Source: an uncultured Alphaproteobacteria bacterium (GTDB taxonomy: Bacteria; Pseudomonadota; Alphaproteobacteria; Puniceispirillales; Marisalimonadaceae). Taken from it: a stretch of DNA of 40,639 bases. Both the position numbers and the translations under genes were made by a program. The stretch spans positions 1-40,639 of the forward strand of contig CAKZQZ010000086.1 in the NCBI GenBank assembly GCA_937142855.1, in the 5' to 3' direction. Below are positions 1 through 40,639 of this stretch, piece after piece; the first letter of the stretch is position 1; every line of letters starts with the position of its first letter. The notes beneath the pieces were generated by a model. It was not told the origin of the DNA. It saw only the letters and a list, made by a program, of their open reading frames with translations, and made no database searches.

Positions 1-87
1 AAAGGTCCTTGGAAAAATACATTTTTTGGCAATTTAGAAGATAAAGTTTCAAATTTTGCTCATGGAATTGAATTAGGTATTTATTAA
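1..87 (+). CDS. 3' end of an unidentified gene
   Basis: An open frame enters from the left edge and ends with TAA at 85-87, giving the last 28 residues of a protein that finishes FAHGIELGIY. The tail is too short for me to recognise a family. Its stop codon overlaps the stop of the convergent dehydrogenase gene: both use the palindrome TTAA at 84-87. That tight convergence is seen elsewhere in this segment (33776-33779), which supports it being a real gene end rather than a chance frame. Confidence 0.45.
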   Translation, partial: KGPWKNTFFGNLEDKVSNFAHGIELGIY

Positions 88-932
88 TCTTCATTAGGAT
101 ATTTAGGTATATTTTTTAAACCCCTTAATAAAGCTTTTTGGAAATTGATCATATCATCACTAATTTTGCTTTGAGTGTTTTCCAGTCCATCTATGAAGCT
201 TTTAACGTCCTTTTCTAATATTGCTATTGTATTATCGTTATTATAACTTTCTTTTGCCCAATCAATTTTATTTAAATTATCGCTAAACCAATTCTTTCCT
301 GATGAACAATTAAGAATGTTTAGTAATTGCTCAGAGGATATATTTAAATTTTTTGCCTCTGATAAAACATGTCTAACAGCTAATACCGAACATGATGCAA
401 CAAAATTATTCAATACTTTTATAGACATTCCAGAACCAAAATCACCAATATGATGTATTTTTTCTCCTAAAATATTTAAAATTGGTAAAATTTTTTCAAA
501 GTCATTTGAGCTTGAACCAACCATAAATGTTAGAGTTGCATCCTTTGCTTTCATTGGCGCGCCAGACATGGGAGCTTCTATCATTTTAATATTTGGAGGT
601 TTTTTGTTAAAAAATTCTTTTAGAAATGCAGGTGATAATGTTGAGCAGATCACAAGTATTTTAGGTGTATTAGTTTTAAACAGCCCATCTTGACCTTCAC
701 ATAATTCAAGTGTTTGATTTATATCTCTTACTATACTAAATATGATATCACTTTTAGCAAAAAATTCTTTTTTAGACTTAATGAAATTATTTTTAACTGT
801 AGGGAAAAATTTCTCATGTTTTATATCATATCCATATGCATTAATATTATTTTTTAACAGAACTTCTAACATTGGTAATCCCATTGTTCCGCAGCCTGCA
901 ACGCCAACACTCAATGATAAAATATTACTCAT
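84..932 (-). CDS. 3-hydroxyisobutyrate dehydrogenase-family NAD(P) oxidoreductase
   Basis: This is a beta-hydroxyacid dehydrogenase-type enzyme that probably oxidises a small hydroxy acid or reduces a semialdehyde with NAD(P); the substrate cannot be told. The N-terminus carries a Rossmann dinucleotide site (GVAGCGTMGLPM), then the family substrate-site motif EAPMSGAP, and the GSGMSIKVLNN segment that holds the catalytic lysine. Length (about 282 aa) is normal. The open frame can extend to a TTG at 944, but the ATG at 930-932 is better placed: it has GAGG about 7 nt upstream. The gene diverges from the MaoC-type gene at 1021 and converges on a gene leaving the left edge, so it appears to be transcribed alone. 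Confidence 0.85.
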   Translation of the reverse strand: MSNILSLSVGVAGCGTMGLPMLEVLLKNNINAYGYDIKHEKFFPTVKNNFIKSKKEFFAKSDIIFSIVRDINQTLELCEGQDGLFKTNTPKILVICSTLSPAFLKEFFNKKPPNIKMIEAPMSGAPMKAKDATLTFMVGSSSNDFEKILPILNILGEKIHHIGDFGSGMSIKVLNNFVASCSVLAVRHVLSEAKNLNISSEQLLNILNCSSGKNWFSDNLNKIDWAKESYNNDNTIAILEKDVKSFIDGLENTQSKISDDMINFQKALLRGLKNIPKYPNED

Positions 933-1020
933 ATTTAACCTCAAACATTTATCTACCTTAACTTGTTTTAGATGATTATTTTCAATATATTAATCTATAT
1001 TTTAAAAAAGGAATACAAAA

Positions 1021-1878
1021 GTGAATAATGTTGACATTAATATTAATGATCTTAAGGCTTGGATTGGTAATGAGGAAGTTGCCTATGATGAGGTGTCAGT
1101 TAATTTAGAAAAAAAATTTAGGGCTACCATAGATGAAGATCCTGGTTCGCCACAAAAAGGTGAAATAGCCTCCTCAGGAATACATTGGACTCTTGCCCCA
1201 GCAATAGTCAAATCATCTCTTTTAGGAAAAGACTCTCATCCTGCAAAAGGAGAATTTTTACCACCGGTTCCATTACCACGGAGAATGTGGGCAGGGTGCC
1301 AAACAAAATTTTTTAAACCATTATTGATTGGTGATGAAATTAAAAAGGTATCATCTATTTTTGATGTTAATTTAAAAAACGGTAAATCTGGTCTACTTTG
1401 TTTTGTAAAAGCCAAGTATGAATTTTATGTGAATAATGAATTAGTGATAGAAGAGTTTCACGACATTGTTTATAGAGATTACCTTAAACAAGATAAAAAT
1501 ATTAGGAAATTAAATATATTACCTGGTTTTGATCCAGTTTATAAAGAAAAAATTCATACTCATCCTACTATGCTATTTAGATATTCTGCCATAACATTTA
1601 ATGGCCATAGAATACATTATGATTATCCATATTCAACACATGAAGAAGGTTATAAAGATTTAGTTTTTCATGGACCATTACAGGCCACTCTAATGCTAAG
1701 AGCAGCTGAAAAATACAAAAACAAAAAGGTAACACAATTTGCTCACAAAGGTATTGCTCCAGTATATGCTAATCAGGATTTGTATGTAACTATAGAACAT
1801 AAACCTAAGGGAGATATTATCTGCTATACAAGTACGGACGATGCGGGTATTACAATGGAAGCAGAAGCATTTTTTTAA
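1021..1878 (+). CDS. MaoC/FAS1-like acyl-CoA dehydratase (mesaconyl-CoA hydratase-like)
   Basis: A 285-residue double hot-dog protein of the FAS1-like dehydratase/MaoC group. The C-terminal half has the signature YSAITFNGHRIHYDYPY followed by HGPLQATLML, typical of 3-methylfumaryl-CoA/mesaconyl-C4-CoA hydratases and HTD2-like enzymes. The likely reaction is reversible hydration of an alpha,beta-unsaturated acyl-CoA; the exact substrate is not readable from sequence. It starts with GTG at 1021, with AAGGA about 10 nt upstream. The glutathione reductase gene follows after 13 nt with its own GGAG site, so the two are probably co-transcribed, though no metabolic link is obvious. Confidence 0.75.
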   Translation: MNNVDININDLKAWIGNEEVAYDEVSVNLEKKFRATIDEDPGSPQKGEIASSGIHWTLAPAIVKSSLLGKDSHPAKGEFLPPVPLPRRMWAGCQTKFFKPLLIGDEIKKVSSIFDVNLKNGKSGLLCFVKAKYEFYVNNELVIEEFHDIVYRDYLKQDKNIRKLNILPGFDPVYKEKIHTHPTMLFRYSAITFNGHRIHYDYPYSTHEEGYKDLVFHGPLQATLMLRAAEKYKNKKVTQFAHKGIAPVYANQDLYVTIEHKPKGDIICYTSTDDAGITMEAEAFF

Positions 1879-1891
1879 TTTTGGAGTTTAA

Positions 1892-3250
1892 ATGTCAGAA
1901 TTTGATTATGACCTTATAGTTATTGGCGCTGGTTCAGGTGGAACAAGGACAGCAAGGATTTCTGCATCTTATGGTGCTAAAACCCTTGTAATTGAAGGTG
2001 ATAGAGCAGGTGGAACTTGTGTCCTGCGTGGTTGTGTACCTAAAAAATTACTAGTTTATGCATCACAATTTTCAGAACAAGTGTCTGATGCAGAAGGCTT
2101 CTGTTGGCAAATTAATAGTTTTAAAAGTAATTGGTCTGATCTTATTAAAAAGAAAAATAAAGAGCTTGATAGATTGCATGAGATTTACGTAAATCTCATA
2201 AAAAACTCTGGTTGTGATTTAATCTCAGGTTGGGGCAAAGTTATAGGTCCAAATAAAGTTTCAATAAAAAAAAATGATGGAGAAGTTTTAGAATTTTCCT
2301 CAAAGAAAATAATGATTGCAGTAGGTGGTGAGTCATCATTTCCTAAATTTGAAGGTAATCAGTTTATGATTAATTCAGACCATGCTTTAGATTTAAATAA
2401 ACTTCCTAAATCTATAGCAATATATGGATCTGGCTATATTGCTGTTGAATTTGCAGGAATTTTTAATGGTTTTGGTGTTGACACGCATCTTATTTTTAGA
2501 GCCAACAACGCACTAAGAGGATTTGATAGTGACTTGAGACAACATCTCATGACATCAATGAAACAAAAAGGAATTACCATACACAATAATAATACAATCT
2601 CAGAAATAGAAAAAACCAAAGAAAGCTTTAAAGTTAGTTTATCAAGTGGTCAAGAATTATCAGTGGAAATGGTAATGGGAGCTACAGGAAGGGTTCCTAA
2701 AGTTTCTGGTTTAGGATTAAAAAATGTTGGAGTTCAATTAGGTCAACGAGGCGAAATACTCGTTAATAAATTAAATAAAACTAATATCAAATCAATTTAT
2801 GCAATTGGTGATGTAACAGATAAAATAACGCTGACACCAGTGGCAATTGCTGAAGGTCATGCCTTTGCTGACAGAGAGTATGGTGGAATTAATAGATTTA
2901 TTTCCTATGATAAGGTTCCTAGTGCAGTTTTTAGTCAACCGTCAATAGCTGTCGTTGGCTTGAATTATGAAGAAGCTAAAAAGCAAAATATTAATGTTAA
3001 AGAGTATAAAAGTGAATTTAGAGCTCTTAAAAATACTATTAGCGGCAACTTAGAAAGAACATTAATGAAATTAGTTGTTGATCAAGATACGCAAAAGGTA
3101 ATTGGAGCGCATATGATTGGTCCGGATGCTGCTGAGATTATTCAAGGTATAGCTATTGCCATAAAAGCTGGAGCCTTAAAATCAGATTTTGATAGTACAA
3201 TTGGAATCCACCCTTCAGCTGCAGAAGAATTTGTTACTATGAGATCCTAA
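1892..3250 (+). CDS. gor: glutathione-disulfide reductase
   Basis: Cytosolic flavoprotein that reduces glutathione disulfide with NADPH. The 452-residue protein has the FAD site VIGAGSGG near residues 10-17, the redox-active pair C43/C48 in GGTCVLRGCVPKK, a second nucleotide-binding fold (IYGSGYIAVEFAG), the FAD-contacting YAIGDVTD segment and the C-terminal dimer motif GIHPSAAEE with the catalytic His-Glu pair. GGTCVLRGCVPKK separates glutathione reductase from lipoamide dehydrogenase. The ATG at 1892 follows GGAG. In the same window are glutathione-linked partners: a monothiol glutaredoxin (11939) and, in the transferred region, a glutaredoxin-like fusion. Confidence 0.93.
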   Translation: MSEFDYDLIVIGAGSGGTRTARISASYGAKTLVIEGDRAGGTCVLRGCVPKKLLVYASQFSEQVSDAEGFCWQINSFKSNWSDLIKKKNKELDRLHEIYVNLIKNSGCDLISGWGKVIGPNKVSIKKNDGEVLEFSSKKIMIAVGGESSFPKFEGNQFMINSDHALDLNKLPKSIAIYGSGYIAVEFAGIFNGFGVDTHLIFRANNALRGFDSDLRQHLMTSMKQKGITIHNNNTISEIEKTKESFKVSLSSGQELSVEMVMGATGRVPKVSGLGLKNVGVQLGQRGEILVNKLNKTNIKSIYAIGDVTDKITLTPVAIAEGHAFADREYGGINRFISYDKVPSAVFSQPSIAVVGLNYEEAKKQNINVKEYKSEFRALKNTISGNLERTLMKLVVDQDTQKVIGAHMIGPDAAEIIQGIAIAIKAGALKSDFDSTIGIHPSAAEEFVTMRS

Positions 3251-3352
3251 AAATGATTATAAAACTGATTATTTGAAGAATATTATAAATTCTGTTATTT
3301 GGTTTATTAGATTCAAATTATTAAATAGCTCTTAAATTAAAAGGAAAAAATA

Positions 3353-4738
3353 ATGATTGATTGGAAAATAGATTCATGGAGACAGTTTCCTATAAAACAA
3401 GTTCCTGAGTATAGTGATGTATCTAGTGTCACCAGAGTTGAAAAAGAGCTATCTGTTAGACCTCCTTTAGTTTTTGCTGAAGAAGCAAGAAGATTAAGAA
3501 AAAGAATGGCCGATGTTGCAGAAGGTAAAGCTTTCTTGTTACAGGGTGGTGATTGTGCTGAATCTTTTGCAGAACATAACGCAAACAATATAAGAGATAG
3601 TTTTAGAGTTTTGTTACAAATGGCAGTAGTATTAACTTTTGGATCTGCACTTCCAGTAATTAAAATAGGTAGACTCGCAGGTCAATATTCTAAACCTAGG
3701 TCTTCACCATTTGAAGTTGTTAATGATATATCATTACCAAGTTATAGAGGTGACATGGTGAATGATATGGCGTTTGAACAAGATGCTAGAAAACCTGATC
3801 CTGAGCGCTTAATTAAAGTTTATGATAAATCTGCGGCAACTTTAAATTTGTTAAGAGCATTTGCAGGAGGAGGTATGGCTGACCTTACTAAATTACATGA
3901 ATGGAACTTAGAATTTGTAAGAGGAACAAAAGCGGCTGAGAAATATAAAGAGCTTGCTGCTAAAATTACTTCATCTCTTGAGTTTATGAAAGCATGTGGA
4001 ATGACACCAGAAAATACTCAGCAACTAAAAGAGACAGAATTTTATACTTCTCATGAAGGATTGTTACTAAATTACGAAGAAGCTTTAACAAGAAAGGATA
4101 CAATAACTGAAGAGAAAGGTTGGTTTGCAACCTCTGCACATATGTTATGGATTGGTGATAGAACAAGAGGTATAGATGAAGCTCATGTAGAATATATGAG
4201 AGGTATAGCGAATCCTATTGGACTCAAATGTGGCCCTTCTACAGACCCAGATGATTTGCTTAGATTAATTGAGAGACTTAATCCGTTAAACCAAGCAGGA
4301 AGATTAACTTTAATTGCTAGGATGGGTTCTTCTGAAATACAAAAAAAACTAAAGCCACTTATAAATGCTGTAAAAAAATCTGGTTTAATTGTTGGTTGGT
4401 GTTGTGATCCTATGCATGGTAATACCGTAAAAGCATCGTCTGGTTTTAAAACAAGAAAAATGGATGATATAATGAAAGAGGTTAGAGGTTTTTTTGAAGT
4501 TCATAATGAGATGGGTACTATACCTGGTGGAGTTCACTTTGAAATGACAGGTCAAAATGTTACTGAGTGTGTTGGGGGAGTTTATGAAGTTAATGAAGCT
4601 AACTTAGCAGATAGATATCATACTCATTGTGATCCAAGATTGAATGCTACTCAATCACTAGAATTAGCTTTTCTTTTGGCTGATTTGCTTTCAGAGAATA
4701 GAAGTGGTTTTAGTAATAAAATAGCGGCAATATCTTAA
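3353..4738 (+). CDS. 3-deoxy-7-phosphoheptulonate synthase, class II
   Basis: First enzyme of the shikimate pathway, joining phosphoenolpyruvate and erythrose 4-phosphate. It is the class II (plant/Mycobacterium) type: 461 residues, with C68 in GGDCAESF, the motif KCGPSTDPDDLLRLIERLNP, the metal-binding WCCDPMHGNT segment and GGVHFEMTGQNVTEC. The ATG at 3353 has AAAAGGAAAAA in front. A 102-nt gap separates it from gor and probably holds its promoter. The nicotinate phosphoribosyltransferase gene starts 10 nt after the stop, so an operon with the NAD salvage genes is likely. Confidence 0.93.
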   Translation: MIDWKIDSWRQFPIKQVPEYSDVSSVTRVEKELSVRPPLVFAEEARRLRKRMADVAEGKAFLLQGGDCAESFAEHNANNIRDSFRVLLQMAVVLTFGSALPVIKIGRLAGQYSKPRSSPFEVVNDISLPSYRGDMVNDMAFEQDARKPDPERLIKVYDKSAATLNLLRAFAGGGMADLTKLHEWNLEFVRGTKAAEKYKELAAKITSSLEFMKACGMTPENTQQLKETEFYTSHEGLLLNYEEALTRKDTITEEKGWFATSAHMLWIGDRTRGIDEAHVEYMRGIANPIGLKCGPSTDPDDLLRLIERLNPLNQAGRLTLIARMGSSEIQKKLKPLINAVKKSGLIVGWCCDPMHGNTVKASSGFKTRKMDDIMKEVRGFFEVHNEMGTIPGGVHFEMTGQNVTECVGGVYEVNEANLADRYHTHCDPRLNATQSLELAFLLADLLSENRSGFSNKIAAIS

Positions 4739-4748
4739 GGGTTTAAAA

Positions 4749-5930
4749 TTGTCAATTCGTGATAAAAAAAATAACGTAAAGATCATTAATAATAATCATT
4801 GGCCTCCTTCGCTTAGACCTACACCTGATCAACTACCTTTAGTTACTGATACATATTTTCTAAGAACTAAGGATATAATTAGTGAGTATGGTGATACGGA
4901 AGTAACTTATGCAATATTTATGAGAAGACCTGTTATTGCTGCTTTAGACCCTGCGGTTAGTTGGCTTGTTCAGATTGTAAAAGATAGAAATGGAAGCGTA
5001 AATATTAAACGTTCTTTCGAAGAAGGCAGTGACGTTGGTGCTGGTGAGCCAATGATTTATATATCGGGTTCTATGTTACTTTTGGTAGATTTAGAGACAG
5101 CATTACTTCAGAAAATAGGTGCAACATGTGTAGCAGCATATAACGCAAGGTCAATGGTTGATAGTTTAAAGAAAACATCATTTCTTGCCATGGATGCCCG
5201 TCATTGTGCTGGTTCTGATATGGCAGATCTCATGGCTTATGGAGCATATGTAGGTTCTAAAAGGGTGAAGTCAGAAACGGATGCAATTGGTTTCATTGGA
5301 TGTGCAACAGACAAAACTGCTCATTTATTTCAAAACACAAAGGGATTAGGTACAATGCCCCATGCTCTGATTGGATATGCTGGTTCAACACTAAAAGCAG
5401 CAAAAATGTTTCATTCAACATGGCCAAATCAACCTTTAACTGTCCTGATAGACTATTTTGGTAAAGAAATAACAGATGGATTAACTGTATGTAGGTCTTT
5501 TAAAAATTTGGCTGATCAAAATAAATTGTCTCTAAGACTAGATACGCATGGAGGTAGATATATTGAAGGTCTAGATGTTGCAGGATCTTATGCGGTCTTA
5601 GAGAGAAATGCACCTGAAGCAATTAGGGGCTATAGAACCGAGCAAGAGCTTAGATATTTAATTGGAACGGGTGTTTCTGCTGCAGCCGTATGGCATTTAA
5701 GAGAAATGTTAAACAATTCTGGTTTTGAAAAAGTTAAAATAGTTGCTTCTAGTGGATTTGGCCCTGAAAAATGTAAAGTTTTTGCACTCGCTAATGTTCC
5801 TGTGGATGTTATTGGTACGGGTTCTTATTTGCCAAGTAGGTGGTCAGAAACATACGCAACTGCCGATATAATCTCATACGGTGGGAAATCTCAAGTAAAA
5901 CTTGGTAGAGAATTTTTATTAAGACGTTAA
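4749..5930 (+). CDS. pncB: nicotinate phosphoribosyltransferase
   Basis: Converts nicotinate and PRPP to nicotinate mononucleotide in NAD salvage. The 393-residue protein has segments typical of the family: DARHCAGSDMADLMAYGAY, FIGCATDKTAH, the PRPP-site region RLDTHGGRYIEGLD and the C-terminal SSGFGPEKCKVFA/VIGTGSYLP glycine-rich loops. The start is TTG at 4749; TAAGGG overlapping the upstream stop gives a site about 7 nt in front, and the protein already begins as expected for the family. The next gene, nadE, takes this salvage route to NAD, so the pairing is functionally coherent. Confidence 0.88.
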   Translation: MSIRDKKNNVKIINNNHWPPSLRPTPDQLPLVTDTYFLRTKDIISEYGDTEVTYAIFMRRPVIAALDPAVSWLVQIVKDRNGSVNIKRSFEEGSDVGAGEPMIYISGSMLLLVDLETALLQKIGATCVAAYNARSMVDSLKKTSFLAMDARHCAGSDMADLMAYGAYVGSKRVKSETDAIGFIGCATDKTAHLFQNTKGLGTMPHALIGYAGSTLKAAKMFHSTWPNQPLTVLIDYFGKEITDGLTVCRSFKNLADQNKLSLRLDTHGGRYIEGLDVAGSYAVLERNAPEAIRGYRTEQELRYLIGTGVSAAAVWHLREMLNNSGFEKVKIVASSGFGPEKCKVFALANVPVDVIGTGSYLPSRWSETYATADIISYGGKSQVKLGREFLLRR

Positions 5931-5952
5931 AAAGTTAATTTACGAGTAATTA

Positions 5953-7611
5953 ATGAAAAATAATATTAATATTGCACTAGCCCAGCTAAATCCAAAAGTT
6001 GGTGATATTAAAGGAAATGTCTCAAAATTACTTAAAATTAGAAAAGATTTAGGTACAAATATAGATATCATAGTTGTACCTGAATTATACTTAACTGGTT
6101 ATCCAATTGATGATTTAGTTCTTAGAAACGATTTTTTAGAGCTTGTTGAAAATGAAATTAATAAACTTGCAAAGCTTACTGAAGATGGCAACGCTGCAAT
6201 TATAATTGGTTCTCCGAGAAAAGATGAAGGTCTCTTAAAAAACTCTGTATTTGTATTAGATGATGGAAAAATTATATCTGTTAGAGACAAACATGTTCTT
6301 CCAAATACTGGTGTTTTTGATGAACAGAGAATTTTTTCAGCTGGATCATTATCCGGTCCAGTTAAAATAAGAGGTATTTTATTTGGGTTACCTATTTGTG
6401 AAGATATTTGGACAGAAACCGTTATAGAATGTTTATATGAAACAGGTGCTGAAATAATTCTTTCGATAAATGCATCTCCTTATTCAATTAAAAAAAGTGA
6501 CCAGAGAATGTCTGTTGCTGTTTCTAGAGTGTTAGAATCTAAACTTCCTATTATTTATCTCAATAGAGTAGGAGGACAAGACGAGTTAGTATTTGATGGA
6601 GCCTCTTTTTGCTTAAATGAAAAGGGAAAATTGACTGTACAGCTAAAAGATTTTGAAGAACAAGTTTTAAAAATTGAATTAAACAAAACAGAAAACTTAT
6701 GGAAAATCAAAGATAATATTCACAAAATTTCTTCTAAGACAGAAGCTCTTTATAAATCTTTAGTTGTAAGTGTTAGAGATTATGTTCTTAATAACGGTTT
6801 CCCAGGTGTTGTTCTTGGAATGTCTGGAGGTATAGACTCTGCTTTAGTAGCAGCCATTGCTACCGATGCTCTTGGACCTAATCTTGTAAAGGCAGTAATG
6901 ATGCCAAGCCCATACACAAGTGAAGAAAGTCTAGAAGATGCTAAATTAGCATCTTCTAAGTTAGGAATTGAATATTCATACCTAGAGATAGAGAATGGTA
7001 TGAACACTATAGATAAAATTTTAACTGGTTTTAACGGCCTTAATATGCCACCAGGAATTACGGAAGAAAACATACAATCAAGATTAAGAGGTTTACTACT
7101 GATGGCCATTTCAAACAGATATGGCTTTATGGTTTTAGCTACGGGAAATAAATCAGAGTATGCAGTTGGTTATGCTACGTTGTATGGTGATATGTGTGGT
7201 GGGTTTGCTGCAATTAAAGATGTATGGAAAACTGATGTTTTTAATTTATGTAAATGGAGAAATAAGAATAAACCTATAGAGTTTTTAGGGCCAGATGGAA
7301 TGGTTATTCCAGAAAGGGTAATCACTAAACCTCCAAGTGCTGAATTAAGAGAAGATCAAAAAGACACAGATAGTTTGCCGGAGTATGATATTCTTGATGG
7401 TATTTTAAAAAAATTAGTTGAAGATAATTTATCATTAAACGAGATAGTAGATAATGGTTACAACATTGATGATGTTAAGAAGATATCCATGCTTTTATCT
7501 AGATCTGAATACAAAAGATTCCAATCAGCACCAGGGCCAAAGGTTACTGAAAAAGCTTTTGGTAGGGATAGAAGATATCCTTTAACTAGTGGTTTTAGAA
7601 ATTGGAATTAA
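5953..7611 (+). CDS. nadE: glutamine-dependent NAD+ synthetase
   Basis: Final step of NAD synthesis: amidates nicotinate adenine dinucleotide using glutamine and ATP. Two domains are visible in the 552 residues: an N-terminal nitrilase-fold glutaminase with E44 (VVPELYLTGYP), a lysine in RDKHVLPNTGVFDE and a cysteine in LPICEDIW; then an NAD synthetase domain with the pyrophosphate loop GMSGGIDSALVAAI, TGNKSEYAVGYATLYGD and the C-terminal GRDRRYPLTSGFR. Length is normal for the two-domain form. It lies 22 nt after pncB on the same strand, so salvage and last-step genes are probably co-expressed. Confidence 0.95.
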   Translation: MKNNINIALAQLNPKVGDIKGNVSKLLKIRKDLGTNIDIIVVPELYLTGYPIDDLVLRNDFLELVENEINKLAKLTEDGNAAIIIGSPRKDEGLLKNSVFVLDDGKIISVRDKHVLPNTGVFDEQRIFSAGSLSGPVKIRGILFGLPICEDIWTETVIECLYETGAEIILSINASPYSIKKSDQRMSVAVSRVLESKLPIIYLNRVGGQDELVFDGASFCLNEKGKLTVQLKDFEEQVLKIELNKTENLWKIKDNIHKISSKTEALYKSLVVSVRDYVLNNGFPGVVLGMSGGIDSALVAAIATDALGPNLVKAVMMPSPYTSEESLEDAKLASSKLGIEYSYLEIENGMNTIDKILTGFNGLNMPPGITEENIQSRLRGLLLMAISNRYGFMVLATGNKSEYAVGYATLYGDMCGGFAAIKDVWKTDVFNLCKWRNKNKPIEFLGPDGMVIPERVITKPPSAELREDQKDTDSLPEYDILDGILKKLVEDNLSLNEIVDNGYNIDDVKKISMLLSRSEYKRFQSAPGPKVTEKAFGRDRRYPLTSGFRNWN

Positions 7612-7659
7612 ATAAACTGTTATAGAATGTTTTATAATTTTGTTAATTAGGAATTAAGT

Positions 7660-8994
7660 ATGACTAAAGTTAGATTTGCGCCTAGTCCAACTGGATATTT
7701 ACATATTGGCAATTTTAGAACAGCACTTATTAACTTTTTGTTTGCAAAAAATAAAAATGGCCATTTTATGCTTAGAATAGATGATACTGATGATGAGAGG
7801 TCATTGCCAAAATATGAAGATGCAATCAAAGAAGATTTAAATTGGATGGGAATTAATTGGAATAGTTTAGAAAAACAATCTTCTAGATTATCTTTTTATG
7901 ATCTAGCTCTTCAGAAGTTACTTGACAAAAAAAGGGCTTATCCATGTTTTGAAACTGCTGAGGAGTTATCATTAAAAAGAAAAAGACAATTATCATCAGG
8001 TAAGCCACCAATTTATGATAGGGCTGCTTTAAAATTATCAGACTCGGATATTGCAGATTTTAAGGCTAAAGGTAGAATTCCTCATTATAGATTTTTATTA
8101 GATCATTCAGATGTTAATTGGAATGATTTAGTTAAAGGTGTTAGCCAATATAATATGTCTAATTTATCAGACCCAGTGATCATTAGAGAAGATGGAAGAG
8201 TTATATATACACTTGCATCAGTTGTTGATGATATTGATTTTGAGGTAACGGATATCCTTAGAGGTGAGGATCACATGACTAATTCAGCTGCTCAGATACA
8301 GTTATTTGAAGCTTTAGAGTCTTCCCCTCCAAATTTAGGACATTTATCTTTATTAACAGATATTACTGGAGCAGGGCTCTCTAAACGTATTGGTAGTCTA
8401 TCACTGAGAGATTTAAAAACTGAAGGTTTTCAACCTATGGCCATTTCATCACTACTATCAAAAGTAGGAACATCAGATGCAGTTGATATATTTAAAGATA
8501 TAAATCAAATTATTTTTGATTTTGATATAAGTAAATTTGGAAAATCAAAGCCCAAATTTGATAAAAATGAATTAAAAGGGTTAAATTCTAAATTTTTTAA
8601 ATTACTAGATTATGCTGATATTAAAGATCAGTTAAATATATTTGATTTTGAAATAACATCTGAGTTTTGGGAGCTTATGAAAGGTAACATTGATGACCTG
8701 AGTAATCTAGAGCTATGGTGGAATATAATCTATGGTACAATAGAGCCAATTCATAATGATGAAAGTTTTATAAATACTGCTCTAGAAAGTTTGCCTGAAG
8801 GTAGATTTGATAAAAATACTTGGGCTTCTTGGATTAATATATTAACCAAAGAAACTGGAAGAAAAGGTAAAGAATTGTTTAACCCAATCAGAATGTGTTT
8901 GACAGGTCAGAGAAACGGTCCAGAAATGGCAACTTTAGTGTGGTTGATGGGAAGAGATAAGGTTATAGAAAGGCTTACTATTAAAAGTTTGTAA
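7660..8994 (+). CDS. gltX: glutamate--tRNA ligase
   Basis: Charges tRNA with glutamate. The 444-residue class I synthetase starts MTKVRFAPSPTGYLHIGN; the HIGH motif reads HIGN at residues 15-18. The KMSKS equivalent is LSKRIGSLSLRD, and RGEDHMTNSAAQ marks the connective region. The LSKR-G-SLSLRDL form and the shorter length suit the second GluRS type found in many Alphaproteobacteria, some of which have two copies with different tRNA preference; whether another exists here lies outside the window. The ATG follows TTAGGAATTAAGT. It is followed 12 nt later by cysS, giving a translation-gene run. Confidence 0.93.
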   Translation: MTKVRFAPSPTGYLHIGNFRTALINFLFAKNKNGHFMLRIDDTDDERSLPKYEDAIKEDLNWMGINWNSLEKQSSRLSFYDLALQKLLDKKRAYPCFETAEELSLKRKRQLSSGKPPIYDRAALKLSDSDIADFKAKGRIPHYRFLLDHSDVNWNDLVKGVSQYNMSNLSDPVIIREDGRVIYTLASVVDDIDFEVTDILRGEDHMTNSAAQIQLFEALESSPPNLGHLSLLTDITGAGLSKRIGSLSLRDLKTEGFQPMAISSLLSKVGTSDAVDIFKDINQIIFDFDISKFGKSKPKFDKNELKGLNSKFFKLLDYADIKDQLNIFDFEITSEFWELMKGNIDDLSNLELWWNIIYGTIEPIHNDESFINTALESLPEGRFDKNTWASWINILTKETGRKGKELFNPIRMCLTGQRNGPEMATLVWLMGRDKVIERLTIKSL

Positions 8995-9006
8995 GTAAAT
9001 TATCAA

Positions 9007-10380
9007 ATGAATAATCTAAAACTTTATAATACAGCTAATAGAAAAGTAACTGATTTTGAGCCTGTAGATAACAGGAACATAAAAATATATGCTTGTGGTC
9101 CAACAGTCTATGATTTTATCCATATTGGTAATGCCAGACCATTAGTTATATTTGATATTTTAGTAAGATTATTAAGAAAAATATATCCCAAAGTTACATA
9201 TGTAAGAAATATTACTGACATTGATGATAAAATTAATCAAAGGGCCTTTGAAGAAGGCATATCAATTTCACAATTAACTAGTAAAACAATAAAAAATTTT
9301 CATTATGATTGTGAAGCTCTAGGAAATTTAAAACCGGATTTTGAGCCTAAGGCTACTGATCATATTAATGAAATGATTGATATGATTAAAACCCTAATTG
9401 ATAGAGGCTTTGCCTATTTATCTTCAAAACATGTTATATTTTCTATTAATAAATATAAAAACTATGGATCCTTATCAGGTAGAACTTTATCCGAAATGAT
9501 ATCTGGGTCGAGAGTTAATATAGAAGATTATAAAAATAATCCTGGTGATTTCATACTTTGGAAACCATCTTCAAGTGATCAACCAGGCTGGGAGAGTCCA
9601 TGGGGAAGGGGACGTCCTGGATGGCACATCGAATGCTCGGCAATGAGTAAAAAATATTTGGGTAAACATTTTGACATACATGCTGGTGGACTTGATTTAA
9701 TATTTCCACATCATGAAAATGAAATTGCGCAATCGTGCTGTGCAAATGATACAAAAGTTATGGCAAACTTTTGGATTCATAATGGTTATGTAAATTCTGA
9801 TGGAGAGAAAATGTCTAAATCACTTGGTAATTTTATTACAATTAATGATTTACTTTCAGAATTTTCTGGAGAAACGATAAGATATGTATTAATGCAAGCA
9901 CATTATAGGGCTCCTTTAAATTTTTCAAAAAAATCTCTAGTAGAAGCTAAAAAATCATTGTCTAGACTATATAGAGCTGTAGATGGTTATCAGGTAAATA
10001 ATGAGACAGATCATGAAACAATAAGTAACCTTTATGATGATTTAAATACTCCCAAAGCTCTTGCAAGAGCTCATTATCTTGCCGACCAAGCAAACAAAGG
10101 TAGTAAAGAGTGTGCACAATTATTAAAAAATTTCAGTAAAATGCTTGGTATTTTATCTTATTCTTCTGAAGACTGGTTCAAGTCTAGAAATAATTCCCAA
10201 AACACAAAAAAATTAAATAATAAAATATCTGAGAAAGAAATTAATAAACTTATTTTAGAAAGACAAAATGCCAAACAGGAAAGAAATTTTAAAAAAGCTG
10301 ACGAAATTAGAGAAAAGCTTCTAAATTTAGAAATTATTCTTGAAGATCAACCAGGAAAAACAACGTGGAGAAAAGTTTAA
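9007..10380 (+). CDS. cysS: cysteine--tRNA ligase
   Basis: Charges tRNA-Cys. The 457-residue protein has the zinc ligand C30 in [18 protein letters not shown] with the HIGN motif at H39, the WHIECSAM zinc-site segment, [18 protein letters not shown], and the KMSKS motif as [11 protein letters not shown]. All catalytic features are in place and length is typical. The last part is lysine-rich and charged, as expected for the anticodon-binding end. The trmJ reading frame can open inside the cysS 3' end, but I place the trmJ start after the cysS stop. Confidence 0.95.
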
Positions 10381-10396
10381 TACTTCTTTATTTAAT

Positions 10397-11155
10397 ATGA
10401 TAGAATTAATCCCTAACATAATTTTATCTAATCCTCAGCTAGGCGAAAATATAGGTTCAACTGCTAGGGCAATGAAAAATTTTGAAATTGAAAAATTAAG
10501 ATTAATAAATCCAAGAGATGGTTGGCCTAACAAATCTGCATATGCAATTTCAGCTGGAGCAGAAAGTGTTTTAAATAGCGCTCAAAATTTTAATTCACTA
10601 AGGGATGCAACAACAGATATATCTCTTTTGTTTGCTACCACTGCAAGAAAGCGAGTAATTGGAACAAAGTCGATGGATATATTTCAGTCAATTCAAAAAT
10701 CCTTTGACCATATTATTAATGGTGGTTCAGTAGGTTTTCTTTTTGGACCCGAACAGTCTGGGTTATCAAATGATGAAGTGGTACAAGCTGATTACACCAT
10801 AACATTTCCTCTTAATAAAAACTTTTCATCATTAAATTTATCTCAAGCAGTATTATTAATTTGTTGGGAATGGGATAAATTAAAAAGAAAGTATGAAAAA
10901 CAAGATTCTCGAATTCTTATTAATAAAAAGTTAAAGAAAAGTACTCAGCTTTCAAACGTTGGTGATAGAGAATATTTTTATGAACAATTAGATGACCTTT
11001 TAACAAAATCTGGTTTTTTTTATTCTCCTGAAATGGCACCTACTGTAAAGAGAAATATTAGGAGTTTATTTAATAGAGCTTCACTAAGCCATCAGGATTT
11101 ACGAACATTGCATGGAGTAATTAGATCATTAGCAGGAATTTCAAATCGTACTTGA
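10397..11155 (+). CDS. trmJ: TrmJ-type SpoU rRNA/tRNA 2'-O-methyltransferase
   Basis: A SPOUT-fold RNA 2'-O-ribose methyltransferase of the TrmJ family, which in other bacteria methylates position 32 of several tRNAs. The motifs are clear: NIILSNPQLGENIGSTARAM at the start, FLFGPEQSGLSNDEV, and FPLNKNFSSLNLSQAVLL at the cofactor knot. The frame opens at a TTG at 10340 inside cysS, but the conserved domain starts right after the ATG at 10397, so I use that; neither start has a convincing ribosome site. Its TGA stop lies inside the TTGACA box of the probable rpsD promoter. Confidence 0.85.
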   Translation: MIELIPNIILSNPQLGENIGSTARAMKNFEIEKLRLINPRDGWPNKSAYAISAGAESVLNSAQNFNSLRDATTDISLLFATTARKRVIGTKSMDIFQSIQKSFDHIINGGSVGFLFGPEQSGLSNDEVVQADYTITFPLNKNFSSLNLSQAVLLICWEWDKLKRKYEKQDSRILINKKLKKSTQLSNVGDREYFYEQLDDLLTKSGFFYSPEMAPTVKRNIRSLFNRASLSHQDLRTLHGVIRSLAGISNRT

Positions 11156-11179
11156 CATTTCTTTAATTGTAAGTATTTT
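11152..11179 (+). promoter_or_regulatory. candidate rpsD promoter
   Basis: A consensus -35 box TTGACA at 11152-11157 is followed, after a 16-nt spacer, by the weaker -10-like TATTTT at 11174-11179. It lies about 110 nt upstream of rpsD and overlaps the trmJ stop codon. In such AT-rich DNA -10 matches are cheap, but a perfect TTGACA is not. Confidence 0.45.
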
Positions 11180-11186
11180 TCGAATT

Positions 11187-11287
11187 AATTTCCGATAATG
11201 TGGATTTTAACGTGGTGTTATTAATCCCGAAGTTTACTTCTGATTGGAATAATCCTCTGCTTTTTGCAGACAAGTTAAGGGTAAAAT
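11187..11287 (+). promoter_or_regulatory. possible structured leader of rpsD
   Basis: The region between the candidate promoter and rpsD is richer in G/C and in inverted repeats than other gaps in this segment. GAAGT-TT-ACTTC forms a compact hairpin near 11230, and CTGC-TTTTT-GCAG forms another near 11257; GGATT and AATCC could pair around 11213-11229. S4 autoregulates through mRNA leaders in other bacteria, so an autoregulatory leader is an inference worth testing. I do not recognise it as a known family. Confidence 0.3.
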
Positions 11288-11914
11288 ATGCCTAAGTCAG
11301 ATCACAAAAGAACTAGTTCCAAACACAAAATAGATAGAAGATTAGGAATAAACCTATGGGGTAGACCAAAATCTCCTTTAAATGATAGAGAATATGCTCC
11401 TGGACAACATGGGCAAAGAAGAAAAAAGCCTACTGATTATGGTGTTCAATTAATGGCCAAGCAAAAATTAAAAGGTTATTATGGTAACATTGGAGAAAAA
11501 CAGTTTAAAAAATATTATACTGCTGCAGTAAGAAAAAAGGGTGATACTGGAGCTAACCTTATTGGAATTTTAGAATCTAGGCTTGATGCCATTATTTACA
11601 GAATGAAATTAGCCCCCACTGTTTTTGCATGCAGACAATTAATTAATCACGGCCATGTTCTTGTAAATGGAAAAAGGTGTAACATTCCTTCAAGGATGAT
11701 TAATGTGGGTGAGGTAATTGCTTTAAAAGATAAAGCTAAAAATATACCAGCCGTCATAGAGGCAACGACATTACCTGAAAGAGATGTGCCTGAATATGTT
11801 GAAGTAGATCATTCAAAGTTCAGTGGGTCTCTTCTACGGATACCGATGCCTGATGATGTTCCTTATCCTGTACAAATGGAAACAAATCTAGTTATTGAGT
11901 TTTACTCAAGATAA
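11288..11914 (+). CDS. rpsD: 30S ribosomal protein S4
   Basis: Primary 16S rRNA-binding protein of the small subunit. The 208-residue sequence begins like bacterial S4 and has the conserved [20 protein letters not shown] block, then an S4 RNA-binding domain ([37 protein letters not shown]). The ATG at 11288 follows AAGGGTAAA. It stands apart from the main ribosomal-protein operon, with its own likely promoter. It converges on grxD, whose stop lies 25 nt beyond the rpsD stop. Confidence 0.97.
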
Positions 11915-11938
11915 TCTATGAAACCGATTATTAAACAA

Positions 11939-12268
11939 TTATTCAGCAGTAACGCCAGCTTGATTGAAATAATCGGTTAATTCTCCATTTTCATGCATCT
12001 CTCTAATTATATCACATCCACCAACAAATTCTTTTTTAACGTATAGCTGAGGTATAGTTGGCCAGTCAGAAAATTCTTTAATACCTTCTCTGATTTCGGG
12101 ATCTTCTAGTACATTTACACTATTAAATTTTATCCCCATATGGCTTAAAACACCTACTACAGCTGCAGAAAAACCACATTGAGGCATTACTGGAGTACCT
12201 TTCATAAATAATAACACCTCATTTTCATTAATGATGTTTTGAATTTTTTCTTTTGTGTTTTGTTCCAT
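11939..12268 (-). CDS. grxD: monothiol glutaredoxin (Grx4 type)
   Basis: A 109-residue CGFS-type glutaredoxin that binds a bridging [2Fe-2S] cluster with glutathione and passes it to targets, often together with BolA. The active site is KGTPVMPQCGFS with C31; WPTIPQLYVKKEFVGGCDI holds the cis-proline and glutathione-binding residues. An excellent ribosome site (AAAGGAG) precedes the ATG. It is the last gene of the minus-strand run purB to grxD and sits 11 nt after bolA. Confidence 0.96.
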   Translation of the reverse strand: MEQNTKEKIQNIINENEVLLFMKGTPVMPQCGFSAAVVGVLSHMGIKFNSVNVLEDPEIREGIKEFSDWPTIPQLYVKKEFVGGCDIIREMHENGELTDYFNQAGVTAE

Positions 12269-12279
12269 TTTAATCTCCT

Positions 12280-12516
12280 TTAACTATTTGGTGCAGAGGT
12301 GTTAAGTGCCAAAGCATGCAAATCTGTTCCCATTTTCCCATTCATAGCATTGTAAACCATCTGATGTTGTTGAACTCTTGTTTTGCCTTTAAACTCTGCT
12401 GCAACAATTTTAGCAGCATAATGGTCTCCATCACCTCTTAAATCATCAATAGTTATCTTAGCATTTGGAAAACTCTTAAGTAAAAGTTCTTCAATTTCAT
12501 TTGCTGTCATAGCCAT
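12280..12516 (-). CDS. bolA: BolA family protein
   Basis: A 78-residue class II KH-like BolA protein. Recognisable parts are the N-terminal helix (TANEIEELLLKSFPNAKITI), the loop DLRGDGDHYAAKIVA with the histidine used in cluster binding, and FKGKTRVQQHQMVYNAM with the conserved RVxxHQ element. BolA and monothiol glutaredoxins form heterodimers sharing a [2Fe-2S] cluster, and here the two genes are adjacent. The position directly after purL is a common alphaproteobacterial order. The ATG at 12516 has AGGA upstream; a second ATG two codons in is also possible. Confidence 0.93.
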   Translation of the reverse strand: MAMTANEIEELLLKSFPNAKITIDDLRGDGDHYAAKIVAAEFKGKTRVQQHQMVYNAMNGKMGTDLHALALNTSAPNS

Positions 12517-12537
12517 AATAGATCCTAACCTTAGATA

Positions 12538-14829
12538 CTAGCACATTATTGAGGTTAATGTGTTTTCATATAAATTTTTAATATCATTAATTGATATAGT
12601 AGTCACATTCTTAATATTCAAGTTGGAAGATGAATTCACTTCACCGAGGATAAAAAATTTTATATTATATTTTTTTAAAAGTAATTTAACTTTATTTAGA
12701 TTCTTAGTAGCGACAATTACTCTACCTTGATCTTCACCAAAACACCATGAATGAAGTAAAATATCTTTGCTATCTTTTTTTGATAATAGATCAGGTAAAT
12801 TTAAATCTATGCCTAAATTATTTTTAAATAACATTTCACAAATGGTTGGCAATAATCCACCATCTGAAATATCGTGAGCAGCTGTAATAAGTTTTTCTTC
12901 ATTTAATTTTAATATAATATCAATAATTTCTTTTTCATTTTCTAAGTTAATAGGTGGAGGAGCTCCATCAAATTCATTGTTAATAATTTCTTGATAAATA
13001 CTAGAACTAATCCACCCTTCAACAAATTCTTCTGATTGACCTAAAACTAATAGTGTATTTCCTTCCTCAGAGTTTACTCCTAAGCAGTTTTCTACCTTAT
13101 TAATTATTCCGACCATACCTATTACTGGGGTAGGTAAAATACCATTGCCATTAGTTTCATTGTATAGAGACACATTTCCAGACACTATTGGAGTGTTTAA
13201 ATAAGATGCAGCTTTGGATATTCCTTTAATAGCTCCAACTATTTCTCCCATAATATGTTTTTTTTCCGGATTACCAAAATTTAGATTATTAGTAATAGCT
13301 AGTGGTTTTGCACCTGATGCTGCAATATTCCTGGCCGCTTCACATACTGCCTGCATACCCCCTTCAAAGGGATTTGCTTTAACATATCTAGGAGTACAGT
13401 CTGTAGTCATAGCTAAACCTTTGCCAAGGCTATTATGATTTTCAGTCCCATGTATTTTAACTATTGCAGCGTCACTTTGGCCACTTGATAAGATAGTATC
13501 TCCCATTACCGAACAATCATATTGTTCCCAAATCCATTTTTTACTAGCCATATTAGGATTTTTAAAAACCTTAACTAAAATTTCATTAATAGTTTTGTTA
13601 ATAACAATTTTATTTAAATCAATTATTTTTTTATTATTAATTATTTCATAAGGCCTATCATATTCTGGAGCATCTTCAACCAATGGATTGATTGGTATAT
13701 TACAGGCTTCAAAACCATTCTTATTGAGAACTAACCTTCCAGTATCTGTTACTTTTCCAATAACAGCAAAGTCAAGGTCCCATTTGTCAAAAATTAATTT
13801 TGCTTTGTTTTCAGAGCCTGGCTTAAGTATCATTAACATTCTCTCTTGGCTTTCAGACAGCATTATTTCGTAACTGGTCATTTGTTCTTCTCTAGTTGGA
13901 ACAAGGTCTAAGTCCAAAAACATCCCTAATGAACCTTTAGAAGCCATCTCAACACTAGAACTTGTTAGGCCGGCAGCTCCCATATCCTGAATAGACAAAA
14001 CAGCGTCTGTATTCATTAATTCAAGACAAGCTTCTAGAAGTAATTTACCAGTAAATGGGTCACCTACCTGAACAGTAGGTCTTTTTTCAGAGCTGCTATC
14101 TGTAAATTCAGCTGAAGCCATTGTCGCCCCATGAATGCCGTCTCTTCCAGTTTTCGCTCCAACATAAATCACAGGGTTATTAGCTCCAGTAGCGGCAGAA
14201 TAAAAAATCTTATCTTTGTCTGCCAAGCCAACCGCCATCGCGTTGACTAAAATATTACCATCATAAGATTTGTCGAAGTTTGTTTCTCCTCCAACTGTTG
14301 GTATTCCAATACAATTGCCGTAACCACCAATTCCCTTAACGACACCAGAAAGTAGATGTTTTGTTAGGGGTTTTGATGCTGAACCAAATCGAAGAGCATT
14401 TAGTAAAGCTATTGGCCTTGCTCCCATTGTAAAAACATCTCTTAAAATGCCTCCTACCCCTGTTGCTGATCCCTGATAAGGTTCAATAAATGATGGATGG
14501 TTATGTGATTCTATTTTAAATATAGCGGCTAAACCGTCTCCAATATCTATAACGCCTGCGTTTTCACCTGGACCTTGAATAACATGAGAAGCTTCAGTAG
14601 GCATAGTTTTAAGCCATTTTTTTGAACTTTTATAAGAACAATGTTCTGAAAACATGGCTGAAAATATACCTAACTCGGTTTTGTTAGGAATTTTTTTAAT
14701 TTTTGTACAAATCAAATTATATTCTTCTTTGGTCAAACCCATTTCTAGTGCGGATTCAAGGTTGCTTTCCTGTTGGACCATGTACTCAAACTTATTATCT
14801 TCGTATAATTTATTATTTGAAACAGTCAT
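12538..14829 (-). CDS. purL: phosphoribosylformylglycinamidine synthase subunit PurL
   Basis: ATP-dependent amidotransferase subunit that converts FGAR to FGAM in purine synthesis. It is the small, 763-residue PurL that needs separate PurQ and PurS, both encoded just upstream. Motifs include [37 protein letters not shown], the AIR-synthase-like phosphate-binding [13 protein letters not shown] and [13 protein letters not shown]. About 20 residues precede the usual start; no clear ribosome site separates the first ATG from later ones. The purQ stop lies 3 nt before the ATG, so translational coupling is likely. Confidence 0.95.
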
Positions 14830-14832
14830 TTT

Positions 14833-15531
14833 TTAACCAACAATATGTTCTATGCATTTAGTTAAAAACCTTAATCCGTCTGTACCACCATGAAGTGAAT
14901 TAATAGCTCTTTCTGGGTGTGGCATCATTCCTAAAACTTTTCCATTGGGTGATAATATACCAGCTATGTCATTGCTAGAGCCATTAGGGTTATAAGCAAC
15001 TTTATTATCAAAATCACTTCCTTTTACATATTTAAAAGCTATTCTTCCTTCATTATTTAACTCGTCTAAAAGTGGCTTAGGGGCAAAGTAATTTCCCTCA
15101 TTATGAGCAACAGGTATTTTAATTTGTTCACCTATCTGAAACCCCTCAGTAAAAGGGCTTTTAATTGTATTTTGAATTTCTAGGATTGTCTCTTTGCAAG
15201 TAAAGAGAAGGTTTTTATTTCTTATTAATGACCCTGGTAATATTCCAGTTTCAATTAGTATTTGAAATCCATTACATATACCAAGTAAAGAACCTCCTCG
15301 ACTAACGTGATTTTTAATATTCCTTATTATTGGTGATCTGGCTGCCAAAGCGCCGCATCTAAGATAATCACCAAAACTAAACCCACCTGGTATAACAATT
15401 AAATCTAAATTAGGAAACTCTGTATCTTTATGCCAAAGTTTCAAAGGTGCTTTGGGAGTGATTTTTTTAATAGCAACAACAATATCTCTATCACAATTAG
15501 AGCCAGGAAAAATAGCAACACCTGAACGCAT
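14833..15531 (-). CDS. purQ: phosphoribosylformylglycinamidine synthase subunit PurQ
   Basis: Class I glutamine amidotransferase subunit that supplies ammonia to PurL. The 232 residues contain the nucleophile-elbow cysteine in LLGICNGFQIL, the early FPGSNCDRD motif and the catalytic His-Glu pair in MMPHPERAIN. AGGAAA stands in front of the ATG. It sits between purS and purL with gaps of only a few nucleotides, the standard order for the three-protein enzyme. Confidence 0.96.
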   Translation of the reverse strand: MRSGVAIFPGSNCDRDIVVAIKKITPKAPLKLWHKDTEFPNLDLIVIPGGFSFGDYLRCGALAARSPIIRNIKNHVSRGGSLLGICNGFQILIETGILPGSLIRNKNLLFTCKETILEIQNTIKSPFTEGFQIGEQIKIPVAHNEGNYFAPKPLLDELNNEGRIAFKYVKGSDFDNKVAYNPNGSSNDIAGILSPNGKVLGMMPHPERAINSLHGGTDGLRFLTKCIEHIVG

Positions 15532-15536
15532 AATAG

Positions 15537-15785
15537 TTATATTTCCTTTATAATTTCAATATCATAATTTTCTATTACAGTATTAACCAGAAGAGTTTCA
15601 CACATTTTTTCTGTCTCTTTGAAAACTTGTTCCTCGTCATTATCCTGAAAATCCAAAATAATTTGTTTGCCTGTTCGAACATTATTACAATTATTAAAAC
15701 CTAGGTTTGATAGTGAATTTTGTATAGCTTGTCCCTGAGGGTCTAAGACACCTTGCTTTAAAGAAATATTTACAATTGCTCTCAT
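15537..15785 (-). CDS. purS: phosphoribosylformylglycinamidine synthase subunit PurS
   Basis: The small 82-residue subunit that holds PurQ and PurL together and helps pass ammonia. It has the usual pattern: a beta strand start, LKQGVLDPQGQAIQNSLSNL, then a helix with MCETLLVNTVIENYDIEI. Its presence confirms that the enzyme is the three-subunit form. It lies 11 nt after purC and 5 nt before purQ. Confidence 0.95.
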   Translation of the reverse strand: MRAIVNISLKQGVLDPQGQAIQNSLSNLGFNNCNNVRTGKQIILDFQDNDEEQVFKETEKMCETLLVNTVIENYDIEIIKEI

Positions 15786-15796
15786 TTCAACTCTTT

Positions 15797-16564
15797 CTAT
15801 TGTACTATTTCAGTTTTTGTATTTGAATATAACTTTTTTTCGGGAAGAATTTTAAGTCTTTCAGCTACTTCTTGATAAGCTTCTTTTAGACCACCAATAT
15901 CTTGCCTAAATAGGTCTTTGTCGAACTTATTATTTGTTTTTATGTCCCAAAGTCTACAATTATCAGGACTAATTTCATCTGCTAATAATAACTCTGTGCC
16001 ATCTTCTTCTGAAAAGTATCTTCCAAACTCAATTTTAAAATCTACAAGTTTAAGTCCTATGCCTAAGAACAAGCCCCTTAAAAAATCATTAATTCGTAAC
16101 CCATACTCTTGCATTTCTTCTAATTCTTCTCTTGTTCCCCAGTTAAAATTAACAATATGATCCTCATTAATTAGTGGGTCACCTAAATCATCTCTTTTGA
16201 GATAGTATTCTATTAAAGGATTTGGAAACACTTCACCTTCTTTCAATCCAAGTCTTTTAACTATTGAGCCAGCAGCTATGTTTCTTACCACAAATTCCAC
16301 AGGGATAATCTCTACCTTTTTAACTAATTGCTCTCTCATATTTAGTTTTTTGATATAATGGGTAGGGATACCTATTTCATGAATTTTTCTCATTAAAAAA
16401 TCTGAAATTGAGTTATTTAGTACGCCTTTTCCATTTATAATAGAATGCTTTTCAGCGTTATTTGCTGTAGCATCGTCCTTGAAATATTGTATAACAGTAT
16501 TTGCTGTTGGACCTTCAAATATAGTTTTAGCTTTTCCTTCATATAACATTTTCTTCTTTGTCAT
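15797..16564 (-). CDS. purC: SAICAR synthetase
   Basis: Phosphoribosylaminoimidazole-succinocarboxamide synthase, which joins CAIR and aspartate using ATP. The 255-residue protein carries the ATP-site start LYEGKAKTIFEG, VEFVVRNIAAGSIVKRLGL and LADEISPDNCRLWD, all strongly conserved. Its partner enzyme PurB, which releases fumarate from the product, is encoded directly upstream in the same run. Confidence 0.96.
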   Translation of the reverse strand: MTKKKMLYEGKAKTIFEGPTANTVIQYFKDDATANNAEKHSIINGKGVLNNSISDFLMRKIHEIGIPTHYIKKLNMREQLVKKVEIIPVEFVVRNIAAGSIVKRLGLKEGEVFPNPLIEYYLKRDDLGDPLINEDHIVNFNWGTREELEEMQEYGLRINDFLRGLFLGIGLKLVDFKIEFGRYFSEEDGTELLLADEISPDNCRLWDIKTNNKFDKDLFRQDIGGLKEAYQEVAERLKILPEKKLYSNTKTEIVQ

Positions 16565-16569
16565 TATTT

Positions 16570-17889
16570 TTAAAATTCCTCTGATTCGAAAACTTTATTA
16601 AAAATATGATCAACATGAACGAAGTGCTGTTTGATATTAAATAAGTTGTCTATTTCATCTTCACTTAAAAATTTGATTACATTGACATCATTTTTAAGTA
16701 ATTTTTTATATACATCTTTTCTCATATGCTCAGGCGTTTCCCAAACTTTCATGGCATTGCTTTGAACCATTTCATAGGCGTTTTCCCTACTCGCACCTTT
16801 TTGTGTTAAAGCTAATAAAACTTGTTGAGAATGCACTAAACCACCAAGTTTTTCTAGATTTGATATCATTGTTTCTGGATAAACAATTAAATTTTCAATT
16901 ACATCATTTAATCTTGTTAGTGCAAAATCTAGTGTAATTGTAGCGTCTGGTGACATCATCCTTTCAACAGATGAATGAGAGATATCTCTTTCATGCCACA
17001 AAGTAACATTTTCCAGAGCAGGAATTACCGAAGATCTTACAATCCTGGCAAGACCAGTTAGATTTTCTGTTAATACAGGATTTCGTTTATGAGGCATGGC
17101 GCTAGAACCTTTTTGACCTTTTGAAAAGAATTCTTCTACCTCTCTAACCTCAGTTCTTTGAAGATGCCTAATTTCAGTTGCTAATCTTTCAACACTGGAC
17201 GCTATTACACCTAAGGTAGAAAAAAACATAGCATGTCTATCTCTAGGAATTATCTGTGTAGAAACATCTTCGGGTTTTAATTTTAATTTTTCCGATACGT
17301 ATGTTTCTACGTAAGGGTCTATATGGGCAAATGTACCAACTGCTCCAGATATTGCACAAGTACTGATTTCTTTTCTTGCTTCTATCAATCTTTTTTTATT
17401 CCTTAGAAATTCCGCATAGTATCCAGCTAATTTTAGACCAAAAGTTATAGGTTCTGCATGAATTCCATGAGATCTGCCAATCGTGATAGTATTTTTATGT
17501 TCAAATGCACGTTTTTTTAGGGTGCTTAGTAAGCAATCAATATCTTGCAGTAAGATATCGGAAGCTTTTTGAAGTTGTATTGACAGTGTGGTATCAAGTA
17601 TATCTGATGATGTCATTCCTTGATGAATAAATCTAGCGTCTTCACCAATATGTTCAGCTAAATTTGTAAGAAAAGCTATGACATCATGTTTAGTTGTCTT
17701 TTCTATTTCATCAATTTTATCTATTTCAAACTTTCCTTTTTGCCAAATTACTTTAGCTGCTTCTTCGGGAATTACGCCTAATTTTGCTTGGGCATCACAG
17801 GCATGTGCTTCAATTTGAAACCAAATATTAAATTTTTCTTCTTGAGACCAAATTTTTACCATTTTTTCTCTAGAATATCTTTCAATCAT
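16570..17889 (-). CDS. purB: adenylosuccinate lyase
   Basis: Cleaves SAICAR and adenylosuccinate, acting twice in purine synthesis. The 439-residue fumarase/aspartase-superfamily protein shows TKHDVIAFLTNLAEH, HQGMTSSDILDT, the catalytic-His segment RSHGIHAEPITFG and the superfamily signature SKGQKGSSAMPHKRNP. It is the first gene of the minus-strand purine/BolA run. The likely promoter lies in the divergent 89-nt gap to the small gene on the plus strand. AGG about 11 nt before the ATG is the probable ribosome site. Confidence 0.96.
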   Translation of the reverse strand: MIERYSREKMVKIWSQEEKFNIWFQIEAHACDAQAKLGVIPEEAAKVIWQKGKFEIDKIDEIEKTTKHDVIAFLTNLAEHIGEDARFIHQGMTSSDILDTTLSIQLQKASDILLQDIDCLLSTLKKRAFEHKNTITIGRSHGIHAEPITFGLKLAGYYAEFLRNKKRLIEARKEISTCAISGAVGTFAHIDPYVETYVSEKLKLKPEDVSTQIIPRDRHAMFFSTLGVIASSVERLATEIRHLQRTEVREVEEFFSKGQKGSSAMPHKRNPVLTENLTGLARIVRSSVIPALENVTLWHERDISHSSVERMMSPDATITLDFALTRLNDVIENLIVYPETMISNLEKLGGLVHSQQVLLALTQKGASRENAYEMVQSNAMKVWETPEHMRKDVYKKLLKNDVNVIKFLSEDEIDNLFNIKQHFVHVDHIFNKVFESEEF

Positions 17890-17978
17890 TTCTTAAACCT
17901 AATAAATTATTTTTAACTAAAATATATAAAAATTCATAATTACTTATACTAAAAAAAACATAATAATATATACTTAAT

Positions 17979-18176
17979 TTGATTAAAAAAATATTTGAGA
18001 ATTTAATGATATTTAGTTCAATTCTAAAAAAAACCGTTCAAATTTTAGCTACTAATCCAGTTGCAAGAAAAAAAGCAGGTGATTTAGCTGTAAAAGCATA
18101 TAAATCAGCTAAGCCAGTAATAGATGAGACAAGAAAAAATATAGAAAAAAGTTTGAAGAATAATTTTAAAAAATAA
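17979..18176 (+). CDS. small lysine-rich conserved protein
   Basis: A 65-residue basic protein if the TTG at 17979 is used, or 56 residues from the ATG at 18006, which follows a weak GAG. The core NPVARKKAGDLAVKAYKSAKP resembles short helical proteins seen in many Alphaproteobacteria, whose function I do not know. There is no clear membrane segment; the composition predicts an amphipathic, highly charged helix. It stands alone between divergent purB and convergent map. Confidence 0.6.
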   Translation: MIKKIFENLMIFSSILKKTVQILATNPVARKKAGDLAVKAYKSAKPVIDETRKNIEKSLKNNFKK

Positions 18177-18198
18177 AAATTTATTTTAAATTAGTAGA

Positions 18199-18984
18199 TC
18201 ATACATATTCTGGTTGATCATACCCTTTAGGAGAATTTGTAAAAACTTCATACCCGTTTGCTGTAACACCTATGCTATGCTCAAATTGGGCTGATAAGCT
18301 TTTATCTCTTGTAACTGCTGTCCAACCATCAGATAAGATTTTTACATCATATTTACCTGAATTTATCATTGGTTCGATTGTAAAAAACATTCCTTCTTCA
18401 AGAATTTCACCTGAATTTGGAGCCCCATAATGTAAAATTGTTGGCGGAGCATGAAACACTTTACCTAACCCATGACCAGTAAAATCTCTTACAACGGACA
18501 ATCCATTTTTCTCTGCATGTGATTGTATTGCGTATCCAATATCACCAGTTGTGCTCCCTGGCTTGACTGTCTCTATACCTAACCAAAGACATTCGTAAGT
18601 TATCTTAGTAAGAAATCTAGCCTTTTTAGAAGGTTCACCTACAAAATACATTCTACTTGTATCACCGTACCAGCCATCAAGTATTACTGTTACATCAATA
18701 TTTAAAATATCTCCTTCATCCAGTATTTTGTCTCCTGGTATACCATGACAAACAACATGATTAACTGAAATGCAAGTGGATTTAGGAAACCCTCTATAAT
18801 TAAGTGGTGCTGGGATAGCGTTGTTTTTAATTATATATTCATGGCATAAATCATCTAAATATCCAGTAGATACACCTTTTTTAACATATTTAGTAATATA
18901 GTCTAAAACATCTGCTGCAAGCCTTCCAGCTTTGTGCATTTTTGCAAATGCTCTTGAATCATGTTTTTGAATATTATTATTCAT
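18199..18984 (-). CDS. map: methionine aminopeptidase, type I
   Basis: Removes the N-terminal methionine from new proteins. The 261 residues carry all five metal ligands in the usual context: two aspartates around DVTVILDGWYGDTSRM, a histidine in FTGHGLGKVFH, and glutamates in FTIEPMIN and AQFEHSIGVT; the substrate-binding histidine is in NHVVCHGIPG. AGGAA lies just before the ATG. It diverges from the CinA-like gene across a 102-nt AT-rich gap that probably holds promoters for both. Confidence 0.95.
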   Translation of the reverse strand: MNNNIQKHDSRAFAKMHKAGRLAADVLDYITKYVKKGVSTGYLDDLCHEYIIKNNAIPAPLNYRGFPKSTCISVNHVVCHGIPGDKILDEGDILNIDVTVILDGWYGDTSRMYFVGEPSKKARFLTKITYECLWLGIETVKPGSTTGDIGYAIQSHAEKNGLSVVRDFTGHGLGKVFHAPPTILHYGAPNSGEILEEGMFFTIEPMINSGKYDVKILSDGWTAVTRDKSLSAQFEHSIGVTANGYEVFTNSPKGYDQPEYV

Positions 18985-19086
18985 AATTTCCTATAATTTC
19001 ATTTTTTAAAGATGAATATCAAATATATTTATATATAATCATAATTTATTACGTACAATATTATTTTTTATTAAGGAATTTTAATA

Positions 19087-19860
19087 ATGGTTTCAACGGC
19101 AGGGATTATAATTATTGGGGATGAAATACTTTCTGGAAGAACTAAAGACACTAATATTAATTGGATCGCAAGTGAACTAAATAAAATAGGCGTAAGGTTA
19201 ACAGAAGCTAGAATTATACCAGATGATCAAATTACAATAATTGATACTATAAAACTTTTTACAAAAAAGTTCACATATGTTTTTTCATGTGGAGGTATTG
19301 GCCCAACACATGACGATATAACAACAGAATGTGTTGCCAAAGCTTTTAATCAAGAACTAGTTAAAAGCAAAGAAGCAATGAGAAGATTGACCATTCATTA
19401 TGAAGGAACAAATATAGATTTTAACGAAGCACGTCAAAAAATGGCTATTGTCCCATCCAATTCAATCCTTATTGATAATCCAGTATCTGCAGCACCAGGC
19501 TATAAAATTGAAAATCTTTTTGTTTTTGCTGGAGTACCAAAAATTATGCAAGGTATGTTTCATACCATTATGAATGATTTGTCAGGTGGCAAAAAGCTTT
19601 TGTCTAAAACAGTTTCTAGTAATTTAGGAGAAGGGTTAATTGCAAAAGATTTAGAAAAGATTGAAACTGAATTTATAGATGTAAAGATTGGTTCATATCC
19701 TTATTTTAAACCAGGTAACTTTGGAACCTCAGTTGTTTTAAGGTCAGAAAATAAAAACCAACTTAATGAAGCTTCAAAAAAAGTTTTGATTTCAATAATT
19801 AAGCTTGGTGGGAAAGGTAAAATTTTAGAAGAAAACGAAATAGACGACAGATCTTTATAA
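19087..19860 (+). CDS. CinA N-terminal-like, molybdopterin-binding-fold protein
   Basis: A 257-residue protein of the competence/damage-inducible protein A family, matching only the MoaB/Mog-like domain. Motifs are IIGDEILSGRTKDTN near the start and SCGGIGPTHDDITTECVA, the family nucleotide-site loop. The C-terminal nicotinamide-nucleotide amidase domain of full CinA is absent, as in the shorter proteobacterial group. Full-length relatives act in pyridine nucleotide clean-up, but for this short form the role is not settled. It ends directly against the rhomboid gene's stop. Confidence 0.8.
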   Translation: MVSTAGIIIIGDEILSGRTKDTNINWIASELNKIGVRLTEARIIPDDQITIIDTIKLFTKKFTYVFSCGGIGPTHDDITTECVAKAFNQELVKSKEAMRRLTIHYEGTNIDFNEARQKMAIVPSNSILIDNPVSAAPGYKIENLFVFAGVPKIMQGMFHTIMNDLSGGKKLLSKTVSSNLGEGLIAKDLEKIETEFIDVKIGSYPYFKPGNFGTSVVLRSENKNQLNEASKKVLISIIKLGGKGKILEENEIDDRSL

Positions 19861-20580
19861 TTATTTAGCATTTGGAACTGAACCTTTAAACGATTTTTTG
19901 ATATGAGATTTTTTTCTATGAAAAAACTTAATTAATATTGCACCAGCAACAAAACCTCCTATGTGAGCACCGTATGCAACACCACCTGTGTTAAACCCAT
20001 CTCCACTAAAACTAAATAACTGTATTAAAATCCAACCACCAAGTACAATAAAGGCTCTTATCCTAAATACTTTAAAAAATATAATGAACCAAAAAAATAC
20101 TTTTATATTTGCCTTAGGATACAAAACCAAGTACCCACCTAAAATCCCAGCTATTGCTCCTGAAGCACCAATCATAGGAATTGTTGAACTTGGATCTAAT
20201 AAAGCTTGAGTTAAAGCTGCAATTATTCCGGTAATGAAGTAAAAGAGTATAAATTTTACTCTACCTAATATTTCTTCTATGTTATCACCGAATATATATA
20301 GATACATCATATTCCCAATAAGATGCATCCACCCTCCATGTAAAAACATAGACGTTATGATTGTTATATATGCAGGAATAACTTTTAATTGGGTTGATAA
20401 CTCTGAGTATCCAAATAAAATTGCAGGTATCATTCCAAAACTTATAAATAATTGTTCTTGGACATAATTATGTTCGAAAATATATTTTAGAAAAGTTATT
20501 GAACAGATAAATATTATTAACCAATTAAGTATTGGTATTTTATTAGTTGGGTTTTCATCAGCAAAAGGGAAGAAAAACAT
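19861..20580 (-). CDS. rhomboid-family intramembrane serine protease
   Basis: A 239-residue inner-membrane protease with about six hydrophobic segments. The catalytic serine is S140 in IGASGAIAG and the catalytic histidine H206 in GAHIGGFVAGA; the earlier HGGWMHLIGN motif is also present. It therefore looks active. The substrate cannot be predicted. panC lies immediately upstream on the same strand: its stop codon begins at 20581, directly after the last base of the rhomboid start codon at 20580, so translational coupling is likely. Confidence 0.92.
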   Translation of the reverse strand: MFFFPFADENPTNKIPILNWLIIFICSITFLKYIFEHNYVQEQLFISFGMIPAILFGYSELSTQLKVIPAYITIITSMFLHGGWMHLIGNMMYLYIFGDNIEEILGRVKFILFYFITGIIAALTQALLDPSSTIPMIGASGAIAGILGGYLVLYPKANIKVFFWFIIFFKVFRIRAFIVLGGWILIQLFSFSGDGFNTGGVAYGAHIGGFVAGAILIKFFHRKKSHIKKSFKGSVPNAK

Positions 20581-21423
20581 TTAGAATTCAATGTTGTCTA
20601 TTAATCTAGTTTTATTAATGTTAACTGAACCTAAAAAAGCCTTTTTACCGTCATAACCATTAACATTAATCTTGTTAAGGTTTTCGTCTCTTAGCTCAAA
20701 ATAATCTGGACTTAAATTATATGAATTGAGATATTTTTTAGCTTCATCAATGATAACTTTTAAATCAATGTTTTCTTTATAGGATATGGAGCTCTTATAG
20801 AGACATTTATATAAATTTGTTGCAATTTCCAATTCTGGCTCTGATAAATAATTATTTCTTGAAGAGAGTGCCACACCATTATCTGCCCTTATTATAGGGG
20901 CTTTGATTAATTCTAGGTTTGGATAAAGAGATTTTGCCATTTGTCTTATTAAAATTTCTTGTTGATAATCTTTAGCACCAAAAACGGCAATATCGGGCTT
21001 AATAATTTCGAAAAGTCTATTTACAACAGTTAAAACACCATCAAAATGACCTGGTCTAATTTTTCCACACAATTCTAAACCAAGGGTTCCAGATTTAATA
21101 GTTTTTATATTATCAATTGATGAGAAAACTTCTTTGTTATTTAAAGGTAAAAATAGAAGATCACATCCTTCATCATTTAATTTTTTTATATCATCTTCAT
21201 GAGTTCTTGGGTATTTTTCAAAATCATCATTCTTACCAAATTGAAGTGGGTTTACAAAGATTGTTGAGATTGTTTTAGATGCTTTTTTTTTAGCAATTGT
21301 TAAAAGTGATAAGTGACCTTGATGAAGATTTCCCATTGTTGGTATTAAGGCTAATTTACCAGGTATTTCGGATAGTTTATTAAGAGCTATTTCTAATTCT
21401 TTTCTAGTCCTGGAAATAATCAT
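20581..21423 (-). CDS. panC: pantoate--beta-alanine ligase
   Basis: Makes pantothenate, the coenzyme A precursor, from pantoate and beta-alanine with ATP. The 280 residues start with the nucleotidyltransferase motif PTMGNLHQGHLSL (H34, H37), then FVNPLQFGKNDDFEKYPRT, FGAKDYQQ and the KMSKS-like VALSSRNNYLS. All expected features are present. It lies downstream of tRNA-Leu on the same strand. Confidence 0.95.
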   Translation of the reverse strand: MIISRTRKELEIALNKLSEIPGKLALIPTMGNLHQGHLSLLTIAKKKASKTISTIFVNPLQFGKNDDFEKYPRTHEDDIKKLNDEGCDLLFLPLNNKEVFSSIDNIKTIKSGTLGLELCGKIRPGHFDGVLTVVNRLFEIIKPDIAVFGAKDYQQEILIRQMAKSLYPNLELIKAPIIRADNGVALSSRNNYLSEPELEIATNLYKCLYKSSISYKENIDLKVIIDEAKKYLNSYNLSPDYFELRDENLNKINVNGYDGKKAFLGSVNINKTRLIDNIEF

Positions 21424-21471
21424 TTAAATAAAGACCTAAGCACTTTAGAAAATGTTAAAATAAGATTTATA

Positions 21472-21558
21472 TGGTACGAGCGGGGGGACTTGAACCCCCA
21501 CGTCCTTATCGGACTCTGGATTTTAAGTCCAGTGCGTCTACCATTCCGCCACGCTCGC
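21472..21558 (-). tRNA. tRNA-Leu (anticodon UAA)
   Basis: On the minus strand the sequence folds as a type II tRNA: acceptor GCGAGCG pairs with CGCTCGT (one G-U at the end), the anticodon arm is CTGGA-CTTAAAA-TCCAG with anticodon TAA, a long variable arm follows, and the T arm is GGGGG-TTCAAGT-CCCCC. The CCA end is encoded in the DNA (21472-21474), which is a useful comparison for the abnormal tRNA at 34219. Confidence 0.96.
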
Positions 21559-21581
21559 AAAACCATATTTCAGTTGTGTAA

Positions 21582-21610
21582 CTTAGCTTTTTGGCTAAGG
21601 CAAGTTTTTT
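21582..21610. other. hairpin with T-run upstream of the hydroxy-acid dehydrogenase
   Basis: CTTAGC and GCTAAG (21582-21587, 21594-21599) form a 6-bp stem, followed on the plus strand by TTTTTT at 21605. It looks like a weak intrinsic terminator for plus-strand transcripts, but no plus-strand gene ends just before it. It lies on the 5' side of the minus-strand tRNA and upstream of the plus-strand gene at 21665. Role uncertain. Confidence 0.3.
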
Positions 21611-21664
21611 ATAGCTTTTAAGATTAAATTTTATATAGTTCATTTAATTTATATGGAGTTTTAA

Positions 21665-22765
21665 ATGGAACAAAATAAATTAGGTAGTTTAATTGAAGGA
21701 GAAGAATATCTCGTACTTCATGAGTTTGTTAAAAAAGCAAAAGAAAAACTTCCAATTGAAACTTGGGATTATCTTATAGGTGGATCTGAAACAGAAACGA
21801 CTTTCAAAAGAAATAGATTTGCTCTTGATAGTCTAGCATTTAGACCAAGAGTTTTAAGAAATGTTGAAAATGTTGATCTTTCTTCGAATTTTTTAGGCCA
21901 AGAATTAAGAATACCTGTGATACTTGCTCCTATTGGTTCAATGCAAGATTTTGTTGAAGGAGCGGGCGTAGCACCAACCTTAGCTGCTTCTGAATTTGGT
22001 GTAATGCATATGATAAGCTCAACTTGTATGCCAGGCTTGGAAGAGGTTGCAAAAAGTGTTAATTATCCGAAGTGTTTTCAATTATATATTAGAGGTAATC
22101 ATCATTGGGTTGATGAAAATATTAAATTAGCAATGGAACATGGCTATACTGCTATATGTTTAACAGTTGATTTAGACGCTTATGGGAGAAGAGAGAGAGA
22201 TTTAGCAAAAAGATATAGAACAACATCTCGTCAATCTGCTAGTGGTTTTGAATATCAAATGCGCTTTTCGTGGGATGATATAGATAGAATAAAGTCCTAC
22301 TGTGATTTACCAATCATCATTAAAGGTATAGCTACAAAGGAAGATGCTCTTCTGGCAATTGATCACGGGGTTGAAATGGTTTATGTTTCTAATCATGGTG
22401 GTAGACAATTAGATTATGGAATTGGTGGTTTAAATGTCCTTCCTGAGATTGTTGATGCCGTTGGAAATAAAGCTAAAATTATTTTTGATGGTGGTATAAT
22501 GAGGGGAACTGATGTTGTAAAAGCTATTGCTTTGGGAGCAGATTTTGTAGGTATAGGAAGACTTCAGGGTTTTGCTGCTGCAGCTGGTGGATCTAAGGCT
22601 ATTGTTCGCATGCTTGAGTTGCTCGAATTAGAAATCTTAACTACCATGAGGTTATTGGGTGTCAACAGATTATCCGATTTAGACGAAACATATTTAGGTA
22701 AAGATTATTCATTTGGGAGTTCAGACGTTCTTAGTTCTTTTCCTTTGATTGGTGAGGGATATTGA
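21665..22765 (+). CDS. FMN-dependent alpha-hydroxy acid dehydrogenase
   Basis: A 366-residue flavoenzyme of the lactate dehydrogenase/glycolate oxidase family, oxidising an L-2-hydroxy acid. The FMN barrel is evident: LAPIGSMQ, FQLYIRGN, LTVDLDAYGRRERDL, the lysine in PIIIKGIATKEDA, the catalytic histidine and arginine in VSNHGGRQLDYG, and the phosphate-binding FDGGIMRGTDVVKA and GADFVGIGR. Substrate choice (lactate, glycolate, mandelate) is not readable. There is a 100-nt gap after tRNA-Leu and no obvious operon partner. Confidence 0.87.
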   Translation: MEQNKLGSLIEGEEYLVLHEFVKKAKEKLPIETWDYLIGGSETETTFKRNRFALDSLAFRPRVLRNVENVDLSSNFLGQELRIPVILAPIGSMQDFVEGAGVAPTLAASEFGVMHMISSTCMPGLEEVAKSVNYPKCFQLYIRGNHHWVDENIKLAMEHGYTAICLTVDLDAYGRRERDLAKRYRTTSRQSASGFEYQMRFSWDDIDRIKSYCDLPIIIKGIATKEDALLAIDHGVEMVYVSNHGGRQLDYGIGGLNVLPEIVDAVGNKAKIIFDGGIMRGTDVVKAIALGADFVGIGRLQGFAAAAGGSKAIVRMLELLELEILTTMRLLGVNRLSDLDETYLGKDYSFGSSDVLSSFPLIGEGY

Positions 22766-22773
22766 ATAATTAG

Positions 22774-23376
22774 TTAGAATAGTTCAGAAAATCTTTTTAA
22801 AAATTTTTTTGCAATAATGTTGGGTCCAATAGGTGAAATTTTTTCTATATTGTATTTCAAAACAGGTTTTTTTAGAATAACCATAGCTTCTTTTTTGTTA
22901 TAGCCAGCTACGTTAACAGCTTCATACCAGGCCACGGCTTTATCAATTTTTTTAATTTTTGATGCAATTAGTTTTGGGAGTTCAGGAGGTAGTCCAAATC
23001 TGATATGAATAGCTTTCATCAAATTATCTTCAACGTGTCTGTAACTATTATTGAGAGCATATTTAAATGGTGTAATTAGATCACCAATCACATACTCTGG
23101 GGCATCATGTAAAAGTGCTGCCAAGTACCATCTTTTATTTAAGTTTGGATACTCGAAATTAAAAACTTCTTCTACAATTACTGAATGTTGTGCAACTGAA
23201 TAAGCATGATTTCCTATAGTTTGTCCATTCCACCTCGTAACTCGGGACAAACCAAGAGCAATATCTTCTATTTCTATATCTAAAGGGGATGGAGATAATA
23301 TATCAAGTTTACGACCAGATAACATTCTCTGCCATGCCCTTTGTTGTTTGCCTTTTAATTCATTAGTAATTTTCAA
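22774..23376 (-). CDS. HD-domain phosphohydrolase
   Basis: A 200-residue HD-superfamily hydrolase. Histidines come from YSVAQHSVIVEE and the metal-binding His-Asp from ALLHDAPEYVIGD, followed by LITPFKYAL, a pattern shared with YfbR-like nucleotidases. The N-terminal block RAWQRMLSGRKLDILSPSPL occurs in the alphaproteobacterial branch. A nucleotide or phosphate-ester substrate is likely but not shown. It converges on the hydroxy-acid dehydrogenase (9 nt between ends) and diverges from the membrane protein at 23458. Confidence 0.82.
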   Translation of the reverse strand: MKITNELKGKQQRAWQRMLSGRKLDILSPSPLDIEIEDIALGLSRVTRWNGQTIGNHAYSVAQHSVIVEEVFNFEYPNLNKRWYLAALLHDAPEYVIGDLITPFKYALNNSYRHVEDNLMKAIHIRFGLPPELPKLIASKIKKIDKAVAWYEAVNVAGYNKKEAMVILKKPVLKYNIEKISPIGPNIIAKKFLKRFSELF

Positions 23377-23457
23377 ATTCCTTATTATCTAAAAAGATAT
23401 TGATTTATTACATATTAAAGATAAAAAAGAAAAATATAATTCTGCCAGAGTAAATAG

Positions 23458-24156
23458 TTGGATTTTTATCAAGTACAAAATAAATATCGTCAAAAACAAG
23501 TTAAATCTCTACTTAGCTTTTGCCTTAAATTTTTATTGTTTTTCGCAGCTTTTATCTGTGGTTGGTGGTTTGGTAATAGTGACAAAGTAGTATTAATTGC
23601 TGAAAACGAAAAAATAATTACAGAACATTATAATAAAGAAATAGCACTTGAAAGAAAATTAGCTGACGCTAAATTAAAGTTAAAGGAAGTTAATTTATTA
23701 TTAAGTACTCAAAACATTAAAGATAAAAACTCTAATTTAGGAAAAGAATCGAAAAACTTGCTTGCCTATAGCTTAGCAAAAGGTGTTTCCGAAGAAGAAA
23801 TTATTAATTCTCTTAAATTACTTTCTAGTAAAAAAAAATGTAATAATTTGAAATTAAATGAATTAGCAGTTTCTACGCAATCATTTACTCCACCTGAAAA
23901 TGTCTTATCTTTGTTTTCTGGTGGATTAAAATTAAAAGTAGATGGTAATATTAATAATACCAGCAAAACGCCATACTTTAATCCAGACAAACCAATTAGG
24001 GCTATATTTATGTATCTAGGGTATAGTGAAATCATTGAAGGTGAATTACCAATTATAAAAAATATAAGGGCTAATAAATTTATAGTAAAAGTAAAATTAT
24101 CAAGGTCTAAAATCAGGGGAGCTGTAATGGTCAGTTTCCAAAGTTGTAAAATTTAA
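23458..24156 (+). CDS. membrane-anchored coiled-coil protein of unknown function
   Basis: I do not recognise this 232-residue protein. It has a short basic N-terminus, one strong membrane segment around residues 22-41 (LKFLLFFAAFICGWWFGN), then a charged helical stretch around 50-90 that looks like a coiled coil, and a C-terminal beta-rich part ending with a cysteine. This suggests a bitopic protein with a periplasmic domain, a shape reminiscent of assembly factors of the PilO type, but there is no pilus gene nearby. The start is TTG at 23458; no alternative ATG precedes the membrane segment. SDR gene follows 29 nt later. Confidence 0.65.
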   Translation: MDFYQVQNKYRQKQVKSLLSFCLKFLLFFAAFICGWWFGNSDKVVLIAENEKIITEHYNKEIALERKLADAKLKLKEVNLLLSTQNIKDKNSNLGKESKNLLAYSLAKGVSEEEIINSLKLLSSKKKCNNLKLNELAVSTQSFTPPENVLSLFSGGLKLKVDGNINNTSKTPYFNPDKPIRAIFMYLGYSEIIEGELPIIKNIRANKFIVKVKLSRSKIRGAVMVSFQSCKI

Positions 24157-24185
24157 TTTTTATTTTAAAAATTTGAAGATTTATA

Positions 24186-24926
24186 ATGAAATATAAAACA
24201 GCTATTATAACTGGTGCTAGTGAAGGAATTGGATGTTCTTTAGCTAAATTATTAGTTAAAAATGGTTGGGAAGTAATTGGAATAAGTAGAAATATAAAAA
24301 AATTAAATTCTTTAAATAAAGAATTATCAAAATGTAAGGGAGTGTTTAAACCCTTTGCATGCGATGTTCAAAATTTTAGAAAGCTAGTTTCTATTGAAAA
24401 AAAAATAAATATTCCAGATTTACTTTTTTTAAATGCTGGAATTTATACACCTATTGATGCAAGTAATAAAAATATAGAACATTTCAAACATCACATAAAT
24501 GTAAATTATCTAGGTGTTATTAATGCTTACGAAGCATTTCTTCCTAGAATGATAAAAGCAAACTCAGGACATATTATAATTATGTCAAGTATTTCTGGTT
24601 GGATTGGACTGCCTAAAGCTGCAGCATATGGTCCAACTAAAGCCGCTTTAAGATCATTTGCACAGTCTATTAGATATGATTTAAATTCAAAAGGTATTAA
24701 AGTCCAAGTTTGCAGCCCAGGGTTTGTTGAAACTTCGGCTACATCAATTAATAATTTTTATATGCCTGGTTTGCTAAAAGCTGATGAAGCAGCTAAACGT
24801 ATATATAAAAATATGCATACTAAAAAATTTGAATTCTCTTTTCCATTAGGGTTTTCAACCTTTATGAAACTTTTAAGCATTTTGCCAGACAAATTATCAT
24901 CCTTCTTAATTAATCAAATTAAATAA
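24186..24926 (+). CDS. short-chain dehydrogenase/reductase
   Basis: A 246-residue classical SDR with cofactor motif TGASEGIGCSLA, LNAGIY (NAG motif), the catalytic serine in IIMSSISGWIG and YGPTKAAL (YxxxK). The Rossmann residues after the first strand (SRN) suit NADP. It overlaps no neighbour and is followed by an NTF2-like gene after 13 nt. SDR plus NTF2-like genes often accompany the CFA-like/DUF1365/FAD amine-oxidase group in Proteobacteria; here they converge on that group. Confidence 0.88.
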   Translation: MKYKTAIITGASEGIGCSLAKLLVKNGWEVIGISRNIKKLNSLNKELSKCKGVFKPFACDVQNFRKLVSIEKKINIPDLLFLNAGIYTPIDASNKNIEHFKHHINVNYLGVINAYEAFLPRMIKANSGHIIIMSSISGWIGLPKAAAYGPTKAALRSFAQSIRYDLNSKGIKVQVCSPGFVETSATSINNFYMPGLLKADEAAKRIYKNMHTKKFEFSFPLGFSTFMKLLSILPDKLSSFLINQIK

Positions 24927-24939
24927 TGAAAAATTAATA

Positions 24940-25362
24940 ATGAATAATAAAAAGGTAATAAGTTATATTAAATTATTTTGTGAGTTAACACCTGAAAAAA
25001 TAGTTTATTTTGACGATCTAATTGATAAGAATATAGTTTTTATTGATCCATTCAATAACGTAAAGGGCTCTGAAAAGTTCAAGAAGGTTTTTTATCATAT
25101 GTTTAAAAAAGTAAAAAACCCTAATTTTTTAGTTATAGATTATCTGGTTGGGAAAGAAATTGTTTTTTTGAAGTGGGAAATGTCTTTTGAGGCTTTTAAC
25201 TCTCTTCAAAAAATTGAGGGTGTGAGTGAGTTATTAATAAATAAAGAAGGAAAAATTTCTTCACACGTAGACTACTGGGACTCCTTGAATGGACTATTCA
25301 TTAAACTGCCTTTTATTGGTTTTTTTTATAAATTAAGTTTAAAAATGTTTAAGGTTGATTAA
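24940..25362 (+). CDS. NTF2/SnoaL-like protein
   Basis: A 140-residue protein with the shape of the SnoaL/NTF2 fold: N-terminal helix, the strand motif FIDPFNNVKGSEKFKKVF, and YWDSLNGLFIKLPFIG near the end. The family includes cyclases, isomerases and non-enzymatic binding proteins, so no reaction is assigned. Its neighbours suggest a part in modifying or handling unusual lipids. The last 14 nt overlap the 3' end of the convergent methyltransferase gene (25349-25362). Confidence 0.7.
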   Translation: MNNKKVISYIKLFCELTPEKIVYFDDLIDKNIVFIDPFNNVKGSEKFKKVFYHMFKKVKNPNFLVIDYLVGKEIVFLKWEMSFEAFNSLQKIEGVSELLINKEGKISSHVDYWDSLNGLFIKLPFIGFFYKLSLKMFKVD

Positions 25363-26527
25363 ATTTTAATTTTATTTGTTTTAAGTCTATATTTTTTGAT
25401 AGAAAACCTCCTTCACAATATGAAAGATAGTAATTCCACATTAATTTAAATCTTTTATCAAAGCCTAATTTTTCAATTTTTCCCCAATTTTCATTAAAGT
25501 TTTTATTCCATATACTTAATGTTTTAGCATAATCATCAGCATAACTATAATTACCTTCCAAAGTTAAGGAGTGTTTAGTAATTAATGACTTTAGGATTTT
25601 TTCAGATGGAAGCATACCCCCAGGAAATATATATTTTTGAATAAAGTCAGGATTTTTACTATACACGTCATAAATTTTGTTATCAATTGTGATAAGTTGA
25701 AGGCCAATAATACCATTTGGATTTAAAATACTTTGAACTTTTTTAAAAAAAGTATTCCAATAATCTTTTCCAACAGCTTCAAACATTTCTATAGATAATA
25801 TTTTATCAAATTTTCCTTCGATATTTCTGTAGTCACAGTAAATGATTTTCACTTTTTTATTTAATTTAGCTTTTTTTATTCTTTCTGTAGCGTAGTTAAA
25901 CTGTTCTTTTGATATGGTAATTGCAGTAACATCACAATCATAATTTTCAGCTAAAAATTGAGATAAACCTCCCCATCCACAACCTATTTCTAAAATTTTA
26001 TCATTTTTTTTAATAGACGCCAGATTAGCTAGTTTTGAATATTTTCTTAACTGAGCTTCTTCTAAGTTTTCACTTTTATTAGAAAAAATAGCAGATGAAT
26101 AAGTCATTGTTTTATCTAGCCAGAACTTATAAAAATCATTACCAAGATCATAATGATATGAGATATTTTTCTTAGATTGTATTTTTGTATTTTTGTTTTT
26201 TAAATGTGAAATTTTATTAAGAATATATTTAAAAATAGATATCTTAAAAGTGGATTCAGCCTGATCGTTGTTCATAGCAAAGTAATGCATAAGATCAGTT
26301 AATTTATTACTCGACAATCTTTGAGACATAAATAATTCTGCAAACTTTACAGAACCACCTTGAATGATTTCTTTAAATACCAGACTATCATTTATTTTTA
26401 AAAAGGCATGAGGACCTTTACTGTTACCTTTTATGTTCTCAATTACTCCATTGGGTAATTCTATTTCAATTGATCCAAAAGGAAATTTCTTAATCCCATC
26501 TATAAATAATTTATACCAAAATTTCAT
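25349..26527 (-). CDS. CFA-synthase-like SAM methyltransferase
   Basis: A 392-residue relative of cyclopropane-fatty-acyl-phospholipid synthase, acting on unsaturated acyl chains in the membrane. It shows YHYDLGNDFYKFWLDKTMTY, the SAM loop LEIGCGWGGLSQ (residues 179-190) and YIFPGGMLPS. Two E. coli Cfa active-site residues differ: the cysteine of YSCAYW is S145, and the bicarbonate-binding histidine of GMFEHVG is A251 in SIEMFEAVG. That pattern marks the branch found with DUF1365 and FAD amine oxidases, some of which methylate a diunsaturated chain in furan-lipid synthesis. Its start overlaps the DUF1365 stop by 4 nt. Confidence 0.85.
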   Translation of the reverse strand: MKFWYKLFIDGIKKFPFGSIEIELPNGVIENIKGNSKGPHAFLKINDSLVFKEIIQGGSVKFAELFMSQRLSSNKLTDLMHYFAMNNDQAESTFKISIFKYILNKISHLKNKNTKIQSKKNISYHYDLGNDFYKFWLDKTMTYSSAIFSNKSENLEEAQLRKYSKLANLASIKKNDKILEIGCGWGGLSQFLAENYDCDVTAITISKEQFNYATERIKKAKLNKKVKIIYCDYRNIEGKFDKILSIEMFEAVGKDYWNTFFKKVQSILNPNGIIGLQLITIDNKIYDVYSKNPDFIQKYIFPGGMLPSEKILKSLITKHSLTLEGNYSYADDYAKTLSIWNKNFNENWGKIEKLGFDKRFKLMWNYYLSYCEGGFLSKNIDLKQIKLKFNQP

Positions 26528-27369
26528 TTGTCTTTTCTACTTTTAACAAATTCAATATTTTCATTTCTTAATATTTTCCTTCCAAAGGAATATTTAATAA
26601 TTTCTTGTTTTGGAATTTTAAACAATTTTACTTTTTTTAACCATAGATAAAACGCTTGTAAATGAATATTTATCCAAATTTTGCCAGGAAAGTTTTTAAA
26701 TAAAATTAAAGAGGATAAGATATTTTTATTATTAAATTTAATTTCATTTAAATGCATAGATGCGGAAAAAACCAAAGTGTTTTTAATAAAATATTTTACA
26801 GAAGTTTGGATCTCATCATCATTATAATTTGCATATAGATTATATCTTCCTTTTTTCTCATAAAAAGGCGATACAAAAAGTTTTTTGGAGGTTTCTTGAG
26901 TGTTACCTTTTTTGTTAATATTATTTAAAATATAATGGTGAATGTCTCCAAAAGTATTTCTAACTTCAAACACATAATGTAATAATTCACTTTTGATATT
27001 ATAACAAAAATATACTGACAAAGGATTAAACCCTAGACCTAAAATTTTAGGAAAAGTCAGTAATTTAATATTATTAATTTTATTTTTTTCTACAGATGAG
27101 GTTTTTACAAGGTTTTCTATAAAAAAATATAGATCTCTTTTATTAGATTTTTTTATTTGAGGTCCATGATCTTCAGAAGACCAACTGAAAATATTGAATT
27201 TTTCGAAAGAAAAAAATAAAGGAAATTTTTCTTGAATATTTTCATCTTCTTTTTTCAAGTCAATTAAAAGCGCATTAATTCTATTCTTAAAAAAATGGTC
27301 TATATTACCAATTCTTTTATGAAAAATATGGCCATTAAAAAGTTTTACGGATTTGGTTAAATAGATCAT
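26524..27369 (-). CDS. DUF1365 family protein
   Basis: A 281-residue DUF1365 protein. Family features include the start VKLFNGHIFHKRIGN, the central LGLGFNPLSVYFCYN and VRNTFGDIHHYIL, and KLFVSPFYEKKGRYN. Its biochemical role is not established; it is almost always beside a CFA-like methyltransferase and an FAD amine-oxidase-like protein, as it is here. It overlaps the methyltransferase start (ATGA-type, 26524-26527) and follows the amine-oxidase gene by 10 nt, so the three are an operon. Confidence 0.85.
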   Translation of the reverse strand: MIYLTKSVKLFNGHIFHKRIGNIDHFFKNRINALLIDLKKEDENIQEKFPLFFSFEKFNIFSWSSEDHGPQIKKSNKRDLYFFIENLVKTSSVEKNKINNIKLLTFPKILGLGFNPLSVYFCYNIKSELLHYVFEVRNTFGDIHHYILNNINKKGNTQETSKKLFVSPFYEKKGRYNLYANYNDDEIQTSVKYFIKNTLVFSASMHLNEIKFNNKNILSSLILFKNFPGKIWINIHLQAFYLWLKKVKLFKIPKQEIIKYSFGRKILRNENIEFVKSRKDK

Positions 27370-27379
27370 TACATAACAA

Positions 27380-28645
27380 TTATTTAAATTCCCAAGGTAT
27401 CTTTGCTTGAAGTAATTTAGCTACCTTGACTGCTGACTTAATTCCATCCTCATGAAACCCATAACCTAGCCAAGCACCAGCAAAGTAAATATTATTTTGG
27501 CCTTGTATTAATGCCATTTTATTTTGTGCTTTATTTGTATTATTATTAAAAATAGGGTGTTCATATATAATCTTTTTATAAGTTAAATCTGAGGATGGAA
27601 TAATATAAGGATTCAAGCTAACAAAAACATTTGTTGAAGTATTAAGTTTTTGTAACATATTCATCCAGTATGTTACTGACGAAGCTCTTTTTTTCTTATT
27701 ATTTGAAAGATAGTTCCAACTTGACCAAGTCTTTTTATTTTTTGGCATTAAAGATAAGTCTGAATGAAGATAGACTACATTTTTTTGATATTTAAAATTT
27801 TCAAGTAAATTTTGAGTTTTCTTATCTAAGTTTTCAATTAGCTTAATGGCTTGATCAGGATGCGTTGCCATAATAACTTTGTCAAAAATCTGTGATTTAC
27901 TCTCAAAGTCTATTTTTACTTTTTTATTTTGAAGAGAAATAGATTTAATTTTTGTTTTTAATAGAATTCTGTTTCCAGTTTTTTTTTCTAACTCATTGAT
28001 AACTTTTTTAACGTATTCTTTTGATCCATTTTTTACTGTTCTCCATTTAGGCCGAAAAATAAAATTTATTAGCTGATGATTTTTAAAAAAAGTTAGTAGT
28101 GATTTTGCTGGAAAATTTAAAATTTCATTTTCTGGGCAAGACCAAATAGCTGAGGACATTGGTATTAAATGATCATTTATAAATTCATTACTAAAATTAC
28201 ACCTTTTTAAGTAATCCTTTAAACTCTCATCACCTTTGATTTCATGTGCATATTTATAGCCAAATATAAAAAATTTTATTATATCTTTTAACATTTTATA
28301 AAAGTTAAGATTAAAAAAGTTTTTTTTCTGAGCGAATAACCCTTTCAAAGAACCAGAATATTCTAATTTTCCATTACCAGAAGAAACGGCAAATGACATG
28401 TCAGAGCTTATAGTTTCTACATTTAAGTAATCAAAAAAACCAACTAAATTTGGATAATTAAGTTTATTGTATACTATAAAACCAGTATCAACTGGGATAT
28501 CACCATTCTTTGACGGTACATTTATAGTATTTGCATGTCCTCCAAATCTTGAGTCGCTCTCAATTAATGTTATTTTGTGTTCACGAGATAGAAGTAAAGC
28601 AGATGATAAACCAGAAATACCAGATCCAATTATAGCAATTTTCAT
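27380..28645 (-). CDS. FAD-dependent amine-oxidase-like protein
   Basis: A 421-residue flavoprotein: dinucleotide site IIGSGISGLSSALLL at the start, then the motif FGGHANTI and VDTGFIVYN typical of the NAD/FAD-binding protein placed next to DUF1365. The C-terminal FAD segment is IYFAGAWLGYGFHEDGIKSA. It is probably the redox enzyme of a lipid-modifying operon: it may introduce or rearrange double bonds on acyl chains (inference from neighbours). It begins the three-gene operon and lies just downstream of the 58-residue membrane protein. Confidence 0.85.
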   Translation of the reverse strand: MKIAIIGSGISGLSSALLLSREHKITLIESDSRFGGHANTINVPSKNGDIPVDTGFIVYNKLNYPNLVGFFDYLNVETISSDMSFAVSSGNGKLEYSGSLKGLFAQKKNFFNLNFYKMLKDIIKFFIFGYKYAHEIKGDESLKDYLKRCNFSNEFINDHLIPMSSAIWSCPENEILNFPAKSLLTFFKNHQLINFIFRPKWRTVKNGSKEYVKKVINELEKKTGNRILLKTKIKSISLQNKKVKIDFESKSQIFDKVIMATHPDQAIKLIENLDKKTQNLLENFKYQKNVVYLHSDLSLMPKNKKTWSSWNYLSNNKKKRASSVTYWMNMLQKLNTSTNVFVSLNPYIIPSSDLTYKKIIYEHPIFNNNTNKAQNKMALIQGQNNIYFAGAWLGYGFHEDGIKSAVKVAKLLQAKIPWEFK

Positions 28646-28670
28646 TAAACATTTACCATTGAAAAGTGAG

Positions 28671-28847
28671 TTATTGAATTTTTCTTATACCAGTTCTAGG
28701 GGTGCATGTATCACTGAACATTTGCTGAAACATAGATTCTTTACACTTTAAATGTTCAGGTGTTTTCATACCAGATTGTTCTCTATAAATTGAAACAATC
28801 ACAAGAACAGTAATTAAAGCTGCTAATATCCACATACTCTTTGACAT
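28671..28847 (-). CDS. 58-residue single-pass membrane/exported protein
   Basis: A short frame with ATG at 28847, an AGGA ribosome site 9 nt in front, and TAA at 28671-28673. The protein starts MSKSMWILAALITVLVIVSI, a membrane anchor or uncleaved signal, followed by a soluble part with two cysteines (C35, C48) in HLKCKESMFQQMF and DTCTPRTGI. The amphipathic pattern and paired cysteines suggest a small periplasmic domain. It lies between ycgN and the lipid-operon FAD protein with gaps of 15 and 25 nt on the same strand, so it may be co-transcribed. Function unknown. Confidence 0.65.
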   Translation of the reverse strand: MSKSMWILAALITVLVIVSIYREQSGMKTPEHLKCKESMFQQMFSDTCTPRTGIRKIQ

Positions 28848-28862
28848 TTGTTTTCCTAGAAT

Positions 28863-29300
28863 TTACCAATCAAAAATATAATTAGGTAAGTCGTCTGTTT
28901 TAACCTTTAATTCATTTATTACTCTATTTTTGACACTATTTCCACTTTTAACAATTTCATCATTATTACCCGAAATGAGAGGATGCCATAATGGTAAAGA
29001 TTTACCATCATTTAATAGTTTATAAGCACATGTTTTAGGCATCCATTTTAGGCTTTTTAAATTTTTTGGAGTTAAAATTTTACAATCAGGAACAACTGAT
29101 TTTCTGTTTTCATAATCATTACAAATAGCAGTTTTTTCGCATAACAATTTACATGATATGTTAGTATAATGGATCTCTTTTGTATCGTAATCTTCTAACT
29201 TGATAACACAACATTTACCACACTTATCGCATAATGCTTCCCATTCGTTTGAATTCATCTCGCTAAGTTTCTTGTTTTCCCAAAACTTATTTTTTTTCAA
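28863..29300 (-). CDS. YcgN-family (UPF0260) cysteine-cluster protein
   Basis: A 145-residue UPF0260/YcgN protein. Near the N-terminus are FWENKKLSEMNSNEWEALC and the cluster CDKCGKCC, with further cysteines in ISCKLLCEKTAIC and PDCKIL, the arrangement of a Zn/Fe-S cluster family. WMPKTCAYKLL and WHPLISGN complete the signature. Molecular role is unknown. Its stop lies 15 nt ahead of the small membrane protein's ATG. Confidence 0.9.
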   Translation of the reverse strand: MKKNKFWENKKLSEMNSNEWEALCDKCGKCCVIKLEDYDTKEIHYTNISCKLLCEKTAICNDYENRKSVVPDCKILTPKNLKSLKWMPKTCAYKLLNDGKSLPLWHPLISGNNDEIVKSGNSVKNRVINELKVKTDDLPNYIFDW

Positions 29301-29367
29301 AATATACTTCCATTAAAATTCAATTAATATGTTTAAATAAAAAGATCATTAATCGAATATTTATACA

Positions 29368-31179
29368 ATGAAAAATGACATTCAAAAACCAAGATTATTC
29401 ATTTCTTCAAAGAAGGGAGTTTTTTCTAGAAGATATGATGATATTTATTTTGATAAATTAAATGGATTAAAAGAAAAGGAATATGTTTATATAAATGCAA
29501 ATGATCTTGCAAACCGGTTTAATTTATCAAATAAGTTTTGTATTGCAGAGTTAGGATTTGGAACAGGTTTAAATTTTATTTTAACTTGGAAATTATGGAA
29601 GAAAAACAGAAGACCTAATTCTTCTTTGACTTATATTAGTTTTGAAAATGCCCCTTTATCAAAAACAGAAATGAAAAGAGTTTATGATAAGTTTGCAGAT
29701 TTAAATCTCTACTCTAAGGAATTAATAAAAAAACTATCACATACATACAAAACCAATAGATCTCTATATTTTTACAAAGAAAATATTAACTTAATTTTAA
29801 TTTATGATGACTTTTCGAACTTGCCTAATTTTAATTTTAAGGCAGATGCATGGTTTTTGGATGGATTTGCCCCTAATAAAAATAATGAAGCTTGGAATGA
29901 GAATTATTTTAAAGAAATTTATGAAAAAACTAACTCAAAAGGTTCTTTAAGTACTTTTACAGTCAATGGATCTGTTAGGAGAGGTTTGGCTAGTGCTGGT
30001 TTTCATGTTGCTAAAAGAAAAGGATTTGGAAAAAAAAAGGAGATGCTAACGGCCTTAAAGGTTAAAAATGTTAATAATATAAAACTTGAATTGAACTCTA
30101 ATGACATAATTGGCCCAGTGGCTATAATAGGTGCTGGAATATCAGGGGCATCATTAGCATTTGCTCTAAGAAAAAGAAATGTTGAATGCTACATACTTGA
30201 TAAATCTTCAAAAATTGCAAATGGAGCAAGTGGAAATAAATTAGCTCTTCAAATGCCTAAAATGACAGCTGACAATTCACCATATGGATTATTATCTTTA
30301 GAGGCATTTTCTTACTCAAGAAACCTTGCAAAAGAGTTGAAAGCTGTGCCTCGAACAGATGGTCTTATTTTACTACCCGCAAGACAGAGAGAAATAATCA
30401 AATATAAAAAATTATTAAAAAGTAACTGGCCACATGAATTAGTTAATAATTATACAGATAAAGTAAAGTTGTACGATATTGACAAGTATATATACATGAA
30501 TTCTTCTGGGATAGTAGACAACTTAAAATTTATTAAGAACTTAATTATGAATGTAAAAGTTTTCTTAAATTTTAATGTAATTGAAATTAAGACTACAAAA
30601 GATAATTCTAAAATAATAATTGATAAGCAAGGCAATAAAATGAATGCTCAAACTATTATTTGGGCTAATGGTTATGATATGTCTAATATGTGCGATAAAA
30701 TTCCTATTACTCCAGTTTCAGGTCAAGTGACTTATTTAAAAAATAATTCACTAACTGAAAATTTAAAATTGAATTTTAGCTATGGACAATTTTTTTCACA
30801 ATCATTTAAAGGATATCATCAAATAGGTTCCTCGTTTAACCGAAATACCAAGAGTGATTTCACTGAAACTGATCAAATTAAAAATTTGAACTCTATTCCA
30901 GATTTTTTAAAAAAAAGAATTGGATGTAATCATCTAGATGAGACAGGATACAGGGTGAGCATAAGGGGCAGTACTAAAGATAGAATGCCTTTTTTTTGCA
31001 ATCTAAATGATATTAGACAATACAAAACTAAAAATGAATATGCATTAGGAGGTATGGGGGCTTGGGGTTATGTATATGCTCCATATTATGCAGAATTGCT
31101 TATTAGGGAATTATTAAATGAAAAACCTTTAATAAATTTAAATTTAGACAAGCTTTTAAGAGTTAGACGTTTATTGTAA
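29368..31179 (+). CDS. mnmC: bifunctional tRNA mnm5s2U34 biosynthesis protein MnmC
   Basis: Completes the wobble-uridine modification mnm5s2U34 in tRNA. The 603 residues hold both halves: a SAM methyltransferase (AELGFGTGLNFI near 62-73, DAWFLDGFAPNKNNEAWNE) and an FAD oxidase that removes the carboxymethyl group (VAIIGAGISGASLAFAL near 252-268, NGASGNKLALQMPK, ALGGMGAWGYVYAP). The order methyltransferase then oxidase is that of E. coli MnmC. It diverges from ycgN and converges on the amidohydrolase gene, 4 nt between ends. Confidence 0.93.
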   Translation: MKNDIQKPRLFISSKKGVFSRRYDDIYFDKLNGLKEKEYVYINANDLANRFNLSNKFCIAELGFGTGLNFILTWKLWKKNRRPNSSLTYISFENAPLSKTEMKRVYDKFADLNLYSKELIKKLSHTYKTNRSLYFYKENINLILIYDDFSNLPNFNFKADAWFLDGFAPNKNNEAWNENYFKEIYEKTNSKGSLSTFTVNGSVRRGLASAGFHVAKRKGFGKKKEMLTALKVKNVNNIKLELNSNDIIGPVAIIGAGISGASLAFALRKRNVECYILDKSSKIANGASGNKLALQMPKMTADNSPYGLLSLEAFSYSRNLAKELKAVPRTDGLILLPARQREIIKYKKLLKSNWPHELVNNYTDKVKLYDIDKYIYMNSSGIVDNLKFIKNLIMNVKVFLNFNVIEIKTTKDNSKIIIDKQGNKMNAQTIIWANGYDMSNMCDKIPITPVSGQVTYLKNNSLTENLKLNFSYGQFFSQSFKGYHQIGSSFNRNTKSDFTETDQIKNLNSIPDFLKKRIGCNHLDETGYRVSIRGSTKDRMPFFCNLNDIRQYKTKNEYALGGMGAWGYVYAPYYAELLIRELLNEKPLINLNLDKLLRVRRLL

Positions 31180-31183
31180 TTAT

Positions 31184-32011
31184 TTATTCTGCTGCAATTC
31201 TAGGTGAGTAAGAAAATAAATTAAATATTTTAGAAAATATTTCTTGTACAGAATTTATATTTTTCAGTAATAGATTTTCTTCATCCATATAAAGGTCTCT
31301 ATTAACTTCTATTTGAAGTGTTTCAATACCTTTAGAAGGGTTTCCATAATTTCTTGTTATAAAGCCTCCTGCATATGGATCGTTTACAGATACTTTAAGT
31401 CCATATTTTTCAAAATTTTTCTTGATGTAATTCACAAATTCTAAAGAACAACTTTTTTGATAATTGTTACCTAAGACTATATCAGGTTTGTTTTTCATGT
31501 TTTTAACAGCTTTGTACGGCATAGAATGTAAATCAAAGTGATAACAAACTCCAAATTTAGAAATTAAGGTTTCTATTTGGCTATTAACATTTAAATGAAA
31601 AGGGTCATAAAAACTTTCTAATATATATTTGCCATAACTAATAGGAAGCTTATCTTTAAAAATATTTTCGTTTTGGATTAATTTAGGGAAAACTCCTAAA
31701 CCATAAGATAGCATTTTTTTTTCATCGGCATTTGAATTTAAAATTATCTTTTCAAACATATTATTATCTATTGCTTTTCTAGATCTATTTAAATCCACTA
31801 CAGCTCTAGAACATTGAGCAACTATAACATCAGCTGCATCTTTATTAACAAATTTTATTATTTGATCAGATTTAAAATCTTCAATCTTTCTTATTTTATC
31901 TAAATCTAACCTTATATTTTTCAAAAAGACATCTGGGTAAAAATCACCGGAGTGAGGTACAGTAATTAAGACTGGGTTTTTAGGATTATGCCTAATAAAT
32001 TTTCTATACAT
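31184..32011 (-). CDS. N-formylglutamate amidohydrolase family protein
   Basis: A 275-residue zinc-dependent hydrolase of the N-formylglutamate amidohydrolase family. Characteristic pieces are LITVPHSGDFYP near the start, SRAVVDLNRSRKAID, CYHFDLHSMPYK with the metal-binding residues, and DPYAGGFITRNYG. In the histidine pathway such enzymes release glutamate and formate, but no hut gene is nearby, so the substrate is open. It diverges from the aminotransferase gene. Confidence 0.85.
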   Translation of the reverse strand: MYRKFIRHNPKNPVLITVPHSGDFYPDVFLKNIRLDLDKIRKIEDFKSDQIIKFVNKDAADVIVAQCSRAVVDLNRSRKAIDNNMFEKIILNSNADEKKMLSYGLGVFPKLIQNENIFKDKLPISYGKYILESFYDPFHLNVNSQIETLISKFGVCYHFDLHSMPYKAVKNMKNKPDIVLGNNYQKSCSLEFVNYIKKNFEKYGLKVSVNDPYAGGFITRNYGNPSKGIETLQIEVNRDLYMDEENLLLKNINSVQEIFSKIFNLFSYSPRIAAE

Positions 32012-32058
32012 ATTGAATTTCTTTAGAAAAAAATGATATTAAGATTTTAATAAATTCC

Positions 32059-32077
32059 TTTATCTTATATAGATAAA
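32059..32077. promoter_or_regulatory. inverted repeat upstream of the aminotransferase gene
   Basis: TTTATCT at 32059-32065 and AGATAAA at 32071-32077 are perfect 7-bp inverted arms with the 5-nt loop TATAT. The site lies 40 nt before the aminotransferase ATG in the divergent gap to the amidohydrolase gene, and could be an operator. AT-rich composition makes such palindromes more likely by chance. Confidence 0.3.
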
Positions 32078-32116
32078 TATGCACAGACCAAATATAAATT
32101 TTTATAAGAAAGTTTT

Positions 32117-33334
32117 ATGAGACATTTTGATATTTTAAATCCAAATCTTGATTCTACCAGACAAATGTTTAATGAATTAGAGAATGATTTGAGATCTAGT
32201 AAAATAGATTTAGGTATTGGAATTTATAGAGATGAAAGAGGTGAGGCACCGGTATTTAAAGCAGTAAAAAAAGCAGAGAAAATACTATTTCAAAATGAAA
32301 ATTCTAAATCATATAAATCCCCCTCAGGTAATAAAAAATATTGTGAAAATATTTTAGAATTAGTCCTTGGAAAAAAAATAATCAATGACCGAAATGGTAA
32401 AATTGGTTCTATTCAAATTCCAGGAGCGGGCTCAGGTTTGCGAATTGCTGGTGAATTAATTAAAAGTAAAACAAAAAATAAAACAATTTCTGTTCCTAAC
32501 CCAACGTGGGGACAACAAACATTTATGTTTCAAAAATCAGGGTTAAACGTTTTAAAACACGATTATTATGATGAAAAGAATAACTTTTTAGATTTTGATA
32601 ATATGCTTAAGTGTATTAATAATTTAAAATCTGGAGATGCTTTATTGTTGCATGGTTGTTGTCATAATCCTACCGGTGCTGATTTAAGTTTAGAACAATG
32701 GTCTATAGTAGCAAACTTATGTAAAAAAAATGGTGTTTTACCTTTCATTGATCTCGTTTACCAAGGTTTGGGGCATGGAATAAATGAAGATGTGTTAGGC
32801 ATTCAAAACTTAATTAAAATTGTACCCGAGGTTATACTAACTGTATCTTCTAGCAAAACATTTGGAGTATATCGTGATCGTTGCGGTTTATTTGCTGTGA
32901 TTACTGATGCTGAAAGGGTTACAAGTCAATCGTTAGAAACAATGTTAAGCGAAATAGCTCGTGAATTATATTTTCATCCCCCAGATCATGCAGCCTCAAT
33001 TATTAATATTTTATTAGCTGATGAAAATCTTAAAGAAGAATGGTTGTCGGAATTGTCAAGTATGCAAAATAGAATTGTCTCACTAAGACAACAAATTGGA
33101 AAATCATTTCAAGATAAGCGTCAGACTGATTTTTTTAGTTTTTTAAAAAGTCAAAGTGGTATGTTTTCTCTATTACCTATATCTAATGAGGGTATAATTG
33201 AATTAAGAAAGAAGAGTGGTATATACCTGATGCCAGACGGCAGAATTAACATAGCTTCTGTTAGGGAAAACCAAATAGATTTCATAACTACAGAAATTTG
33301 TTCTTTAAAAGAGTTTCAAGGTAGAAAGATATAG
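32117..33334 (+). CDS. aromatic-amino-acid/aspartate aminotransferase
   Basis: A 405-residue PLP enzyme of the aspartate/tyrosine aminotransferase subgroup (I-alpha). The PLP lysine is in SSSKTFGVYRDRCG; GCCHNPTGADL provides the ring-stacking and asparagine contacts, FIDLVYQGLGHGIN the aspartate and tyrosine, and the carboxylate-binding arginine is in MPDGRINIAS. The choice between aspartate and aromatic substrates is uncertain. The thioesterase gene starts 1 nt after its stop. Confidence 0.9.
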   Translation: MRHFDILNPNLDSTRQMFNELENDLRSSKIDLGIGIYRDERGEAPVFKAVKKAEKILFQNENSKSYKSPSGNKKYCENILELVLGKKIINDRNGKIGSIQIPGAGSGLRIAGELIKSKTKNKTISVPNPTWGQQTFMFQKSGLNVLKHDYYDEKNNFLDFDNMLKCINNLKSGDALLLHGCCHNPTGADLSLEQWSIVANLCKKNGVLPFIDLVYQGLGHGINEDVLGIQNLIKIVPEVILTVSSSKTFGVYRDRCGLFAVITDAERVTSQSLETMLSEIARELYFHPPDHAASIINILLADENLKEEWLSELSSMQNRIVSLRQQIGKSFQDKRQTDFFSFLKSQSGMFSLLPISNEGIIELRKKSGIYLMPDGRINIASVRENQIDFITTEICSLKEFQGRKI

Positions 33335-33335
33335 T

Positions 33336-33779
33336 TTGAAAAAAATTCCATCTCATATAAGTGAGTATAATTATTTTTGTAAATTAAGTACAAGGTGGAA
33401 TGATAATGATATTTATGGTCACATGAATAATATTATTTATTACGCTTTATTTGATACTGCGGTTAATAAATGGTTAATTAAAAACAAGTTAATTGATATT
33501 AAAAATGGTCAAAATATTGGACTAATTGTTCAATCAGGTTGTAATTATTTTTCTTCTTTTGAATATCCAGAAAATATAAATGCTGGTATTAGAGTTACAA
33601 AAATTGGTAAAAGTTCTGTTAGATATGAAGTCGGATTATTCAAAGAAAAAGAAGAATTATCCTCCGCAGATGGTTTCTTTATTCATGTTTATGTAGACAG
33701 AAAAACCAACAAACCCATTGCTTTAGATTATAATTTTAAAAATACTTTAGATACAATTTTTGTTAAAACAGAAGTTTAA
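33336..33779 (+). CDS. hot-dog acyl-CoA thioesterase
   Basis: A 147-residue 4-hydroxybenzoyl-CoA thioesterase/YbgC-like protein. The family active-site block is STRWNDNDIYGHMNNIIYYA, where the aspartate and histidine residues lie. The start is TTG at 33336, one base after the preceding stop, which indicates translational coupling with the aminotransferase. Substrate unknown. It converges on the cyclophilin-like gene: the two stops share TTAA at 33776-33779. Confidence 0.85.
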   Translation: MKKIPSHISEYNYFCKLSTRWNDNDIYGHMNNIIYYALFDTAVNKWLIKNKLIDIKNGQNIGLIVQSGCNYFSSFEYPENINAGIRVTKIGKSSVRYEVGLFKEKEELSSADGFFIHVYVDRKTNKPIALDYNFKNTLDTIFVKTEV

Positions 33780-34147
33780 AGTTTTTGAACTATAACAGTT
33801 TCACCTTGCTTAATACTCGCAATATACTCTTTTTGAAATTTACAATCTGCCCAAATATTTGCAGGAGATATTAACCTTATTTCATTTTCTTGAGATACTG
33901 GCGTTCTTCCATATCCTATAGCTATTGCAGATCCTGCTGCCCAAAAAGCTACCTCACCATATTCAACTACAGATCTAGCATCAGGTTCTAGATTAATATT
34001 TAAAGGAGTATCAAAATAAATTTCTTCGCCCCATTTTTGAACTACGGATTTAAAAGGAAGCGCATTATAAATTATGTGAGCTGTTTTAGTATTTCTTAAT
34101 TTTAAAATCAGTTCCTTATTTTCAAATTTTAATATTAATTGTTTCAT
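33776..34147 (-). CDS. cyclophilin-like fold protein (DUF369/TM1367 type)
   Basis: A 123-residue protein of the short cyclophilin-like family, with ALPFKSVVQKWGEEIYFDTP, VVEYGEVAFWAAGSAIAIGY and GRTPVSQENEIRLISPANI. Members have a cyclophilin barrel without the usual proline isomerase active site; function is unknown. It is the last clearly chromosomal gene before the tRNA/integrase boundary. Confidence 0.78.
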   Translation of the reverse strand: MKQLILKFENKELILKLRNTKTAHIIYNALPFKSVVQKWGEEIYFDTPLNINLEPDARSVVEYGEVAFWAAGSAIAIGYGRTPVSQENEIRLISPANIWADCKFQKEYIASIKQGETVIVQKL

Positions 34148-34218
34148 AACTATTTAGCTTTACTTTTTAAATATTATTATTATTTGTATGTATAACATAT
34201 ATTTATTCTTATGTTAAA

Positions 34219-34293
34219 GGGACTATAGCTCAGCGGGAGAGCACTTCGTTGACATCGAAGGGGTCACTGGTTCAATCCCAGTCATTTAGTCCA
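34219..34293 (+). tRNA. tRNA-Val(GAC)-like gene with abnormal acceptor 3' end; likely att site
   Basis: The 5' part is a good tRNA: GGGACTA, T8-A9, D stem GCTC/GAGC, anticodon arm CTTCG-TTGACAT-CGAAG with anticodon GAC, and T arm ACTGG-TTCAATC-CCAGT. After the T stem the expected acceptor strand TAGTCCC-N-CCA is not there. Instead CATT intervenes, then TAGTCC at 34287-34292 pairs with only six of seven acceptor bases, with no CCA. A recombinase gene follows 79 nt later, so the 3' end was probably remodelled by integration. The gene may be impaired; tRNA-Leu in this window has a normal encoded CCA. Confidence 0.65.
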
Positions 34294-34371
34294 TTAAATA
34301 CAAACACTTAACTCCAATACATCAACCTCCATATCGAACATGTCACTCTACAGTCACAATAGGAGGGACAT

Positions 34372-35328
34372 ATGGCTACTATTCGTAAACGAAACAATAA
34401 ATACCAAGTTCAAGTCCGTGTCAAAGGTCAGTTTGCATCTGATACATTTGTTAATCTCAATCACGCAAGAAGCTGGATTAGGCAAAAAGAAATAGAACTT
34501 GAAGGTAGGGTTTTGGGTAAAAGGTATAAACCTAAAACAATGTTAGAAATCCTAAATGAATATAAAACAAAGATTACACCCTTAAAGAAATCATCACAAA
34601 ATGAGATTATAATTATTAATGCTTTGATCAAACATAAATGGATACATAAGCCTCTTGCATCACTATGCTCCAGCGATGTTGCAAGATATAGAGACGTAAG
34701 ATTACAAACTATAAAAGCTTCATCCTTTGCACGTGAATTCTGTATTTTAAAACATGCGTTGAAGGTTGCTGAAGTAGAGTGGAATTGGAATACACCAAAC
34801 AATTTACTAGGCAATATAAAAATACCCAAAGTACGTTCGAAAGCTATTAGAAGAATAGATGATATCGACCTTGAAAGGCTTTTAAAAGCTGCTGCTGAAC
34901 ATAGAAACCAATATCTTAAACCAATTATTATTTTAGCTCTCGAAACTGCTATGAGGCGAGGGGAGATCTTATCTCTTAAATGGTCTGATATCGATATGCA
35001 TCGAGGACTCATCATAATTGATAATACCAAAACAGGATTTCCTCGCTCTATACAAATGAACGATAAAGTAAGATCAGTTTTAACTTCATTGAATGAACTG
35101 GGTGAACAAGTGTTTCCAATATCAGTCAATAGCCTTAGGTTATGTTATCAGAGGTTGTGTAAGAAGTTAGGGATAAAAGTACGTTTTCACGACTTTAGAC
35201 ATGAAGCCATAAGTCGTTTGTTTGAGCAGAACTTATCAATACCACATATAGCTTCAATTAGTGGTCACAGAACAATGAGCCAACTCTTCAGGTATGCCCA
35301 CTTTAAAGTTTCAGTCAATGCTTCTTAG
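34372..35328 (+). CDS. tyrosine recombinase (phage/island integrase)
   Basis: A 318-residue tyrosine recombinase. The N-terminus is an arm-type/SAM-like DNA-binding region (ATIRKRNNKYQVQVRVKG), followed by the core-binding helices and the catalytic domain: R195 in ETAMRRGEIL, K220, H273 and R276 in FHDFRHEAISR, H299 in SGHRTMS and Y308 in LFRYAH. All catalytic residues are present. AGGAGGG precedes the ATG. It sits just beyond the tRNA-like gene in the same direction, the usual layout of a tRNA-targeting island. The C-terminus is odd: after YAH it ends in FKVSVNAS, and a second RYAH box follows in another frame (see findings). Confidence 0.92.
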   Translation: MATIRKRNNKYQVQVRVKGQFASDTFVNLNHARSWIRQKEIELEGRVLGKRYKPKTMLEILNEYKTKITPLKKSSQNEIIIINALIKHKWIHKPLASLCSSDVARYRDVRLQTIKASSFAREFCILKHALKVAEVEWNWNTPNNLLGNIKIPKVRSKAIRRIDDIDLERLLKAAAEHRNQYLKPIIILALETAMRRGEILSLKWSDIDMHRGLIIIDNTKTGFPRSIQMNDKVRSVLTSLNELGEQVFPISVNSLRLCYQRLCKKLGIKVRFHDFRHEAISRLFEQNLSIPHIASISGHRTMSQLFRYAHFKVSVNAS

Positions 35329-35383
35329 GTATGCCCATTCAGACCTTAGTTACATCAAGAAGAAGGTTATGAAATTTTAGGTA
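35290..35383 (+). pseudogene. second integrase-like C-terminal box in a shifted frame
   Basis: The 11-nt string AGGTATGCCCA occurs at 35290 inside the integrase and again at 35327, 37 nt later. From the ATG at 35315 the shifted frame reads MLLRYAHSDLSYIKKKVMKF and stops at 35377. This looks like an alternative integrase C-terminus with its own tyrosine box. Either a related integrase end was joined here or an insertion displaced the original end; the two tails are not similar beyond the shared box. Confidence 0.5.
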
Positions 35384-35586
35384 CCATATCCTGGAATTTG
35401 ATACCCCATGGGATTGATGAAATAGATCATTTCAAAAAAAGGGTTAAAGAGGTGTTGTTATTGTTGTTATTTTATTTTAGCATTTACTTAACACATTAAA
35501 GATTAGCTGTGTAATAGCTAAAGATTATTAGTCTACGATCTGTAACAACTACAGATGTAAGAAGTTTTTTGAAGGGGTCATTAGTA
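35350..35586 (+). other. gap between integrase and MerR remnant, mostly degenerate
   Basis: Besides two inverted repeats, this stretch has one frame (35350-35499) that reads EEGYEILGTISWNLIPHGID and then a lysine-rich piece before running into a leucine repeat and TAA at 35497. It has no proper start and I cannot assign it; it could be a gene remnant or chance. TTAGCT/AGCTAA at 35503-35508 and 35516-35521 form a small hairpin. Confidence 0.25.
35538..35556. promoter_or_regulatory. MerR-type dyad upstream of the MerR remnant
   Basis: ATCTGTA-ACAAC-TACAGAT is a perfect 7-bp inverted repeat ending 30 nt before the MerR remnant ATG. Its shape (CTGTA, 5 nt, TACAG) matches operators of metal-sensing MerR proteins. 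It is probably the autoregulatory operator of the now broken regulator. No confident -35/-10 pair can be fixed around it. Confidence 0.45.
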
Positions 35587-35766
35587 ATGAATGACAAGGG
35601 TTATGCCATTGATGAGGTGTCAAAAAAGACCGGAGTAAATATCGAAACCATCCGGTATTACTAACGTACCAATCTCCTGCCTAAACCTGATCAAACACCG
35701 GGCGGAAACAGGCAATACAATCGATGAACAGCTAAAACAATTGACGTTCGTCAGGCGCAGCCGTGG
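35587..35766 (+). pseudogene. MerR-family regulator, N-terminal remnant
   Basis: The ATG at 35587 follows GAAGGGG and opens MNDKGYAIDEVSKKTGVNIE then TIRYY, a MerR winged helix. TAA at 35662-35664 stands where relatives have Gln/Glu (CAA to TAA is one change). The frame continues RTNLLPKPDQTPGGNRQYN, then one extra base near 35722 shifts to DEQLKQLTFVRRSR. Similarity stops at about 35764, where the coding sequence of the opposite-strand transporter begins. So it carries a stop, a frameshift and a 3' deletion; only about 60 residues of the regulator remain. Confidence 0.8.
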
Positions 35767-36115
35767 CAAAGGTTACTATGCTTATCGATCCGTAGTGCGC
35801 GGCAACTGCGGCGGCAGTTGCACTGTCGATACGCGCCGTCCATTTCAAAAGCACGTATCCTAAAAACGGCTGTAAAAAGCCGACAGTAATCCCAGCAAGC
35901 GCCGTATAAGTCACTTCACCGTTTAAGTCTGGTGTGTTCGCAATAGCGACACCGCCTTTAAATCCGATCGCCATCATGAGGTAAATAGCCAGATACCGGC
36001 TGATGCTGTCCGGAACCTCAAGATCGGACTTTATAATGCCTGCCAGAATACCAAGTGCAAAAAACAGAATGGGCGGGGTGAGGAGGTTTTGTTCAATCAG
36101 CGCAATAAATTCCAT
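35732..36115 (-). pseudogene. SbtA-like sodium-dependent bicarbonate permease, 3'-truncated
   Basis: The first 120 or so residues belong to the SbtA/DUF897 family: ILFFALGILAGIIKSDLEVP, AIYLMMAIGFKGGVAIA, ALAGITVGFLQPFLGYVLL and AAAVAAHYGSISIVTFATA. Full members have more than 300 residues, so over half is missing. After FATA the frame reads APDERQLF inside the MerR remnant and stops. The start is normal (AAGGAG before the ATG at 36115). The product would lack the second half of the membrane domain and should not function. Confidence 0.82.
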
Positions 36116-36180
36116 GAAAGCTCCTTAATGAATACCCATCGTTAAATACAAGCTTTTCTTTTATATTAAAAATTGATAGT

Positions 36181-36207
36181 TTTAATAACATCGATGAGTT
36201 TATTAAA
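36181..36207. promoter_or_regulatory. candidate LysR-type operator
   Basis: TTTAATAA at 36181-36188 and TTATTAAA at 36200-36207 form a perfect 8-bp inverted repeat with an 11-nt centre, in the 108-nt divergent gap between the permease and LysR genes. Spacing and position suit a LysR regulator binding site. This local region is AT-rich compared with the coding DNA on either side. Confidence 0.5.
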
Positions 36208-36223
36208 TGATAATGGATAATTT

Positions 36224-36961
36224 ATGCCCTTTAACTTAGACACCCTTCTTTTAAAAAGCTTTGCGGCCATTGCAGAAACCGGAAGCTTCAGCCGCGCCGC
36301 AGAGATCGTCGGTAGAAGCCAATCTGCTGTAAGCTTACAGATTAAGAAGTTGGAAGAAGGCTTGAACTGCCAACTCTTCGACCGCAGCAACCGCGATATT
36401 GCCCTGACCGATAAGGGAGAGGTTTTTCTAGGTTATGCGCGCCGGATGATAGAGCTTCAATGGGAGGCCTTTAGCCGCCTGAATGAGCCGGAAGTACGTG
36501 GGGAAATAACCTTTGGGGTGCCTGAAGATTTTGCTACACATTATCTGCCGTATATTCTGGCCAGCTTTGCCAAGCATCACCGGCATGTTCAACTTCATGT
36601 GACCTGCGATTTAACCTTAAATCTTATGAAGGCCTTTCAGAAGAGGGATCTTGATATTATTCTTGTAAAACGCGACCCGGAAAGCGTGAAAGGCGGCACG
36701 AAAGTTTGGAGGGAACCTTTAGTGTGGGTGGCGGCAGAGTATTACCAGATGAAAGAACCTATTCCCCTTGTGTTATCACCACAACCCTGCATTTACCGCG
36801 CCAGAGCCTTGGGTGCGCTGGATCGTATGAGAAAGCCATGGCAGATTGCCTATACTAGCCCCAGTCTTGCCGGAACAATTGCCGCCGTAAAAGCAGGGCT
36901 TGGCGTAACAGTTTTGCCAGCCATCATTAGTAATCCAGACCCTGTTTCTACGAAGGGGTAG
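36224..36961 (+). pseudogene. LysR-family regulator, 3'-truncated
   Basis: The N-terminal HTH is intact (LLLKSFAAIAETGSFSRAAE, VGRSQSAVSLQIKKLEEGL), followed by a substrate-binding domain to about residue 233 (KAGLGVTVLPA). After that the frame runs into antisense MauE sequence and ends NPDPVSTKG. Normal LysR proteins have about 290-310 residues, so the last part of the effector domain is missing. It diverges from the SbtA-like gene, a common pairing in which LysR regulates the transporter. HTH function could persist; effector control is doubtful. Confidence 0.8.
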
Positions 36962-37461
36962 ACGTATCCATATCGCACCCATCGCTGTGCCAGCAGGTCA
37001 TAATTGAGAAACATGGTCGCAAAGCGTTCGACATCCTGAAGCTTTTGTAACCCTAGCAGCACCATGGAGATTGAGATAAACCATTCGATAGTTCGTCCAG
37101 AGAAGGGTGTCCCAAGCGCGACCCATGTCACGGCGAGTGCCATGAAGGCCGCGACCGAAAACAACATAATGACAGGCGTGTAGGTCAGGGTATCCCTGGC
37201 TTTAGTGGGCTTGCCAAAATATTCTCTTAGATCATCGAACCCCCCAATACGAACGCCGTCGATAAAGGTCTGTGGGGTCGTTGCAAGGCCATGCTTGGTC
37301 TTGAAGGCATCCACTTCTTCTCTGCTAGTCAAATGGCGATCTTCCACCTCGTATCCCTCGCGTTCCAGCAAATCCTTGGATTTCAGACCGTGAGGGCACA
37401 TACGATCCGACATTACCATGCGATGGAGTGTTGCTATTTTGGTAGCCTTATTTCTTGGCAT
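36850..37461 (-). CDS. glutaredoxin-like/MauE fusion membrane protein, 3'-truncated
   Basis: Residues 1-85 are a glutaredoxin-like domain with the active-site-like motif MCPHGLKSKDLL (C22) and GLATTPQTFIDGVRIGG; residues 95-180 are a MauE/DoxX-type membrane part (MLFSVAAFMALAVTWVAL, WFISISMVLLGLQKLQDVE, YVYPFVETGSGLLMMAG). After MMAG the frame passes antisense through the LysR fragment and ends at 36850, so the last MauE helices are lost. I start it at the ATG at 37461 because the upstream frame crosses the promoter. The family goes with CueR-type regulators in copper/redox clusters. Confidence 0.75.
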   Translation of the reverse strand: MPRNKATKIATLHRMVMSDRMCPHGLKSKDLLEREGYEVEDRHLTSREEVDAFKTKHGLATTPQTFIDGVRIGGFDDLREYFGKPTKARDTLTYTPVIMLFSVAAFMALAVTWVALGTPFSGRTIEWFISISMVLLGLQKLQDVERFATMFLNYDLLAQRWVRYGYVYPFVETGSGLLMMAGKTVTPSPAFTAAIVPARLGLV

Positions 37462-37514
37462 TTCATTTACCCTTTCATCGGTCTTTGCGAAGTCGTTGCA
37501 CCTATTTGGACTAT

Positions 37515-37545
37515 CATTTAGTCTTCCCAGCAACTGGAAGGTCAA
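37515..37545 (-). promoter_or_regulatory. CueR/MerR-type promoter-operator for the glutaredoxin-MauE gene
   Basis: On the minus strand, -35 TTGACC (37540-37545) is followed by a 19-nt spacer and a -10-like TAAATG (37515-37520). The spacer holds the near-perfect dyad CTTCCAG-TTG-CTGGGAAG (37523-37540). A 19-bp spacer with a central dyad of this sequence is the hallmark of CueR/HmrR copper-responsive promoters. It points towards the glutaredoxin-MauE gene and overlaps the leader of the divergent regulator. Confidence 0.8.
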
Positions 37546-37556
37546 GGAGGATTTGC

Positions 37557-38147
37557 ATGAACATTTCTGCTGCATCCAAGGCGGCTGGCTTGCCCGTCAA
37601 AACAGTTCGCTACTATGCAGATATCGGTTTGGTAAGCGCACCATCACGATCAGATACCGGGTACCGCACCTACGATGATGCATCAGTCCGAAAGCTAATA
37701 TTTATAAGACGATCCCGCGCGTTTGGCTTTACCATTGAAGAGTGTCGCGAGCTTCTTGACCTATACCAGGATCAAGATCGCACTAGCGCGGAGGTAAAGC
37801 GCAAGGAAGGCTTTATTGATTGGGCGTGGAGTAGTGAGCCACTCATCAAATCAGGAATATTCTATCGCGGTCGTCAAGAGATCATCCCGCTGCCTGCTTC
37901 ATCCTTAGCTGCAAAACAGGATATGCTGATCGACAACCGAACAGGAATTCTGCACCCAAAAGGCATTTGGCTGGGGGAAGAAGAGGTTCGGGAAATGAGC
38001 ATATTCTCGGAACTTCCCGATAAAACCCGCATGACCGTCTCTCTTCTCCTATATCCTGATGACGCTCCAGGAAAATGGGACCGCGATTTGGAGGAACCAA
38101 CAGAACACGACACATACGATCAGTTCGTTATTGGAGGCCAGGTGTGA
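37557..38147 (+). pseudogene. CueR/HmrR-like regulator with replaced C-terminus
   Basis: AAGGAGG precedes the ATG. Residues 1-82 are a MerR-family DNA-binding domain and linker (KTVRYYADIGLVSAPSRSD, FIRRSRAFGFTIEECRELL, DQDRTSAEVKR). After about residue 83 similarity to CueR stops and an in-frame 113-residue acidic tail follows (GILHPKGIWLGEEEVREMSI, YPDDAPGKWDRDLEEPTEHD). The dimerisation helix and metal-binding cysteines of CueR are absent, so copper sensing should be lost. The tail looks like real protein rather than noise, but I cannot name its source. Confidence 0.7.
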
Positions 38148-38258
38148 AAAGAAACGACTGCTCAGCGGAGCTGCACGACTTGACGGAATGGAAAACCCTT
38201 TTTGTTGTTCCTAGTCATTTGAGGGGCACATCGCAAATAGCGTAGTTGGTTCGTAATA
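38148..38258. other. 111-nt non-coding gap
   Basis: No gene is visible between the hybrid regulator and the next MerR gene. Base composition stays intermediate. A GGGGCACATCGCAAATAGCG string at 38223 loosely recalls Tn3-family ends but does not match one I can name. A further recombination joint could lie here, since the genes on either side end tail to tail. Confidence 0.3.
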
Positions 38259-38714
38259 TCATCGCGGTCCCCGTGATTTGGCCGTGGGATGTCTCTCGTT
38301 CAAACAATTCGAATGATCAGCCAGAACCTCAATGATCCGGCATTCCGCAACTTTCCCGCCACCACACTCGCGGACCATGCGCTTCAATTCCCGTTCCATA
38401 GAGCGCAGGCGGCCCAAGCGTTCCTGGACACCGTGCAGGTGCTCGCGTGCGATGGCGTCCACTTGTTCACACGACTGTTCGGGCTGATTCGAAAACGACA
38501 GCAATTGGCGAATATCGTCCAGACTGAAACCCAGCTCCCGGCTGTGACGGATAAAGATCAGCCTCGAGGCCTGATCTTCTGAATAGATGCGCCGATTGCC
38601 GCTGGTGCGCCTCGTATCCGGCAACAGACCGATTTTCTCGTAGTGCCGAATGATCTGGACAGTGCAACCAGCTCTTTCTGCCAGTTCGCCAATTGAAATA
38701 TCTCTTACGTTCAT
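38259..38714 (-). CDS. MerR-family metal-responsive regulator (zinc/cadmium/lead type)
   Basis: A complete 151-residue MerR regulator: HTH SIGELAERAGCTVQIIRHYE, the wing SGNRRIYSEDQASRL, FIRHSRELGFSLDDIRQLL, a coiled-coil helix and a cysteine-bearing end. C82, C117, C125 and C137 are placed like the metal ligands of ZntR/CadR/PbrR, and VAECRIIEVLADHS is typical of regulators next to CDF-type transporters. The frame extends one TTG codon further, but ATG at 38714 has AGGA in front. It diverges from the transporter and probably both represses and activates it. Confidence 0.9.
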   Translation of the reverse strand: MNVRDISIGELAERAGCTVQIIRHYEKIGLLPDTRRTSGNRRIYSEDQASRLIFIRHSRELGFSLDDIRQLLSFSNQPEQSCEQVDAIAREHLHGVQERLGRLRSMERELKRMVRECGGGKVAECRIIEVLADHSNCLNERHPTAKSRGPR

Positions 38715-38726
38715 CAAATTTTCCTC

Positions 38727-38757
38727 TTGCTCCTACAACGATTGTAGATATTAGTAT
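38727..38757 (+). promoter_or_regulatory. MerR-type promoter-operator for the transporter cassette
   Basis: -35-like TTGCTC (38727-38732), a 19-nt spacer and -10-like TAGTAT (38752-38757) enclose the perfect dyad CTACAA-CGA-TTGTAG (38733-38747). This is the standard metal-responsive MerR arrangement in the divergent gap. Transcription would start about 65 nt before the transporter ATG. Confidence 0.7.
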
Positions 38758-38829
38758 CTCAGACTAGGGGCTGTCAAGGCGTCGTTCAATTGGATGACAA
38801 GCCTCGATAATGAATTACAGGAGCAAGGT

Positions 38830-39465
38830 ATGAGTGCAAGTTGCTGCGGACAAGATGCCCAATTCGACGGCGTTTCCGCCGCATTCAAGCGGGCATTGTG
38901 GATCGTCATCGCCATCAACGGCGCTATGTTCATCGTTGAGATGGCGGCGGGCGCTTTCGCGGGGTCGAAGGCGCTGCAGGCGGACGCCCTCGATTTCCTC
39001 GGCGATACGACCACTTACGCCATCAGCCTCTACGTCATCGGCATGGCCCTGCACGTCCGCGCGACGGCGGCACTCATCAAGGGGCTCAGCCTTGCGGCCA
39101 TGGGGCTATGGGTATTTGGATCGACCGCTTATCAAGTTCTCGTCCTCGGCGTGCCGTCCGCGACAGTCATGGGCGGTGTCGGGTTGTTGGCGCTTTTGGC
39201 AAACCTTGCAAGCGTCGTCCTTCTCATGCGATTCAAGGACGGCGACGCGAACGTTCGCTCCGTCTGGCTCTGCAGCCGCAACGACGCCATCGGAAATGTG
39301 GCCGTCATCGGGGCGGCAGCCGGTGTCTATTTTACCGGGACTGCGTGGCCAGACCTTATTGTCGCCGCTCTCATGGCCGGCCTGTTCCTCTGGTCGGCCA
39401 CGCAGATCGTGCGTCAGGCGTGGGGAGAAATGCAACATTGTGCCGTTCCCGCGACGGGCGAGTGA
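38830..39465 (+). CDS. short CDF-like cation transporter
   Basis: A 211-residue membrane protein with about six hydrophobic segments, resembling the membrane domain of cation diffusion facilitators and lacking their cytoplasmic C-terminal domain. Metal-site positions in helices 2 and 5 read D55-x3-D59 (ADALDFLGD) and C-x3-D (WLCSRNDAIGN), instead of the usual H-x3-D. The N-terminus has a CC pair (SASCCGQ). The ATG at 38830 follows AGGAGCAAGGT and is preferred to one at 38794 that has no ribosome site. Likely an exporter of zinc, cadmium, lead or a similar ion, controlled by the divergent MerR. Confidence 0.8.
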   Translation: MSASCCGQDAQFDGVSAAFKRALWIVIAINGAMFIVEMAAGAFAGSKALQADALDFLGDTTTYAISLYVIGMALHVRATAALIKGLSLAAMGLWVFGSTAYQVLVLGVPSATVMGGVGLLALLANLASVVLLMRFKDGDANVRSVWLCSRNDAIGNVAVIGAAAGVYFTGTAWPDLIVAALMAGLFLWSATQIVRQAWGEMQHCAVPATGE

Positions 39466-39479
39466 GGTCGGGTAGCACC

Positions 39480-39908
39480 ATGCAGAACACCTCCCATCAA
39501 ACCAACGCCTTGTATCTCGCATGGCTGATTGCTTTGACCGCGACCCTCGGGGCCCTGTTCATCGGGGAAGTCATGGGACGAACACCCTGTGTTCTTTGCT
39601 GGTACCAACGGATCGCCATGTTTCCGCTGGCACTTATCCTGGGGCTTGCGAGTTTTCGAGCCGATCATGCGGTTCGGCACTACGTTATTCCTTTGGCATT
39701 GATTGGCGGCTTGATCGCACTTTGGCATAGCCTGCTTTTCGTCGGGATCATCCCCGAACCAATTCAACCCTGTGAACGCAACGGACCATCATGCTCGGGA
39801 GAAGATCAAGTGCTGTTTGGCGTTCTGCCGCTACCGTACCTGTCCGTTTTCTCCTTCAGTGCCATCATTTTGTTGCTGACCGTTCCCTTTAGAAAGAGAT
39901 CTTCATGA
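39480..39908 (+). CDS. dsbB: DsbB/BdbC-type disulfide bond formation protein
   Basis: A 142-residue four-helix membrane protein that re-oxidises DsbA with quinone. Cysteine pairs are C37/C40 (TPCVLCWYQRI) and C97/C104 (QPCERNGPSCSGE), the second in the periplasmic loop. It has the short BdbC length. ATG at 39480 follows GAGG; a longer upstream frame overlaps the transporter gene antiphase and is not used. Its stop overlaps the dsbA-like start (ATGA at 39905-39908), so the two are translationally coupled. Confidence 0.9.
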   Translation: MQNTSHQTNALYLAWLIALTATLGALFIGEVMGRTPCVLCWYQRIAMFPLALILGLASFRADHAVRHYVIPLALIGGLIALWHSLLFVGIIPEPIQPCERNGPSCSGEDQVLFGVLPLPYLSVFSFSAIILLLTVPFRKRSS

Positions 39909-40561
39909 ACCGTCGAACCCTGATCATCGTGACCGCCGTAGTAGCAGTCGGACTATTTGCCATCGGTGGCCTTCTTTACTCCCCGACAAGCAAGGAAGTG
40001 GCGGTCACAAAACCAGTATCAAATGAAGCGCCGCTGGTAAGACCCCATTCGCCGGTCTTTGGAGCAAAAGATGCGCCCGTCACCATCGTCGAATTCTTCG
40101 ATCCCGCGTGCGAAGCATGCCGCGCCTTCCATCCCGTGGTGAAAAAGATACTTTCCGAGTTTCAGGGGAAAGTTCGCGTCGTGCTGAGATATACCCCCTT
40201 CCACGGTGAAGCCTCAGAACAGGCCATTCGTGTGCTCGAAGCGGCACGCATGCAGGGCGTTTTTGAGCCGGTCCTCGAAGCACTCCTTGAGTTCCAGCCC
40301 CGGTGGGCCTCCCATGGTGCCCCCGCGCCCGGTTTAATCCTTGCGATCGCTGAACAAGCTGGTCTTAACGCTGACAACGCGCAAACGCAGATGATGGCTC
40401 CTCAGACCGTTGGCGTTCTCAATCAAGATCGCGCCGATGTGGAAGCGGTTGGCGTGCGCCAGACACCCACCTTCTTCGTAAATGGAAAACCTCTTGATCC
40501 CTTCGGCGCAGATGAGTTGCGCGCCCTCGTGGCTGCGGAAGTCTCGGCGAATGGATCATGA
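39905..40561 (+). CDS. DsbA/DsbG-like thiol oxidoreductase
   Basis: A 218-residue exported thioredoxin-fold protein. A membrane anchor or signal lies at residues 5-25; the active site is FFDPACEACRAFH (C69, C72) and the cis-proline loop is RQTPTFFVNG near residue 185. The CEAC type with a FFDPAC context is the group linked with BdbC-like proteins. Together with the adjacent dsbB it forms a complete periplasmic disulfide-forming pair inside a metal-regulated cassette. Confidence 0.9.
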   Translation: MNRRTLIIVTAVVAVGLFAIGGLLYSPTSKEVAVTKPVSNEAPLVRPHSPVFGAKDAPVTIVEFFDPACEACRAFHPVVKKILSEFQGKVRVVLRYTPFHGEASEQAIRVLEAARMQGVFEPVLEALLEFQPRWASHGAPAPGLILAIAEQAGLNADNAQTQMMAPQTVGVLNQDRADVEAVGVRQTPTFFVNGKPLDPFGADELRALVAAEVSANGS

Positions 40562-40586
40562 CCAGAAAACTATCAGGAACAAACCT

Positions 40587-40639
40587 ATGAGAAAATCTAC
40601 CTTCCATGCCCTTGCATTCAGTATTCTGGTCGGATTGCC
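40587..40639 (+). CDS. start of an exported protein, cut by the window edge
   Basis: The ATG at 40587 follows AGGAAC and opens MRKSTFHALAFSILVGL, a typical signal-peptide start, then leaves the window. It is 25 nt after the dsbA-like stop on the same strand, so it probably belongs to the same operon. Identity cannot be judged. Confidence 0.5.
   Translation, partial: MRKSTFHALAFSILVGL

Follow-up and report, generated by a model that had tools for sequence, protein, structure and literature searches.

The damaged tRNA-Val(GAC) gene at positions 34219 to 34293 of the window is, with a probability of roughly nine in ten, the attL of an integrative element whose target is restored from the 5' side. 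Most likely, the broken gene is the discarded host original and the working gene has been rebuilt at the far end of the element, so that the cell is not missing tRNA-Val(GAC). This reading draws on the sequences themselves, the gene order, empty sites in relatives, repeats in the attachment arms and the decay of old left copies. The window, i.e. the whole stretch of DNA that was analyzed, is the entire 40,639-nucleotide contig C86 of a 2.32-Mb genome (G000) in 122 contigs, which is 100 % complete and 1.83 % contaminated.

The damaged copy

Read directly, positions 34219 to 34282 of the forward strand start with GGGACTA, end with CCCAGT and hold normal D, anticodon (GAC) and T arms. This stretch, the displaced host part and core of attL, matches bases 1-64 of the intact tRNA-Val(GAC) copies with 100 % identity. 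It is followed by CATT (34283 to 34286), TAGTCC (34287 to 34292) and ATTAAA, and CCA is absent. The ten bases after tRNA base 64 are CATTTAGTCC (34283 to 34292, forward strand), where intact copies have TAGTCCCACC(A); they are element-derived and replace TAGTCCCACCA, the 3' acceptor strand and CCA. At the 3' end, CATT-TAGTCC thus stands against TAGTCCC-ACCA in the tRNA-Val(GAC) of the genus. With TAGTCCA shifted by four bases, six of seven Watson-Crick acceptor pairs can form; in register, CATTTAG gives two Watson-Crick pairs and one G-U pair. On the arms, the CATT before TAGTCC, the six of seven acceptor pairs and the missing CCA, the preliminary description was accurate.

In the predicted RNA fold of the window copy, the six acceptor pairs are kept and the extra bases are bulged (-22.1 kcal/mol, z -1.63); the intact copy folds with -25.6 kcal/mol (z -2.21). 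ARAGORN called no tRNA at 34219 to 34293, tRNA-Leu being its sole call in the window, and the Rfam model RF00005 (cut-off 29 bits) matched 34226 to 34282 only, corresponding to model positions 8-63 of 71, with 41.2 bits. The 64-base stretch occurs with 100 % identity in 21 of the 37 genomes of the genus that were searched, those without a full match being mostly incomplete; the match is therefore no chance resemblance. The same CATTTAGTCCATT, with the ten element-derived bases identical, is found in the separate MAG HS5SWF_bin.12 (JAACDT010000174.1), where the adjoining integrase is 95 % identical in protein, so the broken end is not a one-off assembly error. The window copy is a real damaged tRNA-Val(GAC), ordinary in its consequence for the cell.

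The intact copy in the same genome

The preliminary description had proposed to look for another tRNA-Val(GAC) in the whole genome, and one was found at C98:9574-9500, with 75/75 bases, TAGTCCC-ACCA and a full-length score of 67.7 bits. It is the one intact Val(GAC) among the 44 tRNA matches listed for G000, every one of which was read, in a search that scored 150 of 213 candidates and is not a formal census. A tRNA-Val(TAC) is located on contig C29. With these two genes present, no aberrant tRNA molecule is needed, and the earlier concern that the damaged copy might be the sole tRNA-Val(GAC), leaving the cell to depend on an isoacceptor or an aberrant molecule, falls away. A loss of tRNA-Val(GAC) with reliance on another isoacceptor is ruled out by the intact copy.

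A second copy on C98 (7190 to 7126) is without bases 1-10 and has an intact 3' end. After the intact tRNA, positions 9500 to 6457 of this contig (locus L061) hold apparent tandem remnants of 3'-restoring elements, namely a left-arm-like sequence, a tRNA copy that is truncated at the 5' end and has a TGTCACACTCCTGTCACAC arm, and what is left of an integrase (short, 200 aa); tRNA-Pro(GGG) follows the remnants at 6315 to 6239. Near the right end of the element, a D5_N/DUF5906 primase-helicase-like gene (C98, 9979 to 11403) gives a hint of a replication module of the element's own.

No exact overlap of at least 15 bases was found between the ends of C86 and C98, so that their linkage in G000 rests on the homology of the arms and the similarly high G+C content at the element ends (0.58 on C86 and 0.60 on C98), from which we infer that the two contigs carry the two ends of one element. 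Judging from its position, the sequence from 35329 to the contig end at 40639 would be element cargo. It encodes part of a bicarbonate transporter, LysR, two MerR, glutaredoxin/MauE, cation efflux, DsbB and DsbA-like proteins, among them pieces of genes related to metals and redox functions; the G+C content of this stretch increases from about 0.33 to 0.58. In HS5SWF_bin.12, a different cargo follows the integrase. A plasmid origin of the cargo was considered and rejected: 413 records match, none over more than 80 % of the query, and the best of those listed cover 8-13 % at about 67-73 %.

Empty and occupied sites in relatives

The left chromosomal neighbor of the tRNA in the genus, at occupied and empty sites alike, is a cyclophilin-like gene (33776 to 34147, reverse strand; PF04126, E-value 2.1e-32). 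The native intergenic region between this gene and the damaged copy (34148 to 34218, forward strand), which is similar to the flank in G028 and in relatives with an unoccupied site, would hold the host's own tRNA promoter; a promoter scan of this region gave nothing above chance. The gene order in the genus is mnmC-like, amidohydrolase-like, aminotransferase-like, thioesterase-like, cyclophilin-like and tRNA-Val(GAC), where the first four labels are our assumption from the sequences, the cyclophilin-like, integrase and methyltransferase labels being excepted.

At the empty sites of two SAR116-cluster relatives, G012 and G024, the cyclophilin-like gene is followed by one intact tRNA and a methyltransferase gene, with a gap of 21 bases (G012) or 15 bases (G024) between the latter two. 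An intact copy, which the preliminary description had sought in relatives without the element, is thus present in both. In G009, the cyclophilin gene is followed by a 64-base broken copy, the integrase gene, 11.3 kb, a 75/75 copy, 21 bases and the methyltransferase gene. G004 has the same layout with a decayed left copy, no integrase seen and a perfect right copy 15 bases from the methyltransferase gene. Comparison with the empty sites places the restored tRNA of both genomes on the 3' side of the element, adjoining the original downstream flank, and the G009 layout implies that the 5' part of the working copy and everything upstream of it are element DNA. The earlier view of an island boundary with an imperfect copy left by tyrosine recombinase integration is supported. 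The claim that integration left the tRNA unrestored is not borne out, since restoration takes place at the opposite end of the element.

A complete tDNA with a displaced 5' fragment upstream in the same orientation, and the element between them, is present on single contigs in G009, G013, G016, G020 and G004; in G013, G016 and G020, the broken copy with its integrase gene and the intact copy are 12-15 kb apart. In G000, the complete tDNA and the displaced fragment sit on different contigs. Only in G009 and G004 is the intact copy directly followed on its right by fam9; elsewhere, G013, G016 and G020 included, there are other genes or the contig end. A broken left copy adjoins an integrase of the family in G000, G009, G013, G016, G020, G030 and HS5SWF_bin.12, and G019 has a broken copy on a contig that ends before any integrase gene. 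An intact tRNA-Val(GAC) was not found in G030 (79 % complete) or G019 (59 % complete), each of which has a broken copy.

These junctions bear on tRNA-dependent lysogeny, as in some actinobacteriophages, in which an element breaks the host tRNA and brings a separate complete tRNA elsewhere. Its hallmarks are a short core (~10 bp), junctions neither of which rebuilds the tRNA and a separate element-borne tRNA; the accessible text of PMC10865867 describes phage integrase relatives with and without tRNA reconstruction. Such relatives, together with a broken tRNA on the integrase side and a second, intact tRNA inside the region that bears the element, would agree with lysogeny of this kind. However, the intact copy is no free-standing cargo, since its 3' side leads into the chromosomal flank after 21 bases in G009 and 15 bases in G004, just like the empty sites; the shared core has 53-64 bases and not about 10, and the tRNA is rebuilt at the right junction. 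Lysogeny is largely refuted by the G009 and G004 junctions, and we regard it as quite improbable.

Decay and use of the two copies

The left copies of G004 and G026 have 86 % identity over 36 bases (a remnant) and 79 % over 39 bases, respectively, and those of G030 and G019 have 97 % and 92 %. The right copies are 75/75 in seven of eight cases, including G004 and G026, and 74/75 in G016. Intact right copies and decayed old left copies are expected if the right copy serves the cell. Against this stand the incomplete genomes G030 and G019, in which no intact copy was found, and the fact that most left copies are still perfect over bases 1-53, as would fit either a recent integration or a degree of continued use.

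The left copies of G009, G013, G016 and G030 are called as tRNA-Val by ARAGORN, i.e. four of the seven broken copies on the integrase side, HS5SWF_bin.12 having been judged by sequence and not scanned. Their AGGTTTT acceptor gives two Watson-Crick and four G-U pairs. Functional G-U acceptor stems were considered and rejected, as shuffled sequences fold equally well as the G009 copy (z 0.09). When the right arms were scanned for promoters, the results did not exceed those of shuffles; the promoter of the restored tRNA would presumably be supplied by the element.

Attachment arms and crossover

The arm repeat TGTCACTCTACAGTCACA (34341 to 34358, forward strand) is a probable arm-type integrase site. 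The TGTCAC repeat is located 121-124 bases from the tRNA start in all 11 elements measured (seven with a broken and four with an intact copy), and TGTCACAC repeats are also found at opposite element ends. While the arm spacing is constant, the acceptor letters vary among elements (CATTTAGTCCA, AGGTTTTTACC, AGGTTTTTTCC, AGGTTTTTCCC and TTAAAGTCTGC vs. TAGTCCCACCA).

Eight intact copies have an element right arm (G000 on C98, G009, G013, G016, G020, G034, G004 and G026), and these arms carry TGTCACAC-NNN-TGTCACA 90-130 bases upstream of the tRNA with a AATGAAAAATCATTG-like block nearby. This pattern, chosen after the arms were inspected, occurs 14 times in 11 of the 40 genus genomes, each time, judging by coordinates, in an attachment arm at tRNA-Val(GAC); the reversed pattern, used as a control over the same genomes, has 0 occurrences. 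The window's own left arm is a variant that the pattern does not match. In G000, it occurs in two places, the arms before the intact and before the 5'-truncated copy on C98.

Bases 11 to 53, which include the anticodon stem-loop, are common to all attachment copies, and the crossover probably took place within them, at the anticodon stem-loop. The left copies of G030 and G019 have stem mismatches that were at first taken to mark host/element hybrids and used to map the crossover; this was dropped because relatives of the order are without the alternative allele and decay explains the mismatches equally. In three right arms (L062, L063 and L065), the last bases before the element-side tRNA look like the native leaders of the host (TTTGATAAT precedes GGGACTA on both sides in G013, for instance) and may hint at the way the 5' part was captured.

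An alternative to 5' restoration is an ordinary 3'-restoring integration in which the acceptor strand of attP was later damaged by mutation or deletion and an unrelated second tRNA copy rescues the cell. In its favor, 3' restoration does occur in sister elements whose integrase belongs to the same family (G014, G025, G035 and G063), and TAGTCC persists, displaced by four bases. Nevertheless, all seven integrases beside broken copies form one clade (99/94) that shares the 5'-carrying right arm, the spacing to the arm repeat is kept, and the wrong acceptor ends differ within the clade (CATTTAGTCC, AGGTTTTT and TTAAAGT), as expected of a segment that is no longer under selection. The later deletion that the preliminary description had offered as a cause is not needed, since the acceptor strand next to the integrase gene belongs to the element attP and the arm spacing is unchanged in 11 of 11 elements. 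Later damage is thus considered very unlikely. An assembly or binning artefact, for which the 122 contigs of G000 and the climb in G+C content from 0.33 to 0.58 after the integrase might speak, is hardly conceivable given the same broken end and integrase in the independent MAG HS5SWF_bin.12 and the same architecture in separate relatives, several of them from single cells.

Integrase family and polarity of restoration

The window integrase (34372 to 35328, forward strand) is an apparently intact tyrosine recombinase of 318 aa (PF00589, E-value 1.8e-24). R195, K220, H273, R276, H299 and Y308 are invariant in the alignment of its family, and we take them to be the catalytic residues. A PF00589 integrase lies inside the element in the window, G009, G013, G016 and G020, that of G020 reading with one stop; in G004 and G026, whose elements have decayed, none was found. 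G014, G025, G035 and G063 have an integrase of the same family after an intact tRNA, about 61-62 % identical to that of the window where full length. The far copy in G035 and the free-standing right ends of G000, G014 and G028 are without bases 1-7 to 1-10 and keep the 3' end.

In the integrase tree, the four integrases beside intact copies form another clade (100/98) next to that of the seven beside broken copies. An intact tRNA is found just before the integrase gene in seven of eight outgroup rows (Rhizobium and other alphaproteobacteria), and none was found there in row L129; these tRNAs are of three kinds, Val(GAC) among them. Since the sister clade restores the 3' end of the same tRNA as usual, one integrase lineage seems, from sequence comparison, to have reversed which half of the tRNA is restored. 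The tree is midpoint-rooted and its deep forks are weak (84/84), so a single reversal is the simplest reading and not a proof. We consider it reasonably likely that one reversal took place within the lineage at one tRNA, leading from a 3'-restoring ancestor to a clade that carries the 5' part and its own upstream region, with the 3' acceptor strand drifting. As part of this reading, the rest of the element and the old host copy would have decayed in G004 and G026, leaving tRNA-Val(GAC) with the upstream region of a mobile element, i.e. a promoter takeover. No account of a polarity reversal within an integrase family was noticed in the literature, which is weak evidence with subscription journals largely uncovered.

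Other integrases of the genus were observed beside tRNA genes. Those of L092 and L102 (about 1360-1430) are beside a reversed, 5'-truncated tRNA with a CAT anticodon, as read by eye. A second integrase family (L081 to L110), about 35-37 % identical, lies beside intact tRNA-Arg genes, and its member in G000, on C29, is beside tRNA-Pro(TGG). The 5'-restoring elements (L062, L063, L064, L065 and L072) have a common protein set, mostly without Pfam match, in which fam8 matches phrog_4756 (function unknown).

Discussion

In the proposed mechanism, the attP of the element would consist of its own upstream sequence and the 5' part of the tRNA (at least bases 1-53), with no usable 3' acceptor strand. 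The tyrosine recombinase would carry out the strand exchange within the tRNA, somewhere from base 11 to base 53. The left product, which would be the window copy, would join the host promoter and 5' part to the useless 3' end of the element, next to the integrase gene. The right product would join the element's upstream region and 5' part to the host 3' end with CCA, giving the intact tRNA, which in G000 would be C98:9574-9500. The cell would use the far copy, transcribed from a putative element promoter, and the window copy would be a by-product free to decay. A search for free circular or viral forms found none, with no exact match to the two broken ends and four distant integrase relatives only (27-36 % identity).

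An apparent tRNA defect would thus become a clear case of an island that swaps, for a decoding tRNA present in a single copy, both the 5' part and the region upstream. If this is true, hosts of decayed elements (G004 and G026) keep a tRNA-Val(GAC) whose upstream region is of mobile-element origin. What most deserves attention is the polarity reversal inside a single integrase family: sister elements of opposite polarity with the same integrase family, arm sites and insertion spot make the flip directly testable, and the same pair allows testing whether a host becomes bound to the element's right end through 5' restoration. A practical consequence is that tRNA annotation around such islands miscounts, as ARAGORN calls broken copies as tRNA-Val. 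The accessible text of PMC9897764 describes cases in which displaced fragments of tRNAs were wrongly listed as genes.

The 5'-restoring integration found here is of a rare but known kind. In the accessible part of the Islander publication, 159 of 3919 genomic islands leave a 5' tDNA fragment (PMC4383910). The window element resembles these in its tRNA target, the tyrosine integrase on board, and the complete tRNA at one end with the displaced 5' part at the other. Unlike them, it has a sister clade of the same integrase family that leaves 3' fragments at the same tRNA, and its displaced part is long (53-64 of 75 bases). According to the accessible part of a review (PMC8371274), integration via the 5' half is seldom met in bacteria, for which it cites Williams 2002, and the original promoter is retained by all but very few recombinant tRNA genes of bacteria, pTN3-like elements being the archaeal exception. 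As with the pTN3-type archaeal integrases in the accessible texts of PMC5495485 and PMC8371274, integration occurs via the 5' half, and the full tRNA is rebuilt and split from its original promoter; pTN3 integration splits the integrase gene, whereas it is whole here. With the tycheposons, as far as the accessible text describes them (PMC10872708), it shares being an island with a tRNA, a tyrosine recombinase and cargo in marine bacteria. The closest comparison is provided by the S-type 3'-restoring islands of G035, G014, G063 and G025, which have the same tRNA, integrase family, TGTCAC arm repeats and insertion point. In contrast to the window element, which has neither an intact tRNA beside the integrase gene nor a 3' fragment at the far end, their intact copy is beside the integrase gene and their far copy is without bases 1-7 to 1-10.
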